A DNA stretch of 64,000 bases from Tindallia sp. (GTDB lineage: Bacteria; Bacillota; Clostridia; Peptostreptococcales; Tindalliaceae), in contig SLLE01000076.1 of assembly GCA_007134225.1 (NCBI GenBank), positions 79,111 through 143,110 of the forward strand, read 5' to 3'. A program made the translations under genes and the position numbers. This document shows, piece by piece, positions 1 to 64,000 of the stretch. The notes beneath the pieces are model-generated. The model was not told the DNA's origin, ran no database searches, and saw nothing but the letters and a program-made list of their open reading frames with translations. How positions within the stretch are numbered: position 1 is the first letter of the stretch; each line of letters starts with the position of its first letter.

Positions 1-1
1 T

Positions 2-1648
2 TCATCGCAAGCAACCTCCTTCTATCGGTATAACATTTGCCGTATTACAGATTTGAAATTCCAGTAATGACGAGTGGTCGGTTTCCAGTAACTCTTTGAT
101 GGCACCATGTATGTCTTTGGCATCAGTTACTCTTTTAGATTGAAATCCGTAGGCTTCTGCCAGCTTGCAAAAATCAGGATTTCCCTGCATGGCCACCTGA
201 TTATATCGTTCATCACAGTAATGCTGTTGCAATTCACGAACCATTCCAAGACAACTGTTATTCAATACAATAATTTTCAATTTCAGCCCTTCCTGAACGG
301 AGGTGGCCATTTCGGTCAGGTTCATTTGAAAACTGCCGTCTCCTGTGACTAAAACAACTTCCTGCTCCGGTTTCCCTATTTTGGCCCCAACGGCTGCCGG
401 CAATCCATATCCCATGGTTCCAAGACCTCCGGAAGTAAGAAATGTCCTTGGTTTTTCAAAACCATAATACCTACCTACCCACAATTGATGCTGCCCCACA
501 TCCGTTGCAATAATAGTATCGTCACTGGTTTGCTCAGAGAGGCTTTTAATAATTTCCATGGGGTTAAGACTTTGCAGATTATCCCCCACTCCCTTGGTAA
601 TTTGCTTCCATTCTGCAATCGAATCTCGCCATGAAGGGTTATTCTTACGAAAGTCTTTTTGAAGAATATCCCTCAGTGCTTGTTTCATGTCTCCGACAAT
701 CGGTATATCAATCATGATGTTTTTCCCGATTTCAGCAGGATCCACATCAATGTGAATGACTTTTGCTCTTTTCGCAAATTCTTCTGTTTTACCTGTTGAA
801 CGGTCCGCCATTCTTGCCCCCATAACAATTAAAAGATCTGCTTCCTCAATGGCTTTTTTAGCCGGATAGACGCCATGATCTCCACCCAGCATTCCCAATG
901 ACAGAGGGTGGCTTGACGGAAACGAACTAATCCCCATCATTGTTGTCGCAACTGGCGCATCAATACGCTCTGCCAACTGTACAATTTCCTCAGAGGCACC
1001 ACCCATAACGCCTCCTCCACCAACGACAATCATTGGCCTCTCGCTTGCCATCATTGCCTCAACAGACTTTTTAATTTGCCGAGGATGACCCTTATAGGTT
1101 GGTTTATAGCCAAGAAGATTGGCTTTTTCCGGATATTCGAAGTCAACCATCGCCATCTGTACATCCTTCGGTATGTCGATCAGAACAGGACCCGGTCTTC
1201 CTGTAGAAGCGATATGAAAGGCTTCCTTCAATACTCTTGGTAAATCTTCAACATATTTAACCAAATAATTATTTTTCGTAAAGGGCTCTGTCGCACCGGT
1301 AATATCAACTTCCTGAAAAACATCATGTCCAATGACATTGGTAGCAACCTGTCCGGTAATTGCCACCATTGGTATTGAGTCCATATAGGCAGTTGCAATA
1401 CCTGTGATCAGATTTGTTGCACCAGGGCCGGAAGTCGACACACACACCCCCACTTTTCCGGTGACTCGACTGTAACCGCTTGCAGCATGCGCAGCTCCCT
1501 GTTCATGCCTGACCAGCACATGTTTCACTTTGGATGCAATTAGCGCATCGTACACTGGAAGGATCGCACCTCCCGGGTATCCAAAAATGTATTCCACTCC
1601 TTCTTTTTCGAGCGCTTTCATCACTACCTCTGCGCCAGTCATTTTCAT
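2..1648 (-). CDS. ilvB: Acetolactate synthase large subunit (biosynthetic type), stand-alone copy
   Basis: 548 aa; MKMTGAEVVMKALEKEGVEYIFGYPGGAILPVYDAL, ThDP motif GDGSFQMNLTEMAT; stop codon at the window edge. Confidence 0.95.
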   Translation of the reverse strand: MKMTGAEVVMKALEKEGVEYIFGYPGGAILPVYDALIASKVKHVLVRHEQGAAHAASGYSRVTGKVGVCVSTSGPGATNLITGIATAYMDSIPMVAITGQVATNVIGHDVFQEVDITGATEPFTKNNYLVKYVEDLPRVLKEAFHIASTGRPGPVLIDIPKDVQMAMVDFEYPEKANLLGYKPTYKGHPRQIKKSVEAMMASERPMIVVGGGGVMGGASEEIVQLAERIDAPVATTMMGISSFPSSHPLSLGMLGGDHGVYPAKKAIEEADLLIVMGARMADRSTGKTEEFAKRAKVIHIDVDPAEIGKNIMIDIPIVGDMKQALRDILQKDFRKNNPSWRDSIAEWKQITKGVGDNLQSLNPMEIIKSLSEQTSDDTIIATDVGQHQLWVGRYYGFEKPRTFLTSGGLGTMGYGLPAAVGAKIGKPEQEVVLVTGDGSFQMNLTEMATSVQEGLKLKIIVLNNSCLGMVRELQQHYCDERYNQVAMQGNPDFCKLAEAYGFQSKRVTDAKDIHGAIKELLETDHSSLLEFQICNTANVIPIEGGCLR

Positions 1649-1689
1649 TTCAAACCCTCCCCTGTTCTTTTTGAAAATATTTTACCCAA

Positions 1690-1960
1690 ACAAAAAAACA
1701 GCCTGCCATCCTCTTTTCAGGACGAAAGACTGTTTCGTGGTACCACCTGTATTTATTCATGCTTCACAGCATAAATCTCAGTGAGTTCATAACTCTGGTT
1801 TTTTAACGGAAACCTCCCGGCAGTCCTACTAACTGTTTCAGATCTGCACCTCAAGAGCGAGTATATGATTGATCTGCCTGTCGATTCACACCACCCACCG
1901 ACTCTCTGAAAAAGACCTGACCAATCTTTAATCTCTATCATTGGTTCTTATTGAGTTGCT
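1690..1960 (-). promoter_or_regulatory. T-box leader, predicted Leu specifier (CTC at 1861-1859)
   Basis: Minus strand: AGAGAGTCGGTGGGTGG..., ATACTCGCTCTTGAG specifier context, CAGGTGGTACCACG T-box, then a terminator hairpin with a T-run upstream of ilvB. Confidence 0.88.
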
Positions 1961-1980
1961 TCAAAATTTAAAATTAATTA

Positions 1981-2016
1981 ACGTCTACGATAACAGGTTT
2001 TCGATTCATTGTCAAC
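1981..2016 (-). promoter_or_regulatory. Putative sigma-A promoter of the ilvB T-box leader
   Basis: Minus strand TTGACA-17 nt-TATCGT; spacer nearly identical to the promoter at 29660-29690. Confidence 0.55.
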
Positions 2017-2135
2017 ACAAAAGATAGTAAATTATTCGTTATATATTTAACGAATTTTGCGTAATTCGCATAAAAAAACGACCGCTTCACAAACAGCCGT
2101 CTTGAAGATTTTATAGTATGAAGTTTTTTTTGGAA

Positions 2136-2523
2136 GAGCGAGTAAACCTATAAGCCGAGTTCTGTATTTGATAGTCATCTATCTAGGCCTGCAGTTACCA
2201 GCAGGCTCAAGCAACCTACCACGGGACACGACGGGCAGCCGCTACCTTGTCCCTACTTGGTCTTGCTCCGGATGGGGTTTACATAGCCAGCCTGTCGCCA
2301 GACTGCTGGTGAGCTCTTACCTCACCTTTCCACCCTTACCCGGCACCTAAAACAGAATAACCTTTAAGTTTCATAAACTACTCTGTCTTAGGTGCCGGGC
2401 GGTATTTCTCTGTTGCACTATCCTTAGAGTCGCCTCCACTGGGGATTACCCAGCATCCTGCCCTATGGAGCTCGGACTTTCCTCGTCATCAATGGATGCC
2501 GTGACTATCTGGTTTACTCGCTC
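2136..2523 (-). ncRNA. rnpB: RNase P RNA, bacterial type A-like
   Basis: Minus strand GAGGAAAGTCCGAGCTCC, AGGGTGAAAAGGTGAGGTAAGAGCTCACC-like core, 5' GAGCGAGTAAACC pairing with 3' GGTTTACTCGCTC. Confidence 0.92.
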
Positions 2524-2590
2524 AAGATCATCCAACCTAATAGTATCACTACAGCTGCTTTCTGTCAAAAACTGCTGTTCAGGGATATGA

Positions 2591-3709
2591 TCACCGCACG
2601 ATAATAGGATTGATCTGTGTTGATGCTCCAATAATATCCACTTCAATATTGCTTTGTTCAAACTGCACCTGAAGCTGTTTAAGCATCAGAGGTACAAAGG
2701 TTATTTCCGATTCAAAATGTCCAATATCAAATAAATGGATTCCTTTTTCATAAGCAGATTGCGCATCATGGTATTTGACATCACCGGTCACCAGGCAGTC
2801 ACAACCTTTTGATTCAGCAGCATCAATTGCACTTGAACCACTCCCCGTCAATACTCCAACACGCTTAATTTCATTCGAACTACCTGGTGTCCAGCGTACA
2901 AAAGCTACGGAAAATACGGTTTTTAAGTGTTGAATAAACGCTTCTGGTGTCATTTTTGTAGAAAGATCTCCTATTCTACCAATTCCATTTTGATATCCTT
3001 CATTTTTCAACGGATATATATCATAAGCTACTTCTTCATATGGATGCGCTTCAATCATGCATTTTAAAACATGCTTTCGAATAGATTCCGGCATGATCGT
3101 CTCCAGCCTTACTTCTTCTACCTGTTCAAGTCTGTTTGATGAACCAATAAAGGGATTCGCATTTTCTAATGGCTTAAAAGTACCCTTGCCATTCAGATAA
3201 TAACCGCAATGACTATACTCTCCAATATGGCCTGCTCCAGCATCCATGATAGCATCCGATACTTGCTGTGCATATTCGGCAGGAATAAAAACAACCAGTT
3301 TTTCCAGCTTTTCCGAGCTTGTTTCCTCCAGCAAAGATATGTGTTCCAATTCCAGCAGGTTGGCAGCCCAGTCATTTAGGCCTCCGGATGCAATATCCAT
3401 GTTTGTATGAGCTGCATAAAGGCTTATATTGTTCTGAATTAAACGGGCAATCATTTTTCCTTTTAATTGATCAGTTCGAAGATTTTTTAGTGGGTAAAAG
3501 ATAAATGGATGATGTGTAATAATGAGACCCGCCTTCTTTTCGATGGCTTCATCCAGTGTTTCCGGCGTCACATCAAGCGTAACAAAAACGCTGTTTACTT
3601 TTTGATCCATCGCCCCCACCTGAAGCCCGACAGTATCCCAGTCCATCGCCAACTTCGGTGATGCTTTTGTTTCAAAGATTTGAATGATTTCTTTTACACT
3701 TGAAGCCAT
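2591..3709 (-). CDS. Nif3-like dinuclear metal center hexameric protein
   Basis: 372 aa; AMDWDTVGLQVG, ITHHPFIFYPLKNL, TGDVKYHDAQSA. Confidence 0.92.
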   Translation of the reverse strand: MASSVKEIIQIFETKASPKLAMDWDTVGLQVGAMDQKVNSVFVTLDVTPETLDEAIEKKAGLIITHHPFIFYPLKNLRTDQLKGKMIARLIQNNISLYAAHTNMDIASGGLNDWAANLLELEHISLLEETSSEKLEKLVVFIPAEYAQQVSDAIMDAGAGHIGEYSHCGYYLNGKGTFKPLENANPFIGSSNRLEQVEEVRLETIMPESIRKHVLKCMIEAHPYEEVAYDIYPLKNEGYQNGIGRIGDLSTKMTPEAFIQHLKTVFSVAFVRWTPGSSNEIKRVGVLTGSGSSAIDAAESKGCDCLVTGDVKYHDAQSAYEKGIHLFDIGHFESEITFVPLMLKQLQVQFEQSNIEVDIIGASTQINPIIVR

Positions 3710-4395
3710 TCTATCACCTCTTCGAGTTGTTTAATTTGTTTCTCACAACGACTTAACGCTCTTTGATTCAATGAGTTGCTTTTTAGCAATCCATCCTTCT
3801 TAGTTTCCATCTGATCCAAAAGCCTGACGATATATTCGCGCAACAACTCAGGCGGTTGTTTTTTCCATTGTATACCAATCATAGCTTCTAACGTTCCAAT
3901 CCCTGTTGCGGGCAGTTCTTCCTGTTTCACTTTTATGAGATGGTAAAAATGATTCTTTTCTTTTACCAGCTGATCTTCTAAAACCCGATACCCATTCGCC
4001 AGTAAATATTCTCGCACTTCAGAAATCGCTTGCATTGGTTGCAAAATAAGATAATCTGCATTCCTAGCTTTTTGGGGACACGAATACAGGAATGAATTAA
4101 TTAATAATCCACCCATTCCGGCAATAATAATGACCTTGGCCTCTCCTGGCTCAAGTACCTGAAGTCCGTCTCCCAAGCGAAAATCCATCGCGCTTTCCAT
4201 TCCATGTAATTGAGCAGTTTTCCTGGCTTTTTCGAGAGGTCTTGGATTAACATCTGAAACTATAGCTTTTTTTGTTGTTCCAGTCTGCAGCAAATAAACC
4301 GGCAGCAACCCATGATCCGTTCCAATATCCGCAATGGTTGATACCGGTGGAATCATGTTGGCGATCGATTCTAATCTGACAGGCAGTTTTACCAT
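3694..4395 (-). CDS. trmK: tRNA (adenine(22)-N(1))-methyltransferase TrmK
   Basis: 233 aa; RLESIANMIPPVSTIADIGTDHGLLPVYLL, AGMGGLLI; overlaps the Nif3-like gene by 16 nt. Confidence 0.88.
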   Translation of the reverse strand: MVKLPVRLESIANMIPPVSTIADIGTDHGLLPVYLLQTGTTKKAIVSDVNPRPLEKARKTAQLHGMESAMDFRLGDGLQVLEPGEAKVIIIAGMGGLLINSFLYSCPQKARNADYLILQPMQAISEVREYLLANGYRVLEDQLVKEKNHFYHLIKVKQEELPATGIGTLEAMIGIQWKKQPPELLREYIVRLLDQMETKKDGLLKSNSLNQRALSRCEKQIKQLEEVIEWLQV

Positions 4396-4420
4396 TAACC
4401 TGACACATCCTTTTTCACAA

Positions 4421-4446
4421 GAAAACCGCCTCCGGCGGTTTTCTTT
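4421..4446. terminator. Hairpin aaaaccgcctccggcggtttt between rpoD and trmK
   Basis: Perfect GC-rich inverted repeat with flanking A/T runs. Confidence 0.7.
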
Positions 4447-5563
4447 ATTCGAGATAGTCTTTCAGTTTTTTGCTTCGACTGGGATGACGCAGTTTTCTTA
4501 ATGCTTTTGCTTCAATCTGTCTGATCCTCTCACGGGTTACCTGAAATTTCTTGCCCACCTCTTCCAGTGTCCTCGCTCTCCCATCATCAAGTCCAAACCG
4601 TAATCGCAGCACTTTTTGTTCCCTCACTGTTAATGTATGCAACACATCCACCAATTGCTCTTTTAAAAGTGAGAAAGCAGCTGAATCCGCAGGTGCCAAT
4701 ACATCCTCATCCGGAATGAAATCTCCAAGATGGCTATCTTCCTCCTCACCGATAGGCGTCTCCAAAGAAACTGGTTCCTGTGCAATTTTTAAAATTTCCC
4801 GAACTTTTTCAACAGGTATATCCATTTCCGCAGCTATTTCTTCTGGCTTTGGTTCTCTACCCAAATCCTGAAGTAATTGTCGGGATACACGGATTAATTT
4901 ATTAATAGTTTCTACCATATGAACCGGTATTCGAATCGTCCTTGCCTGATCTGCAATAGCTCTGGTAATTGCCTGCCTTATCCACCAGGTTGCGTAGGTG
5001 CTAAATTTATATCCTTTTCGATAATCAAATTTTTCCACTGCTTTAATGAGACCCAAATTCCCTTCCTGAATTAGATCCAAAAACAGCATGCCACGGCCAA
5101 CGTATCGTTTCGCAATACTAACCACCAAACGAAGGTTTGCCTCTACCAGTTGTTTTTTGGCATATTCGTCACCAGTTTCCATGGCTTTTGCCAGTCTGAT
5201 TTCCTCATCACTGGTCAGCAGTGGTACTTTTCCTATTTCCTTCAGATACATCCTGACCGGATCATCAATATTAACGCCTTTTAAGAAGGATAAGTCTTCT
5301 TTTACCGGCTCATCTGGTTTAAGATCAGAATCGACTTCGCTTACCAGTGAGTCATCTATTTCAATCTCATCTTTGTCGCTGATAATATCAATGCCTAGCG
5401 TACCAAACTGTTCATATAATTCATCAATTTGATCTTTATCCAGTTCAAACTTTTCCAAGGTATCCATGATCTCGCTATACGTTAAAGAACCTTCTTTTTG
5501 TCCTTTATCAAGTAATTTTTTTAGTGATTCCTTGGTAAGGTCAATCACGTTATTATTTTCCAC
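4445..5563 (-). CDS. rpoD: RNA polymerase primary sigma factor RpoD/SigA
   Basis: 372 aa; [54 protein letters not shown]. Confidence 0.97.
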
Positions 5564-7409
5564 CGTTACCGCCTCCTTTCTGTAAAGAGATTTTTTGCAG
5601 TTCTATATTGATTTTACTGACTTCCATACCTATTTTCAACATTTTATCTTCCTTTTCATCTTTTCCTATGTTCTCTTGATCGCATATTTGTTTTTGCTTT
5701 TCCATCCAGTAATTAAGCTCTTCTTTTAATTTCTTTCTTTTATAATTGAGACGATATCGGTCAATGATCCGTTCCTTCGTTAAATGACTGATATCCAACT
5801 CCATAACCTTCTGGAAATCTTCTTCGAATCCTTCAAAAAAAGTTATATCTTGAGAATTTGTCTTTAGTTGATGCTGTTCTTCCACAATAATGGCAAATAT
5901 AATACGATGTGCTTCATGTAAAAAAGAGTTCGGATTGATAGAATTTTTAATTTCGTCCAATTCTCCGACATTCTCCAGCATCCATTTTAACAACTGTCTT
6001 TCGGCCAACAGATAGCTTAGATCATTTGTCATTGGCTGCATTGGGTCTATGATCTTAAAATTTCTACTTTTTTGTTGATCTGGATTGAAACTTTTCTTTT
6101 TCCTCACTTGTTGATCCGAATTTTGAATTTCTGATAAGAGAGCAGACTTTGATATTCCCATTTCTTCCGCCAGCCGGGAAGCATACGCCTCTTTTTCAAC
6201 TGGACTTTTTAGCTTCTGCAAAATATTAGCAACTTCACGGGCAAAGTGAATTTTCCCCTCCACTGTTGCCAGTGAATGTTTTTTTCGAATCATGGCAATT
6301 TGATAATCAACAGATGTGGGAGCCTCCGAAATAAGCTTTTCGAAGGAGGCTCTTCCTTTTTCTCTAATATATTGATCTGGATCCATACCTTCCGGCAACG
6401 ATAAAATGCGAACCTTTAGGTCAACTTGAGTAAAGAGTTCGATACTTCTGAGCACCGCATTGCTTCCGGCTGTATCGGCATCAAAACAAAGGATAATCGT
6501 TTTTGTATATCGAGACAGCATTTTGACGTGTTCAATGGTTAATGAAGTCCCCAGGGTTGCTACCGTATTTTGAAACCCATATTGATGCAAAGAAATAACA
6601 TCCGTGTAGCCTTCAACAACCAAAATATTTCCCTGCTCCCGGGCATGGATCCTGGCAATATTAAGTCCATAAAGCAGCTTTCTCTTGTTGAAAATAGGAG
6701 TCTCCGGAGAGTTCAGATATTTAGGCTGATCGTCAGCACTTACGACTCTTCCGCCAAACCCAACGATGTCTCCACGTACATTAAAGATCGGAAACATTAA
6801 TCGTTTTCGAAAACGATCATAGCCTTCGTTGGTTTTTTTAGTCGTAGTTGCCAAACCCGCCTGCTGAACTAATTTTTCCGGATAACCAAGGGGCTTAACA
6901 TGTCTTAACAAGGCGTTCCTCTGGTCCGGTGCATATCCTAACCCAAATTGTTTAATGGTTTTTATTTTCCATCCACGTTTTTTTAGATACTGAATGCCCG
7001 GGTTCGACTGAGATGTCAATTTTTGGTAAAAAAAAGTGGCAGCTTCTCGATGCAACTCCATTAATTTTCTGTTTTCTTCCAACCTGCCTTTTTCTTCTGA
7101 TGTCATGTTCTTATCGGGAATTTGTATGCCTGCCCGACGTGCCAAATGATGAATTGCTTCAACAAAATCAAGGTTTTCCTTTTCCATAATAAACTGAACC
7201 ACTCCACCACCTTGACCGCATCCAAAACACTTGTAAAGCTGTTTTTCGCGACTAACCATAAACGACGGCGTCTTTTCATTATGGAAAGGGCAAAGCGCTC
7301 TGTGGTTAGAACCTGAAGGCTTCAATGGCAGGTATTCATTGATCACATCTACAATATCATTTTGCTGAATGATCTCGTCAACTAATTCTTCAGGTATTCT
7401 GCCGTTCAT
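5553..7409 (-). CDS. dnaG: DNA primase
   Basis: 618 aa; [29 protein letters not shown] zinc finger, [19 protein letters not shown]. Confidence 0.97.
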
Positions 7410-7495
7410 AATCCACCTTCGTTCTTTTTCTTAAAAAACCTTCGGAGATACTTATTCGACACCTTTTCTTGAATTCCTTCTTATATATAATAAAT

Positions 7496-8500
7496 TTATT
7501 TCAAACCGGGTTGTGGAATAACTAACTCTTTAAAAAGATTAATGGCAAACTGGTCCGTACAACCGGCTATTTTATCTGTTGCTTCCTGTTCGGAGAGGTA
7601 TTGGCGGTAATGCCTGAATAAATACTCGACAATCAGCGAGGCTTTTTCCTTTTCTCTCATGCATACCGCTCCGTTATAAACTTTTTTAAACATAAAGCAC
7701 CGGAGGTCAAGCATCATTTCTGCCATTGCTTCACTTTGATAAATCATCGGCGCTTCACCTTTTTCAAGTTGTGTAGCTGTTTCCATGATCATGTCCTGAA
7801 CAAAAGCGTTTACTCGTTGGCTGTGACTGGTTCCAAGGATTCGATTAAATTGATCAGGAATTTGATCTGCAGATAAAATACCAACTGCCAGGCTATCCTG
7901 AATATCATGGCATAGATAGGTAATCCGATCAGCAATTTTCACTAATTTCCCTTCCATGGTTACCGGTATTCCGTCGCCTGTGTGGTTGAGGATTCCATCC
8001 CTGACTTCAAATGTCAAATTCAATCCTTTCCCATTGCTTTCCAGATAATCAACCACCCTGAGGCTCTGCTCATTATGTGCAAAGTGACCAGAGAGAGCAT
8101 CCAGTACTTCTTCTCCACTATGACCAAAACAGGTATGCCCCAGATCATGCCCTAATGCAATGGCTTCAATCAGATCTTCGTTAAGCCTGAGGGCACGGGC
8201 AATTGTTCTGGCAATTTGACTTAATTCCAGTGTATGGGTTAATCTTGTTCGGAAGTTTTCAAAATGACTAATAAATACCTGGGTTTTTCCTTTCAGTTTT
8301 CGAAATGACTCGCAATGAATAATACGATCTCTGTCTCTTTGATATGGAGTGCGAACGTCGCATTCCGCCTCATCTTTCTTTCTCCCCTTCGTTTTGATGC
8401 TTAACTGTGCATCAGAGGAGAGTCTATTGCTTTCGTGTTCTTGCGACACATTTCTTATCAATTTGTTGGTTTCCAACCATTTCCACCCCTCACAAATCAT
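7496..8500 (-). CDS. dgt: Deoxyguanosinetriphosphate triphosphohydrolase-like protein
   Basis: 334 aa; HCESFRKLKGKTQVF, RLTHTLELSQIARTIARAL, ALGHDLGHTCFGHSGE (HD domain). Confidence 0.93.
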   Translation of the reverse strand: MICEGWKWLETNKLIRNVSQEHESNRLSSDAQLSIKTKGRKKDEAECDVRTPYQRDRDRIIHCESFRKLKGKTQVFISHFENFRTRLTHTLELSQIARTIARALRLNEDLIEAIALGHDLGHTCFGHSGEEVLDALSGHFAHNEQSLRVVDYLESNGKGLNLTFEVRDGILNHTGDGIPVTMEGKLVKIADRITYLCHDIQDSLAVGILSADQIPDQFNRILGTSHSQRVNAFVQDMIMETATQLEKGEAPMIYQSEAMAEMMLDLRCFMFKKVYNGAVCMREKEKASLIVEYLFRHYRQYLSEQEATDKIAGCTDQFAINLFKELVIPQPGLK

Positions 8501-8589
8501 GGAAATACTTTTCCTGACAAATTCATTATTATATCAAAACAATAAATATAAAGCAATAGTTAATTGTTGTCATCGTCATAAACAGGATT

Positions 8590-9480
8590 CTATTCCTTAA
8601 CATCGTTTTGCTCACCGTCTTCACCGGTCTTTTCTTCTTCTTGATTTGTTGTATCACTTATATTGTTTTTCGATTTCTTACTTTGGTACTCTAGCGTGCC
8701 TTTCATCACTTTTTCCAAGTCCGGCAGTAATCTTCTCATTTCCATCGGTACTGGGAATAGAACCGTTGTGCTTTCTGAGTTAGACATATCAGAAATGGTA
8801 CGAAGTGTTCGGAGTGTCAAAGCGCCTTCCTGCTGGCCTAAAATCTCAGCAGCTTCACTAATTTTAACTGCCGCCTGTTTTTCACCTTCCGCCTGAATAA
8901 CCACGGCACGTCTATTTCGCTCTGCTTCCGCCTGTTTAGCAATGGCACGCTGCATTGCTTCTGGAATAATGACATCTCTCAACTCTACAGCCGTCACTTT
9001 AATTCCCCAGGGATCCGTTGCCTGATCGACAACAGCCTGTATTTGTTTATTCAGTTTCTCTCTTTGAGACAGCAATTCATCCAGATCTGCCTGGCCCACC
9101 ACACTTCTCATGGTCGTTTGAGAAAACTGGCTGGTGGCTTCATGATATTTTTCAACATTTACAACAGCTTTATCCGGCGCTGTTACACGATAATACAAAA
9201 CTGCATTTACCTTGCAGGTGACATTATCTCTGGTTATTACTTCCTGAGGAGGCACATTATCAACAATAATTCGAAGGGATACCTTTTCAATTCGGTCGAT
9301 GATTGGAATAATAAGGATTAAGCCCGGCCCTTTAACCCCAACCAATCTTCCGAGTCGAAACTGAACGCCCCTTTCATACTCAGGTATAATCTTAATGGCC
9401 ATTTTAAGCAACAATAGCACAACAATGATTAAACCCGTTAATGGAACCAAGTTTTCTATAAGCATAATTATTTCTGTCAT
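8590..9480 (-). CDS. Slipin / stomatin-like SPFH protein
   Basis: 296 aa; EYERGVQFRLGRLVGVKGPGLILIIPIIDRI, QAEAERNRRAVVIQAEGEKQAA. Confidence 0.93.
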   Translation of the reverse strand: MTEIIMLIENLVPLTGLIIVVLLLLKMAIKIIPEYERGVQFRLGRLVGVKGPGLILIIPIIDRIEKVSLRIIVDNVPPQEVITRDNVTCKVNAVLYYRVTAPDKAVVNVEKYHEATSQFSQTTMRSVVGQADLDELLSQREKLNKQIQAVVDQATDPWGIKVTAVELRDVIIPEAMQRAIAKQAEAERNRRAVVIQAEGEKQAAVKISEAAEILGQQEGALTLRTLRTISDMSNSESTTVLFPVPMEMRRLLPDLEKVMKGTLEYQSKKSKNNISDTTNQEEEKTGEDGEQNDVKE

Positions 9481-9523
9481 TTTCTACCATCCTTTCTTAT
9501 TTAACCCGCTTCATCCTTCATTT

Positions 9524-10867
9524 CTATTCTTCCTTAAGATCACTTTCCACAATGCACGTCATATTTTCTCTATCAATAATTCGAACCTGCATATCTTTTT
9601 CGATTTTTTCACCACCTGCTGATCTTGCTTTCCAGAGTTCCCCGCGAACCATAATGAGCCCTTCCGGGTCAATGGTTTCCACCACTCTTGCCACGTCCAT
9701 CATAAACTCACGGCTGCCATGGATAATCGGAGATTTTTTTAAGCGATAGATCCCCGCCAGCATGATCACCAGTACAACGGAGCCAATGATTCCAATTCCA
9801 AAGGCCATAAAACGAAATTGTGCAAGCCATCGGTCAGAAACCAGCGGCTCTACAGGAAGATATAAAATACCCAATACCATACTAATCACACCACCGACAC
9901 CCAAAACCCCATAGGTTGGAGTGAGCGCTTCAGCAACCAGCAAACCAACCCCTAACACCATCAAAAGAGCTGCAAAGAGATTCACTTCAAAAAGACCCAG
10001 GCCGTATAAGGCCAATAATAATGAAATAGCTCCCAGAACTTCCGGCACAAAGGTTCCTGGCGAGCTGAAACCGATGATTAAACCGTAAACTCCGATCAGT
10101 AAAAGAACAAACGTTATTTGAGGATTGCTGACAAGATGGGTAATTTTTTCCTGTGTCGTTTTCTCCATCTCTCGGGCGCTTGCATTTGACGTGTTGAGCG
10201 TCACGATTCCAGACTCCAGCTCTATTTTTTCGCCATCAAGACTGTTTAAAAGTGAATCAAGGTTGCTTTCAATCAAATCAATCACACCCAATTCCAGAGC
10301 TTCACCACCGCTCAAGGTCAGGTTTTCCGTGACAAACCGTTCAGCAATATCTCCAGGCCTGTCGCGGGCCTCAGCAATGCTTTTCATGTGACCTGCCAAA
10401 AAGAGGATTGTTTTGTCGTCAGCAGCTGCACTCCCTTCCTCATCCGGTCTCACCATTACCGGCATTGCGGCACCAATGGTGGTCCCAGGAGCCATCGCTG
10501 CTTTATGTCCGCCAATCATAATAAAAGTACCGGCAGATGCGGCAATCCCACCTTGTGGAGAAACATACGTAATAATAGGAACATCCGCGCTGATCATGTC
10601 TCCCACAATATCTAAGGTGGCATTAACAAGACCGCCGGGGGTATTCAGAAGAATTACCAGAGCTTCAGCCCCATCTTTTTCAGCTACTTCAATGGATCGT
10701 CGAATATGATTGGTCGTTCCCGCCGTTACCATGCCTTCCACTTTCAGTGTGTACACAAAAGGCGAAGACTGGTTTTCTTCAGCTAAACCAACAAGCGAAA
10801 TTAAAAAAATCATCAGGGTCATTACCAATGCCACAATGGTTCTTCGATTATATAAATATTTCAACAA
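9524..10867 (-). CDS. NfeD-family membrane-bound serine protease (ClpP class)
   Basis: 447 aa; NTPGGLVNATLDI, SPQGGIAASAGTFI catalytic region, C-terminal OB domain; next to slipin. Confidence 0.92.
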   Translation of the reverse strand: MLKYLYNRRTIVALVMTLMIFLISLVGLAEENQSSPFVYTLKVEGMVTAGTTNHIRRSIEVAEKDGAEALVILLNTPGGLVNATLDIVGDMISADVPIITYVSPQGGIAASAGTFIMIGGHKAAMAPGTTIGAAMPVMVRPDEEGSAAADDKTILFLAGHMKSIAEARDRPGDIAERFVTENLTLSGGEALELGVIDLIESNLDSLLNSLDGEKIELESGIVTLNTSNASAREMEKTTQEKITHLVSNPQITFVLLLIGVYGLIIGFSSPGTFVPEVLGAISLLLALYGLGLFEVNLFAALLMVLGVGLLVAEALTPTYGVLGVGGVISMVLGILYLPVEPLVSDRWLAQFRFMAFGIGIIGSVVLVIMLAGIYRLKKSPIIHGSREFMMDVARVVETIDPEGLIMVRGELWKARSAGGEKIEKDMQVRIIDRENMTCIVESDLKEE

Positions 10868-11013
10868 AATCCCTTCTTTCTGCCTTTGGATATATCATAA
10901 AAGCGATTGAATATTTTATCACACTTAATAAATACCCAAAAATTAGCAATACAATAGAGAAGAGAAAAGAAAAAGAGAATACCTGTCACAGCATTCTCTT
11001 TTTCATCTTTGCT

Positions 11014-13680
11014 TTATTCTTTTTCTGGCTCATGCATATCATTTAAGGGATGTCTTAAGGCTGCCTGAGCCGCAGCAAGCCTGGCAATAGGAACCCGGAA
11101 CGGTGAACAGGAGACATAATCAAGACCGATCATATGACAAAACTCTACAGAATTCGGTTCGCCGCCATGTTCTCCACAAATTCCCAACTTAATGTCACTT
11201 CGTGTACTTCTTCCTTTTTCAATAGCCATTTTCATCATTTCTCCAACCCCTTTTCGATCAATCTGCTGAAAGGGGTCTTTTTCCAAAATACCTTTATCCC
11301 GGTATTCTTTAATAAATCTGCCGGAATCATCTCTGGAGAACCCATAGGCCATTTGAGTCAGGTCATTGGTTCCAAAGGAGAAAAACTCAGCACCTTCTGC
11401 AATTTCATCGGCTACGATCGTTGCTCTGGGTATTTCAATCATGGTGCCAATCAGATAAGGTACCGTTACGCCGCTTTTTTCCAACACTTCCAGAATCACT
11501 TTTTCAACCAGTTCTTTAACATATTCAAATTCTTTCACTTCTCCTACCAGCGGTATCATAATTTCCGGGATTACTTCCTGATTTTCATTTTGTTTCAATT
11601 CGGTAGCTGCTTCCATAATTGCTCTTACCTGCATTTCATATATTTCCGGATACGTAACGGCTAATCGACAACCACGGTGACCTAACATGGGATTAACTTC
11701 TTTAAGTTCGAAGACTATTTCTTTGAGGCGATTATGCGGGACTCCCATTTCAGCTGCTAGTTTTTCTATATCTTCTTTTTCGGACGGCAAGAATTCATGA
11801 AGAGGAGGATCCAGTAATCGAATCGTAACCGGACGCGCACCCATCGCTTTGAAGATTCCAATAAAGTCTTCCTTTTGCATGGGCATCAACTTATCCAATA
11901 CTTTTCGCCTGTCATCTTCTGATCTTGAAAGAATCATCCTTCTCATGACAGAGATTCGATTGTCTTCAAAGAACATATGTTCCGTCCGGCAAAGACCGAT
12001 TCCTTCCGCTCCATATTCAACTGCCTTGGCAGAATCTCTCGGTGTATCTGCATTCGTTCTCACCTTAAGTCGACGAACATTGTCCGCCCATTTCATCAGG
12101 GTTAAAAACTGCCCCCCAAGGCTTGCATCCCTCGTTTCAATTTGTCCAGAATATACATTTCCGGTATTTCCATCAAGGGAAATATAATCATCTGCTCCGA
12201 AAGACTCGGTCTCCGTTTTCATGATTCTTTCTGCTTCGTTAATGTTTAAATCACCGGCACCAGAAACACAGCATTTTCCCATTCCACGAGCTACAACTGC
12301 TGCATGGGATGTCATTCCGCCTTTTGCTGTTAAAATACCGGCTGACGCCACCATTCCCTCGATATCCTCCGGAGAAGTTTCATTTCTAACGAGTATGGCT
12401 CGTTCGCCTGCGGCATCCGCTTTAACAGCTTCTTCCGATGTAAAGCAAATCTTTCCGGAAGCTGCCCCGGAAGATGCTGGCAGCCCTTTTGTGATCAGGG
12501 CAGCATTCTCAAGGGCTTTCTCATTAAAGGTCGGATGCAACAGTTGGTCTAAGTCATTGGGATCTAACCGCAATAGTGCTTCCTCTTTTGTAATCAAGGA
12601 CTCATTCACCATATCTACCGCAATTTGAATGGCTGCATTGGCCGTGCGTTTACCAGTTCTTGTCTGAAGCATATAGAGTTTACCGGATTCAATGGTGAAT
12701 TCAATATCCTGCATATCACGATAATGAATCTCCAACGATCTCGCCACTTCATTAAATTGATTATAAGCCTCCGGCATAATCTTCTTAAGCTCTTCAATAT
12801 CACGAGGTGTTCGAATTCCAGCCACAACATCTTCTCCCTGAGCATTCATCAGAAACTCTCCATATAGTTTGTTTTCTCCTGTCGAAGGGTTTCTGGTAAA
12901 CGCAACACCAGTCCCCGATTCATCACCCATATTACCAAATACCATTACCTGAACATTCACCGCCGTACCCATTTTATGAGGTATATCGTAATGCTCCCGA
13001 TATGTTCTGGCTCTTGGATTATTCCAGGATTTAAACACTGCTTCAACCGCCATCAATAACTGTTGTTGGGGATCCTGAGGAAAATCTTTTTTTGTTTCCT
13101 TTTTAACAACAGATTTGAATGATTCCACCAGTTCTTTAAGATCCTCTGTTGTTAGTTCCGTATCTGTTTCAATTCCTTTGTCACGCTTTTTTGTTTCCAG
13201 TAAATTATCAAATTTATACTTAGGTATCTCCAGCACCACATCACTGAACATTTGAATCAGCCTTCGGTAGCTGTCATAAGCAAAGCGTGGATTTTCCGTT
13301 ATGCTTGCCATTCCTTCTGCTGTTTCATCATTAAGACCCAGATTCAAAATAGTATCCATCATTCCTGGCATGGATACTGCCGCTCCAGACCTCACGGAAA
13401 CCAACAGAGGATTGGTCGGATCCCCGAACTTTTTATCCATTTCCTTTTCCATTTCCTGATGTTTATCATCAATTTGCTGCCGAAGCTCGTCCCAAATGAT
13501 ATTTCCTTTTTCGTAATACTCGATGCAAGCCTCCGTTGTAACAGTGTATCCTGCCGGCACCGGCAAACCGATATTGGTCATTTCTGACAGATTCGACCCT
13601 TTCCCCCCTAAAAGAAATTTCATGTCTGCCGATCCTTCGCGAAAAGCATATACATACCTTTTCAAGTCGCACACCTCCAT
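11014..13680 (-). CDS. ppdK: Pyruvate, phosphate dikinase
   Basis: 888 aa; LLGGKGSNLSEMTNIGLPVPAGYTVTTEAC, GGMTSHAAVVARGMGKCCVSG. Confidence 0.97.
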   Translation of the reverse strand: MEVCDLKRYVYAFREGSADMKFLLGGKGSNLSEMTNIGLPVPAGYTVTTEACIEYYEKGNIIWDELRQQIDDKHQEMEKEMDKKFGDPTNPLLVSVRSGAAVSMPGMMDTILNLGLNDETAEGMASITENPRFAYDSYRRLIQMFSDVVLEIPKYKFDNLLETKKRDKGIETDTELTTEDLKELVESFKSVVKKETKKDFPQDPQQQLLMAVEAVFKSWNNPRARTYREHYDIPHKMGTAVNVQVMVFGNMGDESGTGVAFTRNPSTGENKLYGEFLMNAQGEDVVAGIRTPRDIEELKKIMPEAYNQFNEVARSLEIHYRDMQDIEFTIESGKLYMLQTRTGKRTANAAIQIAVDMVNESLITKEEALLRLDPNDLDQLLHPTFNEKALENAALITKGLPASSGAASGKICFTSEEAVKADAAGERAILVRNETSPEDIEGMVASAGILTAKGGMTSHAAVVARGMGKCCVSGAGDLNINEAERIMKTETESFGADDYISLDGNTGNVYSGQIETRDASLGGQFLTLMKWADNVRRLKVRTNADTPRDSAKAVEYGAEGIGLCRTEHMFFEDNRISVMRRMILSRSEDDRRKVLDKLMPMQKEDFIGIFKAMGARPVTIRLLDPPLHEFLPSEKEDIEKLAAEMGVPHNRLKEIVFELKEVNPMLGHRGCRLAVTYPEIYEMQVRAIMEAATELKQNENQEVIPEIMIPLVGEVKEFEYVKELVEKVILEVLEKSGVTVPYLIGTMIEIPRATIVADEIAEGAEFFSFGTNDLTQMAYGFSRDDSGRFIKEYRDKGILEKDPFQQIDRKGVGEMMKMAIEKGRSTRSDIKLGICGEHGGEPNSVEFCHMIGLDYVSCSPFRVPIARLAAAQAALRHPLNDMHEPEKE

Positions 13681-13684
13681 TTTA

Positions 13685-14533
13685 TTATTTCAGTTTACCC
13701 ACATTATACCCAATTTCTCTGCATATTTCCAAAATTATACTGGCACTCTCTTCGACGGCTCGAGCAGAAACATCAATGACCGGACAACTCAGCTTTCGCA
13801 TGATTTCATCTGCATATTCAAGTTCTTCAATAATCCTTTGAATGCTGGCATAGTTAGCGCCATCTTTTAATCCCAGCGCCTTAATTCTTTCTTTTCTGAT
13901 TTCAATCAGTTTATAAGGATCTGTTGTTAATCCGATAATTTTCTGCGAAGACACATCAAAAAGCTCCTTAGGCGGCTTTACTTCGGGTACCAGAGGAACA
14001 TTGGCCACTTTAATATTTCGATGAGCCAAATACATGCTCAAAGGTGTTTTTGAAGTTCTTGAAATACCAATTAAAACAATATCTGCTTTCTTTAACCCCC
14101 GCGGATCTTTACCATCATCATACTTAACAGCAAATTCAATGGCTTCGATCTTTCTAAAATATTCCTCATCCAACTTTCTAATCAACCCTGCTTCACCAAT
14201 TGGTTTCATCTCAAACCTTTTTTCCAGTGTTTCCATGACGGAAGACATTAAATCAATAGTCAGAATTCTTCTTTTTGTCGCTTCCTGTAGCAGGTATTCT
14301 TTCACGTCTTCAAGGACAAGGGTAAACATAATGATTGAATCTTCAGGTGTTGCTTCCTCCAGCATATCTTCTATTTGAGCTTTTTCGGATACAAAAGAAT
14401 GTCTTCGAATCTCATACTCCGTATAATCAAACTGGCTCAGCGCTGCTTTTGCAACCTGCTCTGCTGTTTCTCCAATGGAATCGGACACGATTAAAATATT
14501 CATTTTTTCTCTCGAATCTTCCTGCATAATCAA
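13685..14533 (-). CDS. PPDK regulatory protein (bifunctional kinase/pyrophosphorylase, DUF299 family)
   Basis: 282 aa; VSDSIGETAEQVAKAAL, IGISRTSKTPLSMYLAHRNIKVANVPLVPEV; adjacent to ppdK. Confidence 0.92.
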   Translation of the reverse strand: MIMQEDSREKMNILIVSDSIGETAEQVAKAALSQFDYTEYEIRRHSFVSEKAQIEDMLEEATPEDSIIMFTLVLEDVKEYLLQEATKRRILTIDLMSSVMETLEKRFEMKPIGEAGLIRKLDEEYFRKIEAIEFAVKYDDGKDPRGLKKADIVLIGISRTSKTPLSMYLAHRNIKVANVPLVPEVKPPKELFDVSSQKIIGLTTDPYKLIEIRKERIKALGLKDGANYASIQRIIEELEYADEIMRKLSCPVIDVSARAVEESASIILEICREIGYNVGKLK

Positions 14534-14555
14534 TTCCCCCTCCTGTCCCCTTTAT

Positions 14556-15944
14556 CTAAAAAGTCATTTTTTCAGCAAGATATTGTTCAATTTGGTCCAT
14601 TGATACCCGTTCCTGCTCCATTGAATCTCTGTGCCTAATTGTCACACTTCCGTCTTCAAGTGTGTCAAAATCGATGGTGATACAATACGGTGTACCAATT
14701 TCATCATGTCGACGATAACGCTTTCCAATACTACCCGCTTCATCGTAATCAATCATATGATTGGCAGCTAACTGATCATACAGCTTCTGAGCTTCTTCTG
14801 AAAGTTTCTTAGTTAATGGCAAAACAGCTGCTTTAAAAGGAGCCAGCGCAGGGTGCAATTTTAATACCACACGACTTTCTTTTTCGTTAATCTCCTCTTC
14901 TTCATATGCATCCACCAAGAATGCCAATGCAACCCGGTCGACGCCTACAGAAGGCTCAATGCAGTAAGGAATATATTTTTCATTCGTCGTTGGATCCATA
15001 TAATGGAAGTCCGTCCCAGAATGCTCACTATGCTGTTTCAGGTCAAAGTCTGTTCGATCAGCAATACCCCAAAGTTCTCCCCATCCAAAAGGAAATTTGA
15101 ATTCAATGTCTGTCGTTGCATTACTATAATGGGATAGCTCCTCCGGTTCATGCTCTCTCATACGGATATTTTGTTCCTGAAGTCCCAGACTTAGCAGCCA
15201 ATTCCTGCAAAAATCTGACCAGTATTGAAACCATTCCATGTCGGTACCAGGCTGACAGAAAAACTCCAATTCCATTTGTTCAAACTCTCTGGTTCTAAAG
15301 GTAAAGTTCCCTGGAGTAATCTCATTTCGAAAGGCTTTACCAATTTGGCCAATACCGAAAGGTACTTTTTTTCTGGAAGAGCGCTGAACGTTCTTAAAGT
15401 TAACAAAAATCCCCTGAGCTGTTTCAGGTCGCAAGTATATTTGGGTACTGCTGTTTTCCGTAACACCCTGAAAGGTTTTAAACATCAGATTAAATTCGCG
15501 AATTTCCGTAAAATTTTTCGCTCCACATTCAGGACAGGAAACGCCTTCCGTATCAATGAAGTCTTTCATTTTTTCAAGAGACCATCCATCGACATGGGCT
15601 TCTTCTGCATCCTCTTTCAAAAAATCTTCAATGATTTTATCTGCTCGGAACCTGCTTTTGCATTCTTTGCAATCCATTAACGGATCGCTAAATCCGCCGA
15701 CATGCCCGGATGCTTCCCACGTTTTAGGATTCATCAAAATCGCAGAATCCAACCCTACGTTGTGAGGGTTTTGTTGAATAAACTTCGCCCACCAGGCTTT
15801 TTTAACATTGTTTTTCAACTCTACTCCCAATGGTCCATAGTCCCATGTATTGGCCAAACCACCATATATTTCCGAGCCTGCGAATACAAACCCTCTATTT
15901 TTGGCCATCGCTACGATCTTTTCCATACTTTTTTCCTGACTCAT
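14556..15944 (-). CDS. glyS: Glycyl-tRNA synthetase, alpha2 type
   Basis: Start at [21 protein letters not shown] after TAAAGGAGGAAACGAC; the ORF-track start at 16115 runs into the T-box; [12 protein letters not shown]. Confidence 0.95.
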
Positions 15945-15964
15945 GTCGTTTCCTCCTTTAAAAT

Positions 15965-16165
15965 TGTTCAAAAAAATGCCTTTCATCCCAATAAAACCTA
16001 GGGACGAAAGACATATAACCTTCCGCGGTTCCACCCTATTTGACACAATGCTCGTGTCCACTTTGTCCTTAAGCTCCGAAGCGCCCTTCACACCTATCCG
16101 GTACCAGGCTTTCACTCTTCCCGGCTCGCTTCAACCTTCCAGCATGTTACTCCTCTTCTTCATCG
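15965..16165 (-). promoter_or_regulatory. T-box leader of glyS, Gly specifier (GGC at 16085-16083)
   Basis: Minus strand GTGAAGGGCGCTTCGGAGC specifier context; GGTGGAACCGCGG T-box; terminator GTCTTTCGTCCCTAGGTTTTATTGGGATGAAAGGC. Confidence 0.9.
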
Positions 16166-16267
16166 CTCTACAAGTATTAATGATACTTATAATGAATGTA
16201 TCAGATTCAGATAAAACTGTCAATTTTAGTATTCAAAGTCTTCTGGTAACAAGGTCTTTTCTTCAGC

Positions 16268-17263
16268 CTATAAATCGTTATAAAGGCTTATTTTGCCAAT
16301 ATGTTCACCTTTTTCCAGTAAAGCATGTGCTTCGCTTACTTGTGTAAAGCCATAGGATTTATCATGCATTAAAACCTGTAACGTTCCTGTTTGCATTAAA
16401 TTAGCTATTTTTACCAGTGTATCTCCCATTTCCTCTCTTCCGGACTCAGATAATAATGGCATTAAGAGGAATACCACATGAAGCGTTAGACCCTTTGCGT
16501 GTAGAGGAGATAAGTCATGGGTGGATCTTGTATTGGTGGAAATGATAACACCTTTAGGAGCTGCCGCCCGGAAGGAACGATCAAGGTTTTCTTTTCCCAC
16601 CGTGTCCAGAATAAGGTCAAACCCTCTTCCGTCTGTTAAACGACGGACATATTCTTCAACATTCTCTTTTGTATAATTTATCGTCTCATCTGCTCCAAGT
16701 TTCGAGGCGATTGCAGATTTTTCATCGTTGGAAACTGTAGCCGTCACATGTGCACCAAGATATTTAGCAAGCTGGACGGCCACATGACCCACACCCCCGG
16801 TTCCACCATGAATCAGTACTCTATCACCTTTTTTAACTTTCCCTCTGTTGACCAGTGCTTCCCATGCCGTCAGTGACACTACCGGTAGCGCGGCTGCCTG
16901 AGACATTGATATTTTATCAGGTTTTTTGGCCAGCAGTCGTTCATCAATCACCATGTATTCCGCCAAAGCACCACAATGCCCCCTTACACCTCCGCCCAAT
17001 GCAAAAACGTCCTCCCCTACCTTGAAATCCGTGACATCCGACGATACTTCCACGATTGTTCCCGCTGCATCTCCATGCAGCACCGCAGGAAAATCAGGTG
17101 TTGCCGCCAGGACCAGGCCGCTCCTGATTTTCGTATCGATGGGGTTCACACAAGAAGCCATTACTCTTATCTTTACATAACCAGGTTGTAAATCAGGCTC
17201 ATCCACTTCTTGTTTAACAAACACATCCGGGTTACCGAATTCATTCATCACCATTGCTTTCAT
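16268..17263 (-). CDS. NADP-dependent zinc-type alcohol dehydrogenase/quinone oxidoreductase-like protein
   Basis: MKAMVMNEFGNPDVFVKQEV; GDRVLIHGGTGGVGHVAVQLAKYLGA; start moved from 17323 to the MKAMVM start. Confidence 0.88.
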   Translation of the reverse strand: MKAMVMNEFGNPDVFVKQEVDEPDLQPGYVKIRVMASCVNPIDTKIRSGLVLAATPDFPAVLHGDAAGTIVEVSSDVTDFKVGEDVFALGGGVRGHCGALAEYMVIDERLLAKKPDKISMSQAAALPVVSLTAWEALVNRGKVKKGDRVLIHGGTGGVGHVAVQLAKYLGAHVTATVSNDEKSAIASKLGADETINYTKENVEEYVRRLTDGRGFDLILDTVGKENLDRSFRAAAPKGVIISTNTRSTHDLSPLHAKGLTLHVVFLLMPLLSESGREEMGDTLVKIANLMQTGTLQVLMHDKSYGFTQVSEAHALLEKGEHIGKISLYNDL

Positions 17264-17789
17264 TTCCAATTCCCCTTCCCTATTATTGACCTTTTTACCC
17301 TTCTTAATAAATACATTACCCAATTTATAGTTTAATTACTTACCATTCATCTATGAATAACTCATACTCCGCTGTGCGTCCTGAATAAAGCAAGAAACCG
17401 AAAGAAGGGACGGATCACCGAGGATACGGTATTCTCACTATGAGCACACTTTTTCTCCAGATTGGAACGGAATGAGGGGGTAACATTTCAGGCAGCAGAA
17501 GATATATTTAAAATTTCATGAGTCAGCTCAGGGAATGATTGAGTAAGACTTGACAAAAAAAAAGAAAAACGGTATTCTGTAACGAAAGAAGAAATATAGA
17601 AGTGTATTGGATCAAGTTAAATGTAGTTAGGTGTAGGCTTTTAACTCCTCGAAACAATTGGAATCAGAGGTGCATACCACGCATGTCTAAACAACTTTTA
17701 AAGTCTCGCTATATTATTGATTGTTTTCAGATTTTTCAAACTTTTTACTCGAATTATCATGGTCTTAGTAAAGACATTTGATAGATTTT

Positions 17790-17815
17790 ATGATAATGAA
17801 GTAATTCATTATCAT
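17790..17815. repeat. 26-bp palindrome ATGATAATGAA-GTAA-TTCATTATCAT
   Basis: Perfect 11-bp inverted arms with 4-nt spacer in a long intergenic region. Confidence 0.85.
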
Positions 17816-18156
17816 AGAAGGAACAATATGATTTTTTGCAATTACGAAAGGCTTAGTATTATGCTATCTTAGAGGGACAATCATAGATGAAGGGAGTGAC
17901 TTAAAAAAAATATACTAAAAGAATTTAAAAAGATTGTTGAAGCGTAATCTTGTTTTAAGAGCTTTCTAAAGGCAATGGATCCAATCGTTTCACTGAAAAC
18001 ATATTGTTCTAAATACAGCCTGGAGGCCTTAGTAATATAGCTCTGAAGAGAAGAGTGGTCTATAGGCTATCTTCATGACAACTCGATCGTGCAGACCAAT
18101 CATAAAATTTTCAAATGAGTAAGAATTAAACTAGAATTTCATAAGGAGGTTTTTTA

Positions 18157-19695
18157 GTGGAGGCAGTATTAGAGCAAATTCAGCATTTGCAAATTTTAAA
18201 TCAATTTTGGCTTTCTATTTTCTTATTAATTCCAATGGTCCTGGTAGCAAGAACCGTTGTTGCAGGGACGAGGTTTTCGCCCATATTAATTGTTGTTATT
18301 TTCGGTTTGAGCTTAGGCTTCGTATTGGTTGCCAGTGGAGTTGCAACGCCAGGCTTATCAGAATTTCCCATTATTGATTTCATCAGCAGAACCAGTGTTT
18401 TGGCATTAACCGTTTCCTTTTTTGTTGGTGGTCAGGAAATGCGTAAGATTTTCGGCAAAAAAGATGTGCCGTATGCTGATATGGTAGTTCCCTCTACACA
18501 AGAAACTATATTGGGTACAAACAGTACCCAGCTGGTCTATATTATCAGATCTTTCTTTTTACTTCTGGGTATTGAGTCATTATACAGGATTATTGTAGGT
18601 CTTCCCTTTGGAGATATTAGTCGTTATTATTCTTTATTGGCTTATATTGGAATCATTGGTGCGATTATTTTATTGGATCATAGAGCCTCTATTACTGATA
18701 AACGACTTTATGTTAAAAAAGGGGTCGTAGAAATGATTGGGCTTACTGCAATGCTTGTTGTTACATATCATATTTCAGTAGCCATTAACCCCATCATTGG
18801 ACTTCCTCAAATTTTCTTTTCTGTAGTGCTTTCTGCTGCAGCGGGAGCAATTTTTTATAAATGGGTATTCGGACCTACCATTAAAGCTTTACTATTTGCA
18901 GGGATTCCTGTGCTTTTAGCAGCCAACTTCATCGTAGGGGGCTCTAGAATGGGAGAAGCCTTTGCTATTGAAGGAATGACTGCAGTTATGGCTTATGGAT
19001 TTTTTGGTCAGATGTTCTGGATGTTCGGAGGAATTGCTATTCTTATGTTTTTCGCAAAAACAACTCATGCTGGCATTTTAGCCCCAGGAATGGCAGGCGG
19101 CCTTTCTCACTCTGGTCTAACAGGAGCCTGTACAGCAGGAGACTTAGGAGATACTGCTGCAAAGCGAGCGCCTATTATGATCAATGTACCCTTTGTAGGC
19201 CATCTCTTTGTATTTTCTATATTGGCTATGAGTGCTGAAAGAGGCTCTTTAATGCTGGTTCCTGCCTTTCTGATCGTTTCAGCAGGCTTTCTCTTCACAT
19301 TTTTAGCCGTTAGAACTCTTAGAAAGGCTAATGGTCATGATCCTACTGAGGTTAAAGGATTGATGCAATGGTGTCTTGGAATTCAGCTCTTAGCAGTTTT
19401 CGGAGGCTTTACATTATTGGCCTTAGCAGGAATGCCTATAGGATACTCTGGTATGGCTAAATCTTCTGCTATTTCTCATTTTGGGTTATTTGCTGCAACT
19501 CAGGGAGGAATGTTCGGTGAGGAAGCGGCTGCTATGATTCCATTTATTTTTGCCATGCCGTTCTTAATCCATCCATTTGTATTCTATATGTTTGGTAAAG
19601 CCATGGAAAATGAAGGACACATGCCTAAAAAGCCTGTATATACATTAGCTGCCATAGGTACAATAGGAATTATTTATGCTTTATTGTCTGTGTAA
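18157..19695 (+). CDS. Polytopic membrane protein of unknown function, possible transporter
   Basis: 512 aa, many hydrophobic segments; GTG start after AAGGAGG; conserved-looking core FFAKTTHAGILAPGMAGGLSHSGLTGACTAGDLGDTAAKRAPIMINVPFVGHLF; family not recognised. Confidence 0.85.
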   Translation: MEAVLEQIQHLQILNQFWLSIFLLIPMVLVARTVVAGTRFSPILIVVIFGLSLGFVLVASGVATPGLSEFPIIDFISRTSVLALTVSFFVGGQEMRKIFGKKDVPYADMVVPSTQETILGTNSTQLVYIIRSFFLLLGIESLYRIIVGLPFGDISRYYSLLAYIGIIGAIILLDHRASITDKRLYVKKGVVEMIGLTAMLVVTYHISVAINPIIGLPQIFFSVVLSAAAGAIFYKWVFGPTIKALLFAGIPVLLAANFIVGGSRMGEAFAIEGMTAVMAYGFFGQMFWMFGGIAILMFFAKTTHAGILAPGMAGGLSHSGLTGACTAGDLGDTAAKRAPIMINVPFVGHLFVFSILAMSAERGSLMLVPAFLIVSAGFLFTFLAVRTLRKANGHDPTEVKGLMQWCLGIQLLAVFGGFTLLALAGMPIGYSGMAKSSAISHFGLFAATQGGMFGEEAAAMIPFIFAMPFLIHPFVFYMFGKAMENEGHMPKKPVYTLAAIGTIGIIYALLSV

Positions 19696-19715
19696 TAAGT
19701 AATTATAAACAGGAA

Positions 19716-19758
19716 AAAAAAAGCAGAAACGTATTGAATCTTCTGCTTTTTTTTATTG
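19716..19758. terminator. Terminator downstream of the membrane protein gene
   Basis: aaaaaaaagcagaa-acgtattgaatc-ttctgctttttttt. Confidence 0.8.
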
Positions 19759-19877
19759 CTTTTTTTGAAGTGGAGGAGGAAGACGGCCTGCGAAAAAGAA
19801 GCCGCAACAGCAATATCAGTTAAAAAGTTTTCTGTTGAAGTAATTGGAATAGCCTCGTAGTTTGCTCTTCACCTTTT

Positions 19878-21563
19878 TTAACCCTGCGACTCTTCTGTTA
19901 TCAGATCTTTAATGGCTGCTCCAGGTGGTACCATAGGAAAAACCTTATCATCCGGATCAATAGGACAATGGATCACAACGGGCACTTTCTGGGCCAATGC
20001 TTCTTTCAATACCGGTTCCACATCCTCAATTTTTTCTAATTTGTATCCTTTCGCACCGTAAGCTTCTGCCAGTTTGACAAAGTCAGTGCATCGGTTACGG
20101 TCTGTTTGGGAATAGCGCTTATCAAAGAACAAATCCTGCCACTGTCGCACCATCCCTAGAACCTGATTATCCAGAACAATCACAACAACTGGCAGTTCAT
20201 AATGAACGGCAGTAGCCAGCTCATTATTGTTCATGCAAAAGCTTCCATCTCCTGCAATATTAACTACAATTTTATCCGGATTACCAAGTTTTGCTCCAAG
20301 GCTGGCCCCCAGTCCATATCCCATGGTTCCAAGCCCTCCTGACGAGAGAAAGGTTCTTGGCAAAACATAGTCATAGTACTGCGCTGACCACATTTGACTT
20401 TGACCGACTTCTGTTGTGATAATCGCTTTACCAGAAGTTAACTCGCTAAGCTTTCGAATGATATAGTGTGGCTTAATGCTTCCATTCTGATTGCAGGCCA
20501 GTGGATACTGCTTTTTCCAGTAAATAATTTGTTCTTTCCATTCGAGCCTATGCATCCTTGTTTCCGTCGTTAGCTTTTCATTCAACCTTTTTAGTGAAGC
20601 TTTTACATCCCCGGCTACATGGTAAAAAGCCCTTACATTTTTATTAATTTCAGCCGGATCAACGTCTATATGAACGATATTCGCTTCCTCAGCAAACATT
20701 TTTGTGTTACTGGTAATGCGGTCACTAAATCTTGACCCGACTGCAATAAACAAATCACATTCTGATGATGCTAAGTTGGATGTCTTACTCCCGTGCATAC
20801 CAATCATCCCTGTGAACAGCTCATGATTTGTTGGAACTCCTCCAAGCCCCATTAGCGTCGAAGATACCGGTGATTGCATTTTTTCAACCAGCTCAAGGGC
20901 CTCTACGGCAGCATCGGCTCGGATAACACCACCACCAGTGAGAATAAACGGCTTTTTCGCTTCTTTAATGAGTGAGACAACCGCATCCAAAGTCTCTTCA
21001 CAGATTTCCTCGGTATGCTCCATAATCGGCTCAGCTTCTTCTTTTTCATACTCAGCCATTGCTGATGTAACATCCTTTGGTATATCAATCAGAACTGGTC
21101 CTGGGCGTCCATCCTGAGCAATATAAAAGGCTTTTCTAACGGTTTTTGCCAGGTCTTTCACGTTTTTTACAATAAAGTTATGTTTTGTAATCGGCATCGT
21201 AATTCCGGTAATATCAACTTCCTGGAAGCTATCTTTGCCCAACAATGCTACAGGCACATTTCCTGTGATAGCAACCATGGGAACTGAGTCCATATAGGCG
21301 GTAGCGATACCAGTTACAAGATTTGTAGCACCGGGACCAGACGTAGCAATGCATACCCCAACTTTTCCCGTTGATCTTGCATAGCCGTCTGCAGCATGCG
21401 ACGCTCCCTGTTCGTGAGCAGTTAAAATGTGTCTGATACGGTCTTGGTACTCATAGATTGCATCATAGATATTGATGACCGCTCCACCAGGATAACCAAA
21501 TATGGTATCAACCTGTTGCTCCAACAAACATTCCATCAAGATTTGAGATCCATTTAAACGCAT
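19878..21563 (-). CDS. ilvB: Acetolactate synthase large subunit (operon copy)
   Basis: MRLNGSQILMECLLEQQVDTIFGYPGGAVINIYDAI; GDGSFCMNNNELATAV. Confidence 0.95.
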   Translation of the reverse strand: MRLNGSQILMECLLEQQVDTIFGYPGGAVINIYDAIYEYQDRIRHILTAHEQGASHAADGYARSTGKVGVCIATSGPGATNLVTGIATAYMDSVPMVAITGNVPVALLGKDSFQEVDITGITMPITKHNFIVKNVKDLAKTVRKAFYIAQDGRPGPVLIDIPKDVTSAMAEYEKEEAEPIMEHTEEICEETLDAVVSLIKEAKKPFILTGGGVIRADAAVEALELVEKMQSPVSSTLMGLGGVPTNHELFTGMIGMHGSKTSNLASSECDLFIAVGSRFSDRITSNTKMFAEEANIVHIDVDPAEINKNVRAFYHVAGDVKASLKRLNEKLTTETRMHRLEWKEQIIYWKKQYPLACNQNGSIKPHYIIRKLSELTSGKAIITTEVGQSQMWSAQYYDYVLPRTFLSSGGLGTMGYGLGASLGAKLGNPDKIVVNIAGDGSFCMNNNELATAVHYELPVVVIVLDNQVLGMVRQWQDLFFDKRYSQTDRNRCTDFVKLAEAYGAKGYKLEKIEDVEPVLKEALAQKVPVVIHCPIDPDDKVFPMVPPGAAIKDLITEESQG

Positions 21564-21582
21564 TGAGTGACACACCTTTCCT

Positions 21583-22665
21583 TTACATGGTTTTCATTGT
21601 ATGGAGGACCACCTGTCCCATTTCTTCCGTACTGACCATTTTGGTTCCTTCGCTGTATATATCCGCTGTTCGATACCCTTTGTTCAGCACCTCTTCCACT
21701 GCATTTTCAATAAGGTTTGCTTCCTGCATCATATCAAAAGAAGTGCGCAACATCATGGCACATGACAAGATCATTGCCAAAGGGTTTGCTTTGTTTTCAC
21801 CTGCAATATCAGGAGCAGAACCATGAATTGGCTCATACATTCCTTTTTGATCTGCACTCAGGCTGGCTGATGGCAACATGCCAATGGATCCTGTAATCAT
21901 GCTTACTTCATCAGACAAAATATCTCCAAACATATTCCCGGTTACGATCACATCAAACTGACCAGGATTACGAACCAACTGCATCGCCGCATTATCAACA
22001 TACATATGATCTAAGGTCACGTCCGGGTAGTTCACCGCTTCTTCGACTACGATCTTTCTCCATAATCTGGAATTTTCCAGCACATTAGCTTTGTCGACGC
22101 TCATCAATTTCTTGTTCCTCTTCAATGCCATCTCAAATGCAATCTTTGCGATTCTTCTTACTTCGTCTTCATGATAGAACATGGTGTCGTAGGCAGCTTC
22201 CTTACCATCACCATCAATTATTGTTCCCTGCTTGCCGAAATAAATACCTCCAGTTAACTCGCGGACCACCATCACATCCAATCCATTCTCCACAATCGAT
22301 GGTTTTAACGGACAGGAGTCGCTCAAGGCTGGAAACAAAATTGCAGGCCTCAGATTGGCAAATAATTCTAATTCTTTCCGCAGACCCAGCAATGCTTTTT
22401 CGGGTCGTTTCTGCCCATCAAGATGATCCCATTTAGGGCCGCCCAAAGCGCCAAGTAGAACGGCATCGGCATCCTTGCATGTTTCCAGTGTTTTAGGAGG
22501 AAGTGGAACCCCTTCCTGATCAATTGCTGCACCACCAGCTAAACATTCATTTATTTCGAATTGGTGTCCAAATACTTTTTCAACATATTCCAAAATAGCA
22601 AGTGTCTGCTGCATTACTTCCGGTCCAATGCCGTCACCCGGAATCACGGCAATTTTTTTATACAT
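21583..22665 (-). CDS. leuB: 3-isopropylmalate dehydrogenase
   Basis: [56 protein letters not shown]. Confidence 0.97.
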
Positions 22666-22686
22666 ATGGATCCACTCCCTCAATGA

Positions 22687-23178
22687 TTATTTCAATTGTT
22701 GTTTTACATGATTCACCAGACCATCCGCTTCAATAATTTTTTGAATGAATGGCGGAAAAGGCTGTGTCTCGTAGGTTTTATTTTGGGTTATGTTTACAAT
22801 AATCCCTTTTTTAAAGTCTACTTCCAATTTATCATCCGCTTTAATTTCTTCGACCGCTACTTCACACTCCAGAATAGGTAACCCAATGTTAATTGCGTTC
22901 CTGTAAAAAATTCGTGCAAATGTTTTCGCAATGACACAGGATATTCCAGATGACTTAATTGCCAGAGGTGCATGTTCTCTTGAAGAACCACAACCAAAAT
23001 TTTTCCCGGCAACAATCATATCACCTTTGGCTACTTTATGCACAAAATTCGAATCAATATCTTCCATACAGTGACTTGCAAGTTCTTGCGGATCTGAAGT
23101 ATTGAGGTGTCTGGCTGGAATAATAACATCCGTATCTACATTGTTGCCATAAACAAACGCTTTTCCTTTTGCAATCAT
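22687..23178 (-). CDS. leuD: 3-isopropylmalate dehydratase small subunit
   Basis: 163 aa; [35 protein letters not shown]. Confidence 0.96.
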
Positions 23179-23230
23179 CTTTTCACTCCCTCTATCAATT
23201 AGTGTCTGTTATCCTTCCGTTTAAATGTTC

Positions 23231-24490
23231 TTATACTGAGTCCGGTCCGATAATTTTTCCCGCAATAGCGGAAGCTGCTGCAACTGCTGGACTCGCAAGA
23301 TAAACTTCCGATTCAGGGTGTCCCATTCTTCCTACAAAATTTCTATTTGTGGTCGCAACCGCTCTTTCTCCCTTTGCCAAGATTCCCATATGACCTCCCA
23401 GACAAGGACCACAGGTTGGCGTACTAACAATGCCACCGGCTTCGATGAAAATTTCGATAAGACCTTCTTTCATCGCCTGCAAATAAATTTTTTGTGTTGC
23501 CGGGAATACAATCAATCGCATATTTTTCGCCACTTTTTTCCCTTTAAGAATTTTTGCAGCTGCACGCAGGTCTTCAATTCTGCCATTGGTACAAGAACCG
23601 ATGACTACCTGGTCAATTTCAACCTCACCAACTTTATCAATGGATCGCGTATTATCAGGCAAATGAGGAAATGAAACCGTCAAGGGAATCTGACTTAGGT
23701 CAAGTTCATAGGTTAATTCATATTCTGCGTCTTCATCCGGCTCATAAACAGTATATTCTTTGGTAGAATGCGCTTTAACATATTCCAGTGTCTTATCATC
23801 CACAGGGAAAATTCCATTTTTAGCCCCTGCTTCGATAGCCATGTTTGCAATCGTGAATCGGTCGTCCATTGAGAGGCTAGCTATGCCTTCTCCGGTAAAT
23901 TCCATTGATTTGTATCGTGCACCATCAACGCCAATCATCCCGATGATATGGAGGATAAGATCTTTGCCGCTGACAGGTGGCTTTAAAGAACCTGTCAAGT
24001 GAAATCTGAGAGCTGATGGCACCCTGAACCACCCTTTACCAGTTGCCATACCGGCTGCCATATCTGTGCTTCCTATTCCCGTCGAGAAGGCACCCAAAGC
24101 ACCATAGGTGCATGTGTGCGAATCTGCTCCAATTACAACATCCCCGGGAACCACCAGTCCCTTTTCCGGTAGAAGCGCATGTTCGATCCCCATTTCACCA
24201 ATTTCAAAATAGTTTGTAATATCCTGCTCTACAGCAAACTCTCTTAAAATCTTACAGTTCTCAGCTGACTTGATGTCTTTGTTCGGTGTGAAATGATCGG
24301 GCACAAGAGCGACTTTATCCTTATGAAAAACATTTTTTGCACCCATTTTTTCAAATTCTTTCAAAGCAACCGGAGCCGTTATATCATTCCCAAGAACCAA
24401 ATCCAATTCCGCTTCAATCAATTCACCAGCGGTAACAATTTCTTTTCCGGCATGTTTTGCCATTATTTTTTGCGTCATTGTCATTCCCAT
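23231..24490 (-). CDS. leuC: 3-isopropylmalate dehydratase large subunit
   Basis: 419 aa; [50 protein letters not shown]. Confidence 0.97.
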
Positions 24491-24507
24491 TAATATACTC
24501 CTCTCCT

Positions 24508-26106
24508 TTACATATAGGCACTTACTTTTTCTTCGATATTTTTGATCAGCTTATACTCCATGGAGTCTACCAGTGCAATCCAGCTAGCCTCAATAATATC
24601 AGTAGATACGCCAACATTGCTCCAGAAATGCTTTCCGTCGCTGGATTCAATTAGTACTCTAACTTTTGAACCAGTGGCCGTTCTGGTATCAAGAACACGA
24701 ACTTTGTAATCTGTCAAATATACTTCTTTCAATTCAGGATAAAAAGCTTCCAATGCTTTACGCAGCGCTTTATCCAAGGCATTTACTGGACCGTTCCCTT
24801 CTGCCACCGTAAGCTCCTCTTTTCCGTCTACTTCTATCTTAACAATGGCAGATGTTCCACTTTTGCCATTTGATGTCTGCTCTCCAATGATCTTAAAATG
24901 GTCCAAGGTAAAGAATGGCTTATATTTTCCAAGGCTCTTGCGAATGATAAGTTCAAAACTGCTTTCTGCTCCTTCAAACTGATAACCTTGATGTTCCATC
25001 TCTTTTAAGCGATCAACAATTTCTTTTGTCTCTTTGGAGTTTTTATTAATATCTGGATTTACCTTTTTAATCTTTGATAAAATAGTGCTTCTCCCCGCTA
25101 CTTCCGACATTAAAAATCTTCTTTTATTACCTATTTTTGTTGGATCAACATGCTCAAATGATTTCTCATTTTTATTAACACCGTCAATATGCATTCCACC
25201 TTTATGGGCAAATGCGCTATATCCAATGAATGGGAGTCTTTCATTGAGGGCTACATTGGAAATTTCCGCAATATAACGAGCCGTCGGTGTCATTTCTGCT
25301 AAACTGCTATCCGCGAGACATTGATACCCTTTTTTTAACTGAAGATTGCCAATGACACTGCACAAATTCACATTTCCACATCTTTCACCAAAGCCGATAT
25401 AGGTACCCTGAACATGGCGAGCACCAGCGTCAACAGCACGTATGGTGTTGGCAACCGCCATACCGCCATCATCATGGCAGTGAATGCCTACGTTGTTACC
25501 CAGCTCTTTCAATACGCGACTGGTTGCCTCATGTATTTCCTCTGGAAAAGCTCCGCCATTCGTATCGCATAAAACAAGCCAATCTGCACCACCATCTTTT
25601 GCAGCTTTTAAGGCTTTCATAGCGTACTCAGCATTTTCCTTATACCCATCAAAAAAATGTTCTGCATCAAAGACAACTTCTTTTCCCGCTTTTTTGAAGT
25701 GCTGCATCGTATCCTGGATCATCGCCAAGTTTTCCTCCAGCGTCGTGTTGATGATGTCCGTCACATGAAAATCCCAGGTTTTTCCAAAAATAGCAACACA
25801 TGGCGTTTCTGCCATCATTAAGTTCTTTAAGTTTTCATCCTCTTCCGGCTTCACATGAGGACGTCTTGTACTGCCAAAGGCTGTTAAGCGGGCCTGCTTC
25901 AATTTTAATTTTTTTGCGTACTCAAAAAATTCAAGATCTTTTGGGTTTGAACCAGGATTTCCCGCTTCTATATAATGAACTCCCAGCTCGTCCAATGCTT
26001 TTGTAATTTTGATTTTATCTTCCACCGAAAATGATATCGCTTCTGCCTGAGCACCATCTCTTAGCGTAGAATCAAATACATGAATTCTGTTTTGCAATCC
26101 TTTCAC
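24508..26106 (-). CDS. cimA: (R)-citramalate synthase
   Basis: 532 aa; [50 protein letters not shown], typical of CimA rather than LeuA. Confidence 0.9.
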
Positions 26107-27635
26107 GCTCCCGCCTTTTCTTCATCTTCATTACTTATCATGCGATTGATCGCGTTAACATATGCTTTAATGCTGGCCTCGATCACATCCGTACTGATTC
26201 CGCTGCCGTGATACAATTCGTTATCTCTTCTTATTTGAACAAAGGCTTCTCCTTGAGCGTCTTCACCTTCCGTAATAGCCTGCAGCGAATAATCGTCCAA
26301 TTTATACTCTTTTCCGACCAGCTGATCAATGGCTCTAAATGCTGCATAGATTGGTCCGGAACCAGTGGAAACAGCCTCCAAATCTTTATCAAAATTTTTC
26401 AGCTTCACCGTTGCCGTCGCCGTCATATAATTACCGCAGTTAATAACAAATTGTTCAAGTTTGAAATACTCTTCCATTTTTAGGGTTTTATCTTTAATCA
26501 ATGCTTCCAAATCTTTGTTGTAGACCACTTTTTTCTTGTCTGCCAATTCCTTAAAGGACTGGAATACATTATCCAGTGTCTGCTTATCCAGTTCATACCC
26601 CATGGATTGCATTCGATCTTCAAAAGCGTGTCGTCCTGAATGTTTGCCCAATACCAACTGATATTGGTGTAACCCGACAGACTCCGGTGTCATTATTTCA
26701 TAGGTGCTCTTATTCGCTAAAATGCCATGCTGATGGATCCCCGACTCATGCGCAAAAGCGTTCTCACCAACGATTGCTTTATTTCTTTGTACTTTCATTC
26801 CTGTCACTTGACTAAGCAGTCGACTGGCCGGATAAATCTGCTCTGTCACCACATTGGTTTTATTCTGATAAAAATCATACCTGGTTTGCAAGGCCATAAC
26901 AATTTCTTCCATTGCTGCGTTTCCGGCACGTTCCCCAATACCATTGATGGTACACTCCAATTGGCCGGCTCCAGCTTTGGCTGCTGCCAGCGTGTTCGCA
27001 ACAGCCATCCCCAAGTCATTGTGACAGTGCACGGCAATGGTTGCTTTGTCAATGCTTGGAACATTTTCTTTGATTCCTTTTATCAGAGCAGTAAATTCAT
27101 CAGGTGTCGTGTAACCAACCGTATCTGGCACATTAATGACTTTTGCACCCGCTTGAATAACAGCTTCAAAAATCTTGTAAAGAAATTCCGGTTGACTTCT
27201 GGTTGCGTCTTCTGCTGAAAATTGGACATCATCCAAATATGATTTTGCATGACGCACCATATCAACAGCTCGTTCCAGTACTTTTTCCGGCGTGGTTTTC
27301 AGTTTATATTTCATATGAATATCCGATGTTGCGATGAATGTATGAATTCTGGGTGCCTCAGCATTTTTAACAGCTTCGTATGCTCGATCAATATCTTGAG
27401 GTAGTGTTCGGGCCAAACTGGCGACCCGAACATCTCTTACCGTTTCCGCTACCGCTTTTATGGCTTCAAAATCTCCAGGAGAAGCAATGGCGAATCCTGC
27501 TTCAATGACATCCACTTTCAATTTTTCCAGCTGTTTGGCCATTTCAAGCTTTTCTTTTAAATTCATGCTGCATCCTGGTGACTGCTCCCCGTCACGCAAA
27601 GTGGTATCAAAAATTTTAATACTACTTTCATTCAT
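26103..27635 (-). CDS. leuA: 2-isopropylmalate synthase
   Basis: 510 aa; [41 protein letters not shown]. Confidence 0.95.
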
Positions 27636-27654
27636 GATTACTCACTCCTTACCA

Positions 27655-28647
27655 TTACTTTTTTAACCAACTCATCATTTTTCTCAAATCTTTCCCTACA
27701 ACTTCAACCGGATGCTCTGCTTCCAGCTTTCTTCTAGCGTTAAAGCTTGGACGATTGGCCTGGTTTTCCAGAATCCAGTTTTTTGCAAAGGTACCGTCCT
27801 GAACTTCTTTCAATACTTTTCTCATTTCATTTTTTGTATCTTCTGTCACAATTCGCTCACCTACACTATAATCACCATATTCAGCTGTATCACTGACAGA
27901 ATAACGCATATAGCTTAATCCACCCTCATTGATCAGGTCAATAATCAGCTTCATTTCATGTAAGCACTCAAAATAGGCACTTTCCGGCTGGTATCCCGCT
28001 TCAACCAATACTTCAAACCCTGCTTTCATTAAAGCAGTGACTCCGCCGCACAGTACCGCTTGCTCTCCAAATAGATCCGTTTCTGTCTCTTCCTGGAAGG
28101 TTGTTTCAAGCACACCGGCTCTGGCACCGCCAATTCCAGCTGCATATGCCAATCCTACTTCCACTGTATCTCCTGTAACGTCCTGGTATACTGCAACCAA
28201 ACACGGAACGCCTTTACCTTCCTGATACTGACTCCGAACTGTATGTCCCGGTCCCTTTGGAGCAACCATGAAAACATTAACGTCTTCCGGCGGTACCACC
28301 TGTCCATAATGAATGTTAAAACCGTGAGCAAAAACAAGATAGTTGCCTGGCTCCAGGTTTGGTTCAATGCTCTCTTTGTATAATTGAGGTTGTTTCTCGT
28401 CGTTGATTAGCATAATGACTACATCCGCCTGCGCCGCCGCTTTTCCTGCAATATCAACTTTCAAACCTGCTTCTTCTGCTTTTGGCCAGGATTTACTTCC
28501 TTCATACAATCCAACGATGACATCTATACCTGATTCGTGAAGGTTCAACGCATGTGCATGTCCCTGACTTCCATAACCAATTACCGCTACCTTTTTACCT
28601 TGCAGTACATCCATTTTACATTCATTTTCATAATACATTTTAGCCAT
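27655..28647 (-). CDS. ilvC: Ketol-acid reductoisomerase
   Basis: 330 aa; [38 protein letters not shown]. Confidence 0.97.
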
Positions 28648-28667
28648 TTTTTATTCCTCCTTTTAAT

Positions 28668-29150
28668 TTAACGATCTCTGCGACCCAGCGCAGTAAGACC
28701 GGTTCTAACAATCTCACGTATCCCATAAGGTTCCATCAATTCGATAAATGCTTCAATTTTGTTATGATCTCCTGTTACCTCCAAAATCACACAATCCGTT
28801 GCAACATCAATTACCTTTCCTCTGAAGATTTCCACCACTTCAAGAATAGATGCTCGTGTCTTCTCGTCGGTATTAACTTTTATTAAAGCAAGCTCCCTGT
28901 AAACAGACAATTCGGGTTTAAGCTCTTTAATACTGACAACATCGATCAGTTTATTAAGCTGCTTTTGAATTTGCTCCAGCACTTCCGGATCTCCTTTGAC
29001 CACCAGAGTGATGCGTGTCATTCCCGGCAATTCAGTACTGCCGGAAGAAAAGCTTTCGATGTTATAACCTCTTCGCGTAAACAGTCCGGAGATTCGGCTG
29101 GTTACCCCCGGCTGGTCCTCGACCAGCAATGACAACACATAATTATCCAT
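28668..29150 (-). CDS. ilvN: Acetolactate synthase small subunit
   Basis: MDNYVLSLLVEDQPGVTSRISGLFTRRGYNIESFS; AAAGGAGG RBS before the 29150 start. Confidence 0.95.
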   Translation of the reverse strand: MDNYVLSLLVEDQPGVTSRISGLFTRRGYNIESFSSGSTELPGMTRITLVVKGDPEVLEQIQKQLNKLIDVVSIKELKPELSVYRELALIKVNTDEKTRASILEVVEIFRGKVIDVATDCVILEVTGDHNKIEAFIELMEPYGIREIVRTGLTALGRRDR

Positions 29151-29179
29151 TCTTACGCCTCCTTTTTTCATTAAAAAAG

Positions 29180-29645
29180 CCCTCATCTCTGCCTTTAGCA
29201 GGGACGAGGACTATTCCGCGCGTTACCACCCTAATTGTTTTCACCAAAAGTGAAAACCACTCAAATCAGGTTCAATCAAACCCTTAGTCTATAACGGGAC
29301 TTGCCGATTACCCTTACTCATTTTCAGGGTAACTGCTCCGGAGCGAGTCGCATTTTACAGCAGTACCAGTTTTCAGCAGCCACTGGCTCTCTATAACTGC
29401 ATTGAATAAAACACTAACTCCATCAAAACGCATTTGCCTGCTCTTCAAATAGAAAAGCGTAAATTCAGGTTCAATCAAACCTTAAGCCTTTAACGGGGCT
29501 ACCCGATTATCCTTACTCTTTTTTCCGGACAACTGCTCGGGAGGGATTCTAACGATCCAACAGTATCGGTTCTCAGCGAACACCGACTCTCTGAAACTGT
29601 ATTGTTAATCATTACTGTCTCCGTCTGTGCATTTTGTTGTGTTTA
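29180..29645 (-). promoter_or_regulatory. Tandem T-box leader: Ile (ATC) module then Leu (CTC) module with one antiterminator/terminator
   Basis: Two homologous segments (about 29460-29640 and 29235-29410), each with AGAGAG, GAGTAAGG.TAATCGG...CCCGTTA and GGTTTGATTGAACCTGA; specifiers ATC at 29547-29545 and CTC at 29347-29345; only one AGGGTGGTAACGCGCGG T-box plus terminator, near 29190-29235. Confidence 0.85.
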
Positions 29646-29659
29646 ATAATTAAATCGTA

Positions 29660-29690
29660 TTTTAACAGGCTTTCTATTCGTTGTCAACAG
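29660..29690 (-). promoter_or_regulatory. Putative sigma-A promoter of the ilv-leu leader
   Basis: Minus strand TTGACA-17 nt-TAAAAT. Confidence 0.65.
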
Positions 29691-29722
29691 AATTATCTAA
29701 AATTTTTACAAAATTGTTATTG

Positions 29723-30607
29723 TTAGCTGCTTTTAGCTTCCTGAGTTAATTTTGATAATTCCATTTCATTGAACCGATATGCTTTTCGGCAAAAGTGACA
29801 AATAATTTCAGCATGCCCATCTTCTTCAATAATTGAAGTGATTTCTTTAACACCAAGGCTGATTAATGCTTCTTCCATTCTTTCCTGAGAGCAATCGCAA
29901 TGAAATGCAACCTGTTTTTCTTCAGTTATAACAGGATCAAAACCTTCCAGCACTCTTTCCATGACGGCTTCTGGTGTATTCAAGTTTTCGAACAGCTCAC
30001 TTAACGGTGGAAGGCATATAAGTTTCGCCTCCAGCAAACGAAGCTGTTCTTCACTAATGTCCGGAAGCACTTGAATGATAAAACCGCCAGAAACCAGAAT
30101 ATGATAGTCCACATTTACTTTAACGCTCAACCCCACCGATGCGGGTTGTTGTTCAGAATGCATAAAATATGCAGTCAAATCTTCTGCTATTTCACCTGTT
30201 GAGATCGGATAAGTACCAATATAGGGTGCTTTCATCCCCAAATCTTTGATCACTGTAATTTCACCATCCGTCCCCACTGCCGCTCCAACGTTTAATTTTT
30301 CCGGTGTCAGGTTTTCTGTTTCTGCCTGAGGGTATTCCACCAGGCCTTTTACATTCCCTTCATCATCTGCTACACATAGAACGGTACCCAATGGACCGCC
30401 GCCATTCATTCGGAGGGTTATTTTTTGTCCCATGCCTTTAAGCATTTGTCCCATCATAGCAGTCGCTGCCATCATTCTTCCAAGTGCCGCCGCTGCAACA
30501 GGTGATAGTTGATGTATTTCTCTTGCTTTTTCCAACATTTCTGTATTTTGAACAAAAAATGCACGAACTTGACCTTTTCCAGCTGTTACTCTAATGACTT
30601 TATCCAT
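29723..30607 (-). CDS. hslO: Hsp33 redox-regulated chaperonin
   Basis: MDKVIRVTAGKGQVRAFF; C-terminal FHCDCSQERM...ICHFCRKAYRF zinc Cys. Confidence 0.95.
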   Translation of the reverse strand: MDKVIRVTAGKGQVRAFFVQNTEMLEKAREIHQLSPVAAAALGRMMAATAMMGQMLKGMGQKITLRMNGGGPLGTVLCVADDEGNVKGLVEYPQAETENLTPEKLNVGAAVGTDGEITVIKDLGMKAPYIGTYPISTGEIAEDLTAYFMHSEQQPASVGLSVKVNVDYHILVSGGFIIQVLPDISEEQLRLLEAKLICLPPLSELFENLNTPEAVMERVLEGFDPVITEEKQVAFHCDCSQERMEEALISLGVKEITSIIEEDGHAEIICHFCRKAYRFNEMELSKLTQEAKSS

Positions 30608-30637
30608 TACCTGCACTCCTCATTTCGTGAAAATTTA

Positions 30638-30670
30638 AAAAACAGGCTGGTATCTTCCAGCCTGTTTTGT
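30638..30670. terminator. Terminator between csp and hslO
   Basis: aaaaaacaggctgg-tatctt-ccagcctgtttt. Confidence 0.8.
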
Positions 30671-30742
30671 CCCGTTATATATGGAATCCGTTACCGGAAT
30701 TTCCAGCTTGATTTGGGGCCTGTAATAAATGTTCGCATTTGA

Positions 30743-30949
30743 TCAAGCTTTGCTTACATTAGTAGCCTGAGGGCCTTTTTCTCCATCAACAATTTCAAAT
30801 TCCACTTCCTGCCCTTCTTCGAGGGTTTTGAATCCATCCATTGTAATGGCAGAAAAATGAACAAAAACATCTTCTCCATTTTCTCTTGAAATAAAACCAT
30901 ACCCTTTTTCTGCATTAAACCACTTCACTGTACCTTTTTCCATTTGCAA
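30743..30949 (-). CDS. Cold shock protein
   Basis: 68 aa; [31 protein letters not shown]. Confidence 0.96.
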
Positions 30950-31051
30950 ATTCCTCCTAATGCTTTGAATAAATTAATGAAAAACCAACTATTTTCATCA
31001 AGATAAATATTATCACATCAAAATAGAGATTGTCAATAAAACAACTATATT

Positions 31052-31990
31052 TTAAACAGATGTGATGACATTTGAAATTTGCCATACAATAATATAAATG
31101 AAAAGCGGAATAGCACCCGTTAAAGGTACATATTCCATCACTGAAACTTTGTTTTCCGATTGAACCTCTTTTTCCTCAGGAAGTGAGGCCGATAACATTT
31201 TAAGCTTTCTCCAAAGAAAGCTAGCGATCACGAGCCCAATCACCGCAAGAACGCCGAAGAAAATCAAGCTGGCAAACAATGATTCCTGCATTGCTGTTTC
31301 GGCTATTTCCGTGTCTTCGTTTGGTATGTAGTCTTCCATGATAAAGAAAAAATAACCAATAGAGATCGCCAGAAGGTTATTGAAAACGTGTCCAATGATG
31401 GCGGCCCACAATGACTTTGTTACAACAGCCAAAGAGCCAAAAACAATGCCCAGCACTATTGGCCCCAGTAAATTATAGATATTATAATGGAAAATTCCAA
31501 ATAAAACAGAGGTTATCAATACCGCTCTTACATTGCCAAGTTGTTGATATCCTCTAAGAATAACCCCGCGAAAAAGCACTTCTTCACAAATTCCAGCTGC
31601 CAGCGATACGATAAGTACCAGTCTGAGATATTCGTATAGATTGGTTGCCGCAGGGATCTGGGGAATGCTGATCTCACCAAAACGACTAAGAATATTCATC
31701 ACAATAAGATTGCCAAAAACCGCAGACGGATACATGAACAAAGTAATCAAGACTGTAAGCACAATTTGCTTCCAGTGAAGCGGGTACAAACGCAGGGTCG
31801 ACTTGATATCAATTTTTTTAATCTCCATATAAACGACTGCCGGCAAAAGAACTACTGCAAACTGAGTGATCAGCAACCCTGTAAAAATTTCTCTTGACTG
31901 GACATAAAAGCCAAGTGTGAAAAATAGGATCGATCCTGCCAGAAATAAAAGATTCGCGTCAACGACTCGTAATTTGTTATCCCGATCCAT
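31052..31990 (-). CDS. CPBP-family intramembrane metalloprotease
   Basis: 312 aa; AGICEEVLFRGVILRGYQQ, LFGIFHYNIYNLLGPIVLGIVFG. Confidence 0.88.
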   Translation of the reverse strand: MDRDNKLRVVDANLLFLAGSILFFTLGFYVQSREIFTGLLITQFAVVLLPAVVYMEIKKIDIKSTLRLYPLHWKQIVLTVLITLFMYPSAVFGNLIVMNILSRFGEISIPQIPAATNLYEYLRLVLIVSLAAGICEEVLFRGVILRGYQQLGNVRAVLITSVLFGIFHYNIYNLLGPIVLGIVFGSLAVVTKSLWAAIIGHVFNNLLAISIGYFFFIMEDYIPNEDTEIAETAMQESLFASLIFFGVLAVIGLVIASFLWRKLKMLSASLPEEKEVQSENKVSVMEYVPLTGAIPLFIYIIVWQISNVITSV

Positions 31991-33177
31991 TACTCACGCT
32001 CACTTTCTTCATCCAATTCCACCGCAGACCGCTTAATAAGAATGTTCAGGAATGCCTGAACTCCTAACGAAAGAACATCTTCGTCAAAGTTAAACTGCCC
32101 GTGATGTAGAGGATACAGCATGTTTTTTTTCGGATTTTGTGTACCCAAAAAAAAGAAAAGGCTTGGATATTTCCGTTGATAGAAAGAGAAATCTTCTGCC
32201 AGCATGATAGGATCCGTCATTTCTACCAGCCTTGGATCCTGAGCCGAAACCCATTCCTCAACCATTTCCGGAGGATTCACCACTGGTGGGTAGAGTTCGC
32301 GCAGATCAACATCGATTTGACAGTCAAAAGTTATTTCTGATCCTCTTATAATTGCCAACAAACGTTTTTTCAACGTATCATAAGATGATTCACTGAATGT
32401 TCTAATAGTACCTTCCATCGTTGCTTTTTTAGCAATTATATTGCGCACCTCGCCGCCATTAAAGGTTCCAAAGGTTATCACCGCTGGCTCCAAGGGATTA
32501 ATGTTTCTGCTGACAATCGTTTGAAATGCGGTGAGGAGATGGCTCGCAATGATCAAGGCATCGTTTCCGGAATGTGGTAATCCACCATGTGCATTCTCAC
32601 CCCATACTGTAATATCAATTTCGCTGTTTTGTGCCATCATGGGGCCGGAAACAATGCCGAGTTTGCCTTGCTGAATACCAGGAAACAGGTGAAGTCCATA
32701 TATTTCCTTTACTCCATATTGATCCAGAATTCCGGACTGAACGATAATGTCAGCACCTCCGGTACCCTCTTCACCTGGTTGAAACAACAGAACAACATTA
32801 TCTTCAAGCTCTATTTCATCAGAAGTAAGAACATTCGCCAACCCAAGTAAAATGGACATATGGCCATCATGACCACAAGCATGCATACAACCTGGTTTCT
32901 GAGATTTATAATCCACGTCGTTAAGTTCGTTCACTTCCAGAGCATCCATATCGGCACGGAAGCAAAAAGTGGTTTTTCCCGACTTTCCAGGAATGAAAGC
33001 AAGCACTCCTGTTCCGGCAACTTCGCTTTCATATTGAACCCCTAACTGATCCAAACAGCTCTGAATGTATATTGCTGTTTCCGTTTCCTGGAATGCCAAT
33101 TCAGGGATTCGATGTAGATCTTGACGGTACTTTTTCAGTTTTTCCGATAACTTGATTCTATCAAAAGACCATTCCAT
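31990..33177 (-). CDS. M20 family amidohydrolase/peptidase
   Basis: 395 aa; RQDLHRIPELAFQETET, MHACGHDGHMSILLG, LFQPGEEGTGGA. Confidence 0.93.
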   Translation of the reverse strand: MEWSFDRIKLSEKLKKYRQDLHRIPELAFQETETAIYIQSCLDQLGVQYESEVAGTGVLAFIPGKSGKTTFCFRADMDALEVNELNDVDYKSQKPGCMHACGHDGHMSILLGLANVLTSDEIELEDNVVLLFQPGEEGTGGADIIVQSGILDQYGVKEIYGLHLFPGIQQGKLGIVSGPMMAQNSEIDITVWGENAHGGLPHSGNDALIIASHLLTAFQTIVSRNINPLEPAVITFGTFNGGEVRNIIAKKATMEGTIRTFSESSYDTLKKRLLAIIRGSEITFDCQIDVDLRELYPPVVNPPEMVEEWVSAQDPRLVEMTDPIMLAEDFSFYQRKYPSLFFFLGTQNPKKNMLYPLHHGQFNFDEDVLSLGVQAFLNILIKRSAVELDEESERE

Positions 33178-33204
33178 TCCACATTCTCCTGTTCAAAATC
33201 ATAG

Positions 33205-33747
33205 TCAATATCGATCTTCATCCGTTACAATAAATACATAGGGAATATTCCGGTAATGATCACCATAATTCAATCCATATCCAACGACAAAAGCATCTGG
33301 TATGGTAAAGCCAAAATAGTCCGGTTCAAGGTCTGTTAAACGACGGGAAGGTTTGTTAAGCAACACACAGGATTTTAAACTCTTAGGATTTTTTGTTTTC
33401 AAATGTTCCATTACATGTTTTAAGGTAAGTCCTGAATCCGCAATATCATCCACCAACAATACATCAAATTCCGTCAGATCTTCTTCAACATCCTTGTCAA
33501 TCATCACTTTTCCGCTGGTTTGCAGGCCATCACCATAGGATGAGCTAATCATAAAATTAACCTTCAGCTTTAAGTCGATGGTTCGCACCAGATCAGCACA
33601 GAATATAAAACTCCCCCGCAACAAGGAAATGACATACAAATTTCTACCCTGATAGTCTTCCGTTAATCGTCTGCCTAATTCTTGAGTCTTATCTTCTATT
33701 TCCTCTTTAGAACATAGAACTTCCCATTTCTTGTCATCAATGTTCAT
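33205..33747 (-). CDS. hpt: Hypoxanthine phosphoribosyltransferase
   Basis: 180 aa; VLLVDDIADSGLTL, YVISLLRGSFIFCADL. Confidence 0.95.
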   Translation of the reverse strand: MNIDDKKWEVLCSKEEIEDKTQELGRRLTEDYQGRNLYVISLLRGSFIFCADLVRTIDLKLKVNFMISSSYGDGLQTSGKVMIDKDVEEDLTEFDVLLVDDIADSGLTLKHVMEHLKTKNPKSLKSCVLLNKPSRRLTDLEPDYFGFTIPDAFVVGYGLNYGDHYRNIPYVFIVTDEDRY

Positions 33748-33801
33748 ACGTTACCCCCTATAATACGCAAGTCATTAGGTATTTAATCTAAATCTCATTC
33801 T

Positions 33802-33988
33802 ATAAACAGGATTCTTAGCTTCTGTTGGAGTCTTAACTCCATCAGAAGCTAAGAATGCGTTATCCTATCCATAAGTAGATGGCTTAAATGTATCATTTGG
33901 TGGCAGATACTTAGTTTCTTCACGCCAGGCGTAGCACCACTTATCTCCCTCTTGCATAAGAGGGAATCTTAGCGGTGGTAGTCATCGG
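33802..33988 (-). mobile_element. Copy A of a 187-bp structured repeat, candidate IS200/IS605-like non-autonomous element
   Basis: Minus-strand sequence CCGATGACTACCACC...AAGAATCCTGTTTAT; inverted homologue at 59770-59956; subterminal hairpins; TTTAT just 5' of the left end. Confidence 0.7.
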
Positions 33989-34014
33989 ATAAAATAATTT
34001 CACTGTCAATTCTA

Positions 34015-34167
34015 TTACAAATAGGGCGGTTGATTCTTGTCGTCATTTAATATTTCCTTGATTTCTTTCAATAAATGTACGATTCGATTTAACGAGTATT
34101 GCAAGGAAATCAAAATAATAAACACGATTACCAAGGGAACAATCCAAAAACCATTCAAATCCATCAT
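34015..34167 (-). CDS. Small single-TM protein (50 aa), hypothetical
   Basis: Own translation MMDLNGFWIVPLVIVFIILISLQYSLNRIVHLLKEIKEILNDDKNQPPYL; GGGGTGGG upstream; below the ORF-track cutoff. Confidence 0.6.
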   Translation of the reverse strand: MMDLNGFWIVPLVIVFIILISLQYSLNRIVHLLKEIKEILNDDKNQPPYL

Positions 34168-34180
34168 CCCACCCCTTCGC

Positions 34181-35296
34181 TTAGTAGGTTCGCTTGCTTT
34201 CTTCAGAAATATCAGAACTCAAGTGATCAACACGTTCCTTCGGTATTGTGACAACATCAGGATTTCCATCACTAATATATCTGATTCGACTTCCGCTTTC
34301 AAAGGTACTCATCCAGTCATACATTCCAACCCCATCTACTTTTGTTTCACTGGCACGAACCCGACGTATTCTCGACCCGTCAAAATCTTCATGATACGGG
34401 GAATGATAAGGATCCCATCCAACTTCCAGCACTGCAACATGATGATAACTGACTTCTTCATGCTCACCGCTTACCAGGTAGGACCATAATGCTTCATCCT
34501 TAGGTCTTGAGCCGAATGGCAAGGCAAAGGTATTTACATCATAATCCGGAACATATTCGCTGACCAATTGAAGAATTCTGCCCAGTTCCCGTTGAATAGT
34601 TGCTGCATCCGCCTCTCCCAGGTGTAAGTGTGTAGCAGTATGATTTCCAATGTCCATTCCATTGTCCACCAGAAAATTCAGCTTATAATCCACCCACTCT
34701 TTCTGTCCAAATGGAGTTCCCCCATTAATAAAAAAGGTGGCATGAGGCATAAAATCTGGATGTTTTTCATGAAAATCCATTAAAATTCCCACAGCCGAAT
34801 CAGGGTCAATAATCCATTCACCGGATTCATCTTCAATCATATTAAAGTTATTCTGATTACCATCGTCAAAGGTTAAAACCACCGGTGTTTTTCCTGGTGG
34901 GGTTGTTATGTTTCCCGTCGCATAATCTTCCAGTCTAAGAGGTCTGTATCCCTGCTGATATAAGTTTTCTAAATCCTGTCGAAAATTATCAGGTGTTCGA
35001 GACCATTCGGCTTCCGGCTCACGAATATGATGATACATTAGAACCATTACCTGTCCCAGTTCATCAACTCCTAATTCTTCAGGGTCTATTTCCTGCCATT
35101 CTTCTTCCCTTTCCTGAACATCATCTGCTTCGTTGATTCCATTCTGCACTTCCGTTTCCTGGTCTTCACTAGTTTCCAATATTTCACCTGCAGGTTCATT
35201 TGATCCATCGGTGGAATCCTGCGCTCCGCTACAACCAACTGAACCTATTAACATACCAATACTCAACAATAGTAACAGATATCTGCTTCGTCGCAT
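34181..35296 (-). CDS. Polysaccharide deacetylase family lipoprotein
   Basis: 371 aa; lipobox-like GSVGCSG; VVLTFDDGNQNNF; DIGNHTATHLHLG. Confidence 0.88.
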   Translation of the reverse strand: MRRSRYLLLLLSIGMLIGSVGCSGAQDSTDGSNEPAGEILETSEDQETEVQNGINEADDVQEREEEWQEIDPEELGVDELGQVMVLMYHHIREPEAEWSRTPDNFRQDLENLYQQGYRPLRLEDYATGNITTPPGKTPVVLTFDDGNQNNFNMIEDESGEWIIDPDSAVGILMDFHEKHPDFMPHATFFINGGTPFGQKEWVDYKLNFLVDNGMDIGNHTATHLHLGEADAATIQRELGRILQLVSEYVPDYDVNTFALPFGSRPKDEALWSYLVSGEHEEVSYHHVAVLEVGWDPYHSPYHEDFDGSRIRRVRASETKVDGVGMYDWMSTFESGSRIRYISDGNPDVVTIPKERVDHLSSDISEESKRTY

Positions 35297-35309
35297 TTTT
35301 GCATCTCCT

Positions 35310-36008
35310 TTATGGTTTTTTTATGCTGCCTTTGGGACAAACTCTCATACAAATACCACAAACAGCACCTCGACCAATATGTTGATATGCCTTTTTCATA
35401 TGTTGACTGCAGCGTACCGGGTCTACGATTAACTCCCTCTCTATTCCAGGGACCCAATGATGCATTCCTGCCAAGGCGAATGCCGGACATGCTTTCACGC
35501 AAATCAAACAGTCACCGCACTGACTTTCTTCAATGGGTTGATCCACCTCCATAGGCATCGAGGTGAGTACGGTTCCAAGTCTGATTTCCGGTCCATAAGC
35601 TTCAGTAATTAAATTTCCGCTCTTGCCAATCCAACCAAGACCTGAACGCGTTGCTGTCATTCGGTGCGAAACCATCCCCCGATATTCGGAAGTTTTTTCA
35701 TTGAGGCTCTGAGACGCTGGTATTGCATAAGCAGTATAACCCATCCGCTGTATTGCAAGCATGGTTTTGAGGCTAATCTGATCAATGAATGTATTGATTG
35801 ATCGGTAATGATGAAAATAGGTTTGACTGGGCCCATTCATTGGACTTATTTCCTCCAAAATCCGATGCGAGAGACGTACTGCAAAAGAGACAGCTATTGG
35901 CATATCCTTTAAAGATGCAGGCAAATACGGGTACACATCCCCAACGCCCGAAAGATCCGCTCCAAGTTCTTTTAACAGCACTTTAATTAGTTCCTTCTCA
36001 TTCAACAC
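35310..36008 (-). CDS. 4Fe-4S double-cluster protein, epoxyqueuosine reductase-like
   Basis: 232 aa; CGDCLICVKACPAFAL and CGICMRVCPKG. Confidence 0.8.
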   Translation of the reverse strand: MLNEKELIKVLLKELGADLSGVGDVYPYLPASLKDMPIAVSFAVRLSHRILEEISPMNGPSQTYFHHYRSINTFIDQISLKTMLAIQRMGYTAYAIPASQSLNEKTSEYRGMVSHRMTATRSGLGWIGKSGNLITEAYGPEIRLGTVLTSMPMEVDQPIEESQCGDCLICVKACPAFALAGMHHWVPGIERELIVDPVRCSQHMKKAYQHIGRGAVCGICMRVCPKGSIKKP

Positions 36009-37320
36009 TCAAATCATCTCCAGCTTCTTCTCCCAGAAAAATGGAACGGATTTGTCCCAGCATATAGAGTGAGCCTGCACATAAAACCGCCCCCGATTCA
36101 GGTGTTATTTCAAGCGCTCTATCGATAGCTTCCCTTATAACTGGTTCAACCCATACGTGGGAATGCTTATCCCGGACGATCTTCCCCAGGTCTTCGGCTT
36201 TTAAGGCACGGTGGTAATCTGGCTGCGTCACTACCACTCTGTGAATCTGCGGGAGCAAGGCATCCAAAACACCTTCAATTTCTTTATCCTCCAACACTCC
36301 AATTACCCAGGTGATGGATGCACCTTTTAAAAGCAAAGCGATGCTTTTTGACAAGGATCGTGCTCCCTGAATGTTATGCGCTCCATCAATAATAACCAAA
36401 GGTTTCTCATGAATAATTTCTAATCGCCCCATCCATCTTACTTGTTCAAGACCTTTTCTCACCAGATTTTCCTCTATGGTAACATATCCAAGTTCCTCGA
36501 GCATCTGGATGGCGGCCAGGGCCAGCATACAGTTCTCCACCTGATGCGGACCTGGCAGCGAAACTGTCAGCGATTCATAGTGCCTTCCCCGAAGTAAGAC
36601 CGTAAATGTCTGACCCTGTAAGGTTGTATCATGAATCGTTAGGCTTTCAGGAATCACGTGAACAAAGGGAGCTTGTATGGAAGCCGCCTTTTCTTTCAAC
36701 ACCTGATACGCTATCTGTTGCTGAAAACCCGTCACAATTGGAATGCCATTTTTGATGATACCGGCTTTTTCACCGGCAATGGCCTCCAGGGTATTGCCCA
36801 AATATGCCATATGATCATAGTCAATTGGGGTAATCACACATAATAATGGTTTTTCGATCACATTGGTTGCATCCAAGCGACCACCAAGTCCCACCTCGAG
36901 AATCACATAATCCACTTGTTGCTGTTGATAGTATAGCAACGCCATCGCCGTAACGACTTCGAATTCCGTTGGATGCTGGTAACCTTCTTCCAGCATTATG
37001 TCAATACAATGCTTTATTTTTGCCGTTAATTTTCCCAGTTCCTCATCTGGTATGTTGCTTTCACCTATTCGTATGCGCTCATTGAATCGCTGAATATACG
37101 GTGATGTATATAATCCTACCCGAAAACCAGCAGCCGTTAACACCGACTGGATCATTGAACAGGTGGATCCTTTTCCGTTGGTTCCGGCAACATGAATCAC
37201 CTTTAATGTTTTTTCCGGATGATCCAGGAGCTTCAACAGTCTCCTAATATTTGTCAATCCCAACTTACTTCCAAATTTATAGGTTCCATGTATATAGGTT
37301 AATGCCTCCTGATAATTCAA
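35998..37320 (-). CDS. folC: Folylpolyglutamate synthase/dihydrofolate synthase
   Basis: VIHVAGTNGKGSTCSMIQSVL; likely TTG start at 37320 after AAAGGAGG (track start 37383 lies inside valS). Confidence 0.93.
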   Translation of the reverse strand: MNYQEALTYIHGTYKFGSKLGLTNIRRLLKLLDHPEKTLKVIHVAGTNGKGSTCSMIQSVLTAAGFRVGLYTSPYIQRFNERIRIGESNIPDEELGKLTAKIKHCIDIMLEEGYQHPTEFEVVTAMALLYYQQQQVDYVILEVGLGGRLDATNVIEKPLLCVITPIDYDHMAYLGNTLEAIAGEKAGIIKNGIPIVTGFQQQIAYQVLKEKAASIQAPFVHVIPESLTIHDTTLQGQTFTVLLRGRHYESLTVSLPGPHQVENCMLALAAIQMLEELGYVTIEENLVRKGLEQVRWMGRLEIIHEKPLVIIDGAHNIQGARSLSKSIALLLKGASITWVIGVLEDKEIEGVLDALLPQIHRVVVTQPDYHRALKAEDLGKIVRDKHSHVWVEPVIREAIDRALEITPESGAVLCAGSLYMLGQIRSIFLGEEAGDDLSVE

Positions 37321-37348
37321 GGCGTGAACCTCCTTTTGTCCGTAACAT

Positions 37349-40000
37349 TTACTGCTGAAGCTCTTCCATTCGTTTCTCCACATTCTTTAGCATTTCTTCA
37401 AATTTGATCTTCTTTTGTTTTTCTTCTTCCACCAGGTCAGCAGGCGCTTTCTCAACAAAACCTTTGTTTTTCAATTTTCCCTGAACCCGTTTAATCTCTC
37501 CCTGTAACTTCTGCTTTTCTTTGTCCAGGCGCTGTATCTCTTTCTCTATATCCACCAGTTCCTCCAATGGAATGAAAAGCTCAGCTCCAGCAAAAGAAAT
37601 TGAAACAGCTTGTTCTGGAACCATCTCTTTTGTATTTGGAAATGATACCCCTGATACAGAGGCCAGACTCATTAAATAAGGCGTCCCTTTATGGAGTGTA
37701 TCTCTCAATTCCTTACGTGCATTCAACACCATTAATGCGGCTTTTTTAGATGCTGGCACATTCATATCCGCCCTAATATTTCGGATGCTTTTAATCACCT
37801 GAACCAATTGACCCATCTCTTCTTCTGCTTCGGGATTAATCCAATCCGTTTTTGTTTCCGGCCATGGTGCAACCATAATATTTCCTCGTTCACCAGGTAG
37901 ATTTTGCCAGATTTCCTCTGTGATAAATGGCATAAACGGATGCAATAGCTTTAAAATATTTTGAAGCACTTCCATTAGCACTGCCTGCGCGGTATATCGT
38001 GCTCCTTCGTTATCACTGTATAGTCGAGTCTTACTCATTTCAATATACCAATCACAATATTCATTCCAGGTAAAGTCAAAAACTTTTTGCAATCCCAATC
38101 CAAGTTCAAATTTATCCAAGTTAGAGGTTATTTCCTGTTCTACACGCTGAAGTCTGGATAAAATCCACCGATCTTCAAAGGTCAGTTTATGCTCTCCTTC
38201 GCTGAGAAGCGGCATGTCACCGTCCAGATTCATTAGCAAAAACCTGGTGGCGTTCCACAATTTGTTTGCAAAGTTTCGACTGGCTTCCAGTCTTTCATCA
38301 TGGAACCGAAGATCGTTTCCTGGACTGTTTCCCTGAATCAGTATGAAGCGAAGTGCATCAGCACCATATTCATCGATTACCTGTAGCGGATCCACGCCAT
38401 TTCCTAATGATTTGCTCATCTTTCGCCCTTCGGCATCTCGAACCAATCCATGCACCAAAACATGCCTGAAAGGAACATCCTGACATGCTTCCAGACCACT
38501 AAAGGCCATCCGTACCACCCAGAAAAAAATAATATCATATCCTGTAACCAACACGCTGGTAGGATAAAAATAATCCAGTTCAGGTGTCTTATCCGGCCAT
38601 CCCAAGGTTGAAAATGGCCAAAGAGCCGAACTAAACCACGTGTCTAAAACATCCTCATCCTGAAAAATGTTACTCCCCTTACACTGAGAGCACGTTTCCG
38701 GTACTTCCCGAAGCACCATCATTTCACCGCAATCCTGGCAGTAATATGCCGGAATTCGATGACCCCACCATAGCTGTCTTGATATGCACCAATCCCGGAT
38801 GTTTTCCAGCCAATGAAAGTATATTTTGCTGAACCTCTCTGGAACAAATTTTGTATCACCATTCTTCACAGCATCAATGGCCGGTTTTGCTAGCGGATCC
38901 ATATGCAAAAACCATTGTTCGGAAGTAATTGGTTCGACGGCTGTATTGCATCGATAGCACTGACCGACATTATGCACCCTTTCTTTCACAGTAACAATCA
39001 GCCCAAGTTTTTCCAGATCGTCCACCATTTTTTTTCGCGCTTCGTATCGGTCCATCCCCTGATATGGTCCCCCATTTTCATTAATGCTGGCATTGTCGTT
39101 CATTACTCTTATTTGCGGCAGATCATGGCGAATCCCAACTTCAAAATCATTAGGGTCATGGGATGGTGTAATTTTAACAGCACCGGTACCAAATTCCGAA
39201 TCCACATATTCATCAGCAATGATTGGTATTTCGCGATTCAATAATGGCAATATGACGGTTTTACCAATTAAATGCTTATACCGTTCGTCTTCCGGATGAA
39301 CAGCAACAGCAGTGTCTCCTAAGATCGTTTCCGGTCTGGTGGTAGCAATTTCGATGTAAAGATCTTCATCTTTGATCGGGTAGTTAACATGCCAAAATTT
39401 TCCATCTTTTTCCTCATGTTCCACTTCAATATCAGAAAGTGATGTTTTGCAGTCAGGACACCAATTGATGATTCGATTGCCGCGATAGATCAAGTCTTTT
39501 TCGTATAATCGTACAAAAAATTCCTTGACCGCTTTGTTACAGCCATCATCCATCGTGAAGCGTTCCCGGGACCAGTCACAGGAATTACCAAGCTGCTTCA
39601 TCTGATCTACTATTCTTCGTCCATAATTGTCTCGCCAAGCCCAAGCTTCCTTCAAAAACTTATCCCGGCCAATTTCTTTTTTACTGAGGCCTTGTTCCTG
39701 CCTGATTTTATCCACAACTTTTACTTCTGTAGCAATACTGGCGTGATCGGTGCCGGGAAGCCACAGGGTTTCAAATCCTCGCATTCTTTTAAACCTGGCA
39801 AGAATATCTTGCAGTGTCTGATCAAGTGCATGCCCCAGGTGCAACTGACCGGTAATGTTCGGTGGCGGCAGAACAATGCAAAATGGTTCTTTTTCGGAAT
39901 TCGGATCTGCTTTAAACAAGTCCTTATCCATCCAGTCCTGGTAAACTTTTTTCTCAAAGGTTTTTGGATCATAATTTTTTTTTAATGTTGTCTCCATCAA
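37349..40000 (-). CDS. valS: Valyl-tRNA synthetase
   Basis: 883 aa; [36 protein letters not shown]. Confidence 0.97.
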
Positions 40001-40033
40001 TTCAACCTCCCAGATCTATTAATATCAAAAACA

Positions 40034-40300
40034 AAAAAGCCTTTTCATCCTTATATCGATAAGGACGAAAAGACTTCGCGGTACCACCCTATTTCCTCAC
40101 TCTCATCTAAGTAAGCGCGAGGCTCTCTAGAGGAATATAACGGTTCCCATTCCGTCTGAACGTACACACTCTAATCGCTTCCGCTCAGATGCTCTGAAGC
40201 TACTTCGACAACCAGTCATCCTAAAACCTCTCAGCCATGGGTTTTATTCTCTGTAGGTTCTTTTGTTGCCTACTCTTCTTCTTCATCGCTACCATCTTTC
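40034..40300 (-). promoter_or_regulatory. T-box leader of valS, Val specifier (GTA at 40203-40201)
   Basis: Minus strand GTCGAAGTAGCTTCAGAGC; AGGGTGGTACCGCGAAG; terminator TCTTTTCGTCCTTATCGATATAAGGATGAAAAGGCTTTTTT. Confidence 0.92.
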
Positions 40301-40368
40301 TTTATTTAATTGCCCTCATTATATCTTTTTGGTTTTTTTTGTCAAGGTCATTCCTTCATCAATTCCGA

Positions 40369-41328
40369 TTAGTATCCTTTATTCAGATCCACCAGATTGA
40401 TCATATTTCCCGTTCCACCCTGATAAACCCTTAAATTATTTTGCAGAATGGGCATGAATTTATCCATGTATTTTACGGATTCTCCACACATATGCGGCGT
40501 AATCACTACATTATTCATTTTCCACAAAGGACTGTCTTCCGGCAGAGGCTCTTGCTCAAAAACATCCGACACCAGTCCTCTCAATTCTCCATTTTGCAGT
40601 GCTTCAATCATATCCTTCTCATCAACGGTTCCACCTCTTCCCATGTTGATGAGGCAGGCCTCTTTTTTCATGATCGAAAACAAAAACTTGTTGATTATTT
40701 TACGGGTTTTATGCGTTTCCGGCAATAAATTGATGATGTAATCACTTTCTTCAAAAACCATCTTTATGTCTTCGATACCAGCCACTTTATCAACATAAGG
40801 AGTTTTAGCAGGATTATTTTTGATTCCTATGACGCGCATTCCCATTAAAGAAGCTTTTTTTGCCACTTCCTGACCGATACTTCCCAGTCCGAGAATTCCA
40901 ACTGTCGCACCAAATATTTCATCTTGCGGTACTTTTCTGGACCAGGTATGGTGAAATTTATTGTTCATCATTAAATGAATGTTTCTAGCTAGCATGATCA
41001 TGCTGGCAATGGCGTATTCTGCCATATGAATCCGATGTACGCCTTTTCCATTCGTAATAATAACCCCTTTTTCATGCAGTTCTTTCAATGGGAACGCGTC
41101 AACTCCGACACTCAAGGCCTGAAGCCATTTTAATTTTTTACCTTTTTGGATAACCGAGGCTTCACAGGGAAAGGTTACAACAACGTCTGCATCTTCAATT
41201 ACCTCTTTCAGTTGTTCTGATTTGTTGACAAACACAATTTTCTTAAACTGATCCGGATCAATCAACTCTTTAATCTCTTTTTCTGAATACGGCAGATAGG
41301 CGGGTATATTAAAAACAATTTTGCTCAC
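40369..41328 (-). CDS. D-isomer-specific 2-hydroxyacid dehydrogenase
   Basis: GATVGILGLGSIGQEVAKKASLMGMRVIGI; GRGGTVDEKDMIEAL; likely GTG start at 41328 after AAAGGAG. Confidence 0.92.
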   Translation of the reverse strand: MSKIVFNIPAYLPYSEKEIKELIDPDQFKKIVFVNKSEQLKEVIEDADVVVTFPCEASVIQKGKKLKWLQALSVGVDAFPLKELHEKGVIITNGKGVHRIHMAEYAIASMIMLARNIHLMMNNKFHHTWSRKVPQDEIFGATVGILGLGSIGQEVAKKASLMGMRVIGIKNNPAKTPYVDKVAGIEDIKMVFEESDYIINLLPETHKTRKIINKFLFSIMKKEACLINMGRGGTVDEKDMIEALQNGELRGLVSDVFEQEPLPEDSPLWKMNNVVITPHMCGESVKYMDKFMPILQNNLRVYQGGTGNMINLVDLNKGY

Positions 41329-41341
41329 ATTCGGACTCCTT

Positions 41342-41815
41342 TCAACACTTGCATACGTCGACCACTTCACCGTCCGTCACTTCCAGCAGCTGTTCTATGG
41401 TTACCGGCACAGCTGTATTGGCTGTTCCGGCAGCAGCGTAGACAACATCAAACCGTTCCATGCTGGTATCTAAAAGAACACGAACATTTTTTAACCCGAA
41501 AGGACAAACCCCGCCCGGCGGAAATCCCGTTACATCAATACACTCCTCCGCTGAAGCCATTTTAGGTTTTTTTCCCAACAGTTTTTTTATTTTGCTGCTG
41601 TTGACTTTTGCATCGCCGCTTGTAACCACCAGCACCGGTTCGTCGTCGGCAAGAAATAAAATGGATTTAGCTATTTGTCCGACGGTTACACCAAGTTGAT
41701 CTGCTGCCATTTGTGCTGTTTTGGTCGTTCCAAAATCAAATACAATCACTTTGGTGTTGATTGACAGCGACTCTATATAGTCAATCATACTCTCCAATCG
41801 TTCCTTTTCCGTCAT
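41342..41815 (-). CDS. YbaK/aminoacyl-tRNA deacylase-type protein
   Basis: MTEKERLESMIDYIESL; AQMAADQLGVTVGQIAKSILFLADDEPVLVVTSGDAKVN; GGVCPFGL. Confidence 0.9.
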   Translation of the reverse strand: MTEKERLESMIDYIESLSINTKVIVFDFGTTKTAQMAADQLGVTVGQIAKSILFLADDEPVLVVTSGDAKVNSSKIKKLLGKKPKMASAEECIDVTGFPPGGVCPFGLKNVRVLLDTSMERFDVVYAAAGTANTAVPVTIEQLLEVTDGEVVDVCKC

Positions 41816-41843
41816 TAATCTATCCCTCCCATTATAGCATTTT

Positions 41844-42548
41844 TTACAAGCGAACAATGACTTCATTAAACCAAGGCTTAATTTCGTTTTGTATGGAAAT
41901 CAGTTCTTCTTTTGTATACGGAGTTAACTGATGCTTTCCAGCCAATACGTTTTGCCCATCCCTAAAGTTCTGTATCACAAATTTCTTTGCACCTTTAATC
42001 CAGTAAGCAATTTTGATCAGATCATCTTTGTCCAGCAATTCGTGACAAACCGTTGTTCTAAACTCATATTCGCGAATATTCTCCACGATCAGATCAATGC
42101 TCTTTTGAATTGCCGCTAAATCCACTTCCACTCCTGTAACCTGATGATATTTTTCCAATGGAGCCTTCACGTCCATCGCAACATAATCAAGGAGCCCGTG
42201 TTCAATCATTTCTTTTAGGGCATCTGGATTAGATCCATTGGTATCCAGCTTTATTTTATATCCCATCGAACGAATTTTAGTGGTCAAGGACAACAAGTTA
42301 TCCGATAACAGGCTTTCTCCACCAGATAAAACAACGGCATCAATCAGATGTGATCTTCTCGATAATTCTTTCAAAATTTCTTCTTCATTGAGTGCTTCGC
42401 CATCAAAAGAAATAAGTTCCGCATTATGACAATATGGGCATTTAAAGTTACATCCTTTGAAAAAAAGCACCGTGGACAATCCGTTAGGATAATCAATCAG
42501 CGATGTTTTTTGAATCCCTCCAATTGGCATTTTATCCACTCCATTCAA
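41844..42548 (-). CDS. nrdG: Anaerobic ribonucleoside-triphosphate reductase activating protein (radical SAM)
   Basis: 234 aa; TVLFFKGCNFKCPYCHNAELI. Confidence 0.9.
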   Translation of the reverse strand: MNGVDKMPIGGIQKTSLIDYPNGLSTVLFFKGCNFKCPYCHNAELISFDGEALNEEEILKELSRRSHLIDAVVLSGGESLLSDNLLSLTTKIRSMGYKIKLDTNGSNPDALKEMIEHGLLDYVAMDVKAPLEKYHQVTGVEVDLAAIQKSIDLIVENIREYEFRTTVCHELLDKDDLIKIAYWIKGAKKFVIQNFRDGQNVLAGKHQLTPYTKEELISIQNEIKPWFNEVIVRL

Positions 42549-42568
42549 ATCTTTTGTTGTTTACTTAA

Positions 42569-43516
42569 TTATATTATTCCTGCACTTCGAAAAGCAAACA
42601 CAAAAAGTGTCATGGTTAAAACTGATAAAAGCGTGCTGATCATGATAATGTTTGAAGCCAAGTCCTGATCTGCATCCATCGCTGCAGCCATGATAAAGGA
42701 TACTGTTGCCGTCGGTACTCCGGTTAACACATAGATCAGAATAATGTCTTCACTGGAATAACCTATCGACACTGCAGAAACAACAGCAAACAATGGCAGT
42801 ATAATCAGTTTTATGCTGCTGGCTAAAAGTGCTGGTATTAAGTTCACGTCAATATGCCCAAAATTAAAAGAAGCGCCAATGGCGATTAACGCCAGCGGTG
42901 TTGCAACTGAAGCAAAGTAATTCATTGTTCTGGCAATCACTAAAGGAATTTCCACCGGCAATAATGAAACGAGAATCCCTGCTGTAATGGCAAAAATGAG
43001 CGGATTTTTTCCTATATCTTTCAACGTATTGGCCAGGCTGATGCGCTTGCTCTTGTCTTTTCCGGCATAAGTAAGGATAATAACTGACAATATATTATAA
43101 AGCGGCACAATAATAGCCACCGCTAAAGGTCCCTTTAGCGCTATTCTGCCAAGAATATTTTCCATCAATGAGAATCCAATATACAAAAAATTACCCCTGA
43201 ATGCCCCTTGAGCAAAGGCCCCCACCTGATGTGGATTCCGAATGAGAAGATTTCCTGTCACCCACGAAAAAACCGCACCACCAATGGTCACAATGCCGAC
43301 AAAAATAATGAATCCAATGTCAAAATATTCCTGCACTGAAGTCATGGAAGTATCATAAAAAAGTTTTACTGGTAACGCTACATAAAACACCATGAAATTT
43401 GCCTGTTTGATAAAGTGGCTGTCAATCAGTTGCTTGTATTTCATTAAGTAACCAGCACACATAACCAGAAAAATTGGCAAAGCTGTCGCCAGACTGAATA
43501 ACAAGTTTTCCACCAT
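42569..43516 (-). CDS. AEC-family auxin efflux carrier-like permease
   Basis: MVENLLFSLATALPIFLVMCAGYLMK; C-terminal TGVPTATVSFIMAAAMDAD. Confidence 0.88.
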   Translation of the reverse strand: MVENLLFSLATALPIFLVMCAGYLMKYKQLIDSHFIKQANFMVFYVALPVKLFYDTSMTSVQEYFDIGFIIFVGIVTIGGAVFSWVTGNLLIRNPHQVGAFAQGAFRGNFLYIGFSLMENILGRIALKGPLAVAIIVPLYNILSVIILTYAGKDKSKRISLANTLKDIGKNPLIFAITAGILVSLLPVEIPLVIARTMNYFASVATPLALIAIGASFNFGHIDVNLIPALLASSIKLIILPLFAVVSAVSIGYSSEDIILIYVLTGVPTATVSFIMAAAMDADQDLASNIIMISTLLSVLTMTLFVFAFRSAGII

Positions 43517-43604
43517 GAGCTGTCTTCCTTTACTGTATGTAATGGTCATATTCTATCACAAAGAACACTTTTTTTTAAGCATACTCATTATTTTGAATGT
43601 GAAA

Positions 43605-43650
43605 TGACAAAGGCCTCCCTGCTCTTTAAAAAGCGAGGGAGGCTTTGCGA
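43605..43650. terminator. Bidirectional-type terminator between nrdD and the AEC permease
   Basis: caaaggcctccct-gctctttaaaaagcg-agggaggctttg. Confidence 0.7.
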
Positions 43651-43724
43651 GTCTCTTCAGAGGTCAGGGGTTAGCCTGAGCCCGAAGGGTGAAAAGTAAA
43701 TTCTAAACCTTAAAGACTTATCCA

Positions 43725-43800
43725 CACCCTGAAGGATGCAGGCAACCTAAAGGGTGCAGGCAACCTAAAGGGTGCAGGCAACCTAAAGGGTGCAGGCAGG
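43725..43800. repeat. 18-bp tandem repeat (caacctaaagggtgcagg), three perfect units plus a degenerate one
   Basis: 43743-43796 contains consecutive identical units; ccctgaaggatgcagg precedes them. Confidence 0.95.
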
Positions 43801-43843
43801 AAAAATGCGCATGCTATTTACTTTTCCAATAGAAACCTGTTTG

Positions 43844-45982
43844 TTATGAAGCGTTTATATTTTCGTTTCCAACTTTATTGTTTGTTTCCGACTTTAATGA
43901 TAATTCACACTCAAACTCCAGTCTGTCTTTAAACTCTTCTTTTTTTCCTTTATTCCATGACTGCACCGGCCGGTGGAATCCGACAACCCGAGTCCAAACT
44001 TCTGTGTCTTCGCCACACACAGGGCACTCAAAATGCTCTCCCTTGATGTAACCATGCTGATGACAAATACTATAAGTCGGTGTAATCGTCATATAAGGCA
44101 TATGGGAATTTTCAAAACTCCTTTTCAACAGGAGCTTTGTCGTTTCCACATCCTGAATCTCTTCGCCTATAAATCCATGAAAAACTGTTCCTCCAGTATA
44201 CTGGGTTTGTAGCTTTTCCTGCGCCTCAATTGCTTCAAAAATATCCTTTGTATGTCCCACGGGCAGCTGTGTTGAATTTGTATAATAAGGTTCTTCGCTT
44301 CCCTGAGATATGATTCTGGGGTACATGGCTTTGTCAATTCTGGCAAACCGATAGGAGGTTCCCTCTGCAGGTGATGCTTCCAGATTCCAAAGACTTCCCG
44401 TCTCTTCCTGAAATATTCGAATGACCCGATTCATAAATTCCATTATTTCCACTGCAAACTCCAGCCCATCTTCCGTAGTAATGTCCTCCCCCAGCAAATT
44501 CAGGCATGCTTCATTCATCCCATTAAGGCCAACCGTCGAAAAGTGATTTTTAAAGTATTCACCTGTAGAGTCTTTAACGCTCTGCAAATAAAAACGTGAA
44601 TATGGATACAGTCCGGCTTCCATATAGTTTTCCAGGACAATTCTTTTCTCTTCACAGATTTCCTTCGCCAGCTCCATCAGCTTTCGGACCTGCCGCTTAA
44701 AATCTTCCATATTTTCTGATGTATGACCAATTCTTGCCATGTTCAGGGTTACCACATTAATAGAACCCGTCATTGGATTGGCTCCGAACAACCCACCACC
44801 TCTTTTGCGTAATTCCCGGTTATCCAAACGCAGTCGGCAGCACATGCTTCGAATATCTTCCGGCGCCATATCTGAATTAAGGAAATTGGCGAAGTAGGGT
44901 GTCCCGAATTTTCCGGTCATTTCCATAATGGCATCGGCGGTTTCTGAATCCCAGGGAAAATCAGGTGTTATATTAATAGTTGGAATCGGAAAACTGAATG
45001 CCCTCTGGGCTCCGTCCCCTTCCATCATCACTTCACAAAAAGCTTTGTTAAATATATCCATTTCTTTTTGAAATTCGCCATATGTTTTATCAACGGTCTT
45101 ACCGCCAATAATTGCCGGCTGATTCTTTAGCAACGGGTGAGGAGCGATATCTAACGTAATATTCGTGAATGGTGTTTGAAAGCCAACCCGAGTTGGGATA
45201 TTTAAATTGAATACAAATCGCTGCAACGCTTTTTTCACTTGATTCATCGTTAACCCATCATAATAAATAAACGGAGCCAGGTATGTATCAATGCTGGAAA
45301 CTGCCTGTGCACCAGCTGACTCTCCCTGTAGCGTGTACAGTAAGTTCACTAATTGTCCCAAAGCCGTTTCAAGGTGTTTTGGCGGCTTTGATTCCACTTT
45401 GCCTTTAGCTCCTTTAAATCCTCTTTTCAGGAAATCTTCCATATCCCATCCACAGCAGTATGGCGCCAACAAACCCAAATCGTGAATATGCAAATCTCCT
45501 CTTATATGAGCATCTCTCAATTCCTTGCGATAAATTTTATTAAGCCAGTATTTCGAACTGATTGATTCTACAATATGATTGTTCAATCCTTGAAGCGAAA
45601 AACCCATGTTTGCATTCTCATTGACACGCCAATCATCCAGGCTCACATATTCTTCCACCATTTCTTCTGCATCCATGAATAAATTCTTTACTTCGCGGAT
45701 CTCTTCTCTTTTTTTACGATATAAAATAAACGCCTTCGCTGTCTTGGCATGGCCTTCTTCTATAAGCACTTTCTCCACCAGATCCTGAATATCTTCCACG
45801 GATGGTATGCTTGCCCGATAGGTTTCATTTACGATATCCACTACTTTTTTCGCCAGCACTCCAGCTCGAATTTCATCGTCTCCACCTACTGATTTCACCG
45901 CAGCAAAAATAGCATCTTTTATCTTTGTCATTTGAAAATCGACAATTTCACCGTTTCGTTTTTGTATTCTCGTAATAGCCAA
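43844..45982 (-). CDS. nrdD: Anaerobic ribonucleoside-triphosphate reductase
   Basis: 712 aa; ATP-cone N-terminus; Zn site CHQHGYIKGEHFECPVCGEDTEVWTRVVGFHRPVQSWNKGKKEEF. Confidence 0.96.
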   Translation of the reverse strand: MAITRIQKRNGEIVDFQMTKIKDAIFAAVKSVGGDDEIRAGVLAKKVVDIVNETYRASIPSVEDIQDLVEKVLIEEGHAKTAKAFILYRKKREEIREVKNLFMDAEEMVEEYVSLDDWRVNENANMGFSLQGLNNHIVESISSKYWLNKIYRKELRDAHIRGDLHIHDLGLLAPYCCGWDMEDFLKRGFKGAKGKVESKPPKHLETALGQLVNLLYTLQGESAGAQAVSSIDTYLAPFIYYDGLTMNQVKKALQRFVFNLNIPTRVGFQTPFTNITLDIAPHPLLKNQPAIIGGKTVDKTYGEFQKEMDIFNKAFCEVMMEGDGAQRAFSFPIPTINITPDFPWDSETADAIMEMTGKFGTPYFANFLNSDMAPEDIRSMCCRLRLDNRELRKRGGGLFGANPMTGSINVVTLNMARIGHTSENMEDFKRQVRKLMELAKEICEEKRIVLENYMEAGLYPYSRFYLQSVKDSTGEYFKNHFSTVGLNGMNEACLNLLGEDITTEDGLEFAVEIMEFMNRVIRIFQEETGSLWNLEASPAEGTSYRFARIDKAMYPRIISQGSEEPYYTNSTQLPVGHTKDIFEAIEAQEKLQTQYTGGTVFHGFIGEEIQDVETTKLLLKRSFENSHMPYMTITPTYSICHQHGYIKGEHFECPVCGEDTEVWTRVVGFHRPVQSWNKGKKEEFKDRLEFECELSLKSETNNKVGNENINAS

Positions 45983-46223
45983 TCCATAGCGCCCCCTTTA
46001 TTTAGTGTAAACCTCATTGCTCAATACTATATATGGTATACTCTAGCGGATGCTCTCCTATTTTCAAAACGCGATATTCGGGCAAATTTTTAATTTTTCA
46101 CAGCTCATTCTTTGTTTTTCATCCTCTATCATGTGTTTAACTCCATTTGCTTATCTTCCATTAATTTGCTTGTTGACATATTCAATCGAAATAGTACCCG
46201 TTGAAATCACTGAATGACAAGAG

Positions 46224-46262
46224 CCCTTATCAAATCGAGACCAAGGGCTCATTTTATTAAAA
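46224..46262. terminator. Terminator downstream of the ABC-F gene
   Basis: agagccctt-atcaaatcgagacc-aagggctcatttt. Confidence 0.65.
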
Positions 46263-46270
46263 TGTTGCTT

Positions 46271-48199
46271 TTAATCGTGGTCCGCTTTTGCTTTACGAAT
46301 CCTTTCAATCTTTTCCGTCAATTCAGCCCAACGTTCCAATGCCGTTTCCAGCTTGGCTTCCAGACGCTCTTTCTCTTTCATGCATTCCTGCAAGACAACA
46401 AAATCAGACTGTTGAAAAATCATGTCCTCATCAATCTTTTGAATTTTCTCCTCCAGATTTTCAATCGTGTGTTCAATTGTTTCGTATTCTCGCTTTTCAT
46501 GAAAGCTAAGTTTTGAAGGTAGCTGCTCCCTTTTCCGTTCTTCACTCTCGCTTGGATTCTTTTCTCTTTCATGCAGTGACGATGATTTGTTTTCATTATC
46601 TTTTTTAAGCCTTTCCATCCACTCGCTGCAACTACCGTGGTACTCACCAATCTGACCGCTTCCATCTAAAATCAAGAGACGGTCCGTTAGTCTGTCTAAC
46701 ATATACCGATCATGAGAAGAAATAACCACCGTTCCTTCGAATGATAACAAATAGTCTTCCAACAATGTCAGGGTATACAAATCGAGATCATTAGTCGGTT
46801 CGTCCAGAAGCAGGAAGTTGGGTTCCTCCATTAGTTTGCGCATCAGATAGAGTCTTCTTTTCTCTCCTCCGGATAGACTTTCGACTTTGGTCCATTGTTT
46901 TTCCGGTGTAAACAAAAAACGTTCCAATAACTGAGCCGCTGAAATGCGCTGTTCTTTTTCTACGGTCATATATTCCCGGCCTTCACGCGCATATTCCAAA
47001 ACTCTTAAGTCAGTATCCAATCCTTGGTTTTCCTGGTCCAAATAAGCTGTTTTCAGAGTTTTTCCCCATTTGATTTCGCCCTCTGTCGGCTTAAGCTTCC
47101 CTGCCATCAGATGAAGCAAAGTGCTCTTTCCGGTTCCGTTGGGTCCCACCAAGCCAATTATTTCACCTGGTTTTAATAATATATCAGCATTTTTTATAAT
47201 TGGAAGTTCATTTTCATAAGCAAAAGAAACGTCCTTCATTTCAAGGACCTGCTTCCCTAATCGCTTTTGCAGTAAGGGTATATCAATCCGGCGTTCTTCC
47301 TGATGGACATTTTTCTCTTTTAAGGTTTCAAATCTTTGTATTCGAGCTTTTTGTTTCGTGCTTCTGGCTCTGGCTCCTCTTTGTATCCACGCCAGCTCTT
47401 TTTTAAAGAGCGTATGCATCCGGTCTTTTTCCTTTTGCTGATGATGTACCATTTCCTGTTTGCTTTCCAGATATTGTTGGTAAGATCCAGGAAATATTGT
47501 TAGTCTTCCATGATCAAGTTCGCCAATAGAACGAATCGTTCTATCCAAAAAGTAACGATCATGGGTTACCATAACGACAGCACCTTTTCGTTGCAATAAC
47601 CATTCTTCCAGCCATAAAATCATTGATAAATCCAAGTGGTTTGTGGGCTCATCCAATATAAGCAGATCGGAAGGCTGTGCCAACGCCCTTGCAAGAGAAA
47701 TTCTTCTTCTTTGACCTCCTGAAAGCTGGTCAACAGACTGATAGAAATCCTGCATACCCAGTTTTGTCAAAATGGTTTTTGCATGTGTCTCCAAATTCCA
47801 AAGATCTTTATCCTCTATCTGCTGATGCAAATTCTGCCACTCATTTAAGGATGGCTGATGATGAGAATTTTCTTCCATTCTTTTTAAAACTTTTTTATAT
47901 TCAGATAGCAAACGCATATCGGGATCGTCACTTTTCATGACTGCATCCAGTACGGTTTGATCCAATTTTTCCTCTGTATTCTGGGAAACCATTTGAATTC
48001 TGCACTGCGGATGAAATGTCACTTGTCCAATATCTGGTTTTAACTCTCCTGCTAATATTTTCAGCAAAGTGGTTTTACCAGTGCCATTGGCACCGATGAT
48101 TCCTATTTTCGTATCTGGCCCAATAAAAAGTGTGGCATTACTTAGAATTGGCTGTATGCCATATTGATGGGTTATGTTTTCCAAACTCACATAATTCAT
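46271..48199 (-). CDS. ABC-F family ATP-binding protein (Uup-like)
   Basis: 642 aa; two Walker A (GANGTGKTTLL, GPNGTGKSTLL) and two LSGGQ/LSGGE motifs, C-terminal coiled coil. Confidence 0.93.
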   Translation of the reverse strand: MNYVSLENITHQYGIQPILSNATLFIGPDTKIGIIGANGTGKTTLLKILAGELKPDIGQVTFHPQCRIQMVSQNTEEKLDQTVLDAVMKSDDPDMRLLSEYKKVLKRMEENSHHQPSLNEWQNLHQQIEDKDLWNLETHAKTILTKLGMQDFYQSVDQLSGGQRRRISLARALAQPSDLLILDEPTNHLDLSMILWLEEWLLQRKGAVVMVTHDRYFLDRTIRSIGELDHGRLTIFPGSYQQYLESKQEMVHHQQKEKDRMHTLFKKELAWIQRGARARSTKQKARIQRFETLKEKNVHQEERRIDIPLLQKRLGKQVLEMKDVSFAYENELPIIKNADILLKPGEIIGLVGPNGTGKSTLLHLMAGKLKPTEGEIKWGKTLKTAYLDQENQGLDTDLRVLEYAREGREYMTVEKEQRISAAQLLERFLFTPEKQWTKVESLSGGEKRRLYLMRKLMEEPNFLLLDEPTNDLDLYTLTLLEDYLLSFEGTVVISSHDRYMLDRLTDRLLILDGSGQIGEYHGSCSEWMERLKKDNENKSSSLHEREKNPSESEERKREQLPSKLSFHEKREYETIEHTIENLEEKIQKIDEDMIFQQSDFVVLQECMKEKERLEAKLETALERWAELTEKIERIRKAKADHD

Positions 48200-49031
48200 T
48201 GGTTTTCCTCAATTCTATTTGCAGTTGCTCTAAAGCGATTTCACCATTATTTTGCAGCTGTTTTAAGAGTAGATTTTTGCTTTTGATTAATCGTTCAATG
48301 CTTTGGCTGGAGTCCATCAAGCATACCTTAGCCGGCCCTTGAAATGAGATGGAGCGAGATTGTTTTTTCAACATTCGAATTGTTTGTCTGACCGTGCCTT
48401 CATTGCCATCATAAATGACAGTATCTTTAGGAAACTTTTTCTGCCATTGGTTTTTGATCAGTACATAATGTGTGCACCCCAACACCACACCATCAAACTG
48501 AAAAGATTTGTAAGGTTCCAGCAATTCTTCAATCTTTTTGTCCACTTCGGTTGATTCGGGACCATACTTTTCAATTTGATCTACCAGCCCATGGCATGGA
48601 AGTCTCACAATCTCATGCTGATCACCAATGGACTCCATTAAAGCTGCAAACTTGCTTTCTTTTAGGGTAAGGGCAGTTGCCGCTACTAAAATCCTGCTGG
48701 AAGCTCCTTTTTTCACCGCCGGTTTGACTGCTGGCTCCATACCAATAATCGGAAAAGCAAACGTCTCTCTCAACACTTCTACAGCCGCACTGGTTGCTGT
48801 ATTACATGCAATTACAACTGCATCAACGGATAGATCTTTAAGATATTCCAGGCTATGCATGGTATGCTCCAGCACTCTACCGGGAGCCAATTCGCCATAG
48901 GGAGCATGCTTGGAATCGCTAAGAAAAACAAAGGATTCCCCTGGCATCGCTTCAATTAAATTTGCTAATACGCTGATGCCGCCATAGCCTGAATCAAAAA
49001 CACCGATGGAGCCATGATTCACTTTTTCCAT
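48138..49031 (-). CDS. murI: Glutamate racemase
   Basis: 297 aa; GVFDSGYGGISVLANL, VIACNTATSAA, VLGCTHYVLI. Confidence 0.95.
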   Translation of the reverse strand: MEKVNHGSIGVFDSGYGGISVLANLIEAMPGESFVFLSDSKHAPYGELAPGRVLEHTMHSLEYLKDLSVDAVVIACNTATSAAVEVLRETFAFPIIGMEPAVKPAVKKGASSRILVAATALTLKESKFAALMESIGDQHEIVRLPCHGLVDQIEKYGPESTEVDKKIEELLEPYKSFQFDGVVLGCTHYVLIKNQWQKKFPKDTVIYDGNEGTVRQTIRMLKKQSRSISFQGPAKVCLMDSSQSIERLIKSKNLLLKQLQNNGEIALEQLQIELRKTNELCEFGKHNPSIWHTANSK

Positions 49032-50371
49032 TTAGCTTCCAGCTCCTGCTGCATTGATGCCGTTCCTGGCTTTTCCAAGAGAGCAAACATATTGCGCTTA
49101 TATGCCTCCACACCCGGTTGATCAAAGGGATTTACCCCCATCACATATCCACTGATGGCACAGGATTTTTGAAAGAAATATAACAGGTAGCCCACCCAGT
49201 AGGCATTCTTTTCCGGAATTGATAAAATTCCTACCGGTACACCTCCATCGATATGAGCCATCACTGTTCCTTCCAGCGCTTTTTGGTTGATCATGGCCAC
49301 ATCTTTATTTTTAAGATAGTCCAGCCCATCTTCATTTTCTCCTGTATCCGGTACATATATTTCGGAATTGCATTCTTCAAATTTCAACACAGTTTCAAAA
49401 ATCATACGACGCCCATCCTGAACATATTGCCCCATAGAATGTAAATCTGTTGTATATTGTACAGATGCCGGAAAAATTCCTCTGCCATCTTTTCCTTCAC
49501 TTTCACCAAACAACTGTTTCCACCATTCGCAAAGGTATTGAAAGGCAGGGTCAAAACTTGCAAGCACTTCAACTTCTTTGCCTTGTTGATAAAGTAGGCT
49601 TCTATAGGCAGCATACTGATATGCTGCATTTTTTGTCATATCCGAATCCTGCAAATCGACAACTGCTTTTTGTGCTCCCTTCAGGATTTCATCGATATCA
49701 ATGCCGGAAGCTGCAACAGGTATCATGCCAACGGGTGTTAATACTGAGTACCTGCCTCCCACGTCATCCGGTATGACAAAAGATTCATATCCTTTTTCAT
49801 CAGCCAGTTTTTTCAAAGCACCTTTTTGGGCATCAGTTGTCACAAAAATACGATTCCGACTTTCTTCCTGTCCGTACTTGGACTCCATCAATTTTCGAAG
49901 GATTCTAAAAGCAATGGCCGGTTCCGTTGTCGTTCCGGATTTCGAGATGACATTAATAGAAAAGTCCTTGTCTTTTAACCATTCCGACAGAGTATATAAG
50001 TAATCGCTGTCCATTTGGTGACCTGCAAAGATAACCTGTATATCCTCTTTTTCTTTCCGGTTATCCGGAAAAAGACGGTTCAACTGCAACAGGTCTAACA
50101 CTGCCCTCGCTCCCAGATAAGACCCTCCTATGCCAACGACAACAAGAACTTCCGATTGTTTTTTAATGGTCTCGGCAGCTTTTTTAATTTGACTCCACTC
50201 TTCTTGATTGATTCGATTCGGTAAATCGAGCCAACCCAAAAAATCATTTCCCGGTCCTTTTTTCTCGTGTAACATTTTATGTGCCAAGTCAATATGTGGC
50301 TGCAGCTGATGAAGTGAATGAAGCGGTATCATGTGCGCCGATTTGCTAAAATCAAAATTTATGGTTTTCAT
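49019..50371 (-). CDS. pgi: Glucose-6-phosphate isomerase
   Basis: 450 aa; VGIGGSYLGARAVLDLL, NVISKSGTTTEPAIAFR. Confidence 0.96.
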   Translation of the reverse strand: MKTINFDFSKSAHMIPLHSLHQLQPHIDLAHKMLHEKKGPGNDFLGWLDLPNRINQEEWSQIKKAAETIKKQSEVLVVVGIGGSYLGARAVLDLLQLNRLFPDNRKEKEDIQVIFAGHQMDSDYLYTLSEWLKDKDFSINVISKSGTTTEPAIAFRILRKLMESKYGQEESRNRIFVTTDAQKGALKKLADEKGYESFVIPDDVGGRYSVLTPVGMIPVAASGIDIDEILKGAQKAVVDLQDSDMTKNAAYQYAAYRSLLYQQGKEVEVLASFDPAFQYLCEWWKQLFGESEGKDGRGIFPASVQYTTDLHSMGQYVQDGRRMIFETVLKFEECNSEIYVPDTGENEDGLDYLKNKDVAMINQKALEGTVMAHIDGGVPVGILSIPEKNAYWVGYLLYFFQKSCAISGYVMGVNPFDQPGVEAYKRNMFALLEKPGTASMQQELEAKWKK

Positions 50372-50380
50372 CGTATCCTC

Positions 50381-51271
50381 CTATTCTCCTAAACGGTTCT
50401 TCAATACTCCCAGCCCTTCAACTTTACAAATCACCTGATCACCCTTGCTTAAATATTTTGGTGGATCAAAGGCCATCCCAACACCGGATGGTGTCCCGGT
50501 GGCAATCATATCTCCCGGCTCCAGGGTAAATCCTTTTGAAAAATCACTGATGACATAAGGAAGATCGAAAATATAGTTCTTTGTGTTTGATGCTTGCCTG
50601 ATTTCGTCATTTACTTGACAGCTTAAATCCAATTGAAGTGGTTGTTCAACCATTTCCCGATGAACAATAAAAGGACCCATTGCCGTAAATGTATCCAGGC
50701 TTTTCCCTCGAAGCCACTGTGTATGAGCAGCTTGTAGGTCACGGGCACTAAAATCATTCATAATCGTATAACCAAAAATATATTCATAGGCTTTTTCCGC
50801 CGGAATGTTTTTACCTCTCTTTCCAATAACCGCAACCACTTCCACTTCATAATCAATCGTATCTGTCACCTGTTCCTGAAGATCAATGACCGCATCCGGA
50901 CCTACAATCTCTGTCGCCATTTTACCGAAATAAATCGGAGCTTCTGGACTGGGATTGTTTTTTGCAAAGGATTTTTTCAATTCATCTGCATGATCCTGAT
51001 AATTCAATCCAAGGCAAATAATGTTTCGAAACGGCCGTGGAATCGGTGCCAATAACTGAACCTTTTCAAGTGGTTGTGGCTCCTGGTTAGGTTGCTCTAA
51101 AAATTGCTTAATTATTTCCAAGGCCTTATCATCCTGAGATCGAATAAAATCCAAAACAGTTTTGTGCGCCTCTTCACCAAATATCTGCTCAAAAAAGAAA
51201 ATACCTTGATCATTTTTTGACAATACACCCGGTTTTTCGTTCCCCTCATAAGATGCTGTAACAAATTTCAT
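50381..51271 (-). CDS. Fumarylacetoacetate hydrolase family protein
   Basis: 296 aa; NIICLGLNYQDHADE, DYEVEVVAVIGKRGKNI, GDMIATGTPSGVG. Confidence 0.93.
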   Translation of the reverse strand: MKFVTASYEGNEKPGVLSKNDQGIFFFEQIFGEEAHKTVLDFIRSQDDKALEIIKQFLEQPNQEPQPLEKVQLLAPIPRPFRNIICLGLNYQDHADELKKSFAKNNPSPEAPIYFGKMATEIVGPDAVIDLQEQVTDTIDYEVEVVAVIGKRGKNIPAEKAYEYIFGYTIMNDFSARDLQAAHTQWLRGKSLDTFTAMGPFIVHREMVEQPLQLDLSCQVNDEIRQASNTKNYIFDLPYVISDFSKGFTLEPGDMIATGTPSGVGMAFDPPKYLSKGDQVICKVEGLGVLKNRLGE

Positions 51272-51417
51272 TTTTCTGCTCCTTCCATGTGGTTTATTGG
51301 TTTATGATTATCAATTTACTTCTTTTATCCGAACGTTAACAGATACCGAGGATCAGCCGCACAGCTTTGCCATGACCACTATTAGCCCCAAGGTTACTGA
51401 AGCGGTCATCACTCCAT

Positions 51418-52536
51418 TCAAAAATTAATCACATCTCTTCGCATGTACACATTTAGCACCAGACCTATTGCCATAAAATTTGTTAACATGAAGGTACCAC
51501 CGTGGCTAATAAAAGGCAAGGGCTTACCGGTCACCGGCATTAACCCGATTGCCATACCAACGTTAATAAAGATGTGAAAAGCAAACATGAAAACAACTCC
51601 TACCACCAAAAACATTCCGAAGTCATCCTTAGCATTCATCGCAATGTAAACAAACTTGACCAGCATAGCAACAAACAAAAAAAGCAGGATCGATACACCT
51701 ATAAAACCCAATTCTTCAGCAATGACAGAAAACACAAAATCCGTATGTCTTTCAGGTAAAAATCCATACTGACTTTGAGTCCCGCTGTAAAGCCCCTGTC
51801 CTCTCAGCATCCCTGCTCCCACCGCTCTTTTTGATTGGATAATCTGATATCCGGCACCCATTGGATCCATTTCCGGGTTCAAGAATATCAGAATTCGAGT
51901 ACGCTGATAATCTTCCAGTAGGTTCCAAAATATTGGCATGCTTAAAAGACCCATAACAGCACCAATGAAAATGTATTTATACCGAATCCCTGCCATAAAA
52001 AGTACGCCAAAAATAATGGCACTTAAAACCAATGTGGTACCTAAATCCGGTTGCATCATAATCAAGGAGAGAGGCAAAAGCATGAATCCCAGTATTTTTA
52101 ACAGTGTGAAGGGTTGATTAATGCACTCCTGCTGATCGTCCACAATCTTTGCCAAGCATATAATGAGTCCAATTTTAACAAAATCTGCCGGTTGAAATCC
52201 GATTCCTCCGATTCGGATCCATCTACTGGCTCCCCAGTCTTCCTGCCCTACTCCCACTATAAGGACTATCAATAATAATGCGTTGCTGATTAAATAAATT
52301 GGGAAAGCCAGTCTTTTTAATGTTTTATAATTAATTAAGATCATTCCAACCATGGCGACCAAACCTGTCAGAATAGAAGTTATTTGGCTTCTGACAAAGT
52401 GAGCAGGACCCAACCGGTGGTTAAGTGTTGAACTGGAAATAATCACCACTCCATAAACACAAATCATCAGAACGATGAGGAGGAGACTAAAATCTATTTT
52501 TTTAAAAAGCTTAAAATCATTTCTCAACTTTTTCAC
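51418..52536 (-). CDS. rodA: FtsW/RodA/SpoVE-family peptidoglycan polymerase (RodA-like)
   Basis: 372 aa; QPDLGTTLVLSAIIFGVLF, FLPERHTDFVFSVIAEELGFIG, TGKPLPFISHGGTFM. Confidence 0.92.
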   Translation of the reverse strand: MKKLRNDFKLFKKIDFSLLLIVLMICVYGVVIISSSTLNHRLGPAHFVRSQITSILTGLVAMVGMILINYKTLKRLAFPIYLISNALLLIVLIVGVGQEDWGASRWIRIGGIGFQPADFVKIGLIICLAKIVDDQQECINQPFTLLKILGFMLLPLSLIMMQPDLGTTLVLSAIIFGVLFMAGIRYKYIFIGAVMGLLSMPIFWNLLEDYQRTRILIFLNPEMDPMGAGYQIIQSKRAVGAGMLRGQGLYSGTQSQYGFLPERHTDFVFSVIAEELGFIGVSILLFLFVAMLVKFVYIAMNAKDDFGMFLVVGVVFMFAFHIFINVGMAIGLMPVTGKPLPFISHGGTFMLTNFMAIGLVLNVYMRRDVINF

Positions 52537-52710
52537 CTCATGTATTTAAGCCCATGCCAGTCAGCATCGACCTTTTCTCCACTCAGTTTATACCAGTTTA
52601 TCTCTGTTTGCAACAACCATGCATTGAACTGCAAATGGAAAAAGCAGCGAAGTATTCGCCGCTCTCCAATTATTTCAATACCTGTTGTTTATCATAAACA
52701 GGGTTTGAAA

Positions 52711-53697
52711 TTAAAGATCAATTTGTTTCACTGAGTTTGTCCATTTCCCACATCGATCTCCCCATCGGGCTACTACTTGATTATTCACATGAACCTCGAT
52801 CACTTCGCAATGGTTTGGGCAGTCGTCACACTCAAAGGTTTTGGGAGCAAACTCCAAATTTGCTGCAACAAAGCCCCTAAACTTTGTATTTGTGCCTGTT
52901 GCTAAAATTTCTTCCCTTGCTAAAATCGCCGAGCCAATTGCTCCCATAATACTAAAATGCTCCGGTATCACTACTTCATAATTGATCTCTTTCTCAAAAG
53001 CTGCTTTTATCCCTTCATTAGCTGCTACTCCGCCCTGAAAGACATATGGCGGCTCCAGCTTTTTACCCCTGCCAAGGTTATTAATATAGTTTCGCACCAA
53101 TGCTTCACACAAACCCTTAATAATTTCAGCTTTAGAGAAACCAAACTGCTGTTTTGCAATCATATCTGACTCTGCGAAAACAGTACACCTTCCGGCAATC
53201 CGCACATCACGGTCTGCCGAAAGTGCTTTTCCGCCAAACTGATCGATTGGAATGCCCAGTCTTTCTGCCTGATGATCCAAAAACGAACCAGTACCGGCAG
53301 CGCAGACCGTATTCATTGCAAAATCAACAACCATTTGATCTTCCACAACAATAATCTTTGAATCCTGTCCGCCAATTTCAAAAATGGTACGCACGTCTGG
53401 CACAAAATGAACGGTGGCTGTTGCATGAGCTGTTATTTCATTTTTGATGACATCTGCGCCGATCATGACACCTATCATCTGCCGTCCACTGCCAGTGATG
53501 CCAACGCCTCTGATTTTGGCATTCTCAGAAAACTCTTTTTCTAACTGTTTCAACCCTTTCTTAACGGTCTCCAAAGGCTGACCATTCGTTCTCATATACT
53601 GACTTGAAATAACATTAGTATTGTTATCAATGACTACAATATTGGTACTGACAGATCCTACATCCACACCCATAAATAATTCCTGCAAACCATTCAT
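52711..53697 (-). CDS. 2-hydroxyacyl-CoA dehydratase activase (BadF/BcrAD ATPase)
   Basis: 328 aa; GVDVGSVSTNIVVID, FEIGGQDSKIIVVEDQMVVDFAMNTVCAAGTGSFLDHQAERLGI. Confidence 0.93.
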   Translation of the reverse strand: MNGLQELFMGVDVGSVSTNIVVIDNNTNVISSQYMRTNGQPLETVKKGLKQLEKEFSENAKIRGVGITGSGRQMIGVMIGADVIKNEITAHATATVHFVPDVRTIFEIGGQDSKIIVVEDQMVVDFAMNTVCAAGTGSFLDHQAERLGIPIDQFGGKALSADRDVRIAGRCTVFAESDMIAKQQFGFSKAEIIKGLCEALVRNYINNLGRGKKLEPPYVFQGGVAANEGIKAAFEKEINYEVVIPEHFSIMGAIGSAILAREEILATGTNTKFRGFVAANLEFAPKTFECDDCPNHCEVIEVHVNNQVVARWGDRCGKWTNSVKQIDL

Positions 53698-53732
53698 CCT
53701 CCTGTATCATAATTAGCTGTTTTCTCTCTTGT

Positions 53733-54875
53733 TTAGCTGGACGAGCAACAATGCTCCCGTTTATTTCGGCTCAACTTCGTTTTTCCATTGAGCCTTTGCT
53801 TTCGCTTTCCCCGCACCAAATCCACAAAAGCCTCTATTCTGGTTTGATTGTTAGCAATACCTGTCTGTTCATCCAAAGAGATCGTCAGCACCGGTATATT
53901 ATAATCCTCACTGATTTTAGGGATAATGCTTTGTGAAACAAGTTCCGGAAGACAGCCAAAAGGCATTAAATGGACAACTCCATCAAATTTCCGCTGACCA
54001 TAGTCAACAATTTGACCAACACTCTGCTTAGCGTGCCCACCGATCAAAATAGGAATGTATGGTTCTCCTTTTTTCAATACCGCATTTTCATGAGTCCAGT
54101 TCATCCATTTCGGAAGCATGTTGTAGGTTACCCATTGAGACAGGTATTGAGATCTTTCTACCTCAGCGCCTAAACTGTTCAGCACCTGTTCCATTTTCAT
54201 ATTGATGGAGTCTTCCATCACAACATATATTTCTCCTACAATCCCAATTCTGATTTGTTCTTCTTCCTCAATATGATGAATGGGTACGGAATTCAGTTTT
54301 TCTTTTCCTAGCTTAAATGCCTTTTTCATGGATGCAAAAGAAAAAGCCTGATCAAAATCATACTGAATTTTCTCCCAGATCCTGGATGTTTCTCCGCGAT
54401 TTTTCTCATAAGCTCGAATACACTGAACTTTTTTTTCTAAATTATCCAGCTTGCCAATCATATCATAAATCAGCAGCAATGACTTCATCACCTGTATCCA
54501 TGGAGTTCTGTCCCTCAGTTTTTTAATGTTTCTAAAAAAAGTTTTGGGATCCCTAAACATAGAGTCAAATACGATAAAATCGACATCATATCCCTCTGAC
54601 TCAAGAATTCTCTGGTGCACACGCTCATAAAAACCGGCTCTGCATGGGCCATTCCCTCCAGATGTAACAATCACTTCTGCACCCTTTTGGATCGCTTCAA
54701 AGTAGCTGCCCATAATAACTTTTAACGGAAAACAGGCAAATTCGGGACTGTATTTCACACCCAGATTAATCGTGGTCCTGGTGGGCTTTGGTGGTAAGAT
54801 CACGTCGTGTCCCAGCATTTCAAGGAGTTTTTTGTAAACAACAGTAGTCCCCATATACGGAAAGGTCACTTTCAT
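53733..54875 (-). CDS. Acyl-CoA dehydratase activase-related protein (HgdB/DUF2229-like)
   Basis: 380 aa; KVTFPYMGTTVVYKKLLEMLGHDVILPPKPTRTTINLGVKYSPEFACFPLKVIMGSYFEAI; SGGNGPCRAGFYE. Confidence 0.85.
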   Translation of the reverse strand: MKVTFPYMGTTVVYKKLLEMLGHDVILPPKPTRTTINLGVKYSPEFACFPLKVIMGSYFEAIQKGAEVIVTSGGNGPCRAGFYERVHQRILESEGYDVDFIVFDSMFRDPKTFFRNIKKLRDRTPWIQVMKSLLLIYDMIGKLDNLEKKVQCIRAYEKNRGETSRIWEKIQYDFDQAFSFASMKKAFKLGKEKLNSVPIHHIEEEEQIRIGIVGEIYVVMEDSINMKMEQVLNSLGAEVERSQYLSQWVTYNMLPKWMNWTHENAVLKKGEPYIPILIGGHAKQSVGQIVDYGQRKFDGVVHLMPFGCLPELVSQSIIPKISEDYNIPVLTISLDEQTGIANNQTRIEAFVDLVRGKRKQRLNGKTKLSRNKREHCCSSS

Positions 54876-55897
54876 GCCAGTGCCCCCCTTTTTACCTTTC
54901 TCTTCTTTCTTTTGAGCATATCAACAAAAGCTTCCACCCTGGTTTGAAGGTGGTTTTCTCCAGAGTGCTCATCAATCCGCAGTGTCATAAAAGGTTTTTC
55001 ATGTTTCGTTGAATCCAGTTCAAGGAGTTTTCCAAGCATTGAATCCGGGCCGCAACCAAAAGCAGTTACATGAATGATTCCATCAATTTCAGAATCATGA
55101 TAAAAATGATTTCCAGCTGCGAACAGTTTATCACTAAAAGTCCAGAATAGAGTTTTGGGTATACTACTTAATTGTTCTTTCAATACATCGTCATCGATCA
55201 TTTCAAACGTTCTAACTTTAACACCCATTTCTTTCAGTCGGTTGAGAATATCCAGGCTAATGACAGAATCATAAATATTATAAACATAACCTAAGACGCC
55301 TATGGTTACTTCAGGGGTTTCGAACCTTTCTTTCACTTCGCTTTTTCGTTGCTTCAACGTTTTATGTCCATCATTCATTGATAAGGCCGCAGCTTCTGAA
55401 ATGTCGTAACCGCGGAGACTGTATTCCCGAAATGATTTCCAGACCGATTCAGCATTTTTCAATGCTTTTCGGTTGTCTCGACGTGATATGCCAAATTTTT
55501 CCTCAAAAACCTGGTACTGCTTAATCGATGTTGCTAAATCATCTGTTGTACTCTCAATGTATGGCGAAATCATGATAGGCTCCATTTCCGGAAAAGAATG
55601 TCGAATAATATCCGGCAAACCCATGAATTTGGGACAAAAAAACTGTCCTTTTTGGATTGAGACAAAGCGGGGAACAAAGATATAGTCAGCTCCCTTATCA
55701 ACCAGTTCCAAAACATGCCCCAGGTAAACTTTTATAGGCACACACATCTCTGGAACAGAGTACTTAACCCCTTGATCCATAATCCGCTTGTTGGTTGGAC
55801 TACTAATAATCGTTTCAATCTCCAAAGAGTCGAAATATGTTTTCCAAAATGGATAGTAATAGTGATAAAGCAACGCTTGTGGGATGCCTATTTTCAT
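54872..55897 (-). CDS. Acyl-CoA dehydratase activase-related protein (second, divergent)
   Basis: 341 aa; KIGIPQALLYHYYYPFWKTYFDSLEIETIISSPTNKRIMDQGVKYSVPEMCVPIKVYLGHV. Confidence 0.85.
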   Translation of the reverse strand: MKIGIPQALLYHYYYPFWKTYFDSLEIETIISSPTNKRIMDQGVKYSVPEMCVPIKVYLGHVLELVDKGADYIFVPRFVSIQKGQFFCPKFMGLPDIIRHSFPEMEPIMISPYIESTTDDLATSIKQYQVFEEKFGISRRDNRKALKNAESVWKSFREYSLRGYDISEAAALSMNDGHKTLKQRKSEVKERFETPEVTIGVLGYVYNIYDSVISLDILNRLKEMGVKVRTFEMIDDDVLKEQLSSIPKTLFWTFSDKLFAAGNHFYHDSEIDGIIHVTAFGCGPDSMLGKLLELDSTKHEKPFMTLRIDEHSGENHLQTRVEAFVDMLKRKKRKVKRGALA

Positions 55898-56055
55898 TTC
55901 TACTCCTCCGATTCATAGATGCTTTTCCAGTAAATCAGTATAGAACTACTAAAATTCTCACCAACGTCATTATACTCTTTTTTAAAAAAACTTCCAAGCA
56001 CTATCTTTATACCCATACATAGGTGCTTTACCCCATGTGAGTATAGTAAGAATTC

Positions 56056-56883
56056 TTATTTTTCCAAGTATGCAAGGGTCTTTTCCAATAGAGTTAAAAC
56101 ATCTTGCCAGGAAAAGGTTGCCATAAACTGACTGGATTTTTTCTTAATGATCTGCCGGATCATACGATGATCCTTTTTTATATCCTTGATCAGTTGTTGT
56201 TCCTGTTTCAGTTTTTCTTTCAATAATTTTTTTCTAATCCAGCGTCCTTTGGTCCCTTTTAATTTCATCAAGTGCTGCGTAGTCTGGAATGCAACGAAGC
56301 TTGAAGAAAGAACTGCAATAATTTCTATTGCCGAATTCTCACTCTTCTTTTTCCACGTTGATTTTCGAATAATTCCAGCGGTTATGATCCCTACTGTGAG
56401 TCCTGCCATATATCTGATTAATGTATCAGAAGTAGACTCTTTCTCCATTCCTGGTACGTACAGATCTTCTTTCTCGTAAGTATCAACAACAAATTGCAAA
56501 TGCTGCGGTTGAATTCCCAGTTTGCTAACCACTTCATCAAAATAATACTTTTCGTCCTTGTCCTCATAAAAATCGGCTTTCATAATTCGATAGAGATCTT
56601 CTAACAAAGAAAATCGTAGTAAATTTCGTTCCTGATCGTCTTTTACAGTCATAATGATTTCAATCAGCTCACTGGCTGATTGATCCGGATCCATCATATA
56701 TTCAAATATAACCTGCCGATCTTTTTCTTTCATTTCGATTTTTCTCAAAGCTCTATAGAATTCTTGCATTGCAACTGCTTCCGGTCTGTGTTGTGCCAAA
56801 ATCATAAGTCCTAAAAGTTTGCCGTATGTTAATCGAATTTCTGCCGGCATTCTTTTGGGTTCGCGTACCATTGTTCTTTCCAT
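56056..56883 (-). CDS. Hypothetical protein
   Basis: 275 aa continuous ORF, charged N-terminus, hydrophobic YMAGLTVGIITAGIIRKS; family not recognised. Confidence 0.75.
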   Translation of the reverse strand: MERTMVREPKRMPAEIRLTYGKLLGLMILAQHRPEAVAMQEFYRALRKIEMKEKDRQVIFEYMMDPDQSASELIEIIMTVKDDQERNLLRFSLLEDLYRIMKADFYEDKDEKYYFDEVVSKLGIQPQHLQFVVDTYEKEDLYVPGMEKESTSDTLIRYMAGLTVGIITAGIIRKSTWKKKSENSAIEIIAVLSSSFVAFQTTQHLMKLKGTKGRWIRKKLLKEKLKQEQQLIKDIKKDHRMIRQIIKKKSSQFMATFSWQDVLTLLEKTLAYLEK

Positions 56884-57069
56884 TCTTCATTCACCTCAAT
56901 GTGTTTTCCTGATTTTACTTAATTGTACATCAGTGAAATTAAAAAGTACACCTCAGATATAACAATAGACCTGCTTAACTTCCTTTTTGCAGACTCCAAA
57001 AAAGGACAGCGGTTAACCTGCTTATCCGCTGTCCCTAATATCCATAACGCCGATGGCATTATTCTTCCA

Positions 57070-57230
57070 TTTTGATAATTTCTTTCTTTGCATTCTCTGA
57101 TAAACAGGATTTTTTCTAAATCACGCAATATGATAACCTTTTCTTCCACATTGCCAATACCAATGATATAGTCACAATCGATTCCGGTGATTAGGTCCTG
57201 CGGATTTTCAACTGGCTATAACTGTTTGTG
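57070..57230 (-). pseudogene. CheW C-terminal remnant
   Basis: Minus-strand reading VENPQDLITGIDCDYIIGIGNVEEKVIILRDLEKIL resembles the CheW C-terminus; in-frame TAG just upstream and no N-terminal part, because rtcB abuts it. Confidence 0.7.
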
Positions 57231-57231
57231 T

Positions 57232-58470
57232 TTATCCTTTTATAACAGCCTTTCCTGTTAGCGTCTGGAGCGGTTTTAACAAGTCTTGCTGCTGTCTTAG
57301 TACAAACTCAATATCTTTATACGCTTCCGGTGCCTCTTCACCCACATCATGCAACTTATTTTTTCCCAAAAGTACATGACTTTCTTGCAGCGCTCGGATT
57401 ACCGTATGTTGATCAAATTGTTTTTTCGCCTGCTTTCGACTCATTGTTCTGCCTGCTCCGTGAGAACAGGAGAAAAATGATTCAGAATTCCCTAATCCGA
57501 TGACAATATAAGACTTTCTTCCCATCGCTCCCGGAATAATTCCTATTTCATCCTTTCCTGCCCTGATAGCACCTTTTCGATGGACCCAAAGCATTTCTCC
57601 TTCATGTTTTTCAAGATTAACATCATTATGGTGAACATCTAAAACAGAAGTTTCAATCCGGATGCCTGCCTGATTTTCAAAAACACGCCAGACACTTTCC
57701 ATCATCATTTTTCGGCTCTCTTGGGCAAAAGAACGCGCAAAGTTCATCCAGTTCAAATAAGAACGCCCATCGTCGCAATCAATAGGTATAAAATCCAATG
57801 CATGCTTTTCAGGGACAGTACTGTTCCATTCCTTCCTTTTGTTACAGGCAATTTTATTAAAGTAACCCGCAATTTTATATCCAACGTTTCTCGACCCGGA
57901 ATGCACCATTATACAAAGGTTTCCTTTATCATTTTCCTGGAATTCGATAAAGTGATTTCCGCCACCCAGAGTTCCAATTTGATAGGAAGCTGCATCCAGT
58001 TCCTGCCAAATCTGAGAATGACGTTTTTCTTCCGGATACATCTTTTTGTATTGTTTGATACATTCAGCATTTTGTGAGCTTTTATGATGATTAAACCCCT
58101 GAGGGATCCGCCGCATTGCTTCTTTAACCAGTTTTACCAGAAGCTTTTCCGAAATTTCTTTCATACCGATGTTTGTTTCACTAAAAGCTACTCCGCAGCC
58201 AATATCTACACCAACTGCATTAGGAACCACAACTTCCTGCGTAGCCATCACACCTCCGATGGGCATCCCAAAGCCTTGATGCGTATCAGCCATTAAAGCA
58301 ATCCGTTTCACTGCATATGGATAGCGGGATAGGTTCTTAGCTTGCTGCAGACAACCTTCTTCCAACCAGTCTAAGTCAGGAAGCCAAACCTTAATAGGCA
58401 ATACTTCCTGTTTATCAGAATTATTATCAGGGGTGATTGTAAACATATTTTCGACACGGCCTTTCTCCAT
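57232..58470 (-). CDS. rtcB: RtcB-family RNA ligase
   Basis: 412 aa; ALMADTHQGFGMPIGGVMAT, GVDIGCGVAF, GSRNVGYKIAGYF, SCSHGAGRTMSRKQA. Confidence 0.95.
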   Translation of the reverse strand: MEKGRVENMFTITPDNNSDKQEVLPIKVWLPDLDWLEEGCLQQAKNLSRYPYAVKRIALMADTHQGFGMPIGGVMATQEVVVPNAVGVDIGCGVAFSETNIGMKEISEKLLVKLVKEAMRRIPQGFNHHKSSQNAECIKQYKKMYPEEKRHSQIWQELDAASYQIGTLGGGNHFIEFQENDKGNLCIMVHSGSRNVGYKIAGYFNKIACNKRKEWNSTVPEKHALDFIPIDCDDGRSYLNWMNFARSFAQESRKMMMESVWRVFENQAGIRIETSVLDVHHNDVNLEKHEGEMLWVHRKGAIRAGKDEIGIIPGAMGRKSYIVIGLGNSESFFSCSHGAGRTMSRKQAKKQFDQHTVIRALQESHVLLGKNKLHDVGEEAPEAYKDIEFVLRQQQDLLKPLQTLTGKAVIKG

Positions 58471-58628
58471 TTTCGTTTAAATTCATTTTGCTTCTTTCTT
58501 ATATCACCATCTGTCCTTACGCCTGTCTCGGTCGTATGCTGATTTTCAAACTATCAGACAAACATCCTTCATTTAATTGTAGCAGATGAGGTTTATCAAG
58601 CATGACTCAGACAATTTTTCTTCAATGA

Positions 58629-59252
58629 TTATTTCGACTTTTTAATCACGATAGCTTTTAGATTTTTTGATCCCATTACAGCACCAGTACCACTTCTTCC
58701 GCTGGCTCTATTTGTCATTGAAATAATACAAGAGTATTTTACCATATTCTCTCCAGCAGGACCAATTAGAGCAATTTCTAACGCATCTTCTTTCACTTCT
58801 TTTTTAATGATTCGCGCTGCTTCATCGGACACTCTCCCCCATATCGCTTGCGCACCTCTGATCGAATAATTTTCTCCTTCCATGTATAAATAAACAGGAT
58901 TTTTTGCTTTCCCTCTGAAAATGATGGCATAAATATCTCTTATCCTCAAAAGGTTCGGTAAAGCGCTCATCACTTTGCTGTCACCAATGGAGTTATTCAA
59001 AGGACTCTTCGTTGTAATTACCAGATAATCTCCAGGTTTCTTTGAACCAACACTTTCCATATAGGTAAATATAAGGATATTGGCTGGTGCCAGCGGGTTC
59101 ACGTCCTGGTCCACTTCCTGAAGCAATAAATATAAACCAAATGCTGTCCCATCCGGATAAAGGTTTGTTATTTCCTGCGGCAATATCCGTTCTTCAATGG
59201 TTTCATTGCTTAAATCGATATCTAATATTTTGACATCCGAATTGAACTTCAT
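58629..59252 (-). CDS. Stand-alone N-terminal domain of aldehyde ferredoxin oxidoreductase (AOR_N-like), possibly a truncated gene
   Basis: 207 aa; DGTAFGLYLLLQEVDQDVNPLAPANILIFTY ... GPAGENMVKYSCIISMTNRASGRSGTGAVMGSKNLKAIVI, ends at the domain boundary. Confidence 0.8.
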   Translation of the reverse strand: MKFNSDVKILDIDLSNETIEERILPQEITNLYPDGTAFGLYLLLQEVDQDVNPLAPANILIFTYMESVGSKKPGDYLVITTKSPLNNSIGDSKVMSALPNLLRIRDIYAIIFRGKAKNPVYLYMEGENYSIRGAQAIWGRVSDEAARIIKKEVKEDALEIALIGPAGENMVKYSCIISMTNRASGRSGTGAVMGSKNLKAIVIKKSK

Positions 59253-59442
59253 CCTGTTACTCCTCTCAATGTTCGAAAATCTTACTATATCTCATAGACC
59301 ACTGTCGGTATTTTGTTTGTTCTTTATTATATCTGAATACTTGATCCGAATCACTAGTTTTATTTTATTTTTAGCTATCATGGTGTAGAATGGATTAAGC
59401 ATCTTAAAAAATGCCATTAGATTATTGAAAGGTATGATCTTC

Positions 59443-59754
59443 ATGAAAGAACTAAAATCAAAGCTCATGAGCATCGGGGCCATTGGCGGAGCAGCGTTAT
59501 CCGCATTTTGCTGAGTCATGCCGATACTATTTGTGTCGCTCGGTCTGGGCGGCCTCAGTCTTTCTTACGCTTCTGCGCTGGCTCCCTATCAAACTTTTTT
59601 CCAAGTTTTCGCCATCGGAATGCTTGTCTGGGCTCATTATCGCATGGAGCATCAATCGTTGAAAAAAAGCACGCAAGTCTTCGTATGGGGGGCAACAATC
59701 CTGGTTATTGCCATCACTCTGCTTCCATTTATCCTTCGGTTGTTTTTGATGTAG
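59443..59754 (+). CDS. MerT-like membrane protein, predicted selenoprotein (UGA at codon 24)
   Basis: ATG 59443, in-frame TGA 59512-59514, stop TAG 59752-59754: MKELKSKLMSIGAIGGAALSAFC-U-VMPILFVSLGLGGLSLSYASALAPYQTFFQVFAIGMLVWAHYRMEHQSLKKSTQVFVWGATILVIAITLLPFILRLFLM; C-U aligns with the MerT TM1 vicinal CC; SECIS candidate follows. Confidence 0.82.
59511..59558 (+). promoter_or_regulatory. Candidate bacterial SECIS element
   Basis: CGCTC(59537-59541)-GGTCT loop-GGGCG(59547-59551), loop 27 nt after UGA; outer CTGAG (59511-59515) pairs with CTCAG (59554-59558). Confidence 0.7.
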
Positions 59755-59769
59755 CTTTTACTTGTTTAT

Positions 59770-59956
59770 CCGATGACTACCACCGCTAAGACCCCCTCTT
59801 CTAAAAGAGGGAGATAAGCGGTGTATACTACGTACCCGAGGTGAAGAAACTAAGTACTGCCACTAAACGATACATTTGGGCCATCTGCTTATGGATAACG
59901 CATTCTAACCTTCAGATGGAGTTAAAACTCCACCTGAAGATAAGAATCCTGTTTAT
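59770..59956 (+). mobile_element. Copy B of the 187-bp structured repeat, candidate IS200/IS605-like non-autonomous element
   Basis: CCGATGACTACCACCGC...AAGAATCCTGTTTAT, preceded by TTTAT; inverted relative to copy A. Confidence 0.7.
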
Positions 59957-60806
59957 CTAAGAGTAAATCTAAGGCACAAGATAAAGCATCATTGTTATTC
60001 GTGCAGACTACCATGTCTGCATTTTTTTTTAGCGACTCCGTGGCATTTTTCACTGCTATTCCCATCCCTGCATACTCAATCATACTGAGATCATTGTCAT
60101 GATCTCCTATAGCAACAATGGTTTCAGGTGATATTCTAAGGTTATTAGCCAGTATCTTCAGCGCATTTCCTTTCGTAGCATGCTTGTCTAAAATCTCCAT
60201 GTTATCGTTTCCTGATCGTGTAACAAATATATCCGGCAGTTCTTTGAGCTGCTTTTTTTTTGCTTCAAGTAAATGATAGTCGGAAGAAATGACGATTAGA
60301 TTTGTCATGCGATATCCCTGCTCAATAAACGTTTCAAAATTAACCAATTGATAGGTCGAAGTAAAACAAGCCGCCTGTAAAGCGCGCCCCAATGACCTCA
60401 AATGGCTCTTTTGACTTTTCCTCTCGAATCGATATAAATTCCCAAATCGGCTCCATCGACTTTTGACATACGTATATTTCTCATCAGAGCCATGAAAATA
60501 CAGAGATGGCTTTCTAACAAGTATTTTCAATACTTCTCCTAATGAGTTTTCATCGATGTAATGAGTTTTCATAATTTCTTTATGTGGATTTCGAATGACT
60601 GCTCCATTATTCGTAATTAACCAACATTTGATTCCTATTTGCTCCAAATACGGTTCAACGGTGTGAAATGGTCTGCCGGTGCATAAAGCAATCTCCATTC
60701 CCTGCTGGTATGCCTTTTGCAATGCGATAATATTTTTTTCTGAAAGGTTTTTTCCGTCATCCAATAGTGTTCCATCCATATCCGTAGCCAAAAGTTTATA
60801 TTTCAA
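59922..60806 (-). CDS. Cof-type HAD-superfamily hydrolase
   Basis: 294 aa; MKYKLLATDMDGTLLDDGKNLSEKN, TKGNALKILANNL, AIGDHDNDLSMIEYAGMGIAVKNA; last residues and stop lie in repeat copy B. Confidence 0.93.
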   Translation of the reverse strand: MKYKLLATDMDGTLLDDGKNLSEKNIIALQKAYQQGMEIALCTGRPFHTVEPYLEQIGIKCWLITNNGAVIRNPHKEIMKTHYIDENSLGEVLKILVRKPSLYFHGSDEKYTYVKSRWSRFGNLYRFERKSQKSHLRSLGRALQAACFTSTYQLVNFETFIEQGYRMTNLIVISSDYHLLEAKKKQLKELPDIFVTRSGNDNMEILDKHATKGNALKILANNLRISPETIVAIGDHDNDLSMIEYAGMGIAVKNATESLKKNADMVVCTNNNDALSCALDLLLDKQDSYLQVEF

Positions 60807-60915
60807 TGTGATGCACTCCTTATATTCAAATAAAGTTGTTTAATGTTGTGTTTTTTGCGTATATATATAGTATTATTTCAGAAAGACAATCTAAAACGTG
60901 ATAGGAGGAAATTTA

Positions 60916-61410
60916 ATGCTTTCAGAAAAACTTTTAAATGAAATGAACGATCAGGTTAAGTACGAGATGTTCTCAGCCAATTATTATCTTGCAATGTCCG
61001 CCTATTTTATGGATTTGGATCTACCTGGCTTTGCAACGTTCTTTCGAGTCCAGGCACAGGAAGAGCAAATGCATGCCATGAAGTTTTTTGATTTTATCGA
61101 CGAGGTTAACGGACGGGCTCGTATTCAAGCCATGGATGAGCCAAAAGGTGACTTTGAATCTATAGAATCTGTTATTGAGGCCGCTCTCGAACATGAACAA
61201 TTTGTCACCGAAAGGATTCATTTACTAATGGAGATCGCCGTCGAAGAGAAGAATTATCCGGCTGTTTCCTTTCTTAACTGGTTCGTCGATGAGCAGGTAG
61301 AAGAAGAGGCAACCTTTCAGCAATTGATGGCCAAAATCAAACGTGTTGGCGCTAAAGGGCACATCCTTTACCTGCTTGACAAGGAAATGGGTGCACGACA
61401 GCCCGAATAA
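60916..61410 (+). CDS. Ferritin
   Basis: MLSEKLLNEMNDQVKYEMFSANYYLAMSAYF; ATG at 60916 after ATAGGAGGAAATTTA (track start 60898 is upstream of the RBS). Confidence 0.96.
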   Translation: MLSEKLLNEMNDQVKYEMFSANYYLAMSAYFMDLDLPGFATFFRVQAQEEQMHAMKFFDFIDEVNGRARIQAMDEPKGDFESIESVIEAALEHEQFVTERIHLLMEIAVEEKNYPAVSFLNWFVDEQVEEEATFQQLMAKIKRVGAKGHILYLLDKEMGARQPE

Positions 61411-61436
61411 GTCTCTCAATTTGAATATTGATCTTT

Positions 61437-61709
61437 TCATTTTAAGATACCGCAGGTTTGACCTGCGGTATCTTTATTGACCAGCTGATTTTTATCGCTT
61501 CGACTTAATTTTTTAATGGAGTGTTCTCGTCTTAGTGCTTCATTTTTGTCCGTCATTTTTTCGCAATAAACCAGTCGGATCGGAAGCCTGCCGCGTGTAT
61601 AGCGGGAACCCTGTCCTCTGGCATGTGTTTTCACTCTCTTCTCCAGTGAATTAGTCCATCCAGTATAATAAGAATTATCGCTGCACTTTAACATGTAAAC
61701 CCAGACCAT
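61437..61709 (-). CDS. GIY-YIG endonuclease superfamily protein (YhbQ/UPF0213-like)
   Basis: 90 aa; VWVYMLKCSDNSYYTGWTNSLEKRVKTH. Confidence 0.92.
   Translation of the reverse strand: MVWVYMLKCSDNSYYTGWTNSLEKRVKTHARGQGSRYTRGRLPIRLVYCEKMTDKNEALRREHSIKKLSRSDKNQLVNKDTAGQTCGILK
61444..61475. terminator. Hairpin terminator after ferritin, inside the 3' end of the GIY-YIG ORF
   Basis: aagataccgcaggt-ttg-acctgcggtatctt. Confidence 0.85.
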
Positions 61710-61811
61710 ATCTTTCTCCTAACATTCGTTCTCATCGTTATTTGTCACTAGTATAACAGAGTCGTTTTCAACGTTCAATCCATCTGCCTTTCAATGTAGA
61801 GATAAAATCCA

Positions 61812-61841
61812 TTGACTAATTCAAAAAATTTGAATTATAAT
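61812..61841 (+). promoter_or_regulatory. Promoter of the aspartate kinase gene with a palindrome filling the spacer
   Basis: TTGACT-18 nt-TATAAT; AATTCAAA-AAA-TTTGAATT at 61818-61836. Confidence 0.7.
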
Positions 61842-61874
61842 GCTTATATCACAAGAGTGGGGAGTGTAGTGTAT

Positions 61875-63191
61875 ATGAAGCTAAAAGTAGCAAAGTTTGG
61901 TGGCAGTTCGTTATGCGATGCCAGCCAGTTTCAAAAGGTAAAAAAAATAGTTGATCGGGATCCGCAGCGTAAATTTATTGTTCCTTCTGCGCCAGGGAAA
62001 AGGCATCGGGAAGATATTAAGATTACTGATTTGTTGTATCTTTGCCATGCTCAGGTTTCACATCGTGTCCCTTTTTCAGAAATATTCAAGGTAATATCCG
62101 ATCGGTACCATCAAATCGCAAAAGAACTATCAATACCAATTGATCTTAGCAAAATACTTCTGGATGTTGAGGACCAAATCGCCTCAGGTGCCTCTTTGGA
62201 TTATGTTGCAAGCAGAGGAGAATACCTTAATGCGCTTTTACTGGCTGCTTATTTAGATTGCCAATTCCTCGATGCTGCTGATGTCATTAAGTTTCATGAG
62301 GATGAAACCATTGATCTGACAAAGACACAAAAAGAAATTGAGTCTTATGTTCAGAATGAGCACAGATATGTTATTCCCGGTTTTTATGGCAGTCTTCCAG
62401 ATGGCTCCATAAAAATATTCCCAAGAGGTGGTTCCGATATTTCCGGTGCTATTATTGCAAAAACGGTCAATGCCTCGATTTACGAAAATTGGACGGATGT
62501 ATCCGGTTTCCTGGTAACCGATCCTGGCATCGTTCCAGGCTGCCGGCCAATCAAAACCATCACATACCGAGAGCTTCGAGAGTTGTCTTATATGGGAGCA
62601 AAAGTATTGCATGAAGAAACGATATTTCCGGTTTTGGAAGCTGGCATTCCTATTAATGTTAAAAATACTAATGAACCGGAGAATCCGGGTACGATGATTG
62701 TCAGTTATCGGGATCCTATTGATCCACCAGGATCCATTACTGGAATAGCCGGTCGGAAAGATTTCACCGTATTAGCCATCGAAAAAAACCTAATGAAAAG
62801 TGATATTAGTTTTGTCAGAAAACTTCTTTCCATTTTGGAGAATCATCAGGTTCGGTTTGAACACATTCCGTCCGGCATTGACAGTTTATCTTTGGTCATT
62901 AAAAGCTCTGAACTATCGGGTAAGTTGGATAAACTGATCGAGGATATCCACGTCCACTGCAAACCTGATTTACTTGAAATTCACCCTAACATGGCATTGG
63001 TTGCAACCGTTGGTCATGGAATGGCCTACACTCCAGGTATTTCTTCAAAACTTTTTACTGCATTATATGAATCCGGCGTCAATGTACGCATGATTGATCA
63101 GGGATCTAGCGAGATTAACATTATTGTCGGAGTGGAGAACAAAGATTTTGAAAAAGCCGTCGCTTCCATTTATCAAGCTTTTATTGGGTGA
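61875..63191 (+). CDS. Aspartate kinase
   Basis: MKLKVAKFGGSSLCDASQF; FPRGGSDISGAIIAKTVNASIYENWTDVSGF; C-terminal ACT domains; ATG at 61875. Confidence 0.93.
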   Translation: MKLKVAKFGGSSLCDASQFQKVKKIVDRDPQRKFIVPSAPGKRHREDIKITDLLYLCHAQVSHRVPFSEIFKVISDRYHQIAKELSIPIDLSKILLDVEDQIASGASLDYVASRGEYLNALLLAAYLDCQFLDAADVIKFHEDETIDLTKTQKEIESYVQNEHRYVIPGFYGSLPDGSIKIFPRGGSDISGAIIAKTVNASIYENWTDVSGFLVTDPGIVPGCRPIKTITYRELRELSYMGAKVLHEETIFPVLEAGIPINVKNTNEPENPGTMIVSYRDPIDPPGSITGIAGRKDFTVLAIEKNLMKSDISFVRKLLSILENHQVRFEHIPSGIDSLSLVIKSSELSGKLDKLIEDIHVHCKPDLLEIHPNMALVATVGHGMAYTPGISSKLFTALYESGVNVRMIDQGSSEINIIVGVENKDFEKAVASIYQAFIG

Positions 63192-63334
63192 AACCCTTTT
63201 TCCCAAAGTAAGGAGCGCCTAAACACTATTGTGCAAAGGAGAACCTTGCCAGATTTTGCGCTTGAAGATATTCTCCCTTGGTATGCTTATGAGCAAAAGT
63301 AGTTCCTCCTTTAAATTTCATCTCCTGATACACG

Positions 63335-63360
63335 AAGAACCCGCAAAATGCGGGTTCTTC
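63335..63360. terminator. Hairpin terminator between the aspartate kinase and hydrolase genes
   Basis: aagaacccgc-aaaat-gcgggttctt. Confidence 0.8.
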
Positions 63361-63364
63361 ATCG

Positions 63365-64000
63365 CTAGTAGCCAACTTGTGATTCCAGCTTTAATATCTT
63401 TTCCAAGTCTTGCGTGAATTTTTCTTTATGGTCCCACATCATGAAATGGCTGCTATTTGGATAATGATACAAAAGTTCGTCTTTTATGCTTTTAATACCA
63501 GCTTTTTCTCTCAAGTTTATCATTTCTTCCCTGTCTCTTCCTGCAATAGATGAGTAAAAATAATGAATCGGCACACGCAAAGAATTAAGCTTTTGGGTAT
63601 AATCCATTTCCAGCAACTCTTTCATATAGTAGTAATAGGCTCTCTCATTCGTTAATAATGCTTCCTTTACAACAGCATCTCTTAAGACGTCATCTTCCAC
63701 CAGTTGTTTATAGTGAGCCTGTAAAACAGCTGTTCGGTTTCGTTCTAACTGTTCCAGGTCAAGCTGCCTGATTAGTTTAAAGGACTTCCTTCTGGGAAGC
63801 ATATCAATGAGTATTAGCCGAACCACCTTATCATGATTGTGAAAGGCCAGTTCTGTTGCAATCATTCCTCCAAGACCATGACCGACTAAAACAGCATTTT
63901 TAATCTTCATTTCTTCCAATCGTTGATTTAAAGCTTCTGCAGTTTTTTCAATGCTGATATGGTCTGGCACTTCAGAGCAGTTTCCGTGTCCATAGTAATC
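63365..64000 (-). CDS. Alpha/beta hydrolase, truncated by the window end
   Basis: LVGHGLGGMIATELAFHN nucleophile elbow; the same frame continues upstream as DYYGHGNCSEVPDHISIEKT to the window edge. Confidence 0.85.
   Translation of the reverse strand, partial: DYYGHGNCSEVPDHISIEKTAEALNQRLEEMKIKNAVLVGHGLGGMIATELAFHNHDKVVRLILIDMLPRRKSFKLIRQLDLEQLERNRTAVLQAHYKQLVEDDVLRDAVVKEALLTNERAYYYYMKELLEMDYTQKLNSLRVPIHYFYSSIAGRDREEMINLREKAGIKSIKDELLYHYPNSSHFMMWDHKEKFTQDLEKILKLESQVGY

Follow-up and report, generated by a model that had tools for sequence, protein, structure and literature searches.

On the minus strand of a 64,000-nucleotide stretch of DNA from Tindallia sp. (contig SLLE01000076.1; the whole stretch analyzed, hereafter the window), the leader 5' of ilvN carries two T-box sensor modules in series, Ile first and Leu second, and it raises the question of whether two tRNAs can be read by one antiterminator and with which logic. 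A covariance search matched RF00230 twice, in line with the preliminary description, which had proposed two leader modules in series on this strand. Module 2 (29197-29435, minus strand) matched with 125.6 bits and an E-value of 2.1e-29 over model positions 1-219 of 219, and module 1 (29477-29636, minus strand) was recovered at a permissive threshold with 80.1 bits and an E-value of 1.1e-17. The score of module 1 lies below the RF00230 gathering score of 93, and 56 model positions, corresponding to stem III and the antiterminator, are deleted in its alignment. Chance similarity is ruled out by the E-values and by the covariation described below. Module 2 is thus a T-box leader matched at full length above the gathering score, with T-box and terminator present. 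Module 1 contains every part of the sensor (stem I, specifier, T-loops, stem II and stem IIA/B), and neither the RF00230 alignment nor the terminator scan revealed in it an antiterminator with a T-box sequence and a competing terminator. The leader therefore falls under the definition of a partially tandem T-box, in which two or more sensors precede a single regulatory platform (PMC12452182). Two other assignments were rejected: complete tandem T-boxes, in which every unit brings an expression platform of its own, because module 1 has none, and the two-codon T-box, with overlapping codons in one specifier loop, because the leader has two separate stem I elements that each bear a specifier.

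The leader is preceded by a promoter with a -35 box TTGACA (29682-29687) and a -10 box TAAAAT (29659-29664) on the minus strand, separated by a 17-nt spacer and conserved in seven genomes. It is the only promoter found for both modules, and a scan of the intermodule stretch detected neither a terminator-like site nor a promoter pair. Module 1, supported by RF00230 and covariation, comprises stem I with the apical T-loop AGAGA (29588-29592; partner UGAGA, 29571-29575), the Ile specifier AUC (29545-29547), stem II with an invariant AGUA S-turn (29514-29517) and the stem IIA/B pseudoknot (CGG...CCGUUA, the F-box, 29491-29505), the last assigned by motif invariance and covariation. An accessory hairpin, AGGUU-UGAUUG-AACCU (arms a1 and b1, 29467-29482), is defined by the alignment of leaders and by covariation. 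Module 2, likewise supported by RF00230 and covariation, has its apical T-loop AGAGA at 29388-29392 (from motif position), the Leu specifier CUC at 29345-29347, stem IIA/B with the F-box at 29292-29306 (from motif alignment) and, in the alignment of leaders, its own accessory hairpin GGGUU-UGAUUG-AACCU (arms a2 and b2, 29268-29283). Both specifiers, which had been read correctly as ATC and CTC, lie one base 5' of CUCC, which forms the 3' strand at the base of stem I and has GGAG as its partner. The AGAGA motif had been taken, as AGAGAG, for the base of stem I, and it is instead the apical T-loop. Stem III (29237-29257; RF00230 alignment and folding), the single antiterminator (29200-29232) with the T-box AGGGUGGUAACGCG at 29219-29232, and the single intrinsic terminator (29173-29209; -22.2 kcal/mol, z -5.3) follow in module 2, whose antiterminator alternative folds as expected. 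The RF00230 alignment and the terminator scan agree that T-box and terminator belong to the Leu module only, as had been claimed. Elsewhere in the window, two further T-boxes reach the gathering score (40058-40295 and 1715-1950), the second lying directly downstream of an RNase P class A RNA (2135-2520, minus strand). A sub-gathering T-box of 85.8 bits (15997-16172, minus strand), in which stem I seems short and without the AGAGA T-loop (glyQS-like), lies 5' of an ORF resembling a glycyl-tRNA synthetase subunit.

The stretch between the modules was scrutinized for a cryptic terminator and antiterminator of module 1, which would turn the leader into a complete tandem and an AND gate. The preliminary description had drawn a weak hairpin at the end of module 1, followed by TTTT. 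This hairpin was mis-drawn: CAAATGCG belongs to the 5' strand of module 2 stem I, and CAAAUGCG is likewise part of that stem I. A better hairpin, GCUUUUC-UAUUU-GAAGAGC (29440-29458, minus strand), resembles stem III and occupies its expected place on folding, and these 19 nt are the one feature that speaks for a cryptic terminator. Against it, no U tract follows the hairpin, there is no T-box 14-mer and no Rfam match, and in the leader alignment the hairpin is confined to the Tindallia-type leaders and absent from the Anoxynatronum-type and G190 leaders, that is from two of the three lineages, which indicates that it is not a needed terminator. In the Anoxynatronum-type and G190 leaders the intermodule linker measures about 15 nt. 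We consider a complete tandem highly improbable.

To determine how widely the arrangement is shared we searched 60 related genomes at the DNA level. The whole leader was found in all three other members of the genus, with 81-84% identity, and, with 72-73% identity, in two members of a second Tindalliaceae genus, a third member of which has a leader cut by the contig end after module 1. Apart from this seventh leader, 6/6 Tindalliaceae leaders recovered in full keep the architecture and both specifiers. When 84,980 species were scanned with a pattern, Tindallia sp. MSAO_Bac2, Anoxynatronum buryatiense and the MAG S18.Bin088 were returned as relatives, together with the MAG DJKA99_ANT-F21_bin.21 from another family of the order, which shows an AUC specifier followed by CUC, a single T-box and an identical gene order. 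The two-sensor arrangement is conserved in related soda-lake Clostridia. The ATC, AGAGA, AGTA and CCGTTA motifs of module 1 are invariant in 8/8 sequences and the CTC of module 2 in 7/7. In module 1, 13 of 37 base pairs have changed on both sides, compared with 5.9 in shuffled alignments (0/500 shuffles reach 13), and in module 2 the count is 11 of 39. The compensatory changes in module 1 are as strong as those in module 2. This indicates that module 1 is a maintained RNA structure and not a relic. The preliminary description had named beforehand two observations that would speak against a two-input (Ile and Leu) reading, a full antiterminator/terminator in 29410-29470 and degradation of module 1 in relatives. 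The covariance model found no such platform, module 1 is intact with covarying stems in the relatives, and the two-input reading is supported. An alternative is that module 1 binds tRNA-Ile without any output in transcription, acting for example on mRNA stability only, or that it is the slowly decaying remnant of a complete Ile T-box. Module 1 does lack an antiterminator and terminator of its own, and the stem-III-like remnant persists, if only in the Tindallia-type leaders. However, every motif that contacts tRNA is unchanged in both families, whereas the adjoining linker has fully diverged, and the helices covary; we regard this explanation as improbable.

The arrangement appears to be rare. 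Among 391 Clostridia genomes, a covariance model of the junction gave scores of 170-177 bits for the two sampled genomes of Tindallia type and 68 bits or less at all other places, where the best loci were not partial tandems. A stricter two-module pattern matched only the genome of origin among 399 Bacillota genomes. The sensitivity of the exhaustive pattern is modest, both halves matching in 12 of 39 known T-boxes, so that further examples may have been missed. Six pattern matches (L086, L087, L090, L091, L093 and L094, in Paenibacillus, Bacillus, Lachnospiraceae, Curtanaerobium, Streptococcus and Chitinophagaceae) were rejected, the AGAGA lying beyond a single T-box or the T-box being absent. 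Adjacent pairs of model R1 matches in other Clostridia were also discarded, as they arise from single T-boxes. At another locus, L107 (G125:C30, minus strand), Rfam T-box matches at 970-1203 and 1536-1759 are separated by about 330 nt and possibly form a complete tandem, in which the upstream match carries AUC; none of the operon genes used as query was found in this 3.2 kb locus.

The genes downstream are those that had been claimed, cimA with leuABCD and ilvNCB. On the minus strand, ilvN (28668-29150, with a ribosome binding site at 29158-29165) is followed by ilvC, leuA, cimA, leuC, leuD, leuB and ilvB (19878-28647), and from gene identification the products of the operon are those for synthesis of Val, Leu and, by the citramalate route (cimA), Ile. 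In G002 (L156) the fused operon reads ilvN-ilvC-leuA-leuB-ilvB, and cimA, leuC and leuD were not seen in the 12 kb read there; both T-box sensors are still present. Other members of the order carry a single AUC T-box 5' of ilvNC (L024 and L033) and single CUC T-boxes 5' of leuA (L023, L026, L027, L030 and L105), and in G054 ilvC and leuA-leuC-leuD-leuB are on divergent transcripts. Apparently, fusion of the operons joined an Ile leader to a Leu leader and retained both sensors with one platform, which is the simplest account that we infer from these gene arrangements. In the sensor tree module 2 groups with the native Leu T-boxes, and an AU test of a single origin versus two for module 1 of Tindalliaceae and G190 gave p 0.165.

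How might the two sensors act on one platform? We think it fairly probable that the leader is a partially tandem T-box in which the Ile and Leu sensors feed the same antiterminator and terminator, either tRNA opening the operon as in an OR gate. Judging from the position of the promoter, one transcript would begin 5' of module 1. By homology with ordinary T-boxes, uncharged tRNA-Leu on module 2 would stabilize the antiterminator, and uncharged tRNA-Ile on module 1 may also present its ACCA terminus to that same bulge of the T-box, which could lie within reach because module 2 is placed as if it had been inserted into the linker that joins module 1 to stem III. A shortage of Ile or of Leu alone would then switch the operon on. 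The genome contains genes for tRNA-Ile(GAU) and tRNA-Leu(GAG), both with A73 and ending A-CCA, so that each of the two acceptor ends can base-pair with UGGU in the leader's only T-box bulge. Complete T-boxes in series form an AND gate, because every terminator must be passed (an argument also made in PMC12452182), and leave the shortage of a single amino acid unanswered. One shared platform makes OR logic possible, and such logic is well matched to an operon on which the supply of several amino acids depends. The architecture allows a natural riboswitch OR gate, on with either ligand alone; the two inputs would share the antiterminator, presumably with this logic.

The sole platform adjoins module 2 only, and a linker as short as that of the Anoxynatronum-type and G190 leaders would permit contacts between the modules. 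Both sensors could accordingly be functional with an AND-like or graded logic, module 1 leaving the antiterminator untouched and tRNA-Ile modulating folding, pausing or the binding of tRNA-Leu at module 2, in an allosteric or cooperative manner like that of tandem glycine aptamers. An AND gate or a pure Leu gate would, however, ignore Ile starvation although the fused operon makes Ile, and the separate ilvNC operons of the order have the Ile specifier alone. We find this alternative unlikely.

A structural route to the OR gate is suggested by the accessory hairpin repeated in the two modules, which may pair locally or with the copy in the other module so that the sensors alternate at one platform. 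With local pairing the Leu sensor would stand beside the antiterminator, and with exchange of the arms between modules the Leu sensor would be looped out and the Ile sensor brought immediately next to stem III and the antiterminator. The two hairpins can form one continuous helix because their loop self-pairs through G-U wobbles. By constrained minimum free energy, exchange and local forms are within 0.4 kcal/mol of each other in the window leader (G000), and the exchange helix is better by 0.4-5.2 kcal/mol in six other leaders, in which it is also the unconstrained minimum. Its pairing probability is 0.68-0.99 in six of seven leaders and 0.27 in G001. These energies come from a model that takes no account of the pseudoknot, K-turn, T-loops, tRNA or co-transcriptional order. 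When the loop was randomized the exchange helix usually became less favorable, and 3-28% of the random sequences matched the real loop. In G001 and G002 the loop portion of the exchange helix contains a mismatch, and the sole pair to covary in the hairpin of module 1 (A-U replaced by G-C in G190) favors local pairing. We put forward helix exchange tentatively, as a possible but doubtful mechanism. A conserved hairpin of the form (A/G)GGUU-UGAUNG-AACC follows the IIA/B pseudoknot in the Ile and Leu T-boxes of the order (both window copies, L023, L024, L025, L027 and L033); it lies outside the Rfam consensus, and its nearly invariant loop perhaps makes a tertiary contact. Since it also occurs in single Ile and Leu T-boxes, the idea that this repeated hairpin arose specifically in the tandem was rejected, and it was not invented for exchange.

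Compared with known systems, each sensor resembles the canonical transcriptional T-box (RF00230) in its stem I with AGAGA/UGxRA T-loops, specifier, stem II AGUA and IIA/B pseudoknot, and module 2 also in its stem III, T-box and terminator; the difference is that two sensors for different tRNAs here precede one antiterminator. Complete tandem T-boxes are common and occur in trp, thr and branched-chain amino acid operons (PMC12452182), and the pair of T-boxes in the C. difficile homoserine dehydrogenase leader is presumed to recognize two tRNAs (PMC11477304). These share with our leader the two sensors in series, but they have a terminator per unit and readthrough needs both tRNAs (AND). The two-codon T-box of Clostridium acetobutylicum gatCAB answers two tRNAs, Asn and Glu (Saad 2013, described in PMC4052509), as one leader would do here by its architecture; its two codons overlap in one stem I, whereas here there are two full sensors. 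Tandem glycine aptamers and the guanine-PRPP IMPLY gate (PMC9481103, PMC5912903) likewise join two aptamers to one expression platform, but these are small-molecule aptamers with other logic and not T-boxes. The T-box(Leu)/ppGpp tandem (PMC9481103) has two ON inputs 5' of branched-chain amino acid genes, with separate platforms and an AND gate. The arrangement is probably of the same kind as the "partially tandem T-boxes" of PMC7583486, where the passage that mentions them gives no example, specificity pair, conservation or mechanism and states their working as an open question. In the literature examined we found no mixed Ile/Leu pair with one platform, nor its conservation, the link to operon fusion or the exchange hypothesis; Vitreschak 2008 and Gutierrez-Preciado 2009 may list such leaders. 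The leader is thus a variant within the partially tandem T-boxes already mentioned, not a new class. The survey of tandem riboswitches by Sherlock et al. 2022 places OR among the gates not observed in nature and notes that it could arise from two interacting ON switches (PMC9481103). As a conserved and compact OR-gate candidate with two specificities, a fused Ile/Leu/Val operon as metabolic reason and a concrete structural hypothesis, the leader opens the questions of the partial-tandem mechanism and of a natural OR gate to testing with two tRNAs and a small set of mutants.

Follow-up and report, generated by a model that had tools for sequence, protein, structure and literature searches.

Bcr1 elements are repeats of about 155 bp. 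They occur at high copy number in the Bacillus cereus group, are MITE-like, often lie in UTRs, and carry a TTTAT motif tied to their mobility (PMC6542083 and PMC3446304). Judged by behavior rather than by demonstrated homology, they are the nearest thing in print to the family described here, sharing its high copy number, TTTAT-linked mobility, and MITE-like form. Our family, however, is found in Clostridia, and blastn of three of its copies against a plasmid collection, the Bacillus content of which is unchecked, gave no Bacillus match. If the likeness is true, the family would be a clostridial counterpart of bcr1.

The IS200/IS605 elements (IS608, ISDra2) and their MITEs offer a second comparison. 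In IS608, each hairpin has a guide directly 5' of it; one pairs with the target beside the left end, the other with the final bases at the right end (PMC6006769). The present family is alike in that its hairpins are subterminal, its left end is preceded by a T-rich target, no duplication is made, and the terminal bases on the right pair with a guide on the 5' side of the right hairpin; it differs in having neither tnpA nor a known parent, and in placing the left guide on the 3' side of the left hairpin, where the right end shares it. Group A IStrons also insert without duplication 3' of TTGAT, ATTAT, or TTTAT (PMC4227781) and so resemble the family in target preference, but our copies contain no group I intron and their right ends are not TCAG. 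REP sequences and REPINs, which depend on RAYTs (REP-associated tyrosine transposases), are likewise small, palindromic, and non-autonomous, and RAYT-type genes occur in many of the genomes that carry our element; the latter is nevertheless asymmetric, with two hairpins and a fixed target, and its link to RAYTs is inconsistent. Pneumococcal BOX elements are modular, with end modules and an optional middle unit. The comparison with BOX is one of design rather than sequence, and in the present family the middle unit is also a stand-alone repeat elsewhere.

The window copies and evidence of movement

The window is the whole stretch of DNA analyzed, 64,000 nt of a Tindallia genome. An earlier note, made from the letters of the window alone, had proposed an IS200/IS605-like MITE in two inverted 187-nt copies, and both copies are present (Table 1). 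They do have the same start, the first 22 nt being identical and occurring nowhere else in the window nor in shuffled windows, and in both, TTTAT lies immediately 5' of the left end and again at the right end. The predicted hairpin near each end was recovered when copy B and its flank were folded as a single strand (z -4.4), and covariation in relatives agrees. None of the genome's Y1 or TnpB profile matches falls in the window, which is in keeping with the note's statement that it holds neither tnpA nor tnpB. The equal length of the two copies is partly a coincidence because their alignment contains internal indels and most other full-length copies found by blastn in the same genome are 183 nt. 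Copy A has a phosphoribosyltransferase gene on one side and a polysaccharide-deacetylase-type gene on the other.

Table 1. Parts of the two element copies and the gene overlapped by copy B (window positions).
Feature	Position	Strand	Basis
Copy A of mobile element, 187 nt	33802..33988	-	coordinates, alignment; orthologous site empty in G004, G005, G006
Copy A left flank TTTAT (target site, outside element)	33989..33993	-	flank reading and empty sites
Copy A left hairpin	33935..33977	-	covariation in relatives
Copy A inserted core module (independent palindromic unit)	33866..33923	-	missing from short form; free-standing in other genomes
Copy A internal guide GGATAACG	33858..33865	-	covaries with element bases 1-2 and right end, 99 copies
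Copy A right hairpin	33812..33855	-	covariation
Copy A right-end TTTAT (belongs to element)	33802..33806	-	end comparison among aligned copies
Copy B of mobile element, 187 nt	59770..59956	+	coordinates, alignment, own-genome blastn
Copy B left flank TTTAT (target site)	59765..59769	+	flank reading
Copy B left hairpin	59781..59823	+	fold and covariation
Copy B inserted core module	59841..59892	+	palindromic unit free-standing in other genomes
Copy B internal guide GGATAACG	59893..59900	+	covariation
Copy B right hairpin	59903..59946	+	fold and covariation
Copy B right-end TTTAT (belongs to element)	59952..59956	+	end comparison among aligned copies
HAD-type hydrolase gene, last 35 nt including stop within copy B	59922..60806	-	ORF versus element coordinates

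The element is mobile. In three congeners of the window genome, the spacer orthologous to that of copy A is empty, reading TTTTTTTAT joined directly to AGAAT in G005 and G006, and TTTTTTAAT joined to AGAAT in G004; these are the empty sites with TTTAT that the earlier note had named as a check, and copies were neither confined to syntenic positions nor linked to one class of gene. Copies also interrupt genes. At locus L352, a YifB/comM-type gene is broken by two of them, both inserted 3' of TTTAT, and the pieces of the gene flanking the first copy join near model position 308-310. Another (L006) breaks a frame matching an IS1182 transposase model at 76.2 bits, below the full-length cut-off; since none of seven genomes searched yielded another copy of this gene, the empty site is here defined only by the open reading frame. 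Copy B itself supplies the tail of the HAD hydrolase, DSYLQVEF, which reads VKATSKTTEG when the flanks are joined. Movement is judged to have been recent from the identity of copies within single genomes, which reaches 99.3% in G007, 99.2% in G194, and 98.5% in G454.

Ends, target, and internal guide

The common form of the family is ~133 nt including its flank and comprises two long hairpins with an internal GGATAAC common to both: in order, TTTAT, the left hairpin, the conserved spacer CCCTGGATAACG, and the right hairpin, closed by CTGTTTAT or a variant of it. In the window, a further palindromic unit beside the guide brings this short form to 187 bp. The earlier note had described a long internal core; it is indeed shared by copies A and B, but it forms a palindromic module of its own, and most relatives do not have it. 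This palindrome, AAGT..CTGCCAC..ATTTGGGCCATCTACTT, stands free in other genomes (L078, L084), is arranged in tandem at L080 and L081, and sits within the left-hairpin loop at L110, and because it occurs in these three ways, we regard it as an independent unit nested in the element. At L078, the free core palindrome adjoins an apparent tRNA gene, and at L081 an apparent rRNA spacer; these RNA genes were recognized by eye. At L101:7375-7438, the right end is found as a near-perfect inverted palindrome, with TTTAT facing outward at both ends.

Among the 99 copies aligned, the left flank is TTTAT in 70, and the right end is TTTAT in 70; the motif is present at one side only in 40 copies, 20 of them at the right only and 20 at the left only. 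Thirteen copies end in TTGAT, and their left flanks are TTTAT (nine copies), GTTAT (two), CTTAT (one), and TTGAT (one). Given the 40 discordant copies and the TTGAT ends, the right-hand pentamer is the element's own and the left-hand one is the target, and the right-end TTTAT is not a target duplication. Terminal inverted repeats are likewise lacking, and this comparison of ends upholds what had been read from the two window copies on both counts. Insertion 3' of TTTAT, also read from those copies, is seen in the left flanks, in the empty sites, and in the gene-interrupting copies, and such insertion 3' of a short T-rich target without duplication is as found in IS200/IS605. In tandem arrays (L075, L106, L109, L112), the right-end TTTAT of one copy doubles as the left flank of the next.

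Both end hairpins are long, imperfect, and kept by compensatory changes, and changes in the internal GGATAAC go together with changes at the left terminus and at the right end, as those of guide and cleavage sites do in IS200/IS605. The larger alignment matched 99 of 100 source copies, L285 being below threshold; its model structure is 91.3% paired, with a score of 0.392 versus 0.136 when shuffled and at most 0.109 when slid, and the left helix is lengthened by the pairs 11-67 and 12-66. When all 8515 column pairs were ranked by an unsupervised scan, left base 7 with the guide came 13th (CG 79, TA 14) and the guide with the right end 14th (CG 47, GC 23, TA 12), both falling among the pairs of the two hairpins. 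Five genomes contain both pair types of the left-guide association, which held under within-genome shuffles (p 0.002); for guide and right end, the corresponding p of 0.094 (three genomes) was not significant, and the pairing of the terminal right bases with a guide on the 5' side of their hairpin, an IS200/IS605 trait, is thus based on between-clade differences (C-G, G-C, T-A). Named Clostridium copies with left TATCT carry internal AGATAA, and the others pair TTATCC with GGATAA. The two guide pairings have ATAA in common and are mutually exclusive. Part of the family has T at guide position 76 and still a left flank of TTTAT, leaving left base 3 unpaired in 26 of the 99 copies; either the guide tolerates a central mismatch or pairing with the flank is not strictly required. 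As far as the literature searched shows, this would be the first covariation evidence for end and target recognition by such an element.

Distribution and the search for a helper

Blastn with copy B, a genome-wide check that the earlier note had suggested, gave 59 matching pieces in the element's own genome, at ~41 separate places by our count. All seven family-level genomes contained matches, and a covariance model built from 29 copies found them in 37 of 393 order-level and 33 of 391 class-level genomes; eight candidates were scored per genome, so the copy counts per genome in these searches are lower bounds. A pattern scan of named genomes yielded 23 stretches, which lie in Clostridium bovifaecis, C. 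peptidivorans, C. brassicae, C. simiarum, C. sulfidigenes, C. liquoris, Hathewaya massiliensis, and MAGs that include one under the title Anaerovorax odorimutans; this collection and the others may lack the genome of the window and those closest to it. In plasmid and phage collections, family copies gave a single weak match to a Tepidibacter plasmid, viral contigs gave none, and no Rfam entry was matched. A full-text literature search, the scope of which did not extend to subscription papers or ISfinder, found no description of the family. What had been proposed from two copies is a dispersed, non-autonomous, MITE-like mobile family across many clostridia, as shown by its empty sites, its gene-interrupting copies, and its spread within its own genome.

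The full-length parent with tnpA or tnpB and the same ends that the earlier note envisaged was not found. Left-right end pairs 150-5000 nt apart were absent from 334 loci, giving no element with a transposase gene between family ends, and none of 73 Y1 loci, part of the matches listed, had element ends around the gene; an IS200/IS605 member would have a Y1 tnpA inside it or a parent with its ends. Nor did the Y1 loci resemble RAYT genes flanked by repeats, with copies nearby at only one of the 73 (L352). Y1_Tnp and TnpB profiles were searched in the own genome, and Y1 in overlapping sets of 7, 16, and 22 genomes, of which 5, 13, and 19, respectively, had Y1 genes. The profile search gave no Y1 match in G756, G202, G563, G001, G003, and G399, yet G756 and G202 have at least eight scored copies each; only broken or partial Y1 genes occur in G194, G241, and G454 (in G194 only a broken one, in G454 only fragments). 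Although a Y1 gene may have been lost from draft assemblies, Y1 genes do not track the element across genomes. The IS200/IS605-like layout claimed at the outset stands for the right-end guide, the hairpins, and the target, but not for the position of the left guide, the parent, or the tracking of Y1 genes.

The single true IS605 with both tnpA and tnpB in a relative rich in copies (L061) was considered as parent and rejected because its ends differ, and what looked like right-end-only copies in the own genome (L206-L208) are explained by a contig end and by deletions. IS200/IS605 elements prefer the lagging-strand template; here, counts of copies on the same versus the opposite strand to the leading strand were heterogeneous in the four genomes sampled (4:15, 10:2, 5:14, and 2:6), with one G235 copy near the origin omitted, weak palindromic counter-strand matches dropped, and two near-terminus G007 copies kept.

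Several Y1-type genes are recorded here in their own right. The RAYT-like gene of L352 (G640) scores 76.5 bits with NCBIfam REP_Tyr_transpos (cut-off 80), has two element copies within ~1 kb, and forms a fusion with a comM-like gene; in G007 (L131), comM-like and dprA-like genes stand on either side of a RAYT-type gene, and at L032 another such gene lies between GGGACG/GGGACA-type sequences (60-100 and 920-960) resembling inverted ends. In three genomes (L035, L067, L141), a thioredoxin-reductase-like gene has beside it a Y1-like gene whose HUH motif is degenerate, perhaps a domesticated transposase; the other two are 75% and 37.5% identical to L035.

Proposed mechanism and rival readings

We judge it fairly probable that this is a non-autonomous, MITE-like element working like IS200/IS605, by "peel and paste"; IS200/IS605-like mobility is likely, and membership of that family is unproven. 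Imperfect hairpins near either end, found by fold and covariation, are as in IS200/IS605, whereas the complement of TTATCC sits 3', not 5', of the left hairpin. A shared-guide version is proposed because the right end fits the IS608 plan and the left complement, 3' of the left hairpin, is in the same stretch. The substrate would be single-stranded DNA, on which the guide would present two cleavage sites in turn, on the left between TTTAT and CC and on the right after GTTTAT, to a tyrosine transposase of the Y1 type provided in trans. Once excised, the circle, with the joint GTTTATCC, would be guided to a new TTTAT, and that joint would be complementary to GGATAAC except for one T. A shared guide yields a prediction that can be tested and might provide a very small insertion unit directed by its fold.

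The enzyme might instead be a RAYT mobilizing a REP-type element in trans, as in REPINs. RAYT-type Y1 genes in many element-bearing genomes, the two copies near the L352 gene, and a GTAG, read by eye, on the complementary strand at the foot of the left hairpin are all consistent with this, but it is a possible rather than a likely account, as nearby copies are confined to a single Y1 locus, G194 and G454 have near-identical copies and no intact Y1 gene, and two unlike ends with a fixed TTTAT target are not those of a single REP. The several genomes with near-identical copies and no intact Y1 gene also underlie an unlikely reading in which this is a widespread gene-less class of mobile DNA in Clostridia, one guide pairing alternately with both cleavage sites and the mover being an enzyme other than the usual Y1; the identity of the missing helper would tell Y1 acting in trans from another enzyme. 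It is quite improbable that a tyrosine recombinase or integrase moves a folded, cassette-like single-strand site with TTTAT as the shared core, because many unrelated TTTAT insertion sites better suit a transposase, even though tandem arrays with a shared TTTAT, single-strand folds, and genomes without Y1 would suit it.

TTTAT flanks most copies on both sides, as would a 5-bp duplication made by a DDE insertion sequence, and the empty site of copy A is compatible with duplication or a right-end motif alike; that the element is a DDE-type MITE is nonetheless very improbable, since it lacks terminal inverted repeats, the covariation links single-strand features, and of the 13 copies ending in TTGAT only one follows TTGAT, while 20 others have TTTAT at the right and not the left. 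We give hardly any credence to an RNA, regulatory or structured, that spread in some other way and for which mobility is incidental. The RNA fold of the element is strong (z -7.9) and the two overlapping pairings of the guide are switch-like, but the neighbors are unrelated, Rfam gives no match, and copies lie within genes, including another transposase gene; as a whole account, it is contradicted by the precise empty sites and the insertions in the YifB/comM-type gene. The window does contain recognizable RNAs, all on the minus strand: three T-box leaders (1715-1950, 29197-29435, and 40058-40295) and an RNase P RNA (2135-2520).
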